Origin: Flavobacteriales bacterium
GTDB lineage: Bacteria > Bacteroidota > Bacteroidia > Flavobacteriales_D > Crocinitomicaceae
Direction of reading: 5' to 3'
Length of the DNA stretch: 42,743 bases
Assembly: GCA_947476955.1 (NCBI GenBank)
Contig: CANJSS010000008.1
Coordinates: 1-42,743 of the forward strand
Positions 1 through 42,743 of this stretch are shown one piece after another; positions within the stretch are counted from its first letter, which is position 1, and the number at the start of each line of letters is the position of its first letter. The translations under genes were made by a program, and so were the position numbers. The notes beneath the pieces were generated by a model. That model saw only the letters and a program-made list of their open reading frames with translations. It had not been told where the DNA came from and made no database searches.

Positions 1-2478
1 ATTTTTATCGAAGAATGTATAGCGCAATTTACAATATAAATTTTTATTTATTTCATACCGAAAAGCACCTCCAAATTGCAATTGAGCAGCATCTCCAACA
101 TGTACATCTTTAGCACTAAAATCTACTGTTGCAACAATATTGTTGTCATTATCTGTAATTGTCACAATACTTCCTGAGATTGTTTTCCAATCTCCGATGG
201 AAGCCAATCCTTCAAAGGATAATTTTGAAATAATCTTCCATGTGAAATCCAATTCAATTCCCTTGTGCAATGCATCTAAACCATTGATATTGTAATAATA
301 GGTGCCATCAGCAGTATTAACGGATGGAGCACTCTGTGGCGGTTTATTTTTCCAAAGGGTGTAATACACATTTAAATTGGAAGAAAATTTCTTGCTTTTA
401 TACCCATATCCTACCTCAAAAGAACTTACTTTTTGATTTTTTATTTCCAAAAATTGTCGGTTATTATTATCAAATACCGTATTCATTTTTGGAGCAATGT
501 CCAAGTAGCCTAAGTTCATGAATACATTGTGGTGTGCATTAATGTTATAATTTGCTCCACCTTTAATTGTTGCACCCATGTACCATTTTTCATCTGTAGT
601 TGCAAAACGTGCTTCTGCAGATTTATTTGTATAGGAAATACCATCGTAAACAAGTGTGTCTCCAAAACCAACCGCTTGCGATAAGATTGTATCTGCTAAA
701 ACTAAATCTTTCTTTTTGAAATAATCCACCCGCTGGTAACCTGTCTCTGAAGCAGAAACGGTTATGAAGGTACTCCATTTATTTTTTTTGTATTCTACTT
801 GTCCAAAAAGCCCAGCCCATTTCACAAAAGCATCGTTATAATACGCAATTTTATCACCTTCCCGTTTCATGGAATAACTGGCATTCCCAGATCCTTTTGG
901 CTGATTTTTATCCGTATTATCAATTGCATAATTTCCACCCATTAAATCATATACCGTTTGGTAATGAGAACCTTTGTAATAACGTGCGTCCAAACCGAAC
1001 ATCGCAGTTAAGTTTTTATTGAATTGAAAATTAAATGTAGACAATAAACCAACCCATTTGTGATCGTTATTCGCTGAACGTAAATAATTACTAGAAACAT
1101 GCTCTGTTGTGCTGTAAACGTTTGAGTAATTAATTGAATTGTAATCATATACTCCTTGCATGTCATACAATCCATCCGTTGTATCTCTTGCAGGAGTTGA
1201 CTTCATAGACGTTCCACCACCTTTACCAATGGATAAATAAGCAACAGTTGTCCAATTGATTTTTACAGATGGATTCCAAGAATGCGTTAAGTTGAATTGC
1301 GGCTTATGGAAAAAGTTGACCTTTTCATTATATTCTTTTCCGTTTAACATGCCATAATTTGGATTGTATCGAATTCCTCTTGCGCCTGTTGTTGGAGTAG
1401 TAAATTGAGAACTACTAACAAGCGCGATAGAATCGAGAGATTTAAAGTAATCTATTCCAGATCGCTCTGCTAATCCTTGATCAATTACAGCAATCGGCAA
1501 TCGTGTAGTTCTCTGGCCGTGCGATTGTGGCGCACCATTCACACCAAGACTAAACAAATGTTTGTTTAACTTCTTTTGAACCTTTAAAAAATAAGACCAA
1601 CCATCTGAAAAGGTTGCATCCGCATAACTTGAACCCCATTTTCTAGCACCAGCAACTGTTACGCCCCAATTACCCTTCAGCAAACCGGTATTGTAGCCCA
1701 TAGAGGTTTTAAACAACCCGTAATCGTTAACTTCTTGTTTTACATAAGTGCTCATTTTTGCATCAATTCCTTTGGTAACAATGTTCATTGTACCACCAAC
1801 AGAAACGATAGATAATTTGGATGCACCCAATCCTCTTTGAACTTGCATATAGCGTGTGATATCGCCAATTCCGTCCCAATTACTCCAGTAAACTTGTCCA
1901 TTTTCCATGTCGTTTACCGGGACGCCATCCACTAAAACGGCAATGTTTCGCTGATCAAAACCACGAATGGAAACCCGCGCATCACCGGCTCCTCCACCCT
2001 GTTCTGTTGCATACGCTCCAGGTGTGGAATTTAAAAGCATAGGAAGATCCCGAGTACCGAGATCTTCCTGAATTTGTTTTGTTGATAATTTTGAAAAAGC
2101 AACGGGTGTTTCTCTGGATTTTGCAGCTTCCCCTTTTACAACTACCTCATCCAATTCCCTCTCTGTAAACGATAGTGGAATGTCTTTAGAAATAGGCGAA
2201 TTACCAACTTTTACCGTTATATAAAGCGTATCGTAATCTAAAAAAGTAAACCGCAATTCATGCGTTTTGTTGGCATCTACCAACAGAGAATATTTACCCT
2301 CTACATCAGATTTCGCTTGGATAGAATTGTCGCACAGTACTTTAACTCCAATTATTGTTTCATTCGTGCCATCATCGAAAATCCTTCCGCTTAACTGAAC
2401 TTTTTGCTGTATCAAATCCTGCGCAAAAGATTCAAAAATGACAAACGTCGATAAAATAAACAGTATTAAATTTCTCAT
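1..2478 (-). CDS. TonB-dependent receptor, C-terminus cut by window edge
   Basis: Outer-membrane TonB-gated import receptor; the substrate cannot be read from sequence. The minus strand is open from the ATG at 2478 to base 1 (826 codons, no stop), so the barrel C-terminus lies outside the window. In order: a signal peptide ending near FAQD (about residue 20), a carboxypeptidase-regulatory-like Ig domain (about 25-105, with GRIFDDGTNE and VEGKYSL), a plug domain (about 125-240, with SIRGFDQRNIAVLVDG, NDMENG and VGGTMNIVTKG), then many aromatic-rich beta strands of the barrel. This is the Bacteroidota architecture of a TonB receptor with an N-terminal CarboxypepD_reg-like domain, but it lacks the SusC-specific context, as no SusD lies upstream. 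The secreted lamin-tail protein ends 37 bp upstream on the same strand, so the two may be co-transcribed. Confidence 0.93.
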   Translation of the reverse strand, partial: MRNLILFILSTFVIFESFAQDLIQQKVQLSGRIFDDGTNETIIGVKVLCDNSIQAKSDVEGKYSLLVDANKTHELRFTFLDYDTLYITVKVGNSPISKDIPLSFTERELDEVVVKGEAAKSRETPVAFSKLSTKQIQEDLGTRDLPMLLNSTPGAYATEQGGGAGDARVSIRGFDQRNIAVLVDGVPVNDMENGQVYWSNWDGIGDITRYMQVQRGLGASKLSIVSVGGTMNIVTKGIDAKMSTYVKQEVNDYGLFKTSMGYNTGLLKGNWGVTVAGARKWGSSYADATFSDGWSYFLKVQKKLNKHLFSLGVNGAPQSHGQRTTRLPIAVIDQGLAERSGIDYFKSLDSIALVSSSQFTTPTTGARGIRYNPNYGMLNGKEYNEKVNFFHKPQFNLTHSWNPSVKINWTTVAYLSIGKGGGTSMKSTPARDTTDGLYDMQGVYDYNSINYSNVYSTTEHVSSNYLRSANNDHKWVGLLSTFNFQFNKNLTAMFGLDARYYKGSHYQTVYDLMGGNYAIDNTDKNQPKGSGNASYSMKREGDKIAYYNDAFVKWAGLFGQVEYKKNKWSTFITVSASETGYQRVDYFKKKDLVLADTILSQAVGFGDTLVYDGISYTNKSAEARFATTDEKWYMGATIKGGANYNINAHHNVFMNLGYLDIAPKMNTVFDNNNRQFLEIKNQKVSSFEVGYGYKSKKFSSNLNVYYTLWKNKPPQSAPSVNTADGTYYYNINGLDALHKGIELDFTWKIISKLSFEGLASIGDWKTISGSIVTITDNDNNIVATVDFSAKDVHVGDAAQLQFGGAFRYEINKNLYCKLRYTFFDKN

Positions 2479-2515
2479 AGTACTTTCGTGCTTCTTCAAA
2501 GAAAAATCAACTTAA

Positions 2516-3427
2516 TTATTGAATAATAAGACTTGTTTGGGAAATAGTATTGTTGCTGAAACGAATTTTAACGGCGTACATTCCTTTGTTTAATTTAGAG
2601 GAATCCAATTGAGTTTTTTTCAAAAGAACAGCATACGTTTCGCTTAATACAACTTGACCAACCATGTTTATTACTTCCACTTTTTCAATGTTTTCACTTG
2701 CATTAATTGCAATATGTCCGTCATTTGATGGGTTTGGATAAACCACGAAAGAAACAATCGAATTCAATTCTACAACACCAACCATACAGTCACATGTGTG
2801 AGATCCTAAGCCTGTCCATGTGTCTTTTGGCAAAGAATCCCATTCAACAGTAACGATAAATGGATCTGGATTAACAGAAACGCCAGTCATTACAGATGCT
2901 TTACGAACTAAAGAATGGTCCTTTGTCCACCAAGCACCAACAGATCCGTCGTAAGGAAATTCATCGCTCCAAGCAGAAGCTGTTGAAATAGAAGCATCCC
3001 CAGTTTTACCAAAGATATCAATGATTGCAGCATTTTTAAATAAAACAATTGCATCATTTCCATTCATATAAGTAGGCGCTGGATACACACCATCCAATTG
3101 GTCTGCCATCGCTTGTAAAGCTGGTGCACAAGCTGGAGAAGATGGACTCGTTGTAGTTTGTCCATTTGCAATAATAAATGTTGAGTATGGTGCAACACTT
3201 CCGGTCAAATTCAAAATCCCTCCTGATGCAGATGTTGCTTGACCATTAGAAAATCTCTCAATTCTGTAACCTGTCAAATCAATTGGAGCACTTGTTGGGT
3301 TGTAAAGCTCTAGTGCTTTATCATTTCCAGTACCTTCAACATATTCTGAAATAAATAAATCAGAACAATTTTGCGCGAAAGAAGTTCCAAGCGCCATTAC
3401 ACTAACAAAAAGTAAAGTTTTTTTCAT
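2516..3427 (-). CDS. Lamin-tail-domain protein with T9SS sorting domain
   Basis: Predicted secreted or surface protein of 303 aa. I chose the ATG at 3427 over an in-frame TTG 9 bp upstream because it gives a clean signal peptide (MKKTLLFVSVMALGTSFAQ, cleavage after about residue 19). Residues about 22-170 look like a lamin tail domain (LFISEYVEGTGNDKALELYN, then LTGYRIERFSNG). The last 75 residues (VVYPNPSNDG, then VEVINMVGQVV, then LNKGMYAVKI) are a type A T9SS C-terminal sorting domain, which directs export by PorU/PorV-type machinery. No catalytic domain is visible. Lamin tail domains occur in extracellular nucleases and adhesins of this phylum, but nuclease residues are absent. Downstream on the same strand is the TonB receptor. 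Confidence 0.9.
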   Translation of the reverse strand: MKKTLLFVSVMALGTSFAQNCSDLFISEYVEGTGNDKALELYNPTSAPIDLTGYRIERFSNGQATSASGGILNLTGSVAPYSTFIIANGQTTTSPSSPACAPALQAMADQLDGVYPAPTYMNGNDAIVLFKNAAIIDIFGKTGDASISTASAWSDEFPYDGSVGAWWTKDHSLVRKASVMTGVSVNPDPFIVTVEWDSLPKDTWTGLGSHTCDCMVGVVELNSIVSFVVYPNPSNDGHIAINASENIEKVEVINMVGQVVLSETYAVLLKKTQLDSSKLNKGMYAVKIRFSNNTISQTSLIIQ

Positions 3428-3790
3428 AGGATTCAATTTATGATTAATTTAAGAAAATACGGATTTTGAACAATGAAATTGGAAGGAATTATCAACAAGT
3501 AAATACTTGTGATAACAGTTTGAAAAGAATACCAAACTAAAAATCCTAACGATGAAAGACACTATTTTTTCATTTCACTTGTTATATTCTTCTATGGTTT
3601 CTGTCTAAAACGTTTAACATCAAGGATGACATAGAAAAATTCACTACAAAATTACTATATTTTTAATTCAAATACATTATTTAATTATTAACATTCTAAA
3701 AAGGTTTTTAACGATTGATTAGATATAAATTGAACATAAACCATTTAGAATGGAAGAAAATCTATACTTTAGGGCTAAATTATTAACATC
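3428..3790. other. Divergent intergenic region, no gene seen
   Basis: This 363 bp very AT-rich spacer lies between the divergent lamin-tail and dipeptidyl-peptidase genes. It contains only an 18-codon ATG ORF (from 3552), which I do not regard as a gene. The one notable structure is the inverted repeat at 3489-3515. A weak promoter-like box for the plus gene, TACTTTAG at 3765-3772, has one mismatch to TAnnTTTG and no TTG at the right spacing. No tRNA fold or other RNA is visible. Confidence 0.6.
3489..3515. repeat. Near-perfect inverted repeat, possible operator
   Basis: The arms are TTATC-A-ACAAGTA and TACTTGT-GATAA around a 2-nt centre (AA), twelve pairs with one bulged A in the left arm. 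It starts 62 bp upstream of the lamin-tail start codon. The tiny loop and absence of a T-run argue for a protein-binding DNA palindrome more than a terminator. Confidence 0.45.
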
Positions 3791-5968
3791 ATGAGATTAA
3801 CACAATACGCAGCTTTTGCCCTTATACTATTAGTAACCAATAATTTAAGGGCGCAAGAAATTACCGTAGAAAAAATTTGGAAGAAATATGAATTCGGCAG
3901 TGCCAACATAGATGGATTTCGATCCATGAAAGATGGTGCGCATTATTCCAAAATTTCTGAAGTGGAAGGGAAACAAATGATTACAAAACATTCTATTATT
4001 GATGCATCCGCAAAAAGCACCGTATTAGTTTCATCTGATAAATTGGTATATCAGGATAAAACAATCGCAATTGATGATTATTTCTTTAATGAAGACGAAA
4101 CAAAAATTCTAATTACAACAAACACAACGCCACTGTATAGAAGAAGCTTTTCTGCAACATATTATTTATACGACTTAAAAAACGGAAAAATTCAATCGTT
4201 GGATGATGCCCACCAACCGCAAACCTTAGCCGAATATTCTCCAGATGGCCAGCAGGTTTCGTACATTTATAAAAATGATATTTTTATAAAGAATCTAGCT
4301 ACAGGAAAGGTTTCCAAGGTAACTGAAAATGGAAAAACGAATAAAATCATCAATGGAACAACGGATTGGGTGTATGAGGAAGAATTTGCAATTACAAAAG
4401 CATACGGCTGGTCGCCGGACAGCAAGTACATTGCCTATCTGCGATTCGATGAAAGAGAAGTAAAAGAATTTTCCTTGACGTATTACAAAGATCTTTATCC
4501 AGATTTATATACCTTTAAGTACCCTAAAGCAGGAGAAGCAAACAGCAAGGTTACAGCGCATATTCTGACTGTTAAAAGCGGTAAATCTTCCAACATCGAT
4601 TTGGGAGAATACGAATACATCCCTAGAATGGAATGGTCTAAATCGGATAATAAATTAATCCTTCAAACCCTCAATCGACACCAAAACCATTTGAAGTACC
4701 ACTTGGTAGATATAACGGATAAAAAAATACAGCACAAAATCTTCTTTGAAGAGAAATCCAAAACGTATGTGGAAGTAGACAACAACCTACTTATTTTAAG
4801 TGATGGTAATACAATTTTAAGAACCAGTGAAATGGATGGTTATAACCATATTTACAAGTTGACATTTGATGGGAAAAGCACTCAGATAACAAAAGGGAAC
4901 TACGACATCATCGAATTTTATGGTATCGACGAAACCAACGGTTCAATTTATTATACCGCAGCTGAAAAATCGCCAATTTCAAAAGCCATTTACCGAATCA
5001 ATCTTGATGGCTCCTCAAAGATATCTCTAAGTCTAGAAACTGGAACGAATGATGCTGAATTTACAACTGGAATGAAGTACTTCGTGAAAACATATTCCAC
5101 GGCAAATGAGCCCCCAATGTACTCGCTCTGCGACAATGAAGGAAAAGTGATTACTGTTTTGGAAGACAATAAACGCTTGAAATCCGTTTTAACGAATTAC
5201 ACATTTTCGCCGAAAGAATTTGTAAAATTCCATTCGGGTGAAACCGAGTTGAATGGCTGGATGATAAAACCAATAAATTTTGATGCGGGCAAAAAATATC
5301 CTGTTTTTATTACCGTTTATGGCGGACCCGGACACAACGAAGTAAGCGATGCGTGGGATGGAAATGATTTTATGTACCACCAGTTGTTAGCGCAAAAGGG
5401 ATATATTGTTGTTTCTGTTGATCCGAGAGGAACGATGTATCGCGGTGCAGAATTTAAAAAATCGACTTATTTGCAACTCGGAAAATTGGAAACAGAAGAT
5501 TTTATCGAAACGGCAAAAGAACTCCAAAAAATGCCTTTTGTAGACGCAAATAGAATTGGAATCCAAGGTTGGAGCTATGGTGGATTTATGACTTCTCTTG
5601 CGATGACCAAAGGAGCAGATGTATTTAAAATGGGGATAGCAGTTGCTCCAGTTACAAATTGGCGCTATTATGACAATATCTATACGGAAAGATTCATGCG
5701 CACGCCAGCTGAAAATGCAAGCGGTTACGACGAAAATTCTCCCATTAACTTTGTGAAATTACTAAAAGGAAAATATTTGCTGATCCATGGTTCAGGTGAC
5801 GACAATGTTCACTACCAAAACACGATGGAAATGGTAAATGCATTGGTGAAAGCAGACAAACAGTTTGATTTATTTATTTATCCAAATAAAAATCACGGGA
5901 TTTACGGAGGAAACACACGTAACCACTTGTTTAACATGATGTTAAACTATACGCTTGAAAATTTATAA
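3791..5968 (+). CDS. Dipeptidyl peptidase IV family serine peptidase (S9B)
   Basis: Exported prolyl-specific peptidase of 725 aa, expected to release X-Pro dipeptides from peptides in the periplasm. A signal peptide (about 1-22, ending LRAQE) is followed by an eight-bladed propeller region (about 40-480, with YSPDGQQVSYIY and WSPDSKYIAYLRFDE) and an alpha/beta-hydrolase domain. The catalytic triad is readable: Ser595 in GWSYGG, the Asp pair 670-671 in GSGDDNVHYQN, and His702 in KNHGIYGG. The double-Glu motif that anchors the substrate N-terminus in this family is present as DWVYEEEF near residue 195, which supports dipeptidyl rather than tripeptidyl or endopeptidase activity. Length matches the family. 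It stands alone upstream of citrate synthase, with an inverted repeat between them. Confidence 0.93.
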   Translation: MRLTQYAAFALILLVTNNLRAQEITVEKIWKKYEFGSANIDGFRSMKDGAHYSKISEVEGKQMITKHSIIDASAKSTVLVSSDKLVYQDKTIAIDDYFFNEDETKILITTNTTPLYRRSFSATYYLYDLKNGKIQSLDDAHQPQTLAEYSPDGQQVSYIYKNDIFIKNLATGKVSKVTENGKTNKIINGTTDWVYEEEFAITKAYGWSPDSKYIAYLRFDEREVKEFSLTYYKDLYPDLYTFKYPKAGEANSKVTAHILTVKSGKSSNIDLGEYEYIPRMEWSKSDNKLILQTLNRHQNHLKYHLVDITDKKIQHKIFFEEKSKTYVEVDNNLLILSDGNTILRTSEMDGYNHIYKLTFDGKSTQITKGNYDIIEFYGIDETNGSIYYTAAEKSPISKAIYRINLDGSSKISLSLETGTNDAEFTTGMKYFVKTYSTANEPPMYSLCDNEGKVITVLEDNKRLKSVLTNYTFSPKEFVKFHSGETELNGWMIKPINFDAGKKYPVFITVYGGPGHNEVSDAWDGNDFMYHQLLAQKGYIVVSVDPRGTMYRGAEFKKSTYLQLGKLETEDFIETAKELQKMPFVDANRIGIQGWSYGGFMTSLAMTKGADVFKMGIAVAPVTNWRYYDNIYTERFMRTPAENASGYDENSPINFVKLLKGKYLLIHGSGDDNVHYQNTMEMVNALVKADKQFDLFIYPNKNHGIYGGNTRNHLFNMMLNYTLENL

Positions 5969-5978
5969 ACTATTCAAA

Positions 5979-6032
5979 TTAGTATATTACTACTATTAAA
6001 GTAAATTTTATAAAATATTAGCAGTATACTAA
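5979..6032. repeat. Inverted repeat between DPP IV and gltA
   Basis: TTAGTATATTACT (5979-5991) pairs with AGCAGTATACTAA (6020-6032), 11 of 13 positions. The 28-nt spacer holds a perfect palindrome, ATTTTATAAAAT (6005-6016). No T-run follows on the plus strand, so it is a poor intrinsic terminator. It lies 72 bp before the gltA ATG and could be an operator. Confidence 0.4.
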
Positions 6033-6103
6033 TAAGTTACAACAAATTGTTTATTAATTTAGGCGAGTTAAAAAATTCAAACACATAATTAGGCACAACT
6101 ACA

Positions 6104-7390
6104 ATGAGCGAGATTGCAAAAATTGAACTTGACGGAAAAACATTTGAATTTCCAGTAATCGAAGGAACTGAAAATGAAAAAGCGATTGACATTAGTAAAC
6201 TTCGTGATGCCACGGGTTATATTACATTAGATCCAGGTTATAAAAATACTGGAGCAACAAAAAGTTCCATTACCTATTTGGATGGTGAGAAAGGAATTCT
6301 TCATTATAGAGGTTATTCCATTGAGCAATTAGCAGAAAAAGCATCCTTTATTGAAGTTGCTTATTTATTAATATATGGAAATCTTCCAACCCAAACGGAA
6401 TTAGATATTTTCACAAATAATATCACAAAACATACATTGGTTCATGAAGATATGAAGCAATTTTTTGAAGCGTATCCTGCAAAAGCACACCCAATGGGCG
6501 TTTTAGCGTCTATGGTTTGTTCACTTTCTACCTTCTATCCAGAATCTTTAGATCCAAATAGAAGTCCAGAAGCAAAAGATCTCACGATTTTACGTTTACT
6601 CGCAAAATTGCCAACACTTGCTGCGTGGTCCTACAAAAATGCTATGCGCCATCCATTCATGTATCCTAAAAACGACCTAAATTACTGTTCGAATTTCTTA
6701 CACATGATGTTTGCAATGCCAACTGAAGACTATACGGTTGATCCAGTTGTTTCAAATGCTTTGAATAAATTATTGATTTTGCATGCAGACCACGAACAAA
6801 ATTGTTCTACTTCAACAGTTCGAATTGTTGGTTCTTCTCAAGCGAATCTTTACGCATCTATTTCTGCAGGAATCTCAGCGTTGTGGGGTCCACTTCATGG
6901 CGGTGCAAATCAAGCTGTAATTGAAATGTTGGAACAAATTCATGCGGATGGTGGTGATGTCGACAAGTGGGTTACAAAAGCGAAAGACAAAGAAGATCCT
7001 TTCCGTTTAATGGGATTTGGTCACCGCGTTTACAAGAATTTTGATCCACGAGCTACAATTATCAAGAAAGCGTGTGACGATGTTTTGGAAAAAATGGGAA
7101 TCAATGACCCAATGTTGGAAATCGCTAAGAAATTGGAAAAAGTTGCGTTGGAAGACGAATACTTTAAATCGCGCAATTTATATCCAAACGTAGATTTCTA
7201 TTCTGGAATTATATACCGTGCCTTAGGAATACCTACCGAAATGTTTACAGTAATGTTTGCAATTGGTCGCTTACCTGGATGGATTGCACAATGGAAAGAG
7301 ATGACAGAAAACAACGAACCTATCGGACGTCCAAGACAAATTTATACTGGTGCAACTCCTAGAGAATACGTTTCAATCGAAAAAAGATAA
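6104..7390 (+). CDS. gltA: Citrate synthase
   Basis: Condenses acetyl-CoA with oxaloacetate to citrate, the entry step of the TCA cycle, in the cytoplasm. It has 428 aa, the usual length for type I bacterial enzymes. The catalytic residues fall in recognisable motifs: His265 in GPLHGGANQ, His307 in GFGHRVYK, and Asp364 in NVDFYSG. The N-terminal beta-rich segment (IELDGKTFEFPVIEGTENE) is typical of the hexameric NADH-sensitive type, though regulation is not proven by that. The start ATG has no strong Shine-Dalgarno, as is usual in this phylum. A box TAATTTAG at 6055-6062 is a weak -7 candidate. The gene ends with a strong intrinsic terminator and is transcribed alone. Aconitase, the next enzyme, is encoded separately at 35-37 kb. 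Confidence 0.98.
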   Translation: MSEIAKIELDGKTFEFPVIEGTENEKAIDISKLRDATGYITLDPGYKNTGATKSSITYLDGEKGILHYRGYSIEQLAEKASFIEVAYLLIYGNLPTQTELDIFTNNITKHTLVHEDMKQFFEAYPAKAHPMGVLASMVCSLSTFYPESLDPNRSPEAKDLTILRLLAKLPTLAAWSYKNAMRHPFMYPKNDLNYCSNFLHMMFAMPTEDYTVDPVVSNALNKLLILHADHEQNCSTSTVRIVGSSQANLYASISAGISALWGPLHGGANQAVIEMLEQIHADGGDVDKWVTKAKDKEDPFRLMGFGHRVYKNFDPRATIIKKACDDVLEKMGINDPMLEIAKKLEKVALEDEYFKSRNLYPNVDFYSGIIYRALGIPTEMFTVMFAIGRLPGWIAQWKEMTENNEPIGRPRQIYTGATPREYVSIEKR

Positions 7391-7418
7391 TATCTAATCC
7401 TTCAAATTTTGATACATG

Positions 7419-7449
7419 AAAAATCCTGTTTATACAGGATTTTTTTTTT
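7419..7449 (+). terminator. Intrinsic terminator after gltA
   Basis: Perfect 8-bp stem AAATCCTG (7421-7428) and CAGGATTT (7435-7442) with a 6-nt loop, followed by a T-run to 7449. It starts about 30 bp after the gltA stop, and the opposing gene ends at 7487. Confidence 0.9.
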
Positions 7450-7486
7450 GAGGTAAAAGTTTTACGAATAGTAAGTTTACTCTATT

Positions 7487-8719
7487 TTAATTTTTTTCTT
7501 CTATTTCTTCAGAATCATTTATATCCGCACCTTCTTTTTCAAAATCCACAAGTTTGTGTAGTTTTTTAGTGCCATCGTAAATGGAATACTTTCGGAAACT
7601 ACATTCTATATCGCCATTGAAAACTTTAATCTTACGATCTGGACGAAGTCCCAATGTTTTAAAACCTTCCTCACTGCCAGAAATAACCCAGCAGTCGTAG
7701 CCCTTCATTTCATTTTTCATCCAACTTCCAAGTTGCTCGTACATCTCTTCGATATTATCACCCATTCGAAGACCATAAGGGGGATTTGTAACTACAACAC
7801 CTTTTTCTTCAATTCGTTTTACGTGTTCAAAAGATTGAACAGAAGTTTCAATGAAACGACCAAAAACCAAACCTCTAAGATTCCTTCTCGTTTTCGTTAC
7901 CATTTCGTCACTTAAATCCGAACCAACTATTCGACATGGAAGTTCTTTTACAAATTTTTTCGCTGAAGAATATATTTCTTCCCAAAGTTGCTCATCGTAG
8001 CCAATAAAATTTTTGAACGCATAATGTTGCCTTTCAATATTCGAAGGAATTCCAGTTGCTAGAAAAGCTGCTTCAATTAACAAAGTGCCTGAGCCACAAA
8101 ATGGGTCAATAAATGGTGATTTGCGATCCCAATTTGTCATCCGAATCAATCCAGCAGCAACAACCTCATTCATTGGCGCTTCTCCAATAGCTTCTCTGTA
8201 GCCCCGTTGAAATAATGGTAAACCGCTAGTGTTCAGTGAAATAGTTACCTTATCTTGAATAATATACACATCAAAAACTACCTGCGGTGTTTTAATATTT
8301 ACATCTGGTCGATTTCCGCTCACATTTCTAAACGTATCCACAATTGCATCTTTCACCAATAAAAAAGGAAATTGCGAATGTTTAAATAAATCGGAAAATA
8401 CAGCACCTTTTACCGCAAATGTTTTGTCCAATGTGAAATAATTCGTCCAGTCAATCTGCATGCATTTTTTGAATAGATCCTGCTCGTTGCGAATAGTAAA
8501 AGTTTTGATTTCAACTAAAATGGAAATTGCACAACGGATGTGTAAATTTAAAAAATATACATCCCGCATTGTTCCTCTTAACTGAACTGCTCTATTTAGT
8601 GTAGTAACATCCGAATATCCCAATTCTGCTAATTCCTCGGTTAGAACCTGCTCTAAACCAAAAATAGTTTTCAGGGTGATTTGATACTTTTTGCTGGTGT
8701 CTTTTACTTCTGATGTCAT
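7487..8719 (-). CDS. RlmL-like 23S rRNA guanine-N2 methyltransferase (THUMP domain)
   Basis: Predicted SAM-dependent RNA methyltransferase of 410 aa. It corresponds to the RlmL half of the E. coli RlmKL fusion, which methylates G2445 of 23S rRNA. I placed the start at the ATG at 8719 (MTSEVKD, then [20 protein letters not shown]), where family similarity begins; the longer frame to 8824 runs through the neighbouring gene. The N-terminal ferredoxin-like and THUMP region (about 10-160) is followed by a Rossmann methyltransferase domain with [14 protein letters not shown] (about 208) and the catalytic NPPYG motif (about 313), characteristic of base-amino methylation. The C-terminus has an acidic tail. 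The RlmK (m7G) half is absent. It diverges from the patatin gene across 52 bp. Confidence 0.9.
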
Positions 8720-8728
8720 TTTTATCTC

Positions 8729-8742
8729 TTTCACGTGTGAAA
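8729..8742. promoter_or_regulatory. Palindrome between rlmL-like and patatin genes
   Basis: TTTCAC-GT-GTGAAA has perfect 6-bp arms. It sits between the divergent start codons (8719 minus, 8772 plus) and overlaps the position expected for the -33 element of the patatin promoter. This suggests an operator, but no regulator is known. Confidence 0.35.
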
Positions 8743-8748
8743 TACTAT

Positions 8749-8756
8749 TATTTTTG
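8749..8756 (+). promoter_or_regulatory. -7 promoter box for patatin gene
   Basis: TATTTTTG is an exact match to the Bacteroidota -7 consensus TAnnTTTG, 15 nt before the TTG start at 8772. No TTG is found at the usual -33 spacing; the palindrome at 8729-8742 occupies that place. Confidence 0.5.
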
Positions 8757-8771
8757 TACAAAAGAACGAAA

Positions 8772-11063
8772 TTGAAATCAATTAAACAGTATCTACTTTT
8801 TTTCATTGGTGGTTTTTTCTGCACGATTGCGCAAGGACAGGATCGAGTTGGCCTAGTTTTAAGTGGTGGTGGCGCTTCCGGACTTGCTCATATTGGCGTT
8901 TTGAAAGCGTTAGAAGAAAAAGGAATTCCTATAGATTTCATTACTGGAACTTCTGCAGGAGCGCTCGTAGGATCCATGTATGCTGCCGGATATAGCCCGG
9001 AAGAAATTGAAGCGTATGTTTTAAGTGAAGCTTTTCAATTAATGACTGCCGGGAAATTAAAATCTAGTCAACGTTATATATATAAAGAAGAAGAACAGCA
9101 CGCAGGTTTAATTGACCTTTCATTCTCAAGGGATAGTATTTTAAAAAAATCCCTGCCTACAAATTTTATTTCTTCCTCCTATCTAGATTTTGAAATGCTA
9201 AAAATTTTGGGAGCAACTGGCGAAGCAAGTGGTAACGATTTCAATAATTTATTCATTCCTTTTCGATGCGTAGCTTCCGATATTGTGCTTAAAAAAAGCG
9301 TTGTTTTTTCAAAAGGAAATTTAAACCAGGCTGTCAGAGCATCTATGACTTACCCTTTTTATTTGAATCCAATTCGAATTGAAAATGTTTTATATTTTGA
9401 TGGTGGATTATACAATAATTTTCCTGCAGATGTTATGTACCGGGATTTCGATCCTGATTTTATTATTGGCAGTAATGTTTCCTTGAATGCTATGCCGCCA
9501 ATGGAAAATGATTTAATCAGCCAAGTAACAAATATGCTGGTTACCTTTTCTGATTTCAATCTACCATGTGATGAAGGTGTTTTAATTCAACCGAATACAA
9601 AGTTAACAACCTTCGATTTTGAAAATGCGGCTGACGCAATTAAAAGTGGCTACGACGAAACTATTAAAAAAATTGACGCAATTTATGGCCATGTTCAACG
9701 GCGTGTAACCAAGGAAGAACTTACCGAGAAAAGATTGAAATTCCGAGCAAATATTAAGGATATTACTATTTCATCTTTATCGAATAATTTGAATACTAAA
9801 AAAGGCATCACATTTGCACAAAAATCAATGCTGAACTATAGAAAAAAAGAAATCATCGATTTGGAGCAGTTGGAAAAACGTTATTATCGGTTGTACGCTA
9901 CTAATCAAATCGATTTCATTTATCCCATTTTACAATTAAAAAGCGATTCAACCTACAATTTGGATTTAGAAATACGAAAAGCGAAAGATTTTAAATTAGA
10001 CGTAGGCGGACATTTTTCTTCGCGTGCCGTTAATACAGGTTATTTAGGAATTACCTATCGAACGCTTGGAAAGACTGCAACATCAATTCATGCCTCTTCC
10101 TACTTCGGTAAATTTTATGGTTCTGGTAAATTACGGTATACAGTGGAAATACCATCTGTATTTCCTATTTCTGTCTCAGCTTATTTCGTTCTAAATCGTT
10201 GGGATTATTTCCGTAGTTTCTCCACCTTTTTTGAAGATGTAAAGCCATCCTTTCTTGTGCAAAATGAAATGTACTATGGTATAAAATTGAACCATCCAAT
10301 TGGAAACACCACCAAAAGTTCCTTGGACTTTAGAATTTTTAACTTGGAGGATGATTATTACCAAACGGAGGACTTTACGAATAAAGATACTTCGGATCTC
10401 ACCAGTTTTAATGGTTCTTCAGTGAGCTGGGAATTTGTCAAAAACTCCTTGAACCGAAAACAATTTTCTTCCTCAGGGCACTTTTTACGATTCAAAATCA
10501 GATATGTAAATGGTTATGAAAAAAGTATTCCAGGCTCAACTTCCTTTACAGAAGCGATTCAGGAAAAAAATCACCAATGGTTTAATTTATCGACCGAATT
10601 TCAAAGTTTTTTAATCGATAATTCTATTTTCCACCTCGGCATTCATGGCAATGGAATGCTCACAAGCCAATCCCTTTTTTCCAATTATACGGCAAGTTTA
10701 CTTTCCATGACTTCCTTTTCACTTGTGCCAGATGCTGAAACATACTTTCTTCCAGAATACCGCTCACCCCAATATGTTTCTGGCGGTTTGAATTTAGTGT
10801 TTACAGTTAGGAAAAGCTTAGATTTCAGGGTGGATGCCTATTACTTTCAACCTTTTGTTGTGCTTCAAAAAAATTCGGATGGAACCCCGAGTTATTCAAA
10901 ACCCTTCAAAGGAAATTCATTTATTGGTTCAACAAGTTTAATTTACCATTCTATTCTAGGTCCTATACGCGCTACGCTAAATTATTTTCCAAAACAATTG
11001 AATCCGTTCGCCTTTCAAATTAGTTATGGATTCATTTTGTTTAACGAACGAGCTATCCGTTAA
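8772..11063 (+). CDS. Patatin-like phospholipase with C-terminal outer-membrane barrel
   Basis: Predicted outer-membrane lipase/esterase of 763 aa resembling the PlpD type: a patatin domain, then a POTRA-like linker and a BamA/surface-antigen beta-barrel. The TTG start at 8772 is chosen because it begins a good signal peptide ([20 protein letters not shown]) just downstream of a promoter box; the upstream part of the open frame overlaps the divergent gene. The oxyanion loop is SGGGASG, the nucleophile is Ser61 in GTSAG, and the dyad Asp210 is in DGG, so the active site is intact. Residues about 320-400 fit a single POTRA. From about 420 onward there are alternating amphipathic strands. Lysophospholipase activity and display of the patatin domain in the periplasm are inferred from family members. 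Confidence 0.9.
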
Positions 11064-11077
11064 TCAGAAACCTTAGT

Positions 11078-11085
11078 TATCTTTG
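11078..11085 (+). promoter_or_regulatory. -7 promoter box for VOC protein gene
   Basis: TATCTTTG matches TAnnTTTG exactly and ends 7 nt before the ATG at 11093. Transcription would start at or within a few bases of the start codon. Confidence 0.5.
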
Positions 11086-11092
11086 TCTTGTG

Positions 11093-12169
11093 ATGAAAAA
11101 TATGAAAACAATTATCTGTGGAATTCAACAAATGGGAATTGGTGTTCCTAATGTTACTGAAAGTTGGAAATGGTATCGGAAATTCTTTGGCGTAAATGTC
11201 AAAGTTTTTGAAGAAGCTGCAGAAGCTCCACTAATGACAAGATACACAGGTGGCGTTGTGCATTCACGAACTGCAACTCTTGCTTTAAGCATGGAAGGCG
11301 GTGGTGGATTTGAAATTTGGCAATTTACCAGCAGAAATACCGAAAAAGCGAGTTTTGAAGTCCAACTTGGTGATTATGGTTTGTACGCATGTAAAATAAA
11401 ATCCCGCGATGTTGCAGCAAGTTACGCCTATTTTAAAAGCAATGGAGCAAAAATAATTGGTGCATTATCCAAAAATCCAAATGGGGAACCAACTTTTTAT
11501 GTGGAAGATCCAAACGGAAATTTATTTCAAATAGTGTCGGGTCGCGGATACTTTTCGAATACAAAACACCCTTCATTTTGCGGAGGTGTTGCTGGCAGTA
11601 TTATTGGTGTAAGTGATATTTCGAATGCATTAAAATTGTACAGAGATATTTTGGGATATTCCGTTTCAGAATATGATGTAGAAGGTGCTTTCGAAGATTT
11701 CGCATCTATTCCTGCAGGAGAAGGTCGTTTTAGAAGAATTTTATTAACCCATCCAGAGCCAAGAAAAGGCCCGTTTGCAAAATTATTAGGTCCTACCGAA
11801 ATTGAGTTGGTGCAAGCTATAGATCGAACCGATGTAAGAAGAATTTTTGAAAATCGGTTCTGGGGAGATTGGGGATTTATTCACCTTTGTTTCGATATTC
11901 AAGGAATGGATCAATTAAAAGAAGCATGCGAATCAAATGGTTTCCCTTTCACGGTTGATAGTTCCGATACATTTGATATGGGCGAAGCTGGTGGGAGATT
12001 TTCATATATCGAAGATACAGATGGAACATGGATTGAATTTGTAGAAACACACAAAGTTCCAATTCTAAAAAAATGGGGATGGTACATTAACCTGAAAAAT
12101 AAAAAACCAGGGAAACACCTGCCAAATTGGATGCTAAGAGTGATGGGATTAAACAAAGTGAAAGATTAG
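11093..12169 (+). CDS. Two-domain VOC (glyoxalase/bleomycin-resistance) family protein
   Basis: Cytoplasmic 358-aa protein made of two VOC modules, about residues 6-145 and 165-317, each showing the beta-alpha-beta-beta-beta pattern (MGIGVPNVTESWKWYRKFFG, and IIGVSDISNALKLYRDILGY). Such proteins include metal-dependent dioxygenases, isomerases and lyases. The usual first-strand His ligands are missing in both modules (Gln-Met and Ile-Ile at those places). In module 2 a His (FIHLCFD) and a Glu (IEFVE) remain; in module 1 a Glu (FEIWQF) remains. Metal binding is therefore uncertain and no substrate can be named. It is not recognisably 4-hydroxyphenylpyruvate dioxygenase, which has a C-terminal three-ligand site. 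Alternative starts are GTG 11090 and ATG 11102. Confidence 0.82.
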   Translation: MKNMKTIICGIQQMGIGVPNVTESWKWYRKFFGVNVKVFEEAAEAPLMTRYTGGVVHSRTATLALSMEGGGGFEIWQFTSRNTEKASFEVQLGDYGLYACKIKSRDVAASYAYFKSNGAKIIGALSKNPNGEPTFYVEDPNGNLFQIVSGRGYFSNTKHPSFCGGVAGSIIGVSDISNALKLYRDILGYSVSEYDVEGAFEDFASIPAGEGRFRRILLTHPEPRKGPFAKLLGPTEIELVQAIDRTDVRRIFENRFWGDWGFIHLCFDIQGMDQLKEACESNGFPFTVDSSDTFDMGEAGGRFSYIEDTDGTWIEFVETHKVPILKKWGWYINLKNKKPGKHLPNWMLRVMGLNKVKD

Positions 12170-12224
12170 AACGTTCCTTTTTTTGATCTCAAGGTTTTAA
12201 GCGACCCAGCTATTTAGTAAACTG

Positions 12225-12256
12225 TTGTTTCTAGCAACTAAATTTGTGTATATTTG
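12225..12256 (+). promoter_or_regulatory. Bipartite promoter for lipoprotein gene
   Basis: TTG (12225-12227), a 21-bp gap, then TATATTTG (12249-12256), an exact match to the Bacteroidota TTG / TAnnTTTG arrangement. It lies 21 nt upstream of the ATG at 12278. The TTG is within a small GTTG...CAAC inverted repeat. Confidence 0.62.
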
Positions 12257-12277
12257 AATTCTATTCTGATTAAAATT

Positions 12278-13435
12278 ATGAAACATTTTTTCACCTTATT
12301 GTTACCAACGATTATTTTAGCTAGTCTTCTTTCTTCTTGCAATGAGAAAATTAATTTAATCGGCGATTTTACGGAAACAGCTGTCGTTTATGGCTTATTG
12401 GATAAATCGGATTCCATTCACTTTATTAAAATCAACAGAGCATTTATCGGCCCTGGAAACTCTCTTGAAATTGCTCAGATTCCCGATTCGAACTATTTTA
12501 ATCAAGTGGACGCAACAATTACAGAGGTTATTAATGGATCAGAAATTCGTCAATGGGAGCTGAAAGATTCTATCCTAGAAAACAAAGAAACAAATGGTGT
12601 GTTTTTTGCGCCAACTCAAAAGGTTTATTACTTTAAAACCAAAATATGCAAAGCAGATGGAACGCAACAATTAAATTCTGCTTTCCCTTCCGATTTATTA
12701 AATTCTTTAAATAGTTTAGCGAAATACAAATTAGAAATTTCGGTGAATGGTGGCGAATTTGAGGTGTCTGGCGAAACAGAGATTGTTGGTTCGCTTAGCG
12801 CTTCAGCAGAACTACAAAATTTCCGTTTTGATTTTATTGACAACAATGGAGATTATTCTCAAAGTGGCATAACTACGACGGTAGGAAGTCCAGATTTAGG
12901 TAAAAGCTACATTGTGAATACATCATTGGAGGTGAACTTTGAAGAAATTATTCAAAGTACCCTTGAAGTAAACTTGAAGTCTTTTAGCTGGAATCTGGGA
13001 GAATCAGATATTGAACCTGGAAGCTCAAAAAGCTTTACGATGAATGGCCAGACATTTTTTGATTTAATCAAATCTAACGTTACATCAAATCCATTGATTA
13101 CCAAAAGAAGAATGAAATCCATTAAAGTAATAACAATTGGTGGGTCAGAGGATCTTTCGAATTATATGGCAGTCAATAAACCAAGTTCTAGTTTGGCACA
13201 AAATAAACCGACATTTACAAATTTAACGGCATCCGGTGACCACCGTGCAATAGGCATTTTTTCATCCAGATACACGCGTACTATAGAAAAATTATATATC
13301 AATCCTTCGAATACCAGTTTGCGCATGATGACGGTAGAAACGGTGGTAGAATTATGTAAAGGTGCTATTACAGGTCAACTGCTATTCTGTAGCCAACATC
13401 CTGCAGATCTTGGATTAAATTATGCTTGTCCGTGA
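12278..13435 (+). CDS. Predicted lipoprotein of unknown function
   Basis: Envelope lipoprotein of 385 aa. The ATG at 12278 is chosen because it begins a lipoprotein signal with lipobox LLSSC (Cys21) and sits behind a good promoter; an upstream in-frame TTG overlaps the promoter box. The rest is predicted beta-rich and soluble, with a motif near the N-terminus (VVYGLLDKSDSIHFIKINRAF) reminiscent of DUF4249-type Bacteroidota lipoproteins, which I cannot confirm. There is no enzyme motif. Two short Cys-containing segments near the C-terminus (VELCKGA, LLFCSQHPADLGLNYACP) could form disulphides in the periplasm or at the surface. Confidence 0.85.
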   Translation: MKHFFTLLLPTIILASLLSSCNEKINLIGDFTETAVVYGLLDKSDSIHFIKINRAFIGPGNSLEIAQIPDSNYFNQVDATITEVINGSEIRQWELKDSILENKETNGVFFAPTQKVYYFKTKICKADGTQQLNSAFPSDLLNSLNSLAKYKLEISVNGGEFEVSGETEIVGSLSASAELQNFRFDFIDNNGDYSQSGITTTVGSPDLGKSYIVNTSLEVNFEEIIQSTLEVNLKSFSWNLGESDIEPGSSKSFTMNGQTFFDLIKSNVTSNPLITKRRMKSIKVITIGGSEDLSNYMAVNKPSSSLAQNKPTFTNLTASGDHRAIGIFSSRYTRTIEKLYINPSNTSLRMMTVETVVELCKGAITGQLLFCSQHPADLGLNYACP

Positions 13436-13485
13436 TTTTTTTAACTAGATTTCTTCAAAATACAATATAAAATTCAGTCTTTTTG

Positions 13486-13493
13486 TACCTTTA
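13486..13493 (+). promoter_or_regulatory. -7 promoter box for priA
   Basis: TACCTTTA has one mismatch to TAnnTTTG and ends 4 nt before the priA ATG, the same placement as at several other genes here. Confidence 0.4.
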
Positions 13494-13497
13494 GCGC

Positions 13498-15984
13498 ATG
13501 GCTGAAAGGAAAACTTTCTTTGTTAACGTAATTCTACCAATTCCCATTCATAAGGAATTCACCTACCGTGTGCCTTTCGAAATGAATTCGTCCATTTGCA
13601 TTGGCGGTAGAGTGGTTGTTCCTTTCGGGAAATCAAAATTACTTACCGGAATTGTTACCAAAATAACAGAAACTGCTCCAACGGATTACCAAGCAAAATA
13701 CGTGGAGCATGTTTTGGACGATGAACCAATAATCACGAAAGAACAATACCATTTCTGGCAATGGATTTCCAGTTATTACCTCGCACCAATCGGCGATGTT
13801 ATGAATGCTGCTCTTCCTTCCAATTTCAAACTTGCAAGCGAAACGAAAATTGTTTTGCACCCAGACTATGATGGAAAAATAGACCATTTGGACGCGCGTG
13901 AATTGCAAATTGTTGAAACGCTAGAAATCCGAGAAGTGTTGGATTTGAAAGAACTTTCTGAAATAATTGGAATTAAAACCGTTCAACCAATCATAAAAAA
14001 ATTAATGGACCGGCGAATTGTGCTGTCCAAAGAAGAATTGAACGATAAATTCGTTGCCAAAACAGCCGTATATATTATTTTGGATGAATCCATAACATCC
14101 GAACAACAATTGAATACCGTTATCTCAACTCTGGAACAAAAAAAAACAGGAGAAAAGCAATTGGAAGTGCTGTTAACCATTTTGAAAGAAGGGAATTATT
14201 CTCAAAATTCTTTGCAAAAACCAGTTCTCAGAAAAGATCTTCTGGAAATGGGACTTTCTGCTTCTACCATCAATACCTTAGAGAAAAACAGCATAATTCA
14301 GCAAAAACGCATTTCAATATCTCGATTCGATCTGAAAAATGATCCGCAGTTTGAGTTTAAAAAACTATCAGAAGGACAATATAAAGCGCTGGAAGAAATA
14401 AAAGAATCCTTCGAAAAACATACTACAACACTGCTACATGGTGTTACTGGTTCTGGAAAAACGGAGATTTATGTTCAATTAATTCAGGAACAACTAGATT
14501 TAGGCAAACAAGTGCTATTTCTTCTGCCAGAAATCGCTTTAACAACCCAATTGATTCAACGACTTTCTGCTTATTTTGGTGAACAAGTTGGCGTTTACCA
14601 TTCTAAATTCAACCAAAATGAGCGCGTTGAAATTTGGAACCATGTATTGAATAACAACCCGAATCGATTCCGGATAATACTCGGTGCGCGTTCCTCTGTA
14701 TTTCTACCTTTTAGAGAACTTGGACTTATAATAATTGACGAAGAACACGAATCTAGTTTCAAACAATATGACCCTTCACCTCGCTACAATGCACGTGACG
14801 CTGCAATAGTATTGGCGCATTATTACAAAGCAAAAGTTTTGTTGGGTTCTGCCACACCGGCTTTGGAAACGTATTACAACGCCAAAAATGATAAATACGG
14901 ATTTGTTGAATTGAAGGACCGTTTTGGCGGACTGCGATTACCAGAAATATTTTGTGCCGATGTCAAAAAAGAACGCCGCCAAAAAAGTATGAATTCGCAC
15001 TTTACCGCTTATTTGATTGATTCGATGCGCGAGGTATTGAATAAAAAAGAACAAATAATTTTATTTCAAAACCGCAGAGGCTATACACCTCTATGGAGTT
15101 GTGAGATTTGTAATTGGACACCAAAATGCAAAAATTGCGATGTATCTCTTACCTACCACAAACAAACCAATAGTTTAAAATGCCACTATTGCAGTTTTTC
15201 GTCCCCGCCCATTGGATCTTGCGCCTGCTGCGGATCAAATCGTTTGAAAATGATTGGTTTCGGAACTGAGAAAGTAGAAGATGAATTAGCTTTGATTTTT
15301 CCTGAAAGCACAATCAAAAGATTAGATTTGGATAGCACACGTTCTAAAAATGCATACGAAACAATCCTTTCAGAATTTGAAAGCAGAAAAGTTGATATTC
15401 TAATTGGAACACAAATGGTTACAAAAGGTCTCGATTTTGACAATGTTAGCTTAGTTGGAATTCTAGATGCAGATATGTTGTTAAATCGTCCAGATTTCAG
15501 AGCATTTGAACGCGCTTACCATTTAATGTCACAAGTTGCTGGAAGATCTGGTAGAAAAGGGAAACGTGGAAGCGTAATCATCCAGACTGGCGATCCAGAA
15601 CATTGGGTAATTCAGCGCGTAATAGAGCATGATTACATTGGATTCTACGAAAATGAAATCATCGAAAGGAAGAATTTTTTCTATCCGCCGTTTTTCAAAA
15701 TCATAGAATTTACCCTGAAGCATAAAGATGAAAATTTAGTCGATAAAGCGGCCATAGAATTTGCAAATTCCTTGCGAGAAGTATTTAAGGAACGGGTAAT
15801 AGGTCCTGAATTTCCAATTGTTCGACGCATTCAAAACTTGTATTTAAAATCCATCAAATTAAAAGTAGAAAAAGATATTTCAGATAAAAAAATAAAGGAA
15901 CGCATTCAGCAACTAATTGATGCTTTCTATGGCGTTCCTTTAAACAGATCGATTCGAATTGTTGTAGATGTTGATCCCGCTTAA
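13498..15984 (+). CDS. priA: Primosomal replication-restart helicase PriA
   Basis: 3'-to-5' DNA helicase that recognises stalled forks and reloads the replisome. It has 828 aa, longer than E. coli PriA (732) as in other Bacteroidota. The N-terminal 3'-DNA-binding domain begins [19 protein letters not shown] winged-helix region follows, then the SF2 helicase core with Walker [10 protein letters not shown] (about 315-323) and Walker B DEEH (Asp414-His417), and the aromatic-rich loop ([16 protein letters not shown]). A zinc-binding insertion with eight cysteines in four pairs (about 535-578, CEIC, CKNC, CHYC, CACC) lies between helicase lobes, then motifs V and VI ([24 protein letters not shown]). 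All key motifs are intact. Its TAA overlaps the stop of the convergent sigma-factor gene within TTAA. Confidence 0.97.
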
Positions 15985-16850
15985 CCTAGGTATGATTTTA
16001 GCATCCGGCTTCGGGAGGTATGCTTCAACCTTCGAATTGCTTTTTCTTTAATTTGACGAACGCGCTCTCGTGTAAGGTCAAAACGCTCGCCAATTTCTTC
16101 TAATGTCAACGGATATTTTCCGTTTAGTCCATAATATAATCTTATAACATCGCCTTCTCGCTGCGTAAGCGTGGAAAGAGAACGTTCTATATCTTTGCGC
16201 AAAGATTCTACAACCAATTCGTTTTCGGGACCTGGCAGTGAATCATTCAATAAAACATCGTACATACTCGAAGAAGATTCATCTCCTTCTACTAGCGGCG
16301 CGTCCATCGAAATATGCCGACCCGTATTTGCGAGAGATTGCTTTACTTCTTCTGTCGAGCAATCTAAATATTCTGCTAATTCATCTGCCGACGGCGGTCG
16401 CTCAAATTTTTGTTCCAATTCCGAAAAAGCACGATTTATTTTATTGATTGTGCCAATTTTGTTCAATGGTAAACGCACAATTCGCGCTTGTTCCGCCAAT
16501 GCTTGTAATATAGACTGACGAATCCACCAAACAGCATAGGAAATGAATTTAAAACCACGCGTTTCATCAAAACGCTCTGCTGCCTTAATCAAACCCAGAT
16601 TTCCCTCGTTAATAAGGTCAGGTAAGGATAATCCTTGATTTTGATACTGTTTCGAAACAGAAACTACGAATCGTAAATTTGATTTTGTTAAACGTTCTAA
16701 AGCTGCTCTATCTCCTGCTTTAATTTTTTTTGCAAGTTCAACTTCTTCTTCAGCGGATATTAATTCTACTCGACCAATTTCTTGCAGGTATTTATCAAGA
16801 GATGCTGTCTCCCGATTGGTCACTTGTTTTGTAATTTTTAGTTGTCTCAT
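15981..16850 (-). CDS. rpoD: Primary sigma factor RpoD/SigA, Bacteroidota type
   Basis: Housekeeping RNA polymerase sigma subunit of 289 aa. It is short because it has no region 1.1 and no non-conserved insert, as in the sigma-ABfr factors that read TTG / TAnnTTTG promoters. Region 1.2 ([20 protein letters not shown]), region 2 ([35 protein letters not shown], then [15 protein letters not shown]), region 3 ([13 protein letters not shown]) and region 4 with the helix-turn-helix ([20 protein letters not shown]) are all present. The start codon fits the family N-terminus ([10 protein letters not shown]). The gene runs convergent to priA with a 4-bp overlap of stop codons. The presence of this sigma factor supports the promoter calls made throughout the window. 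Confidence 0.95.
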
Positions 16851-16959
16851 GTTCGTACTTTTTTCTGTTTGTACTACTCTTTGTAACTCGGCTTCTGTAG
16901 TTCAATATAGCAATTAGTTGGTTAACAACCATATAAATTAACTTTAATTTACAATTAAA

Positions 16960-16993
16960 TGAATATTCGGTAGTAATGACTGAATATTCGGTA
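16960..16993. repeat. Tandem 13-bp repeat with 21-bp period (operator-like)
   Basis: TGAATATTCGGTA occurs twice, at 16960-16972 and 16981-16993. Each copy contains the 8-bp palindrome GAATATTC, and the 21-bp period places both on the same helix face. The pair lies between the divergent sigma-factor and phosphatase genes, about 40 bp upstream of the phosphatase -7 box, so it may bind a dimeric regulator. Confidence 0.5.
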
Positions 16994-17032
16994 AACTTCC
17001 TTTATTAACGTGAACTTGAAATTAAGTTTCAT

Positions 17033-17040
17033 TACTTTTG
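17033..17040 (+). promoter_or_regulatory. -7 promoter box for phosphatase gene
   Basis: TACTTTTG matches TAnnTTTG exactly and ends 4 nt before the ATG at 17045. A TTG at 17016-17018 is only 14 bp upstream, short for a -33 element. Confidence 0.52.
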
Positions 17041-17044
17041 TGTG

Positions 17045-17515
17045 ATGAAAATATTAATGGTCTGTTTAGGAAATATTTGTCGCTCCCCTATTGCGGAAGG
17101 AATTCTTCGTTCTAAAACAGAATTAAAAGGAATGGATATTTTTATCGATTCTGCAGGGACAATTGATCGCCATGCGGGAGAAAGACCAGATTCGCGTATG
17201 CGGCAAACAGCAAAATCATTCGGTGTAAATATAGATAACCTGCGTTCAAGAAAAATAGAACTTATTGATTTTGAGAAATTTGATCAAATATACGTGATGG
17301 ATTCAAGTAACTATACCAATGTTTGTGCCTTAACGAATTCTGAAACCTTTAAAAATAAAGTGAAATTGATTCTAAATGAATTGGAGCCAGGAAAAGATTT
17401 GGAAGTTCCAGATCCATACTTTGGCGGAGAACAAGGATTTATAGATGTGTTCCATTTATTAGACGCAGCGACAGACAAAATAATTGAAAAAATACTAACG
17501 AATGGAAAACGATAA
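17045..17515 (+). CDS. Low-molecular-weight protein tyrosine phosphatase
   Basis: Cytoplasmic phosphatase of 156 aa that removes phosphate from phosphotyrosine through a cysteinyl intermediate. The P-loop CLGNICRSP begins at Cys7, with Arg13 and Ser14 in place, and the general-acid Asp is in VPDPYFGG (near residue 123). These are the full catalytic set, and the length is typical of the family. The ATG at 17045 is preferred over the overlapping GTG at 17042 because homologues start close to the P-loop. There is no adjacent tyrosine kinase or capsule cluster, so the target is unknown; arsenate reductases of the same fold carry a different Cys arrangement. It overlaps the following methylase gene by 14 bp, indicating co-transcription. 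Confidence 0.93.
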   Translation: MKILMVCLGNICRSPIAEGILRSKTELKGMDIFIDSAGTIDRHAGERPDSRMRQTAKSFGVNIDNLRSRKIELIDFEKFDQIYVMDSSNYTNVCALTNSETFKNKVKLILNELEPGKDLEVPDPYFGGEQGFIDVFHLLDAATDKIIEKILTNGKR

Positions 17516-18224
17516 AGGTAAAATTTACATGATCCCCAATACACTTGGAGGTGAATCAATAAATGATATTATCCCGCAGATTGTTGCAGAAACAGCTATA
17601 CGACTTCGTGCATTTGCGGTAGAAGATATTAAATCTGCCCGTAGGTTGTTGCGTAAAATTGACCGTGAATTTCCAATTGATGAAGCAGAATTTTTCTTTC
17701 TAAACAAGCATACAGCGATTGAGGATTTGCAAACGATTTTAAAGGTAGTTGGGCGCGGACAAGATATTGGCGTAATTTCAGAAGCAGGTTGTCCTGGAAT
17801 TGCAGATCCGGGTGCAGAATTAGTTGCGATGGCGCACCAAAGAAAAATACAAATTGTTCCCCTAGTTGGTCCTTCCTCTATTTTATTAGCTTTGATTGCT
17901 AGCGGTTTTTCAGGGCAAACATTTACATTTCATGGATATTTACCAAAAGAACGCAAGGATCGTATTCGTAAATTGAAAGATTTTGAGGGCGATGCAAGAA
18001 GGACAGGCTACACGCACATTTTTATGGATACCCCTTTTCGAAATATGAATGTTTTGGATGATATGCTGAACGAACTTGCAGATACAACTATGTTGTGCAT
18101 TGCTTCAAATATTACAATGCAATACGAAACAATTCAAACGATGACGGTGAAAGACTGGCGAGAAAATGCGTATGATATTTCGAAGGTTCCAGCACTGTTT
18201 TTAATTGGAAATGCGCAGGTTTAA
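17502..18224 (+). CDS. RsmI-like tetrapyrrole-methylase-fold SAM methyltransferase
   Basis: Predicted SAM-dependent methyltransferase of 240 aa, of the tetrapyrrole methylase/RsmI superfamily. RsmI makes the 2'-O-methyl of C1402 in 16S rRNA. Visible motifs are GKIYMIPNTLGG at the N-terminus, SEAGCPGIADPGAELV (about 103-118, matching the RsmI SDAG-PGISDPG loop), LVGPSSILLALIASG and a C-terminal ALFLIGNAQ. The N-terminal YVVATPIGNL signature of true RsmI is changed here and the C-terminal extension is absent, so it is probably the shorter paralogue common in this phylum and its substrate is uncertain. It begins inside the phosphatase gene (14-bp overlap) and is followed by a terminator shared with the convergent djlA-like gene. 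Confidence 0.85.
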   Translation: MENDKGKIYMIPNTLGGESINDIIPQIVAETAIRLRAFAVEDIKSARRLLRKIDREFPIDEAEFFFLNKHTAIEDLQTILKVVGRGQDIGVISEAGCPGIADPGAELVAMAHQRKIQIVPLVGPSSILLALIASGFSGQTFTFHGYLPKERKDRIRKLKDFEGDARRTGYTHIFMDTPFRNMNVLDDMLNELADTTMLCIASNITMQYETIQTMTVKDWRENAYDISKVPALFLIGNAQV

Positions 18225-18248
18225 AAGAAAAGAAATATGCCTATTATG

Positions 18249-18280
18249 AAAATCCGAAGCCAGCGTTTTAGGATTTTTTT
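18249..18280. terminator. Terminator between convergent methylase and djlA-like genes
   Basis: AAAATCC (18249-18255) pairs with GGATTTT (18271-18277) around a 15-nt loop, followed by a T-run on the plus strand. The stem is only 7 bp, so strength is moderate; it may serve both strands. Confidence 0.6.
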
Positions 18281-19059
18281 CACTTAAAACCTCTGCTCTT
18301 TTTGATTGCCTCATAGGAATCTTGGATTTTCTGAAATTTCTCCTTTGCACCTTTTTGGAATTCTTCGCCCATATTTGCTACTTTATCCGGGTGAAACTTT
18401 ATCGCCATTTGACGGTATGCCTTTTTTACCTCATCGTCTGCTGCGCTGGCTTCAATTCCTAGAACTTTATAATCGGAATCCACATCGCGGTAGAACATGT
18501 TTTTTACGCTTTCAAAATCCTGAGACGAGATTCCAAGCATATCCGAAATACTTTTAATTACTTTCAATTCCGCATCGGCTACATGCCCATCCGCTTTAGC
18601 TATACCAAATAAATAGTGCACTAAATGCGTTCGAACTTCCGGCTGCATGCGCATGCGAATATCCTGACAAATTTGTTGTAACGGAATATTTCCAGAATCG
18701 ATAAATTGCTTTAATGTTTGTAAGTGCGACGAATTAAAACGCCCACCGAATTGCTGTGTAAAAAATGCTTTGACATAATCTAGTTCCGCTTTTAAAACTT
18801 TTCCATCTGCTGTCATAACCGCCGCAGAAAGTGCCATTAGCATTGTTGGGACATCATTCGCAGAAGAACGCTGTTGGTAAAACTGAAATAATTCTTCCGG
18901 TGAAAAAGTGCGGCCTTCTCTCTTTGCTTGGTCCTTCATTTGACCAATAGTTCGTTGGTAATTATCTATGAATGTACCTATTACAAAGCCAATTGCACCA
19001 ACAAAGAAATTGCGACCGAAAAGTAAATAAGCGCCAACGGCAAAAATCCATTTAAACAA
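18280..19059 (-). CDS. DjlA-like membrane-anchored J-domain protein with TerB domain
   Basis: Predicted co-chaperone for DnaK at the inner membrane. An N-terminal glycine-rich hydrophobic segment (about 4-30) is followed by a TerB-like helical domain (about 70-175, with LSAAVMTADGKVLKAELDYV and KADGHVADAELKVI) and a C-terminal J domain (about 195-255) with the essential HPD tripeptide in KFHPDK. I place the start at TTG 19059, giving MFKWIFAV, directly behind a TTG / TATATTTG promoter. The longer frame to 19089 would begin in the T-run of the htpG terminator and run through the promoter. Length is then 259 aa, close to E. coli DjlA (271). It lies directly downstream of htpG, another chaperone gene, but appears to have its own promoter. 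Confidence 0.88.
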   Translation of the reverse strand: MFKWIFAVGAYLLFGRNFFVGAIGFVIGTFIDNYQRTIGQMKDQAKREGRTFSPEELFQFYQQRSSANDVPTMLMALSAAVMTADGKVLKAELDYVKAFFTQQFGGRFNSSHLQTLKQFIDSGNIPLQQICQDIRMRMQPEVRTHLVHYLFGIAKADGHVADAELKVIKSISDMLGISSQDFESVKNMFYRDVDSDYKVLGIEASAADDEVKKAYRQMAIKFHPDKVANMGEEFQKGAKEKFQKIQDSYEAIKKSRGFK

Positions 19060-19061
19060 AA

Positions 19062-19089
19062 CAAATATATTAAAAGTTGAAAAAAACAA
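19062..19089 (-). promoter_or_regulatory. Promoter for djlA-like gene, nested in htpG terminator
   Basis: On the minus strand TTG (19089-19087), a 17-bp gap and TATATTTG (19069-19062) match the Bacteroidota consensus exactly. The TTG overlaps the last paired bases and T-run of the htpG terminator. The box ends only 2 nt before the proposed TTG start codon. Confidence 0.55.
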
Positions 19090-19131
19090 AAAGTGCGATT
19101 CCGCTGCGCAAACACCAGTAACCGCACTTTT
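19089..19131 (-). terminator. Intrinsic terminator after htpG
   Basis: Read on the minus strand, AAAAGTGCG (19131-19123) pairs with CGCACTTTT (19097-19089) around a 25-nt loop and is followed by a T-rich run. The 9-bp stem lies about 20 bp after the htpG stop. Confidence 0.8.
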
Positions 19132-19152
19132 GTGACGTAAAATTACATTTTT

Positions 19153-21042
19153 TTAAGCTATTTGCTCAATATTTCGTTCAATAAATGCATTTAATGCTTC
19201 TCCCTTCAACATTCCTTGTGCTAACATTGCGAGATCGGTAAGTTGTTTTACAGTAGCTTTTTGTTCCTCCTCATTTTTAGAAAGTACACTGGTAACTTTA
19301 GGATGATTTGCATTTACAACTAAATTATACATTTCAGGAAAAGCGCCCATAAATCCACCGCCGCCCATTTTTTGTTGTTCCATCATCCGACGAATGAATT
19401 CTGGCTGTGTAATTATAATTGGCGCGTCATCTTCACTCATGCTTTCAAATTGCACCGTGAATTTTTCTTTATTCACAGAAGCTTCAAAAACTGGTTTCAA
19501 TTTCTCTTCTTCCTCTTTAGACAATTTAGATGGAATTTCATCTGATTTTTGAATCAATTTATCCAAGGTATCTGCATCTACTCGAGCGAATGTGATATTT
19601 TCCATGGATTGCTCCATTTTTGCAATCCAATGCGGAGCAAGTGGTCCGTCTAAATGTAAAACATCGTATCCACGATCTTTCGCCTTTTTAACAAAGGAGA
19701 ATTGTTCTTCTGGATCATTTGTATACAAGAAAACTGTTTTTCCGTTTTTATCGGTTTGCAAAACAGCAATTTTTTCTTTGTATTCTTCTGTTGTAAAGTA
19801 ATCACCAGTTGTATTTTTTAATAGTGCAAATGCTGTTGCTTTTTCCGCAAATTTCTCATCGGACAAACTTCCGTATTGCACAAATATTTGCAAATCGTTC
19901 CATTTTTCCTCGAAATCTTTGCGGTCTTTTTTAAACATATCCGCTAATTTATCTGCTACTTTTTTTGTGATATGCGAAGAAATTTTCTTTACGTTACTAT
20001 CACTTTGCAAATAGGAACGGGAAACGTTTAAAGGAATATCCGGTGAATCAATCACACCGTGCAACAAGGTTAAGAATTCAGGAACTATTTCTGCAACGCT
20101 GTCTGTAATAAATACTTGATTTGAGTATAAATTAATTTTGTTTCGTTGAACTTCTACATTTTCCTTGATTTTTGGGAAATATAAAATACCAGTTAAATTG
20201 AATGGATAATCCACATTCAAGTGGATATGAAACAATGGAGAATCAAAAGTAGTAGGATATAACTCCCGATAAAAAGCATCGTAATCATCCGATGTCAGAT
20301 CTACTGGTGCTTTTGTCCAAGCCGGTGCAACATTATTGATTTGATTTGGATTTTCAATTGCAACGCGTTTTACCTTTCCATTTTCATCTTTTTCGCCTTC
20401 CGGTGAGTCGATGTATTCCGTTTTGTTTCCAAAAAAGACAGGAATTGGTAAAAACTTACAGTACTTATTCAAAATATCAGAGATACGGGCTTTTTCCAAA
20501 AATTCCAAAGCATCTTCCGCGATGTATAGAATAATATCCGTTCCTCGCTCTTCCTTGTCAATTTCGGTGATTGTATATTCTGGCGAACCATTGCTTTCCC
20601 ATTGTACAGCCTTAGAACTTTCATGACGTGATAAAGTGCGTATCTGAACGCGCTCCGCAACCATAAATGCCGAATAAAATCCTAAACCAAAGTGGCCAAT
20701 TATTTGCTCCGCTCCTTCAGTACCTTTGTATTGTTGCACAAATTCTTCCGCACCAGAAAAGGCAATTTGATTGATGTATTTATCAATTTCATCTTCTGTC
20801 ATTCCAATTCCGCGGTCGCGAATTGTTAGTGTTTTTTCTTCTTTATTGAGAATTACATCCACTTTCAAATCGCCAACATCACCCTTGTATTCTCCATTTG
20901 CAGAGAGGATTTTTATTTTTTGCGATGCATCGACTGCATTGGATACTAGCTCTCTCAAGAAAATCTCGTGATCCGAGTATAAGAATTTTTTAATGATTGG
21001 AAAAATATTTTCCGTTTGTACATTAATCTGTCCGGTTCTCAT
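19153..21042 (-). CDS. htpG: Molecular chaperone HtpG (Hsp90)
   Basis: ATP-dependent cytoplasmic Hsp90 chaperone of 629 aa, the usual bacterial length. The N-terminal GHKL ATPase domain shows RELVSNAVDAS (near residue 33, with the catalytic Glu and nucleotide-binding Asn), IRDRGIGMTEDEI and GHFGLGFYSAFMVA. The middle domain carries the conserved arginine segment (VSRSYLQSD, about 338) and the C-terminal dimerisation domain follows. The start at 21042 gives the family N-terminus (MRTGQINVQTENIFPIIKKF). No TAnnTTTG box is found upstream. Instead the leader holds a TCGAA-CTA-TTCGA inverted repeat (21056-21068), a sigma-54-like TGGCAC-N5-TTGTC (21082-21067) and tandem repeats (21095-21130), which suggests stress-specific control. 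It is followed by its own terminator. Confidence 0.97.
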   Translation of the reverse strand: MRTGQINVQTENIFPIIKKFLYSDHEIFLRELVSNAVDASQKIKILSANGEYKGDVGDLKVDVILNKEEKTLTIRDRGIGMTEDEIDKYINQIAFSGAEEFVQQYKGTEGAEQIIGHFGLGFYSAFMVAERVQIRTLSRHESSKAVQWESNGSPEYTITEIDKEERGTDIILYIAEDALEFLEKARISDILNKYCKFLPIPVFFGNKTEYIDSPEGEKDENGKVKRVAIENPNQINNVAPAWTKAPVDLTSDDYDAFYRELYPTTFDSPLFHIHLNVDYPFNLTGILYFPKIKENVEVQRNKINLYSNQVFITDSVAEIVPEFLTLLHGVIDSPDIPLNVSRSYLQSDSNVKKISSHITKKVADKLADMFKKDRKDFEEKWNDLQIFVQYGSLSDEKFAEKATAFALLKNTTGDYFTTEEYKEKIAVLQTDKNGKTVFLYTNDPEEQFSFVKKAKDRGYDVLHLDGPLAPHWIAKMEQSMENITFARVDADTLDKLIQKSDEIPSKLSKEEEEKLKPVFEASVNKEKFTVQFESMSEDDAPIIITQPEFIRRMMEQQKMGGGGFMGAFPEMYNLVVNANHPKVTSVLSKNEEEQKATVKQLTDLAMLAQGMLKGEALNAFIERNIEQIA

Positions 21043-21066
21043 AGTTATATTTTTTTCGAACTATTC

Positions 21067-21082
21067 GACAATCTTTGTGCCA
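21067..21082 (-). promoter_or_regulatory. Possible sigma-54-type promoter of htpG
   Basis: The minus strand reads TGGCAC-AAAGA-TTGTC, with one key mismatch (T for C in the -12 GC) to the RpoN consensus TGGCAC-N5-TTGCA. The predicted start would be about 10-15 nt before the htpG ATG. This is tentative: RpoN is not encoded in this window. Confidence 0.25.
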
Positions 21083-21094
21083 CCACTATTATTA

Positions 21095-21130
21095 TGACAA
21101 AATGGCTAAAGATTTGACAAAATGGCTAAA
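21095..21130. repeat. Tandem 16-bp repeat with 20-bp period upstream of htpG
   Basis: TGACAAAATGGCTAAA occurs perfectly twice, at 21095-21110 and 21115-21130. It is 53 bp upstream of the htpG ATG and 20 bp before the -7 box of the divergent membrane-protein gene. Each unit contains a partial dyad (TGACA-AAA-TGGCT). An operator for a stress regulator is the likeliest role. Confidence 0.55.
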
Positions 21131-21150
21131 ATATATCCATAAAAAAAGAG

Positions 21151-21158
21151 TACTTTTG
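21151..21158 (+). promoter_or_regulatory. -7 promoter box for membrane-protein gene
   Basis: TACTTTTG matches TAnnTTTG exactly, 15 nt before the TTG start at 21174. The tandem repeats end 20 bp upstream, where an activator or repressor could touch polymerase. Confidence 0.5.
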
Positions 21159-21173
21159 TAAAAAAAAGCAAGT

Positions 21174-22649
21174 TTGATTTACCCATTATTACTTATCGTT
21201 TTTTTAGTTTTACTTATACGCTATTCCAAAGTCTTCCAATTAGAAGGACTTTCGAAATGGATAATGCCAACAGCTTTTATTATTAAAATTCTAGTTGGTT
21301 TATTGCTTTTTTGGATGCATATTCAGACTTATGGACTAGGGGATTTAAGCCACGATGGAGGAACTTTCCTGCGCGAGGGTCTGTATCTAAACAATGTGTT
21401 TTTTGAATCTCCAAAACATTATTTTCAATTGTTAACTGGAATTGGCGAATCACCTGCGTTAATTGCCAAACATTTGTACATGACCGAATATTGGTCTTCT
21501 GGAGATTTGACGCTTATCAACGACTCCAAAAATGTAATTCGCCTGCATAGCATCATTCATTTTTTTTCTGGGAATTCCGTTTTAATTCACCTTTCTATTT
21601 TTTGTTTATTTTCGTTGCTAGCGTTAAAAAACTTTTTTCTTGCCTTCAAACCTTTCGTTCAGCAACCTAGCGCCCTCGTTTTTTGGGCTTTATTACTGGT
21701 TCCAAGCACCATATTCTGGACATCCAGCCTTTTAAAGGAACCATGGGTATTTCTTGGGTTGAGCTTTTTAGCGCGTGCTATTTTGTACGATACAAAAATG
21801 TATCGAAAAGCGATTTACACAGGTTTATCCATAATCTTTTTAATTGGTTTTAAACCCTACGTTTTAGTTTGCATTTTACTAGCATTAATCGCTTATTTAG
21901 TCTACCGTTTTGTTTTTCGATTTAAATTAATCCCAACGATTTTAGTGCTTCTTGCAACCATATTTATTAGTGGAATTCTCCTGGAAAAACCACGCAACAC
22001 GATCGTTCACTACCTTTCCAGAAAACAATTTGATTTTGTGAATGTCGGAAAAGGGGGATTGCATGTTTCTGCAGATAAGTGTTTTTATTATTTCCAACCA
22101 TTTCAATATCGGAATTTAAAAATAACAGGATCTGAAGTTAGATTATTGAAACCTACAGATGCATATATAGCACATTTTGGCAGTATCCAAAAACCAATTC
22201 CTATTCACCTCACGCCTAAAGGAGAAGTTTGGAGAAGGCATTATTTCACAGAAGGTTGCATGAGTTTCATTGAAACAACACCAATTATGAACAAATCCAA
22301 ACAATTGGCTCGCAATATCCCAGAAGCGCTAACAAACAGCATAATCCGTCCATTTCCAAACGATCCGGGTAGTAATTTGAAATTTTTATCCTTTGCAGAA
22401 GTTTGGCTAATCTTTGGATTCCTAGCGATTGCATGGATCAAACGCCGCAAATTATCGGATGTAGAAAGGGGGATTATTTTTATGCTAGCTATTTTTTCTA
22501 TTATTTTATTCCTTTTAATTGGTTGGACAACACCAGTCTTAGGTGCGATTACGCGGTATAGATTTCCAGCACAATTTGCAGTGATACTCATTGGAATGAT
22601 TCTTATAAAACCCATAAAAATACAACCATGGCGAATTATATTTTTATAA
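21174..22649 (+). CDS. Polytopic membrane protein, function not recognised
   Basis: I do not recognise this 491-aa protein. It has about nine or ten hydrophobic segments: two near the N-terminus (2-16, 30-50), then about 137-159, 168-190, 205-250 (two helices) and 255-275. A roughly 130-residue mostly polar stretch follows (about 278-405), then three more helices at the C-terminus (about 415-430, 440-460, 470-485). The architecture resembles GT-C-like glycosyltransferases or O-antigen polymerase-type proteins, but no diagnostic motif is visible. The start is a TTG (MIYPLLLIVF) placed behind a promoter box; no ATG is available nearby. The end overlaps the following SDR gene by 22 bp, so they are co-transcribed. 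Confidence 0.8.
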   Translation: MIYPLLLIVFLVLLIRYSKVFQLEGLSKWIMPTAFIIKILVGLLLFWMHIQTYGLGDLSHDGGTFLREGLYLNNVFFESPKHYFQLLTGIGESPALIAKHLYMTEYWSSGDLTLINDSKNVIRLHSIIHFFSGNSVLIHLSIFCLFSLLALKNFFLAFKPFVQQPSALVFWALLLVPSTIFWTSSLLKEPWVFLGLSFLARAILYDTKMYRKAIYTGLSIIFLIGFKPYVLVCILLALIAYLVYRFVFRFKLIPTILVLLATIFISGILLEKPRNTIVHYLSRKQFDFVNVGKGGLHVSADKCFYYFQPFQYRNLKITGSEVRLLKPTDAYIAHFGSIQKPIPIHLTPKGEVWRRHYFTEGCMSFIETTPIMNKSKQLARNIPEALTNSIIRPFPNDPGSNLKFLSFAEVWLIFGFLAIAWIKRRKLSDVERGIIFMLAIFSIILFLLIGWTTPVLGAITRYRFPAQFAVILIGMILIKPIKIQPWRIIFL

Positions 22650-23392
22650 CCGGTGCAACCTCAGGATTTGGGGAAGCAACTGCTAGATTGTTTGCAGAAA
22701 ACGGTTGGAACCTTATTATAACAGGAAGAAGAGAGGAACGTCTGCAAAAAATAAAACAAGAACTAGTGGAAATAAATGCTGTTTCTATTACAACCTTGTG
22801 CTTCGATGTGCGAGATGAAAAAGCCGTAAATGCTGCCATAGAAGGAATTCCAAATGCTATTAAACAAAACATAGAAATTGTAATAAATAATGCAGGTTTA
22901 GCAGTTGGAAGGAATTCCATTGAGGAAGGAATCACAGACGATTGGAACAGAATGGTAGATACCAATATTAAAGGATTATTGTATGTTACCAGAGCAATTG
23001 TTCCCTTTTTAAAAGAAAATAAAAAAGGGCATATTTTCAATCTTGGAAGTATTGCTGGAAAAGAAGTTTACGCTGGTGGAAATGTTTACTGTGCAACAAA
23101 ACATGCCGTTGATGCTTTATCGAAAGCTATGCGAATTGATTTAGTGCAACATGGAATAAAGGTTACCAATATTGCTCCAGGTGCTGCTGAAACAGAATTC
23201 TCCATCGTTCGTTTCAAAGGAGATGAAACTGCTGCAAAAAATATTTACCAGGGTTTTGAGCCTTTACAAGCAAAAGATATCGCTGAAACTATTTATTTTG
23301 TTGCTACACGTCCAGCGCATGTAACAATCAATGACTTAACCATAATGCCAACTGCGCAGGCATCTGCAACCGTTTTCGTGAAAAAATCTTAA
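22628..23392 (+). CDS. Short-chain dehydrogenase/reductase (YdfG-like)
   Basis: Cytoplasmic NAD(P)-dependent oxidoreductase of 254 aa, classical SDR family. The cofactor motif TGATSGFG (about 7-14) and following GRREERL (Arg after strand 2) suggest NADP preference. NNAG (about 87), the catalytic Ser in GSIAGKEVYAGG (about 140) and the YCATK Tyr-Lys pair (about 154-158) are all intact. The sequence resembles YdfG-type 3-hydroxy acid/serine dehydrogenases (FGEATARLFAENGWNLIITG), but substrate is inferred from similarity only. Its ATG lies within the 3' end of the membrane-protein gene. Confidence 0.92.
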   Translation: MANYIFITGATSGFGEATARLFAENGWNLIITGRREERLQKIKQELVEINAVSITTLCFDVRDEKAVNAAIEGIPNAIKQNIEIVINNAGLAVGRNSIEEGITDDWNRMVDTNIKGLLYVTRAIVPFLKENKKGHIFNLGSIAGKEVYAGGNVYCATKHAVDALSKAMRIDLVQHGIKVTNIAPGAAETEFSIVRFKGDETAAKNIYQGFEPLQAKDIAETIYFVATRPAHVTINDLTIMPTAQASATVFVKKS

Positions 23393-23480
23393 CCGATTTT
23401 ACTAGAAACTCAGAAATTATCGTTTTTAGTTGCGGCAATAATTTTTGGTTTTCAACCATTTAAACAATAACGAGCTATTG

Positions 23481-23529
23481 GACAAAAAAAGGGAGATCAA
23501 ATAGCAATTGCGCCTATTTACCTCCCTTT
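23481..23529 (-). terminator. Terminator of the DUF1573 gene
   Basis: AAAGGGAG (23488-23495) pairs with CTCCCTTT (23522-23529), with an inner pair AAATAG (23499-23504) and CTATTT (23514-23519). On the minus strand the stem runs straight into a T-run (23490-23484). It also lies downstream of the plus-strand SDR gene and could stop both transcripts. Confidence 0.85.
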
Positions 23530-23549
23530 AATGTGTTAAAGAATTGCGT

Positions 23550-23966
23550 TTATTTTTCCGGTTCCGGCAAAACATTTCCTCTAATAGTCAATGTTATTGG
23601 CTCGGAAACATTGGAAGTAATCGTTATTGTTTTCGTGAATTGACCAACACGTTTTGTATCGTATTTCACAGAAATTTCAGATTTCTTACCTGGCTTAATT
23701 GGAGCCTCTGGTTTGTTTGCTGTTGTGCAACCGCAACTGGTCTGCACACCTTGAATAATAGCAGGTGTCTTGGAATCATTTTTGAATTCAAACGAAAACA
23801 ATTCATCTGAACCATACGGAATTGCATCCCGTACAATTTCCAATTTGGTAAATGTCAAACCTTTTTTCTTAACAGTTTCTTTCTTTACAGAAGCTTTTTT
23901 GGTTGATTCTTGCGCTGTCAGTTGAAATCCAAACATCAAAGCCAAAGAGAATAATATAATTTTCAT
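23550..23966 (-). CDS. DUF1573 exported protein
   Basis: Secreted or periplasmic protein of 138 aa. A signal peptide (MKIILFSLALMFGFQLTAQ, about 1-19) precedes a lysine-rich linker (about 22-35) and one DUF1573 domain, an Ig-like fold recognised by FEFKNDSKTPAIIQGVQTSCGCTT-type sequence (Phe-rich strand, then SCGCT with two cysteines) and IKPGKKSEISVKYDTKRVGQF. These proteins are abundant in Bacteroidota and have no established function; the Cys-Gly-Cys motif could bind metal or form a disulphide. A box with one mismatch on the minus strand (TAATCTTG, 23990-23983) is a weak promoter candidate. Confidence 0.9.
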   Translation of the reverse strand: MKIILFSLALMFGFQLTAQESTKKASVKKETVKKKGLTFTKLEIVRDAIPYGSDELFSFEFKNDSKTPAIIQGVQTSCGCTTANKPEAPIKPGKKSEISVKYDTKRVGQFTKTITITSNVSEPITLTIRGNVLPEPEK

Positions 23967-24068
23967 AGTTCTTATTTTTTAACAAGATTACAATAATTCC
24001 TTTTGAACATTTGCTCTTTTAACAAAAAAAATACATTTTTTTTTAATTTTCAGTTTAAAACAGGACAC

Positions 24069-24689
24069 TTACTGAGCTGAAAGTTCCTCGAAATAAATAG
24101 CCATAACTTCCAAAATAGAGGCGAAAGTATTTTTCCGAACCCTATCCAAATCCTCAATTTTTAGCCATTTCGCCTTTGTGATTCCTTCTTCCAATTGCGG
24201 TTTCAGTGTTTTCTTACCCTCATAATGTATCGAATACCAGTACGTTTTTTTTAATGTTGGAACTCCTTTGCAGGAGTAGGTGTGATAAGTAACAGCTATA
24301 ATCCCCATAATTTCTGAACATTTAATGCCACATTCCTCTTCCACTTCTCGCAGTGCAGATTCTTCTATTGATTCATCCGTTTCTTCAATTTTTCCTTTCG
24401 GAATGTCCCAAAATCCATTACGTTTTATAAAAAGAAACTCGTTTTTTCTGCGAACTATACCGCCAGCAGCAGTTATTTTATCGTAATCGGAAAATAATCT
24501 CTGAATTTCCATTGCAGGATTTTCGCAACCGATAAATATTTCCGATTTTTTTTCGTTTAACAGAATAATTGGAAGTAGATCTTTCGCGATAGAAATCAAT
24601 TTATCGGAGGTTATGGTAAGGCTGTCTGCTGAAAAATTATTTTTTTCAACGAAAATTATGGCTTTATTTTCTATAAAAACTTTGTACAT
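24069..24689 (-). CDS. Nudix hydrolase with an N-terminal extension
   Basis: Predicted hydrolase of a nucleoside diphosphate linked to another group; 206 aa from the ATG at 24689. The Nudix box is complete: GKIEETDESIEESALREVEEECGI-type residues (about 117-140) with the metal-binding REVEEE core. About 70 residues precede the domain (SLTITSDKLISIAKDLLPII), with no recognised fold. The substrate is not predictable; the flanking FWDIPKGKIE strand is common in ADP-ribose and (di)nucleoside polyphosphate hydrolases of this phylum. The gene diverges from pyrE with only 8 bp between the two start codons, so each promoter must lie at or inside the other gene. Confidence 0.9.
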   Translation of the reverse strand: MYKVFIENKAIIFVEKNNFSADSLTITSDKLISIAKDLLPIILLNEKKSEIFIGCENPAMEIQRLFSDYDKITAAGGIVRRKNEFLFIKRNGFWDIPKGKIEETDESIEESALREVEEECGIKCSEIMGIIAVTYHTYSCKGVPTLKKTYWYSIHYEGKKTLKPQLEEGITKAKWLKIEDLDRVRKNTFASILEVMAIYFEELSAQ

Positions 24690-24692
24690 TTG
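24685..24692 (+). promoter_or_regulatory. -7 promoter box for pyrE, over the Nudix start codon
   Basis: TACATTTG matches TAnnTTTG exactly and ends 5 nt before the pyrE ATG at 24698. It covers the Nudix ATG (24689-24687 on the minus strand). The minus strand shows CATATTTG (24700-24693, one mismatch) 3 nt before that ATG. The perfect palindrome ATTTGCAAAT lies at 24688-24697. Confidence 0.5.
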
Positions 24693-24697
24693 CAAAT

Positions 24698-25339
24698 ATG
24701 ATTTTGAACAATGATAAAGCGCTAAAAGTAGCAGAATTTTTATTACAAATTAAAGCAGTTAAACTTCAACCCAACAACCCTTTCGTTTGGGCATCGGGTT
24801 GGAACTCTCCAATTTATTGCGACAATCGGATTACGCTCTCCTTTCCATCCATACGCACTTTCATTCGACAAGCATATTCGGAAGCAGTTTTGGATTATTT
24901 TGGAAAACCAGATGTAATTGCAGGAGTTGCTACAGGAGGAATTGCACAAGGTGCATTAGTTGCACAAGAACTTGGCTTACCATTTATTTATATTCGCAGT
25001 TCTGCAAAGGAACATGGAATGGGAAATCAAATTGAAGGATATTATGAAAAGGGGCAAAAAGTTGTTGTTATTGAAGACCTTATTTCTACCGGAGGAAGCA
25101 GCATAAAAGCGATTGAAGCATTGAAAGATGCAGGGATGGATGTGAAAGGATTAATTGCTATTTTTACGTATGGCTTTAAAGTTGCTGATGAAAATTTCTC
25201 CAAAGCAAACTGTCCTTATGTAACATTGACAAATTATGATTTCATGCTCGAAGAAGCACTAAAAAAGGATTATATCACACAAAAAGATGTTAGTTCGCTT
25301 CGGGAATGGAAAAATCAACCAGAAATCTGGAAAAAATAA
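24698..25339 (+). CDS. pyrE: Orotate phosphoribosyltransferase
   Basis: Converts orotate and PRPP to orotidine 5'-phosphate in pyrimidine synthesis. It has 213 aa, the standard length. The PRPP-binding loop VVVIEDLISTGGSS lies at about 122-135, the hood and catalytic loop include YIRSSAKEHGMGNQIEG (Lys and His residues of the flexible loop) and the N-terminus contains FVWASGWNSPIYCDNR, the orotate site. The start is the first ATG, 5 nt after an exact -7 box, which predicts a leaderless message. The SRPBCC gene follows after 12 bp, likely in the same transcript. No pyrimidine attenuator is visible upstream, as there is no leader. Confidence 0.96.
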   Translation: MILNNDKALKVAEFLLQIKAVKLQPNNPFVWASGWNSPIYCDNRITLSFPSIRTFIRQAYSEAVLDYFGKPDVIAGVATGGIAQGALVAQELGLPFIYIRSSAKEHGMGNQIEGYYEKGQKVVVIEDLISTGGSSIKAIEALKDAGMDVKGLIAIFTYGFKVADENFSKANCPYVTLTNYDFMLEEALKKDYITQKDVSSLREWKNQPEIWKK

Positions 25340-25351
25340 TACGTTGCAGAG

Positions 25352-25753
25352 ATGAATATTGAAAGCACTAAAGTAATTGTTTCAGCTAAACAAGAAACAG
25401 TAGCTGCCTTTTTGAAAGATTCTCAAAATCTTATTCATTTGCTGCCACAGGATCAAATTGCAGATTGGAAATCAACTCCTACGGAATGTTCTTTTAAAGT
25501 GCAAGGAGCTGTAATTATTTCTTTAATTCAAGATGGATCTGAAGGTTCTTCCAAAATTTTCATGAAGTCCGGTGAAAAATCGCCGTTTCCATTTAGACTA
25601 ACGCTTCATGTCATTGAACAGGGAGAGCAAACGGAGGGTTTCATCGAATTTGATGGGGATTTAAATGTTTTTTTGAAAATGATGGTTCAAAAACCATTGA
25701 CTGCGCTTTTTAATTTGATGTCAGAAAATCTTAAAACGTACTTTTCGAAATAA
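25352..25753 (+). CDS. SRPBCC (START-like) family protein
   Basis: Small cytoplasmic protein of 133 aa with the pattern of the SRPBCC/START-like helix-grip fold: an N-terminal strand with VIVSAKQETVAAFLKD, a run of antiparallel strands and a long C-terminal helix (LTALFNLMSENLKTYF). Such proteins bind hydrophobic ligands, but none can be named. It follows pyrE by 12 bp on the same strand, a neighbour pair I recall in other Bacteroidota, though the link is not understood. Its 3' end overlaps the convergent birA gene by 23 bp. Confidence 0.82.
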   Translation: MNIESTKVIVSAKQETVAAFLKDSQNLIHLLPQDQIADWKSTPTECSFKVQGAVIISLIQDGSEGSSKIFMKSGEKSPFPFRLTLHVIEQGEQTEGFIEFDGDLNVFLKMMVQKPLTALFNLMSENLKTYFSK

Positions 25754-26486
25754 ATTTTACCTCTTTTAGATCATAATTTCGCAGAATATTTTCCCCATTC
25801 ACTAATTTCCGAATCGTTAAAAAACCTTCGTCACTAATTCCTTGGATAGTTCCATTAAAAACGCCATCTGAATCTTCAAACGTTGCTTCTTGTTCCAATA
25901 AATACAAATTATCCAAGTAAATTGAACGTAGCAAGCCCAAATTTCCAATTTTTACTATTTCCCAGTACTTATTGAACTCAAATATCAGCTTAAAAAGGAT
26001 TTCTTCAACAGCGCTGAATGTCCTTGTCTCAAGCTTCACGCTTGTTGCAGAAAGATCCTTAAAATTGATTTGATTGACATTTAAACCAATCCCGAGTATG
26101 GAATGTGAAATTCGCCCATTTAAAATTGTATTTTCAATCAATATTCCAGCAATTTTTCGGTGCCCAACAAATATATCATTCGGCCATTTTATTTGAGCCG
26201 AAATGCCAATTTTTCTTAAAGTTTCCATAACTGAAACTGCTGCAAAGTGAGTTAATGCAACCTGCTGGTGTAGCGACAGATTGGCAGAGTTCAAAAAAAC
26301 CGACAAAAGCATATTTTCCCCAGCGTTAGATGTCCACACTGCGCCTCGCTGACCCTTTCCAGCAGTTTGCTCATCTGCCATTATTACCGCCCCAGGAAGT
26401 ATTTTACCTTCTTTTATAAGATTGGCAGTATAATTGTTCGTAGAATCGACGGTATCTAATCGGATAATTTTTTGACCTATTTGCAT
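25731..26486 (-). CDS. birA: Biotin-[acetyl-CoA carboxylase] ligase (no HTH)
   Basis: Attaches biotin to the biotin carboxyl carrier protein via biotinyl-AMP. The protein has 251 aa and corresponds to the catalytic and C-terminal domains only; the N-terminal DNA-binding HTH of E. coli BirA is absent (class I ligase), so it should not act as a repressor. Motifs: VDSTNNYTANL (about 12), GKGQRGAVW (the adenylate loop, about 43), IKWPNDI (about 100) and KIAGILIE (about 111). The gene is convergent with the SRPBCC gene (23-bp overlap) and divergent from rsfS, a spacing conserved around rsfS-ftsH in this phylum to my knowledge. Confidence 0.95.
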   Translation of the reverse strand: MQIGQKIIRLDTVDSTNNYTANLIKEGKILPGAVIMADEQTAGKGQRGAVWTSNAGENMLLSVFLNSANLSLHQQVALTHFAAVSVMETLRKIGISAQIKWPNDIFVGHRKIAGILIENTILNGRISHSILGIGLNVNQINFKDLSATSVKLETRTFSAVEEILFKLIFEFNKYWEIVKIGNLGLLRSIYLDNLYLLEQEATFEDSDGVFNGTIQGISDEGFLTIRKLVNGENILRNYDLKEVKFISKSTF

Positions 26487-26540
26487 GATTTATTTATGCT
26501 TCTATGCGTATTTTGAATGGTTAAAATTAAAATTAAAAGT

Positions 26541-26548
26541 TAGATTTG
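26541..26548 (+). promoter_or_regulatory. -7 promoter box for the rsfS-ftsH operon
   Basis: TAGATTTG matches TAnnTTTG exactly, 19 nt before the rsfS ATG. A TTG at 26513-26515 is 25 bp upstream, slightly too far for a standard -33 element. Confidence 0.5.
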
Positions 26549-26567
26549 TAAGGCTTAAAAAAATTGA

Positions 26568-26945
26568 ATGTACAAAGAAAACGAAGATGTTAATTCCCAA
26601 GTCCTATGTGACACGATTGTAGAGGGAATGCAAGAGAATAAAGCGAATGATATTGTGGTATTGGACTTACGTGAAATTGCAAATACAGTTTGTGATTTTT
26701 TCGTTATCTGTAGTGGTGAATCTTCTACACAAGTGGATGGAATTTGTAATTCCATTTCACGCCATACACGAAAAGAAATTCAAGAAAAACCTTGGCATAT
26801 TGAAGGCAAATCAAACAGCGAATGGGTTTTATTAGATTATGTAAGCGTTGTTGCACATGTTTTCTACAAAGATGCACGTCCATTTTATGATTTAGAAGAT
26901 TTATGGGCAGATGCAAAAAGAATTAATATACCGAACTTGAACTAA
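26568..26945 (+). CDS. rsfS: Ribosomal silencing factor RsfS
   Basis: Binds ribosomal protein uL14 and blocks joining of the 30S and 50S subunits during starvation. It has 125 aa (E. coli RsfS 105). The family core is visible: IVEGMQENKANDIVVLDLRE, then CDFFVICSGESSTQVDGICN and WVLLDYVSVVAHVFY. This is the promoter-proximal gene of a plus-strand operon followed after 8 bp by ftsH, then DUF2007, cdsA and psd. The gene order is characteristic of Bacteroidota and helps confirm the call. Confidence 0.95.
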   Translation: MYKENEDVNSQVLCDTIVEGMQENKANDIVVLDLREIANTVCDFFVICSGESSTQVDGICNSISRHTRKEIQEKPWHIEGKSNSEWVLLDYVSVVAHVFYKDARPFYDLEDLWADAKRINIPNLN

Positions 26946-26953
26946 AATTTACC

Positions 26954-29080
26954 ATGGCAGAAGGAGAAAACAAAAAAAAGAGTCCATTTTCAATCTATTG
27001 GATTTATGCTATAATTGGCGTTGCAATTATTGGATTCCAATTATTCATGAGTTCTGGAGGACGCGTTCCAGTAAAATACCAATCTACATTTTTTGATTTA
27101 GCTGAAAAAGGTTATGTTGAAGATGCTAAATTGGTTAACAAGGTTCGAGTAGATTTCCAAATCAGCACAAGCGGAAGGAGTTATATTGTGAACTCAACTG
27201 ATTCGCAATACAAAGAGCTCAAAGAAGTTCTAAATAAAACTAAAACAATCAAAAAAGGAAATCCTATTTTCGAATTAAACATTATCGATGCAGGAAATTT
27301 TGAATCGCAAGTAAATGAACTAAACAAAGCTACTAAACAAAAAAATAGTGTGCTAAAGTCAGAAAAAAAGGCTCCGCTAAAAACAATAGAATTAGTAGAC
27401 GTTGAGGAAGTAAATTACCTCAGTAATATTTTAAGTTTCATACTTCCAATTCTAATTTTAGTTGTAATCTGGATGTTTGTCATGCGAAGAATGACTGGCG
27501 GCGGCGGCGGTGGCGGCGGCGGTCAAATTTTCAATATTGGAAAATCCAAGGCACAAGTATTTGATAAAGGTAAATCCACTAATGTTACTTTTAAAGATGT
27601 AGCTGGTTTACAGGAGGCAAAAGTAGAGATTGTAGAAATCGTTGAATTCCTTAAAAACCCTAAAAAATACACTGAACTTGGAGCTAAAATACCGAAAGGT
27701 GCGTTACTTGTTGGTCCTCCAGGAACTGGAAAAACACTGCTTGCAAAAGCTGTAGCTGGAGAAGCACAAGTACCATTCTTCTCGCTTTCAGGTTCTGATT
27801 TTGTAGAGATGTTCGTGGGCGTTGGAGCTTCTCGCGTTCGGGATTTATTTAAACAGGCAAAGGAAAAAGCGCCAGCCATCATTTTTATAGATGAGATTGA
27901 TGCGATTGGGCGGGCACGTGGTAAGAATAATAATTTCGGTTCCAATGACGAGCGAGAAAACACATTGAATCAGTTATTGACTGAAATGGATGGTTTCGGA
28001 ACAAATTCAGGTGTGATTATCCTTGGAGCTACAAATAGAGCCGACGTTCTAGATAGTGCTTTGATGCGCGCTGGTCGATTTGACCGTCAGATTTATGTAG
28101 ATATGCCGGATATCAATGAGCGAAAAGAAATTTTCCAAGTTCATTTGAAACCAATCAAACTAGAAGATGGTATTGATATTGAATTTTTATCCAAACAAAC
28201 ACCAGGTTTTTCTGGTGCTGATATTGCTAATCTATGTAATGAAGCAGCATTGATTGCAGCCCGAAAAGACAAGAAATTCGTTCAAAAACAAGATTTTCTA
28301 GATGCTGTTGATCGAATCGTAGGCGGTTTGGAGAAGAAAAATAAAATTATTACCAAGGATGAAAAGAAAGCAATTGCTTACCATGAAGCAGGCCATGCAA
28401 CAATTTCCTGGTTATTGGAACATGCGCATCCTTTGGTGAAAGTTACAATTGTTCCTCGTGGTCAATCCTTAGGCGCAGCCTGGTATTTACCAGAAGAGCG
28501 AAGTATTACTACAACGGAGCAAATTGTAGATGAAATGTGTTCTGCACTTGGAGGTCGAGCAGCGGAGAAATTAACCTTTGGAAAAATTAGTACTGGAGCG
28601 CTTAGTGACCTTGAAAAGGTGACCAAACAAGCATACGCTATGGTTTCTATTTATGGATTAAATGATAGAATTGGGAATATTTCTTTCTACGATTCACAAG
28701 GAAGAGATTCCTTTACAAAACCTTATTCTGACGATACAGCCCGAATCATTGATGAAGAAGTTAGCAAGCTTGTTGAGTTCCAATACCAACGCGCGTTGAC
28801 TATTCTATCTGAAAACGAAGATAAATTGAAATTGTTGGCAGAAAAATTATTGGCAACGGAAGTTATTTTCAAGGAGGATTTAATTGAAATATTTGGTGAG
28901 CGCCCATGGAAAAGAGAGGAAGTAGAAGAAATTAAAATAGTTACGGCAGATCTTGCGGATGAAACATCATCCATACTTATTGAAGATGACCATGATATTG
29001 AAAGTGATGAAAAAACTGAAATTGAAGAATCTACAGAAGATGATGAGAAGCCTAAAGAAGATTTGGAAAGCGCTGAATAA
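26954..29080 (+). CDS. ftsH: ATP-dependent zinc metalloprotease FtsH
   Basis: Membrane-anchored AAA+ protease that degrades misfolded membrane proteins and regulators. The protein has 708 aa. Transmembrane helix 1 lies at about 13-36, a periplasmic domain at about 37-154 and helix 2 at about 155-180. A run of nine glycines (182-190, encoded at 27497-27523) precedes the AAA module with Walker A GPPGTGKT (about 253), Walker [12 protein letters not shown] and the arginine-finger region (MRAGRFDRQ). The zinc site is HEAGH at 477-481, with the third ligand Asp in [11 protein letters not shown] strongly acidic tail of about 45 residues ends the protein, longer than in E. coli (644 aa). The downstream DUF2007 gene starts within this tail. 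Confidence 0.97.
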
Positions 29081-29297
29081 CGAAAGAATCACATCGCCTA
29101 AATGGACAACTGTATTGAGTACACAAGATATTTATTCAGTCTCCATTACAAAAAACGCATTAGAGCAAGCAGGAATTCCCGTTATGATCATCGATCAGCG
29201 GGATTCTTCGTATTTAAATTTTGGACAAATTCACCTCCAAGTTTTACCGGAACATTTTTTTAACGCTCAAAAAATTGTAAATTCGTCTGATGAATAA
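29040..29297 (+). CDS. DUF2007-type putative signal-transducing protein
   Basis: Small protein of about 85 aa. The core SPKWTTVLSTQDIYSVSITK, then LEQAGIPVMIIDQRDSSYLN and IHLQVL, resembles the DUF2007 fold, which has a ferredoxin-like shape and no agreed function. The start is uncertain: paired ATGs at 29040 and 29043 lie inside the 3' end of ftsH, giving a 38-41 bp overlap in another frame. A CTG (29073) or a TTG near 29116 are alternatives; the latter would drop the conserved KW segment, so I favour the ATG. The gene overlaps cdsA by 8 bp, showing translational coupling in the rsfS-psd operon. Confidence 0.72.
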   Translation: MMRSLKKIWKALNNERITSPKWTTVLSTQDIYSVSITKNALEQAGIPVMIIDQRDSSYLNFGQIHLQVLPEHFFNAQKIVNSSDE

Positions 29298-30105
29298 TTT
29301 AGTTCTACGATCTATAACTGGAGTATTGTTCGCTTTTGTAGTTTTGGGCTCCATACTTTGGGGACCGTATTCACAGGCAATCGTGTTTTCCATATTTATG
29401 GTTTTGGGACTTTTAGAATTTTACACACTTTTCAATACACATTCCTTTGTACAAGTAAGCAAAGAAATAGGCGTTTTTATTGGAATTTTTATCTTCTGTT
29501 TACTAGTAGGTGTAAGTTTAGAATGGCTACCTGTAATTTCTATTTTATTTATTTTCCCTTTATTTTTCACCTTAATTCTTGCGGAATTATGGCGAAAAAA
29601 AGAACATCCATTAATCAATATAAGTGTTTTAGTGTTTGGAATCCTATACATTGTTATTCCTTTTTTCCTGACGATAGACTTAAATTTAAGAAGCACCAGT
29701 TATTTGCCAACTGTAATTGGCATGTATTTACTTATATGGACGAATGACACCTTTGCCTATCTGACAGGAAGATTAATTGGAAAAAGAAAGTTATTTGAGC
29801 GTATTTCTCCGAAAAAAACGTGGGAAGGAACGATTGGAGGAATTCTTTTTACGCTATTATTGGGATACATTATTGGTGCATTTATAAACCAAGGAGAAGA
29901 ATTATTCTGGGTTATTTCTGCAATGATTATTGCCCCATGTGCAATTTATGGTGATTTACTGGAATCCCTTTTTAAACGAAGTTTGGATATTAAAGATTCA
30001 GGGCACATTTTACCAGGACATGGAGGAATCCTTGATCGATTTGATGCTGCATTGTTTGCCATTCCATTCTTTTATTGTTGGGCAATGTTTTATGCTTATT
30101 TTTAA
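29290..30105 (+). CDS. cdsA: Phosphatidate cytidylyltransferase
   Basis: Makes CDP-diacylglycerol from phosphatidate and CTP, the branch point of phospholipid synthesis, in the inner membrane. It has 271 aa with about seven or eight hydrophobic segments. The C-terminal signature is clear: ESLFKRSLDIKDSGHILPGH then GGILDRFDAALFA (about 225-257), carrying the conserved Ser/Lys/Asp/Gly-His and DRxD residues. Mid-protein it shows TWEGTIGG, a second family motif. It starts within the last codons of DUF2007 and is followed after 11 bp by psd, so this operon encodes the first common and the last step to phosphatidylethanolamine. Confidence 0.96.
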   Translation: MNNLVLRSITGVLFAFVVLGSILWGPYSQAIVFSIFMVLGLLEFYTLFNTHSFVQVSKEIGVFIGIFIFCLLVGVSLEWLPVISILFIFPLFFTLILAELWRKKEHPLINISVLVFGILYIVIPFFLTIDLNLRSTSYLPTVIGMYLLIWTNDTFAYLTGRLIGKRKLFERISPKKTWEGTIGGILFTLLLGYIIGAFINQGEELFWVISAMIIAPCAIYGDLLESLFKRSLDIKDSGHILPGHGGILDRFDAALFAIPFFYCWAMFYAYF

Positions 30106-30116
30106 TTAAAAACAGA

Positions 30117-30782
30117 ATGACTTTACACAGAGAAGGGTATCTAATAATGGCAGTTGGACTTTGCATTCTAACTTCAATTCAAATTGGGAATTATTTTTTA
30201 TTTACTGCGACTGGCTGGCTTTGGTTATTCTTGCTGTTAACACTTGGAGTGTTGGTAATGGCTTATTTAATTATACAATTTTTTAGAATTCCGAATCGCA
30301 CTTGTGTTTTTTCTGAAACGGACATTATGTGTCCTGCAGACGGGAAAGTTGTTGTTATCGAAGAAGTGGAAGAAACAGAATACTTTCATGACAAGCGCAT
30401 TCAAATCTCTATTTTTATGTCGCCATTAAATGTGCATGCCAATTATTCACCAATCTCAGGAATAGTAAAATACGTGAAATACCATCCTGGATTATTTCTT
30501 GTCGCTTGGCATCCAAAAAGCAGCACGGAAAACGAACGTTCGACTTTTGTTGTAACACATGCATCTGGTCAAGAGGTTTTGTTCCGACAAATAGCTGGGG
30601 CAGTTGCACGAAGAATTTGTTATTATCTGCAACCAGATCAACCTATAAAGAGCGGGGAAGAATTTGGATTCATTAAATTTGGTTCTCGCATAGATTTATT
30701 TTTACCACTTGATTCTAAAATAAATGTTAAAATTGGAGAAAAGGTAAAAGCTAAGCTTACAAAAGTTGGAGAATTAAAATAA
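30117..30782 (+). CDS. psd: Phosphatidylserine decarboxylase proenzyme
   Basis: Converts phosphatidylserine to phosphatidylethanolamine with a self-generated pyruvoyl group. I start it at the ATG at 30117 (MTLHREGY), where the family begins, giving 221 aa; this is the short archaeal-type Psd-A class rather than the longer E. coli type. Two hydrophobic segments (about 8-25 and 35-55) anchor it. CPADGKVVVIEEV (about 72), then MSPLNVHANYSPISG (about 101) and the C-terminal FIKFGSRIDLFLP (about 182-195) with the Gly-Ser self-cleavage site are diagnostic. All are intact. It is the last enzyme gene of the rsfS-ftsH-cdsA operon, 11 bp after cdsA. Confidence 0.95.
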   Translation: MTLHREGYLIMAVGLCILTSIQIGNYFLFTATGWLWLFLLLTLGVLVMAYLIIQFFRIPNRTCVFSETDIMCPADGKVVVIEEVEETEYFHDKRIQISIFMSPLNVHANYSPISGIVKYVKYHPGLFLVAWHPKSSTENERSTFVVTHASGQEVLFRQIAGAVARRICYYLQPDQPIKSGEEFGFIKFGSRIDLFLPLDSKINVKIGEKVKAKLTKVGELK

Positions 30783-30815
30783 ATATTTGTACATTCACAA
30801 AAAAAACACATAGCT

Positions 30816-31037
30816 ATGAAAAAATTATTTTTTGCACTTGCTTTGATGACATTTGTAGGTTCTGTTGCTACAACAGCTTACGCAGCTTCAAACGGTGTTT
30901 CTACAGAAGTTAAGAAAGATGATAAGAAGAAGAAAAAGAAAAAAGGTGCTTGTTGCTCTTCAGAAAAAAGCACAGCAGCTGGATCTTCTTGCACAAAAGG
31001 AACTGAAACTAAGGCTTGTTGCACGAAAAAGCAATAA
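30816..31037 (+). CDS. Small exported Lys/Cys-rich protein
   Basis: A 73-aa protein that I cannot assign to a named family. A clear signal peptide (MKKLFFALALMTFVGSVATT, cleavage near AYA-AS at about 23) is followed by a mature part of about 50 residues: a lysine block (KKDDKKKKKKKG, about 34-45) and five cysteines (CC at about 47-48, a single Cys near 59, CC near 68-69) separated by Ser/Thr. Similar short Lys/Cys-rich secreted peptides occur in Bacteroidota by my recollection, without known function. Metal binding or a positively charged envelope role is only inference. It follows psd after 33 bp and ends at a strong terminator, so it may be the operon's last gene. Confidence 0.8.
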   Translation: MKKLFFALALMTFVGSVATTAYAASNGVSTEVKKDDKKKKKKKGACCSSEKSTAAGSSCTKGTETKACCTKKQ

Positions 31038-31055
31038 TTTCCTTACTGTTTTTTG

Positions 31056-31087
31056 AAAAGCCGTTTCTATTTAGATGCGGCTTTTTT
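31056..31087 (+). terminator. Terminator of the rsfS-psd operon
   Basis: AAAAGCCG (31056-31063) pairs with CGGCTTTT (31078-31085) around a 14-nt loop, followed by a T-run. It lies 19 bp after the small exported protein. Confidence 0.88.
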
Positions 31088-31207
31088 ATTTCTAGGTACT
31101 AAGAAAAATCCACAAAAAAACGGATTATTTCTTTTGCACATTTTCCATTGTTAGGTAATAATTTTTTACACCGAACAATTTTGAGTAACAAGAAAAATGA
31201 GAACAGC

Positions 31208-31972
31208 TTATTCCAACACTATCCCAACAGGGCAATGATCGGATCCCATTATTTCGTGAAGAATAAATGATTCTTTAACGCGTGGTAAAAAAGATGCTGA
31301 AACCAAAAAATAATCAATTCTCCATCCAATATTTTTCCCTCTCGCTCCTGCCCTATAGCTCCACCAGCTATATTTATCCGGAACAACGCCATTTATTTCA
31401 CGGAAAGTATCCATTATTCCACTTTCAGTCAATTTATTCATCCCATCAATTTCTTCCTGCATATAACCTGCGGCTTTGTTGTAATTTTGTTTTGGCCGCG
31501 CAAGATCAATTGCCTGGTGTGCAACATTAAAATCGCCACAAACAACGACTGGTTTAGTAGCTTCCAACCGTTTTAAATAGCTCAAAAAATCGCGATCCCA
31601 CGTTTTACGGTAATCTAAACGTGCTAATTCACTTCCGGAATTAGGAACATACACAGTAACTAGGAAAAAATTCAGAAACTCCGCACAAGTTATTCTCCCT
31701 TCGTTGTCATGGTCAATAGTTCCCATATAATAAGTTACCGCAAGCGGCAACTCTTTTGTTAAAATTGCAGTTCCAGAATACCCTTTTTTTTCAGCTTCAT
31801 TTGCGAAAACATGGTAGCCATCAATTCCAGCAACTGCTTCCTTAACTTGATCCACTGTTGCTTTGGTTTCCTGTAAACAAATGATATCAGCATTAACTTT
31901 CCGCATATCTGAAGCAAAAGATTTTTGCATGATTGCGCGAATACCATTAACATTAAAAGAGATAATTTTCAT
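31208..31972 (-). CDS. xth: Exodeoxyribonuclease III (AP endonuclease)
   Basis: Base-excision repair enzyme that cuts at abasic sites and removes 3'-blocking groups. It has 254 aa, the standard size for the ExoIII/AP-endonuclease family. Catalytic motifs in order: MKIISFNVNGIRA (Asn7), LQETKAT (metal-binding Glu), TVYVPNSG (Tyr), VVCGDFNVAH (Asp-Asn pair), WRIDYFLVS and GSDHCPVGI (Asp-His). All are intact. A TATTTTTG box (31985-31978 on the minus strand) ends 5 nt before the ATG. The gene is divergent from mutS2. Confidence 0.96.
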   Translation of the reverse strand: MKIISFNVNGIRAIMQKSFASDMRKVNADIICLQETKATVDQVKEAVAGIDGYHVFANEAEKKGYSGTAILTKELPLAVTYYMGTIDHDNEGRITCAEFLNFFLVTVYVPNSGSELARLDYRKTWDRDFLSYLKRLEATKPVVVCGDFNVAHQAIDLARPKQNYNKAAGYMQEEIDGMNKLTESGIMDTFREINGVVPDKYSWWSYRAGARGKNIGWRIDYFLVSASFLPRVKESFILHEIMGSDHCPVGIVLE

Positions 31973-31977
31973 GGTAA

Positions 31978-31985
31978 CAAAAATA
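31978..31985 (-). promoter_or_regulatory. -7 promoter box for xth
   Basis: The minus strand reads TATTTTTG, an exact TAnnTTTG match, ending 5 nt before the xth ATG at 31972. It predicts a leaderless message. Confidence 0.5.
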
Positions 31986-32118
31986 GCAGGAACTTATAGG
32001 ATTGACAACAAAATGTACAACTTATTTTATACACTAACCAATAGAAATATTAGAGCATTGGGCAAACATAATACGCTTGAAATTGTTCCATTTTCTAGAG
32101 CTAACGGAAAATACTCAG

Positions 32119-32126
32119 TAACTTTG
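32119..32126 (+). promoter_or_regulatory. -7 promoter box for mutS2
   Basis: TAACTTTG matches TAnnTTTG exactly and ends 4 nt before the mutS2 ATG at 32131, with the sequence CACC between. Confidence 0.5.
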
Positions 32127-32130
32127 CACC

Positions 32131-34257
32131 ATGCGACAATTTGACGAGCAAACTATTCATGATTTAGAATTTCCAATCATTAGAGAGTGGCTGGTGAATT
32201 ATAGCATTGGAGCTACAGCCAAAAAGAGATTAGAAGAATTATTACCATCCAACCATTTTCCATCCTTTGAAAATGAACTAAGGAAAGTTAATGAACTACT
32301 TTCCATTCGAATGGAAGGTGAATCTTTTCCCGCTTTGGATTATGAAGAACTATTAACTGAATTGCGGCTTTTGCCTATCAAAAATGCAGTTTTGTCTTTA
32401 GAAGGGTATGTTCGAATAGCACAGGCATCTGATTTAATCAATACACTTTTAGTATTTTTCGATAAAAGAGAGAAAGAGTATCCACTACTTTGCAGCTTAT
32501 TTAGATCTGCATATTTCACAAAAGAAATAATTGAATCCATTGATAAAATTTTTGATAGAGCTGGAAATATTAAGGATGATGCATCGAAGTTATTGTTTGA
32601 TATTCGACAAAAAATCAAAACAATTCGCAATCAGATAAACCGAAACTTCGACAAGGAAGTGCGAAAGTTGCTAAAAGAAAACGTGTTAGGGGATACAAAG
32701 GAAGCATTTATAAGTGATCGAAGAGTTTTGACAATTGTTTCTTCCCACAAGCGAAAAATTCCAGGAACAGTTTTGGGATCCAGTAAAACAGGAAGTTTGA
32801 CTTTTATTGAACCGCAAGTTAATATTCAGTTGAACAATGAGATGGAAATGCTGCTGGACGATGAGCGAAAAGAAATTTACCGAATTTTACAGGAATTAAC
32901 AAGGGAAATTGCCGTTTTTACGCCATTGATTGAATCTTATCAAAATATATTAACAGAATTAGATTTCGTAAATGCTAAAACGCGGTTAGCGCTGGAATTA
33001 AATTGTGTTTTACCTAAAATTGAATCCGAAACGCACATAGAGTTGATCGATGCCTACCATCCGATTTTATGGAAAACAAACAAGCAATTAGGTAAGAAAA
33101 TTCTTCCACAGTATATCCAAATGGACAAGTTTTCACGGATGCTTGTCATTTCGGGTCCAAATGCAGGAGGAAAAAGTATAACGCTAAAAACAATTGGTTT
33201 GTTGCAATTGATGCTGCAGTCTGGCTTATTGGTTCCTGTGAATGCAAACAGTAAAATGTGCTTTTTTCAGCAGGTATTATCCGATATTGGCGATAATCAA
33301 TCCATTGAAAACGAATTAAGCACCTATTCCTACCGCTTAAAAAGGATGAAATATTTTCTGGAAGTTTCCAATAAACGCACCTTGCTATTATTGGATGAAT
33401 TTGGAACTGGTTCGGATCCAGAATTGGGTGGTGCTTTGGCGGAAGTTTTCTTCGAAGAATTATATAACCGTAAAAGCTTTGGCGTAATCACTACGCACTA
33501 TGCAAATATCAAATTAAAGGCAGATCAGTTAAAAAATGCTGTAAATGGCTGCATGCTTTTCGATACAGAAACCTTGGAACCATTGTATAAATTTTCATTG
33601 GGGCAACCCGGAAGCTCCTTTACATTTGAAGTTGCACAAATCAATGGTATTTCACTCGATCTTATTGAGGATGCAAAAACAAGGTTGGATGAACGGAAAG
33701 TCACGATGGATCGTTTGCTTAGTGAATTACAGAAAGAAAAAACCTATCTAGAGCGTTTAAATAAAGAACATATTGATGCACAGCGACTTGCGCAAAAAGC
33801 AAAGCAGGAATACGAAGATCGTAAAGACAGATATGATGAACGATTACGCATCCAGCAGGAAGTAATTGATCGAAACAATAAAAGTTTGAATGCCGGAAAT
33901 AAAATGCTTAGTTTCATCGATAAATACGTTTATAAATCCCGTAAGAAGGACATCAATAAACCACTGATTGAAGGGGTAATAAACTATTTAAAGGTTGAAA
34001 AAGGAAAAATTGAAGAGGAAAAAATTGCGGTAAAATTAAAATCCGAGGTAAATTCAAAAAATCCAAAAAAAGTAAAAATTCAAAAACCAGAAGAAGATCC
34101 TTATCAACGCCACAAGATAGTAGTTGGATCAACGGTTAAATTAATTTCCACAAAACAAAACGGGACGGTAGAATCTGTTCTAGGAGAAAATATTACCGTT
34201 ACATTTGGATTTCTCCGTATGAAGGTAGACAAGGATAAATTAATGTGGGTAAAATAG
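32131..34257 (+). CDS. MutS2-family ATPase, without a Smr domain
   Basis: DNA-binding ATPase of the MutS2 family, which acts in recombination control or ribosome collision rescue rather than classic mismatch repair. It has 708 aa. The N-terminal lever/clamp helices (about 15-300) lack the mismatch-recognition domain of MutS1. The ATPase module has Walker A SGPNAGGKS (about 340-348), the Walker B region LLLDEFGTGSDPELGGALAE and TTHYANIK. A coiled-coil of about 130 residues follows (VTMDRLLSELQKEKTYLERL and beyond), then a KOW-like C-terminus (GSTVKLISTKQNGTVESVLG). The Smr nuclease domain of Bacillus MutS2 is missing: the protein ends 48 residues after that motif begins, as in other Bacteroidota. 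Confidence 0.92.
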   Translation: MRQFDEQTIHDLEFPIIREWLVNYSIGATAKKRLEELLPSNHFPSFENELRKVNELLSIRMEGESFPALDYEELLTELRLLPIKNAVLSLEGYVRIAQASDLINTLLVFFDKREKEYPLLCSLFRSAYFTKEIIESIDKIFDRAGNIKDDASKLLFDIRQKIKTIRNQINRNFDKEVRKLLKENVLGDTKEAFISDRRVLTIVSSHKRKIPGTVLGSSKTGSLTFIEPQVNIQLNNEMEMLLDDERKEIYRILQELTREIAVFTPLIESYQNILTELDFVNAKTRLALELNCVLPKIESETHIELIDAYHPILWKTNKQLGKKILPQYIQMDKFSRMLVISGPNAGGKSITLKTIGLLQLMLQSGLLVPVNANSKMCFFQQVLSDIGDNQSIENELSTYSYRLKRMKYFLEVSNKRTLLLLDEFGTGSDPELGGALAEVFFEELYNRKSFGVITTHYANIKLKADQLKNAVNGCMLFDTETLEPLYKFSLGQPGSSFTFEVAQINGISLDLIEDAKTRLDERKVTMDRLLSELQKEKTYLERLNKEHIDAQRLAQKAKQEYEDRKDRYDERLRIQQEVIDRNNKSLNAGNKMLSFIDKYVYKSRKKDINKPLIEGVINYLKVEKGKIEEEKIAVKLKSEVNSKNPKKVKIQKPEEDPYQRHKIVVGSTVKLISTKQNGTVESVLGENITVTFGFLRMKVDKDKLMWVK

Positions 34258-34330
34258 AATTAAATAAAAATCTGAAAAATCAAATTTCAATTTTATACAT
34301 TTTAATATTTCGAAACTCATTTAAAATTTG

Positions 34331-34338
34331 TTACTTTG
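34331..34338 (+). promoter_or_regulatory. Weak -7 box for the outer-membrane barrel gene
   Basis: TTACTTTG differs by one base from TAnnTTTG and lies 21 nt before the ATG at 34360. No matching -33 element is seen. Confidence 0.3.
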
Positions 34339-34359
34339 ATTAACCATTAAATTATTTAT

Positions 34360-35004
34360 ATGAAAAAAATTCTTTCACTTTTAGGAGCAACATTGGTATG
34401 TTTTTCCAATTTAAATGCCCAATCGCCTGTAGTTCAGGGAAATTTTATTATCGACGCTTATCTTGGATTCCCTCAATCTAATGCCACTAGATCTGAACCG
34501 ACAGGTTCATCCAATTATAAATTAAATGGAGGTTTTTTATCTTACGGTGGGCGAGCTGAATATATGCTTGCTGAAAAATTTGGTATCGGTGTAGATGTAA
34601 ATTATGTCAAATCGGGAAGTAATTATGACTTGACAACAGTAGATACCTTGTTAAGTGTTAATACTGGAACTTTAGATTCAATTGTTTCAAATACCTACAA
34701 CTGGGATTACACAGCAACGAAAACTAGAATGATGGTTCGATTAAACTATCATTTTGTACAAAATGATAGAATCGACGCTTATATTGGATTTGGCGCAGGT
34801 TATAAATTAGTATCTAGGCAATGGAATATTGAAGATCCAAATGGATCATCAAATGGTTTAGACCAAGATAAAGCGCTAATTCCTATTGCATTTAGAATAG
34901 CAGTTGGCACACGAATTTACTTTACGCAAAACATAGGTGCAATGATTGAAATTGGCGCTGGTGGTGGTGGATTATTGCAATTCGGTTTATCTGCAAAGTT
35001 CTAA
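34360..35004 (+). CDS. Outer-membrane beta-barrel protein
   Basis: Predicted small outer-membrane barrel of 214 aa, of the OmpA-N/porin-like class. A signal peptide (MKKILSLLGATLVCFSNLNA, cleavage near NAQ) is followed by alternating hydrophobic strands with many aromatic residues (NFIIDAYLGFP, LSYGGRAEYMLAEKFGIGVDVNY, MVRLNYHFVQNDRIDAYIGFGAGY) ending in a strand that terminates in Phe (LLQFGLSAKF), the classic signature for recognition by BamA. No OmpA peptidoglycan-binding domain is attached. The function is unknown. It is a single-gene unit between mutS2 and the convergent aconitase, ending at a shared terminator. Confidence 0.88.
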   Translation: MKKILSLLGATLVCFSNLNAQSPVVQGNFIIDAYLGFPQSNATRSEPTGSSNYKLNGGFLSYGGRAEYMLAEKFGIGVDVNYVKSGSNYDLTTVDTLLSVNTGTLDSIVSNTYNWDYTATKTRMMVRLNYHFVQNDRIDAYIGFGAGYKLVSRQWNIEDPNGSSNGLDQDKALIPIAFRIAVGTRIYFTQNIGAMIEIGAGGGGLLQFGLSAKF

Positions 35005-35030
35005 AAAAGTACTACATTTAAATAGACATA

Positions 35031-35072
35031 AAAAAAAGTCCCAATCATCACGCGATGAATGGGACTTTTTTT
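35031..35072. terminator. Bidirectional terminator between OM barrel and aconitase genes
   Basis: A long symmetrical hairpin: AAAAAAAGTCCCA (35031-35043) with TGGGACTTTTTTT (35060-35072), plus an inner pair TCATC (35045-35049) and GATGA (35054-35058). It has A- and T-tracts at both ends, so it can stop both convergent transcripts. Confidence 0.92.
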
Positions 35073-35090
35073 ATGCATACAGATTTCTGT

Positions 35091-37355
35091 TTAATTCTCC
35101 ATCAATTTTATTAAATTCAATGCTGATCCTGCTTTAAACCATTCAATTTGAGATTGGTTATACGTATGGTTCAACGAGATATTTTCTTTCGTACTATCCG
35201 CATGAACTATTTCCAAAGTCAAAGGTTTTCCTGGCATAAAATCTTCCAAGTCGATAAAATTGAACGTATCATTTTCTCTGATTTTATCATAATCTTCTTC
35301 TATTGCAAAGGTTAGACCCAACATCCCTTGTTTTTTCAAGTTTGTTTCATGGATTCGCGCAAATGATTTTACAATTACCGCTCGAACGCCTAAATGTCTT
35401 GGTTCCATTGCTGCATGTTCACGAGAAGAACCTTCGCCATAATTATGATCGCCAACTACTATCGAAGGAACACCTGCTGCTTTGTATGCGCGCTGCACCG
35501 CTGGAACTTCCCCAATTTCGCCAGTCAATTGATTCACAACAGCATTTGCCTTTCCATTGAATGCGTTTTCAGCACCAATTAACATATTATTAGAAATATT
35601 ATCTAAGTGCCCACGGTAACGCAACCATGGACCTGCCATTGAAATATGATCCGTTGTACATTTTCCTTTTGCCTTGATCAATAATTTTGCACCAAGAATA
35701 TTTTTACCATCCCAAATTGGAAAATTTTCTAGTAATTGCAAACGCGAAGAGTCTTCTGCTACGGCAATAACAACGCCACTTCCATCTTCTACTGGAGCTT
35801 GGTAACCTGGATCTTCCACATCGAATCCTTTTGTCGGCAATTCATCGCCTTTTGGTGCAGAGAATTTAAATTGTTCTCCTTTTGAATTTGTCAAAGAATC
35901 CGTCAACGGATTAAAACCTAAATCTCCGGCAATTGCCAAAGCGGCCACCATTTCTGGTGAAGTCACAAAAGCATGTGTATTTGGATTACCGTCGGCACGT
36001 TTCGAGAAATTTCTATTGAACGAGTGAACGATTGTGTTTTTCTCTTGTTTTTCTGCACCTGCTCTATCCCACTGACCGATACAAGGTCCGCAAGCATTCG
36101 TAAATATTTTGGTGCCCATTTTTTCAAATGTTGCAATGATTCCATCCCTATCAATAGTATATCTTACTTGTTCAGAACCAGGATTAATTCCAAATTCTGC
36201 TTTTGGTAAAATTCCTTGTTCTACGGCTTGTTGCACAATGGAAGCAGCGCGCGACATATCTTCATATGAAGAATTTGTGCACGAACCGATTAATCCCCAT
36301 TCCACTTTCATTGGCCATTCGTTGGCCAAAGCTTCTGCCTTCATTTTTGAAATTGGCGTTCCTCTATCTGGCGTGAAAGGTCCATTAATATGCGGTTCTA
36401 AATCGGAAAGATTAATTTCGATTACCTGATCAAAATATTTCTCAGGATGCGCATAAACTTCCGCATCGCCAGTTAAATGTTCTGCAATTTTATCAGCAGC
36501 GTCAACAACTTCTTGTCTTCCGGTAGCCGCCAAATACCTTCTCATAGAATTATCGTATCCAAAAGTGGAAGTAGTAGCACCAATTTCAGCACCCATGTTA
36601 CAGATTGTACCTTTACCCGTGCAAGAAAGAGAAACCGCTCCATCGCCAAAATATTCTACTATAGCGCCAGTTCCGCCTTTTACGGTAAGAATATCTGCAA
36701 CTTTCAGTATTACGTCTTTGGCGGAAGTCCAGCCACTTAAATGACCCGTTAATTTAACCCCAATTAGTTTCGGGAATTTCAATTCCCAAGCCATTCCTGC
36801 CATTACATCTACAGCATCAGCACCACCAACACCAATTGCGACCATTCCTAGCCCGCCGGCATTTACCGTATGTGAATCCGTTCCAATCATCATTCCGCCT
36901 GGAAATGCATAATTTTCAAGAACAACCTGGTGAATAATTCCAGCGCCTGGTTTCCAGAAACCGATACCATATTTATTGGAAATCGAAGATAAGAAATTAA
37001 AAACCTCGTTATTTTGATTCAGGGATTCCTGTAAATCTTTACTTGCTCCAAGTTTAGCTTGTATAAGATGATCCGCGTGCACTGTTGAAGGCACAGCAAC
37101 TTTTTTCTTACCAGCCTGCATGAATTGGAGTAAAGCCATTTGCGCGGTTGCATCTTGCATTGCGACACGATCCGGCGCGAAATCCACGTAAGACTTTCCT
37201 CTTTCGTAGACATTTACTGCATTTCCTTCCCACAAATGTGCGTAAAGGATTTTTTCTGAAAGTGTTAATGGCTTACCAACAACTTTACGGGCAGCTTCAA
37301 TAGCCTCCGGAAACTTGGCATACACTTTTTTGATCATTTCTAAGTCGAAAACCAT
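35091..37355 (-). CDS. acnA: Aconitate hydratase (AcnA/mitochondrial type)
   Basis: Isomerises citrate to isocitrate through cis-aconitate with a [4Fe-4S] cluster. It has 754 aa, close to mitochondrial aconitase and shorter than E. coli AcnA (891) or AcnB. The three cluster cysteines are Cys359 in GSCTNSS and Cys422 and Cys425 in ACGPCIG. Other motifs: [23 protein letters not shown] and, in the C-terminal swivel domain, [15 protein letters not shown] with the active-site Ser and Arg. Everything needed for activity is present. It is the second TCA enzyme in the window. A TAATTTTG box (37388-37381) sits 25 nt before the ATG. Naming follows the general AcnA/Aco2 fold; acn would be equally fair. 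Confidence 0.95.
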
Positions 37356-37380
37356 AATGTACTGATGTATTTGTTCTAAA

Positions 37381-37388
37381 CAAAATTA
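37381..37388 (-). promoter_or_regulatory. -7 promoter box for aconitase
   Basis: The minus strand reads TAATTTTG, an exact TAnnTTTG match, 25 nt upstream of the ATG at 37355. A small TTCGA-N5-TCGAA inverted repeat (37437-37451) lies about 50 bp further upstream. Confidence 0.5.
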
Positions 37389-37519
37389 TTGCGTGTGCGA
37401 ATTTAGTAAATTTGAATGAAACAAAGGTTTCAGCAATTCGAAATTATCGAAATATTAGGTCATTCGGTAGTTAAAAGCCAAATTTTTAAGTAATTAATTA
37501 CATTATTCTCTACACATGA

Positions 37520-37549
37520 TTGGATTATCAGAAAAAAACACTAGTTTTG
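37520..37549 (+). promoter_or_regulatory. Promoter of rpsF-rpsR-rplI
   Basis: TTG (37520-37522), a 19-bp gap, then TAGTTTTG (37542-37549): the best bipartite match to the Bacteroidota consensus in the window. The resulting leader before rpsF is about 30 nt, unlike the leaderless pattern at many other genes, and shows no S6:S18-binding CCG hairpin. Confidence 0.75.
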
Positions 37550-37585
37550 CAACCTTAATTTTTTATTAACATAAACATTTCAAGT

Positions 37586-37942
37586 ATGAATTCTTACGAA
37601 ACTGTTTTCATTTTAACTCCCGTTTTGTCTGATGATCAGGCAAAGGAAGCAGTGCAGAAATTCGAAGGCGAAATTACGTCATTGGGTGGAAAAGTAAAGC
37701 ACTCTGAGAGCTGGGGATTGCGCAAACTTGCGTATCCAATCCAAAAAAAATCAACCGGATTTTATTTCATGGTTGAATTCGAGGCTGAAGGCAGCGTCGT
37801 TGCAGGTTTAGAATTAGCAATGAAGCGCGATGAGCGTATCATGCGTTTTCTAACTGTTAGAATGGAAAAAGATCATTTAGCTTGGGCGGAACGTCGTCGA
37901 GTTAAAATGGGCGAAAAGAAAACTGCACCAGCAGAGGCTTAA
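37586..37942 (+). CDS. rpsF: 30S ribosomal protein S6
   Basis: Ribosomal protein bS6 of the small-subunit platform, forming a heterodimer with S18. It has 118 aa. The family start ([18 protein letters not shown]), [20 protein letters not shown] and a central [11 protein letters not shown] strand are characteristic, and the C-terminal tail after about residue 100 is short and Lys/Ala-rich. It is the first gene of the rpsF-rpsR-rplI operon; unlike in E. coli, no priB or ssb lies between S6 and S18. The next gene begins 26 bp downstream. Confidence 0.97.
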
Positions 37943-37968
37943 TTATTAACCTTTAAAAAAACGTAAAA

Positions 37969-38232
37969 ATGGCACAAAACGACATTCGCTATTTGACTCC
38001 GATTAACATCGAAATCAGAAAAGATAAATATTGCCGATTCAAGAAGAGCGGTATTAAGTTTATCGATTACAAGGATGCTAATTTCTTATTGAAATTGATC
38101 AACGAACAAGGTAAAATTTTACCGCGTAGAATCACTGGAACATCTGCAAAATATCAAAAGAAAGTAAACAAGGCAATCAAACGTGCTCGTCACATTGCTG
38201 TGCTTCCTTATGTGGCAGATATGATGAAATAA
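37969..38232 (+). CDS. rpsR: 30S ribosomal protein S18
   Basis: Ribosomal protein bS18, partner of S6 on the platform. It has 87 aa. Recognised by [20 protein letters not shown], then [20 protein letters not shown] and [20 protein letters not shown] and the final [10 protein letters not shown] single cysteine (KYCRF) remains where zinc-binding S18 variants have four, so this is a zinc-independent form. It lies between S6 and L9 with 26 and 31 bp spacers. Confidence 0.97.
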
Positions 38233-38263
38233 GCTGATTGTTTAACAGGATAAATTTAAAAAA

Positions 38264-38710
38264 ATGGAAGTAATACTAAAGAAAAACGTAGACAAACTTG
38301 GATACGCGAATGATGTGGTTACGGTAAAACCTGGATACGGTCGTAACTTCTTAATTCCTCAAGGATATGGTGTTCTTGCAACTGCATCCGCTAAAAAAGC
38401 GCACGCAGAGGTAATGAAACAAAAAGCGCACAAGGAAACAAAAATGTTGGCTGAAGCCCAAGAAATTGCAACTAGATTAGAAGCAGTTACGGTTACTATC
38501 GCTACAAAAGCTGGTGAGAACGGTAAAATCTTCGGTTCTGTGAATACGGTTCAATTGTCTGAAGCATTGAAGAAAGCTGGTTTCGATATCGATCGTAAAT
38601 CACTTAAAATCAAGGAAGAGCCAATTAAAGAAGTTGGAACATTTGAAGCTGAAGCAAACCTTCACAAAGGGGTTAAGCCAGTTTTCAAATTTGAAGTTGT
38701 AGGAGAATAA
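38264..38710 (+). CDS. rplI: 50S ribosomal protein L9
   Basis: Ribosomal protein bL9 of the large subunit, important for reading-frame fidelity. It has 148 aa, as in E. coli (149). The N-terminal domain shows MEVILKKNVDKLGYANDVV then PGYGRNFLIPQGYGVLATA, followed by the long connecting helix (about 42-74) and the C-terminal domain (GKIFGSVNTVQLSEALKKAG). It is the last gene of the ribosomal operon, followed after 18 bp by an intrinsic terminator. Confidence 0.97.
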   Translation: MEVILKKNVDKLGYANDVVTVKPGYGRNFLIPQGYGVLATASAKKAHAEVMKQKAHKETKMLAEAQEIATRLEAVTVTIATKAGENGKIFGSVNTVQLSEALKKAGFDIDRKSLKIKEEPIKEVGTFEAEANLHKGVKPVFKFEVVGE

Positions 38711-38728
38711 TCTATACTTAAAATATGT

Positions 38729-38760
38729 AAAAGTCTCAGATTCTATCTGGGACTTTTTTT
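38729..38760 (+). terminator. Terminator after rplI
   Basis: AAAAGTCTCAGAT (38729-38741) pairs with ATCTGGGACTTTT (38745-38757), 13 pairs with one G-U, a 3-nt loop and a following T-run to 38760. Confidence 0.92.
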
Positions 38761-38807
38761 ATGCCTATTTTTTAGTGCTATTTAGAGAAAGAATCACAAT
38801 ATATTAC

Positions 38808-38815
38808 GAAATTTG
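38808..38815 (+). promoter_or_regulatory. Weak -7 box for the ABC importer operon
   Basis: GAAATTTG differs by one base from TAnnTTTG and ends 4 nt before the ATG at 38820. No riboswitch can fit between the rplI terminator and this start. Confidence 0.3.
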
Positions 38816-38819
38816 AATC

Positions 38820-39917
38820 ATGAATTTTCGCCTTATTTTTTTTACTTTTATTTTGATTTTTACTGCATGCAGTGATTCTAGCTCAGGTAATAAAAAAAAT
38901 AGTTTCCAAAACCAGATAAAATATGCAAAAACGCTAGAGATTCTTGAATGTGGGACCGCTGTAAAAGTGCATATCTACCATCCGGAAAATAAAACAATCA
39001 AACGATTTTATTTAACACCAGAAAAAAATACACAAACACCCAAAAATTATATCCGTATTTCAACGCCAGTAAAATCAATGATTACACTGAGCGGAACGCA
39101 CATAGGAATGCTTTCAAAACTAGATGGTTTGGACGTCATTAGTGGTGTTTTGGATAAAAAATACATTCACAATTTAATTGTCTTGGATGGACTAAAGAAA
39201 AAACGTATTCATGCTTTTGGAAACGAAGAAATGCTCCGTTTTGAAGCTATTGTAAATTCCAATGCCGAAGTACTTATATATAGTGGCTTCGGCCAAGATT
39301 TCCCACATGCCAAGCAATTGGAAAAAGGAGGAATCATTTGTTTATCCAATTACGATTGGAAGGAGAACCATCCTCTTGGTCGGGCAGAATGGATAAAATT
39401 GTTTGGCTACCTCATCGGAAAAGAAACGAAAGCGAAATCCTATTTTTCTAGTATGGTTAAAGAATATGATTCCTTGAAAAAGGAAGCAAAAAAACTAACT
39501 AGAAAACCGACTGTTTTAAGTGGTAACGTACTAGGAGATTTTTGGTATGCACCAGCAGGAGAAAGCTATTTTGCAGAACTATTTCGGGATGCTCAAGCAG
39601 ATTATCTTTATGACGAAACGAAGGGAACCGGAAGTGTTGAAATGAGTTTAGAACGCGTTTTAGCGGAAAATCGCAAAGCTGAATTTTGGTTGAATGCTGG
39701 TTTTTCAACTTTAGAACTTATCCAGAAAAGCAATAAGAAAGCCAGTTATATCGAAGCTTTTTCCAAAGGAAAAACATTTTGCTATTCCCCAAATATGAAT
39801 CTTTTTTGGGAAATGAGCGCTATAGAACCACACCATGTACTTTCCGATTTACTCCGTATCTTGCACCCAGAATTGATACAAAAAAACGAAATGTATTTTT
39901 ACCAAAAACTTAATTAA
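38820..39917 (+). CDS. Substrate-binding lipoprotein of a metal-chelate ABC importer
   Basis: Predicted periplasmic, membrane-tethered binding protein of 365 aa for an iron-siderophore, heme or cobalamin-type ligand. A lipoprotein signal ends in FTAC (Cys17). The rest has the class III binding-protein layout: a first lobe with VKSMITLSGTHIGMLSKLDG and LDVISGV, a long connecting helix (about 205-225, IGKETKAKSYFSSMVKEYDS), and a second lobe with VLSGNVLGDFWYAPAGESYF and EMSLERVLAENRKAEFWLNA. These are the marks of the BtuF/FhuD family. The substrate cannot be read from the sequence. Its stop codon overlaps the permease start (TAATG), the first link of a three-gene operon. Confidence 0.92.
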   Translation: MNFRLIFFTFILIFTACSDSSSGNKKNSFQNQIKYAKTLEILECGTAVKVHIYHPENKTIKRFYLTPEKNTQTPKNYIRISTPVKSMITLSGTHIGMLSKLDGLDVISGVLDKKYIHNLIVLDGLKKKRIHAFGNEEMLRFEAIVNSNAEVLIYSGFGQDFPHAKQLEKGGIICLSNYDWKENHPLGRAEWIKLFGYLIGKETKAKSYFSSMVKEYDSLKKEAKKLTRKPTVLSGNVLGDFWYAPAGESYFAELFRDAQADYLYDETKGTGSVEMSLERVLAENRKAEFWLNAGFSTLELIQKSNKKASYIEAFSKGKTFCYSPNMNLFWEMSAIEPHHVLSDLLRILHPELIQKNEMYFYQKLN

Positions 39918-40915
39918 TGGCAATAAAAAAGAGAGATTTAATATTCTTTTTTACCATTTTTCTATTGTTAATAGGGGCAATGGTGTTGCATCTTTTTTCA
40001 GGACAATTAAAATTAACTTGGAATGAATTTATCGATTCCATGTTCAATTTCGACGTAAAAAACACACAACAATTAATTGCACGCGAATTTCGAATTCCGC
40101 GTTTGATTATTGCCATGGTTGCTGGCGCTGGATTAGCTGTTTCCGGAATGCTCATGCAAACACTTTTTAACAATCCACTAGCAGGACCGTATGTTCTTGG
40201 AATAAATTCAGGATCTAGTTTGCTCGTCGCGCTTTCACTACTCACCGGTTTTTCATTTTTTCAAAGTGATATTGGTATAATTGCAAGTGCACTTTTTGGA
40301 GCTTTAATTTTTGGCTTCCTCCTACTTGGACTTTCGATGTATATAAAATCTTCTATTTCACTATTACTAATCGGATTGATGCTAGGAAGTTTCACAGGTG
40401 CAATTATTACCGCGCTGCAAGCCATAAGTTCGGCTCAGGAATTAAAAGCATTTACCATTTGGACAATGGGTTCCTTGCAACAAACCCAATTTGATCAATT
40501 ACCTATTATTTTACTCTTCTTTGTTATTGGCATTTCAATGTGTTTTTTTCTTGTTAAACCCTTGGATGTTCTAGTTATCGGCGAAAAAAATACAGAAATT
40601 CTAGGCTTGAATATAAAACGAATTCGGATTTTATCCATAACCGTAACAGCGATCCTAACCGGTTTAACAACAGCTTTTTGCGGACCAATAGCATTTGTTG
40701 GAATGGCGGTTCCGAATTTAACTCGCATTTTATTAAAAACACAATCGCATGGGAAATTACTTCTAGCAAATCTGCTTTTCGGCGCTTTATTTTTAGTTTT
40801 ATCAGACAGTATTATACAATTAATAGAATCCTTTATTCCGCTGCCAATTAATGCGTTTACATCCCTTATCGGTGCACCTTTGGTAATATTAATTGTTTTA
40901 AAGCGCCTCAAATGA
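39917..40915 (+). CDS. FecCD/BtuC-family ABC transporter permease
   Basis: Inner-membrane permease of 332 aa with about ten transmembrane segments, of the BtuC/FhuB/FecCD family that acts as a homodimer. Family motifs include REFRIPRLIIAMVAGAGLAV (about 55-74), GMLMQTLFNNPLAGPYVLG (about 76-94) and the C-terminal GPIAFVGMAVPNLTRILLKT (about 256-275), which holds the helices that contact the ATPase. Its ATG overlaps the preceding stop (TAATG) and its TGA overlaps the ATPase start (ATGA), so all three proteins are translationally coupled. Confidence 0.95.
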   Translation: MAIKKRDLIFFFTIFLLLIGAMVLHLFSGQLKLTWNEFIDSMFNFDVKNTQQLIAREFRIPRLIIAMVAGAGLAVSGMLMQTLFNNPLAGPYVLGINSGSSLLVALSLLTGFSFFQSDIGIIASALFGALIFGFLLLGLSMYIKSSISLLLIGLMLGSFTGAIITALQAISSAQELKAFTIWTMGSLQQTQFDQLPIILLFFVIGISMCFFLVKPLDVLVIGEKNTEILGLNIKRIRILSITVTAILTGLTTAFCGPIAFVGMAVPNLTRILLKTQSHGKLLLANLLFGALFLVLSDSIIQLIESFIPLPINAFTSLIGAPLVILIVLKRLK

Positions 40916-41631
40916 TACATTTTCATTCCGTTGAAATTGGTTACAACACCATGCTGGTTCAGACTGGTGATTTAGCATTAAAATCTGGAGCAATTTACAG
41001 TTTGATTGGTTCGAATGGTTCAGGTAAAACAACCTTTCTACATACATTGATAGGCAAAAAAACACTTTTATCTGGAACAATTACGCTGAAAAGCAAATCC
41101 TTAATTTCCTATAAAGCAAAGGAACTTGCGCGACAAATTGCGTTTGTTGAAGCAAAATTTGATGGTGTAGAATACCTCACCGTAAGAGAGTATATTTCGA
41201 TGGGAAGAACGCCCCATACGGATACTTTTGGACGTTTGCGCACAGTGGACATTGAACACGTTGAGAATGCAATTCGCACATTGTGCCTGGAAGAATTTGC
41301 AGAACGATTCACAACAGAATTGAGTGATGGTGAAAGGCAATTAATTGCGATTGCACGAGCGTTGGCGCAGGATACTCCTATTCTTATATTAGATGAACCA
41401 ACTGCTTTTTTGGATTATGGAAATCGCAAAATACTCATACGAACGTTGAGTTATATCGCCAAAAATTTGGGTAAATGTATCTTATTTTCCACCCACGATA
41501 TTGATTTATGTCTAGAAGAGAAATTAAACCTCCTTGTCATTGATCAAACAACACGCAAATTACTTTCCTCTGTAAATCTTACAAAACAGGAACTATTGCA
41601 GATTGGATTTAACTTTTCCAGTAATGATTAA
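40912..41631 (+). CDS. FecE/BtuD-family ABC transporter ATP-binding protein
   Basis: Cytoplasmic ATPase of 239 aa that powers the importer. Walker A is SNGSGKTTF (about 34-42), the Q-loop is VEAKFD-like, the signature is LSDGERQL (about 138-145), Walker B is ILILDEPT (about 158-165) and the switch His is in FSTHDIDL. The signature Ser-Asp-Gly replaces the usual Ser-Gly-Gly, as in many family members. Its start overlaps the permease stop (ATGA). The 3' end overlaps a 40-codon candidate ORF on the other strand by 23 bp. No terminator is visible after it. Confidence 0.95.
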   Translation: MIHFHSVEIGYNTMLVQTGDLALKSGAIYSLIGSNGSGKTTFLHTLIGKKTLLSGTITLKSKSLISYKAKELARQIAFVEAKFDGVEYLTVREYISMGRTPHTDTFGRLRTVDIEHVENAIRTLCLEEFAERFTTELSDGERQLIAIARALAQDTPILILDEPTAFLDYGNRKILIRTLSYIAKNLGKCILFSTHDIDLCLEEKLNLLVIDQTTRKLLSSVNLTKQELLQIGFNFSSND

Positions 41632-41731
41632 GTAAAATAGCTGTTATTTGGTTAGCTAGAATTTGTTTTTTTAAATGCGTACTTTTTGCAGCCTTTACTG
41701 CACGAGATGAACCGGCAGTATTCAAAATCAT
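41609..41731 (-). CDS. Possible 40-aa ORF coupled to the hybrid kinase
   Basis: Low-confidence small ORF. Its ATG (41731-41729) overlaps the kinase TGA (41730-41728) as ATGA, the classic overlap of coupled genes. It would encode MILNTAGSSRAVKAAKST and then a Lys/Leu-rich, partly hydrophobic stretch (LKKQILANQITAILLNHYW), a possible amphipathic helix. It has no recognisable domain and its end overlaps the convergent ABC ATPase gene by 23 bp. The overlap may be chance, since only one start and a short open frame are needed. Confidence 0.25.
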   Translation of the reverse strand: MILNTAGSSRAVKAAKSTHLKKQILANQITAILLNHYWKS

Positions 41732-42743
41732 AGTAAAGGCAAACTGAAAAGAGATTTTTGAAGCTGCTCTTGAATTTCTTCTAAAACTAGTGGAAGTCGA
41801 AGCGATAGTATATTGGCTAATTCCAAAAGTGTTTCATTTTCTTCGGTTTGCTCAATTTCCATGCAGAGTTCGCTTATATTATTCATTCCAAGTAACAGAA
41901 AATTTGGTTTGATCTTGTGCGCAATATTTCTAAGTAGCCCATTATTATTTTTGAGCAAAGCAGTATTCCATGTCACGAAATCCTCTTTAAAAGAAATAAG
42001 AAGATGTTCCAACGTGGATTTCAGCATATTTTCTTTCCCATTTGTAAACATCTTTAGGGTTTCCCAATCAATTTTATCTTCATAGATAACATTCATTAAA
42101 GTATGGCTTTCATTGGAAGGAATCAAGTTTATAATTTTTGAAAATAAAAAATCTGGTTTGAATGGTTTAGCCAAATACTCGTTTGCGCCATATTCATAGC
42201 ATTTTTTTATTTCCGTTTGGAGAACATTTGCTGTCAATGCTAGTATTGGAATTTGCTTTAATTGTTGGTGATCGGAATCTCTTATGCATTTCATTGCTTG
42301 AAAACCATCCATTACCGGCATTTGCATATCCATTATAATCAGATTAAACTGTTCATTTTGCAAAATATCGAGTGCAATTCGACCATTTTCTGCAACGATA
42401 ACTTCCACTCCCATTCCAACTAATAAATCTTTCGTTACCATCTGATTTACAAGATTATCTTCCACCAATAAAACACGAAGACCAATAAGTTGTATGAAAT
42501 TAGCCTCCTGCTTCTTGCTCAAATCAATAGCATTGGCATTTGCACCAAAATATTTCAAACGAATGGTAAAACAGGATCCGTGGTTTAATTTACTTTTCAC
42601 ATCAATCGTACCGTCTTGCATTCTAATAAGATTTTGCACGATTGCAAGCCCCAATCCTGTGCCACCAAATTTTCGAGTGGTTTCACTTTCTGCTTGGGTA
42701 AACGCATCAAATATTTTTTCTTTTACTTCCTCTTCCATTCCGA
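41728..42743 (-). CDS. Hybrid sensor histidine kinase (C-terminal part): HATPase-REC-HPt
   Basis: Signal-transduction protein; only its 3' part is in the window, as the frame stays open through base 42743. In order from the edge: the end of the HATPase_c domain (MEEEVKEKIFDAFTQAES, then GGTGLGLAIV, the G2 box), a receiver domain (about 90-215 of the visible part) with VLLVEDNLVNQ, the phospho-acceptor Asp in IIMDMQMPVMDG, the Thr in LALTAN and the Lys in LAKPF, then an HPt domain with the phospho-accepting His in NIAHKIKPNFLLLG. The sensor and dimerisation domains lie outside. The domain set implies an intramolecular phosphorelay (His to Asp to His) passed to an unknown regulator. Confidence 0.9.
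   Translation of the reverse strand, partial: GMEEEVKEKIFDAFTQAESETTRKFGGTGLGLAIVQNLIRMQDGTIDVKSKLNHGSCFTIRLKYFGANANAIDLSKKQEANFIQLIGLRVLLVEDNLVNQMVTKDLLVGMGVEVIVAENGRIALDILQNEQFNLIIMDMQMPVMDGFQAMKCIRDSDHQQLKQIPILALTANVLQTEIKKCYEYGANEYLAKPFKPDFLFSKIINLIPSNESHTLMNVIYEDKIDWETLKMFTNGKENMLKSTLEHLLISFKEDFVTWNTALLKNNNGLLRNIAHKIKPNFLLLGMNNISELCMEIEQTEENETLLELANILSLRLPLVLEEIQEQLQKSLFSLPLL

Follow-up and report, generated by a model that had tools for sequence, protein, structure and literature searches.

Control of chaperone genes by sigma54 in Bacteroidota has already been published (PMC9723704, PMC12316311). In F. psychrophilum, sigma54 (SM4) promoters were mapped by 5'-end RNA-seq and precede groES, lon, dnaK, grpE, htpG, clpB and genes for a rhomboid protease and a thioredoxin, with the htpG start lying at a sigma54 motif; the same organism has three PF00158 proteins, one of them beside LptE (PMC9723704). 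The promoter elements are described as TGGCAC plus a TGC-type element at a distance of 5-7 nt (PMC12316311). Classical enhancer-binding proteins (bEBPs) occupy sites ~100-150 bp upstream and act by looping, often helped by IHF (PMC7057263). PspF and HrpRS are described as being controlled in trans.

Here we analysed a stretch of DNA of 42,743 nucleotides (the window) from a 2.7 Mb draft genome, G000, against a comparison set of 60 genomes, likewise labelled G; most of the named relatives closest in HtpG are recorded as Crocinitomicaceae, Flavobacteriales or Flavobacteriia MAGs. In the whole window, TGACAAAATGGCTAAA occurs exactly twice, at 21095-21110 and 21115-21130, the copies being 20 nt apart from start to start, so that the perfect 16-bp tandem repeat with a 4-nt spacer and a 20-bp period reported in the initial annotation is indeed present, both copies exact. 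When 16-base words of more than two letters were counted at periods of 10-60 nt, this pair was the sole perfect repeat in the window; of 150 sequences simulated for the whole window with a first-order Markov model, one contained such a repeat. No further copy of TGACAAAATGGCTAAA was found in the draft genome at 0-1 mismatch. Read along the htpG strand, the elements run TTTAGCCATTTTGTCA-aatc-TTTAGCCATTTTGTCA-N12-TGGCAC-N5-TTGT, followed by 25 nt to the ATG, and each repeat copy contains a degenerate dyad, GMCA-N3-TGTC. The features of the region are as follows.

19153..21042, minus strand: htpG (Hsp90), the proposed regulated gene (open reading frame; PF00183).
21068..21071, minus strand: sigma54 -12 element TTGT (consensus TTGC); TTG in 28/28 htpG promoters.
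21077..21082, minus strand: sigma54 -24 element TGGCAC of the htpG promoter; best-scoring element TGGCAY in 28/28 htpG promoters.
21095..21110, minus strand: repeat copy 1, TTTAGCCATTTTGTCA on the htpG strand, holding the proximal dyad.
21096..21106, minus strand: proximal dyad GCCATTTTGTC, with the consensus GACA-N3-TGTC and a gap of 13 nt to TGGCAC downstream; proposed activator site, centre ~-44.
21115..21130, minus strand: repeat copy 2, holding the distal dyad.
21116..21126, minus strand: distal dyad GCCATTTTGTC, 33 nt upstream of TGGCAC and 20 bp from the proximal dyad; proposed second activator site, centre ~-64.
21151..21158, plus strand: TAnnTTTG, the -7 box of the divergent membrane-protein gene; a neighbour outside the element.
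21174..22649, plus strand: divergent membrane-protein gene, a neighbour, for which neither Pfam nor NCBIfam gave a match at the chosen thresholds.

The sequence TGGCAC-N5-TTG at 21068-21082 on the htpG strand, with the proximal dyad 13 nt upstream, recurs in relatives. Thirty htpG loci were fetched and two were dropped (L028 and L033, in which the matches begin inside the gene); in all 28 remaining promoters, our own included, TGGCAY-N5-TTG was the top-scoring element before htpG, and the base following TTG was usually A, not C. A second set of 80 named htpG loci, reduced by L130 and L157, which came without upstream sequence, overlaps the first in part (L099, for example, is the G018 assembly); here, the TGG...TTG core was present in 67/67 non-Bacteroidales and 10/11 Bacteroidales loci. 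Transcription of htpG is predicted from the -12 spacing to start at ~21057. The gene for sigma54, rpoN, was found in 59/60 genomes, and its PF04552 domain was matched in G000 with an E-value of 2.4e-52. As the initial annotation had claimed, no TAnnTTTG box occurs on the htpG strand in 20901-21250, an absence that the sigma54 -24/-12 element accounts for, and the -7 box of the divergent gene does lie beside the repeat, as TAnnTTTG at 21151. Overlooked at that stage were TGGCAC-N5-TTG, the dyad within each repeat and the fact that what is conserved is this dyad, at a fixed distance from the element. On the other side of htpG, 63 nt after it and on the same strand (18280-19089 in the window, minus strand), lies a gene for a protein with TerB and DnaJ domains, perhaps part of one transcript with htpG.

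The proximal dyad, scored as at least 6 of 8 matching bases, lies at a gap of 13 nt in 27/28 htpG promoters, our own included (8/8 bases in 12, 7/8 in 14 and 6/8 in 1), the sole exception being G010, with a dyad at gap 14. At the same threshold, it was found at gap 13 in 59/67 named non-Bacteroidales loci; the remaining eight have it one base closer (L109, L110, L115 and L118) or one base further (L167 and L168), or have no full dyad except at gap 34 (L114 and L163). The distal dyad (at least 6 of 8) was present at gap 33-34 in 15/28 htpG promoters and absent at that gap in 13/28; it was found in 15/19 promoters within the genus and 0/9 outside, with a period of 20 or 21. Among the 67 named loci, 42 have a distal dyad at gap 31-37, distributed over gaps 34 (22), 36 (11), 35 (8) and 33 (1). 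The two dyads are identical only in G000 and its nearest relative, G018, among the 28 promoters compared, whereas in other genus members with both dyads the two differ, GCCA-N3-TGTC being frequent at the distal position and GACA-N3-TGTC at the proximal. Because identity is restricted to these two genomes, the perfect repeat looks like the product of recent local copying inside an older two-site arrangement. The initial annotation had regarded absence of the repeat from the htpG promoters of close relatives as evidence against its proposal; the exact repeat is indeed absent from most relatives, but the component dyads are present. In the Prevotella group, htpG (L169-L173, L176) has a strong sigma54 consensus, without GACA-N3-TGTC at gap 13. 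Across Bacteroidales as sampled here, the gap-13 dyad was found in 0/11 htpG loci, with L161 having a dyad one base closer. The exact dyad layout is thus not phylum-wide, because it is missing from these loci even though all but one of them keep the sigma54 core, and the activator site in Bacteroidales may differ.

Besides htpG, the initial annotation had proposed searching upstream of groES, clpB, dnaK and lon in related genomes. Dyads do recur there, and also before grpE, but those at dnaK and clpB are weak. The mean dyad score at gap 13 (of a possible 8) was 7.14 for htpG, 6.79 for grpE and 4.67 for groES, compared with shuffle maxima of 2.82-2.97 over any gap (200 shuffles per gene, the highest mean at any gap being taken); the best mean scores for dnaK and clpB were 3.89 and 3.62, respectively, and the highest value at any gap in the shuffles of all five genes was 2.97. 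Rows dropped were clpB L273, L274 and L277-L280 (partial or paralogous), dnaK L309 and L310, and one grpE row with <71 nt upstream. The gap-13 dyad (at least 6 of 8) was found in 25/28 grpE promoters and in 18/30 groES promoters, the latter with more sites near 45; dnaK has a dyad at gap 24 in 7/28, and clpB (n = 24) has dyads at gaps 23 (7), 24 (9), 54 (8) and 55 (9). By information content, most positions of the dyad reached 1 bit at htpG and grpE, but groES, dnaK and clpB all fell short of this. The -12 element of groES is off-consensus. In G000 itself, the dnaK dyad is weak (5 of 8, gap 24), as are the two groES dyads (gaps 13 and 45, each 6 of 8), and the best clpB dyad is the far one (7 of 8 at gap 54). 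In G000, the groES upstream region on contig C72 (L206/L363) carries a TGTCAG...CTGACA stem followed by a T-run after secG, a terminator-like element with the same half-sites as the dyad; similar stem sequences were seen by eye in many groES upstream regions.

Genome-wide, the htpG-derived pattern GACA-N3-TGTC-N13-TGGC-N7-TTG, with at most 1 mismatch, had 144 matches in the 60 genomes, and 55/60 genomes were matched; the reversed control gave 5. The three matches in G000 are at grpE, htpG and lon. Thirty of the 144 were examined as loci and precede grpE (16), htpG (5), rhomboid (3), thioredoxin (3), LemA (2) and lon (1) genes, named by translation, with a Pfam check on a single representative per gene type apart from htpG. 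Eleven more regions with matches comprised seven before grpE, lon (2), rhomboid (2), thioredoxin or HtrA-like genes, two without an open reading frame after the match (L369, L373) and two in which the match, by eye, lies inside coding sequence (L374, L375). Because of these last four, some of the genome-wide matches are chance occurrences. A half-site pattern, TGTCA-N11-13-TGGCAY-N5-TTG, gave 52 matches (34 of them at htpG by coordinates) versus 16 in the control and was dropped in favour of the dyad pattern for its low contrast. In G047 (L364, L365, L366, L378, L071), a very strong sigma54 consensus and CCTGACA/TGTCAGG words were observed before groES, grpE and three further genes.

The dyads with at least 6 of 8 matches, 239 in 138 promoters of the five genes, pile up at gaps 13, 23-24, 33-35, 43-46 and 53-55, a ladder of spacings of 13, ~23.5, 34, ~45 and ~54.5 nt. 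Among 14 periods tried, vector strength was highest at 10.5 bp (R = 0.80). All phasing tests use related genomes, which are not independent, and the test to weigh is the one on merged clusters: 11 gene-wise clusters, merged by hand from recurring gaps (groES 43, 45 and 46, for example, into 45), gave R = 0.93, equalled by 0/200,000 random sets. Leaving aside those at 13, eight clusters remain, with a mean deviation of 0.5 bp from a 13 + 10.5k ladder, versus 2.6 for random sets. Four of the 11 clusters come from groES, where some sites overlap the terminator-like element; with groES left out, five clusters other than 13 remain, and 1/200,000 random sets came as close. The ladder is not perfectly rigid, because the distal htpG sites of the named loci spread over gaps 33-36. 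Dyads thus look as if they recur on one face of the DNA before protein-repair genes in relatives, and the spacing fits the earlier suggestion that a period of about two helical turns could seat two dimers on one face.

We consider the following reading quite probable: the repeat, which goes with htpG, would constitute tandem upstream activating sites of a sigma54-dependent htpG promoter, with the likely bEBP being a sensor-less one linked to miaB and lptE. The regulator is most likely an activator (an enhancer-binding protein), because the promoter that it would serve is of the sigma54 type. In the proposed mechanism, bEBP dimers would dock at the dyads (~-44 and ~-64), on one DNA face and right behind the sigma54-RNA polymerase; the docked dimers would assemble an AAA+ ring and contact sigma54 at once, without a long loop, and the promoter would be opened when proteins misfold. 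Here, we infer binding, activation and heat induction, the activation by heat or misfolding because the target genes are proteostasis genes. Sites near -44 are unusual for a bEBP, because textbook sites lie 100-150 bp upstream and act by looping; the htpG centres, counted from the predicted transcription start, fall outside that range, which is typical of bEBP sites but not required. More tentatively, and with somewhat less than even confidence, we propose that Crocinitomicaceae and their relatives may run a heat-shock-type response via a sensor-less bEBP placed right behind the sigma54 polymerase, on a single face of the helix, in whole-turn steps of 13, 23.5, 34, 45 and 54.5 nt, by direct stereospecific contact and not by free looping.

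It is improbable that the dyads instead bind a repressor or modulator beside the sigma54 polymerase, with the true activator acting from elsewhere or from solution. Such sites would abut the expected polymerase footprint, and conservation and phasing alone cannot separate an activator from a repressor. Nevertheless, sigma54 promoters need an activator, and no other run of positions in the 60 nt upstream of htpG and grpE is equally conserved (conservation was scored to 71 nt upstream, and single positions outside the dyad reach 1 bit). Phasing from 13 to ~54 nt would also fit promoter-protein contact better than occlusion.

Four strong PF00158 proteins are encoded in G000, among which the candidate activator is the following.

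G000, contig C72, 8298-9542, minus strand: candidate bEBP, in a miaB-bEBP-lptE-TPR-secG-groES-groEL run, 2.3 kb upstream of groES.

We take the first gene of this run to be miaB from its radical-SAM and TRAM domains. The candidate (PF00158, E-value 8.6e-67; HTH_8, E-value 6.9e-15) consists of an AAA+ domain, a lid, a variable linker (264-368) and a Fis-type HTH, with no N-terminal sensor domain, and reached no NCBIfam cut-off among the 25 families listed out of 30. Orthologs with at least 60% identity were found in 59/60 genomes, four of them partial; none was found in G043 (best match 44%), perhaps owing to an assembly gap, and this genome keeps the grpE dyad (1 mismatch), its listed bEBP having GAFTSA and no HTH. 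The bEBP lies within 5 kb of groES in 26/29 genomes, the others being G038 (far off), G047 (other contig) and G043. All 29 aligned candidate orthologs have GSFTGA or GAFTGA, and in the HTH alignment, which leaves out the G046 bEBP, the core LGISERTLYRKI is identical in 29/29 and the longer word LGISERTLYRKIKEY is found in 26/29. Mean column identity is 0.88 for the HTH, 0.87 for the ATPase and 0.47 for the linker. Judged by synteny, conservation and elimination, the miaB-lptE-linked bEBP is likely the best candidate activator, and chaperone demand could be sensed via its variable linker or a partner protein.

Quite improbable, too, is the binding of the dyads by another bEBP of G000, such as the receiver-domain protein on contig C96 or the RtcR-like protein on contig C148. 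Both have GAFTGA and an HTH-like C-terminus, with HTH_8 in the C148 protein, and the second bEBP match of the sister genome G018 is of the C96 kind, a receiver-type protein with an intact GAFTGA. Genomes with few bEBPs argue for the miaB-linked protein. Thirteen genomes have just two bEBP matches, of which nine were examined (G006, G016, G047 and G048 were left out, the two matches of G047 coming from one candidate). In 7/9, namely G026, G028, G041, G049, G052, G055 and G059, the second match is a receiver protein with GAFTSA and without an HTH (six by Pfam, G059 by its C-terminus); the other two of the nine are G018 and G043. Five of those seven have dyad pattern matches, G041 and G055 having none, and in these five (G026, G028, G049, G052 and G059) only the miaB-linked type of the two has an HTH and an intact GxFTGA. 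Moreover, the one bEBP candidate obtained from G047 (~1.5 Mb, 78% complete) lies next to miaB, and in front of groES and grpE this genome still has TGTCA, followed after 11-13 nt by a consensus sigma54 promoter.

On contig C7 of G000, between dnaK (791-2575) and grpE (19119-19595), lies a response regulator with a sigma54-activator domain, GAFTSA and no HTH; eight other genomes also encode such GAFTSA-bearing, HTH-less proteins, and in several relatives a receiver-type bEBP match of about this length occurs on the grpE contig, within ~10 kb of grpE. The gene for the RtcR-like bEBP with a PF06956 N-terminus (L186, G000, contig C148, 2580-5294) adjoins an open reading frame resembling a retron-type reverse transcriptase (YADD, by eye).

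That the repeat might be the operator of the divergent membrane-protein gene is very improbable. It does end 20 nt short of that gene's TAnnTTTG box, but in six genomes in which the homolog (30-42% identity) lies off the contig of htpG, the 213-250 nt upstream of it contain no dyad at up to 1 mismatch, while htpG keeps its proximal dyad in G027, G030, G031 and G035, the four of those six in the compared set. We rejected the operator reading on the grounds of these dyad-less homologs, with the reservation that G034 offers only 213 nt and that fragmentary genomes leave adjacency possible; the place of the site beside the -7 box of the membrane-protein gene looks incidental. A functionless chance tandem duplication in an AT-rich spacer is scarcely credible: exact copy identity, confined to G000 and G018 of the 28, may reflect recent local copying, but dyads recur at fixed spacing across the family and before unrelated genes, with 144 pattern matches against 5 in the control. 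A CIRCE/HrcA identity was rejected, since the CIRCE consensus, TTAGCACTC-N9-GAGTGCTAA, had 0 matches in the window (up to 3 mismatches) and was found in 0/139 upstream regions (up to 4 mismatches). The core idea of the initial annotation, sites for a stress regulator not of the CIRCE type, therefore largely stands, in that the sites go with htpG, recur and are not CIRCE, and needs correcting in that the promoter is of the sigma54 type.

How protein damage is sensed in this large bacterial group has, as far as a limited literature search showed, not been worked out. The promoter class and gene set are known, whereas the near-promoter, helically phased activator site and the named candidate activator are apparently undescribed so far: titles and abstract beginnings, among the matches listed, contained no description of an upstream site or activator, and the text on F. 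psychrophilum in PMC9723704, in the portion consulted, names no upstream activator site, spacing rule or activator for this group. What the present analysis offers is a concrete site, a rule for its spacing and a single leading candidate for the activator of a proteostasis regulon. If the near-promoter phasing is functional, this would be a natural sigma54 system with fixed activator geometry, suited to studies of how bEBPs reach the polymerase without long loops.

Among the closest described systems is the SM4 set of F. psychrophilum, whose sigma54 gene list overlaps well with the genes found before dyads; LemA and the HtrA-like protease are absent from its printed selection, and its gliding and lipoprotein genes are absent from the matches examined here (PMC9723704). 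The candidate activator resembles PspF and HrpRS in combining AAA+ with an HTH and in having no N-terminal sensor domain, but is unlike PspF in its score (288.7 bits, versus an equivalog cut-off of 443.55), its long variable linker and its different neighbourhood. FleQ is an earlier case of a bEBP with sites that do not lie in the far-upstream range usual for the class, but differs in its receiver-like N-terminal domain and its flagellar and biofilm targets. CIRCE/HrcA serves the same kind of target genes as the dyads, but the promoter here is of the sigma54 type and the upstream regions searched are devoid of CIRCE. Finally, like classical bEBP sites, the dyads lie upstream of a sigma54 promoter and are predicted to be bound by bEBP HTH domains; unlike them, the nearest is separated from the -24 box by just 13 nt, and those further upstream are offset by roughly integral turns of the helix.
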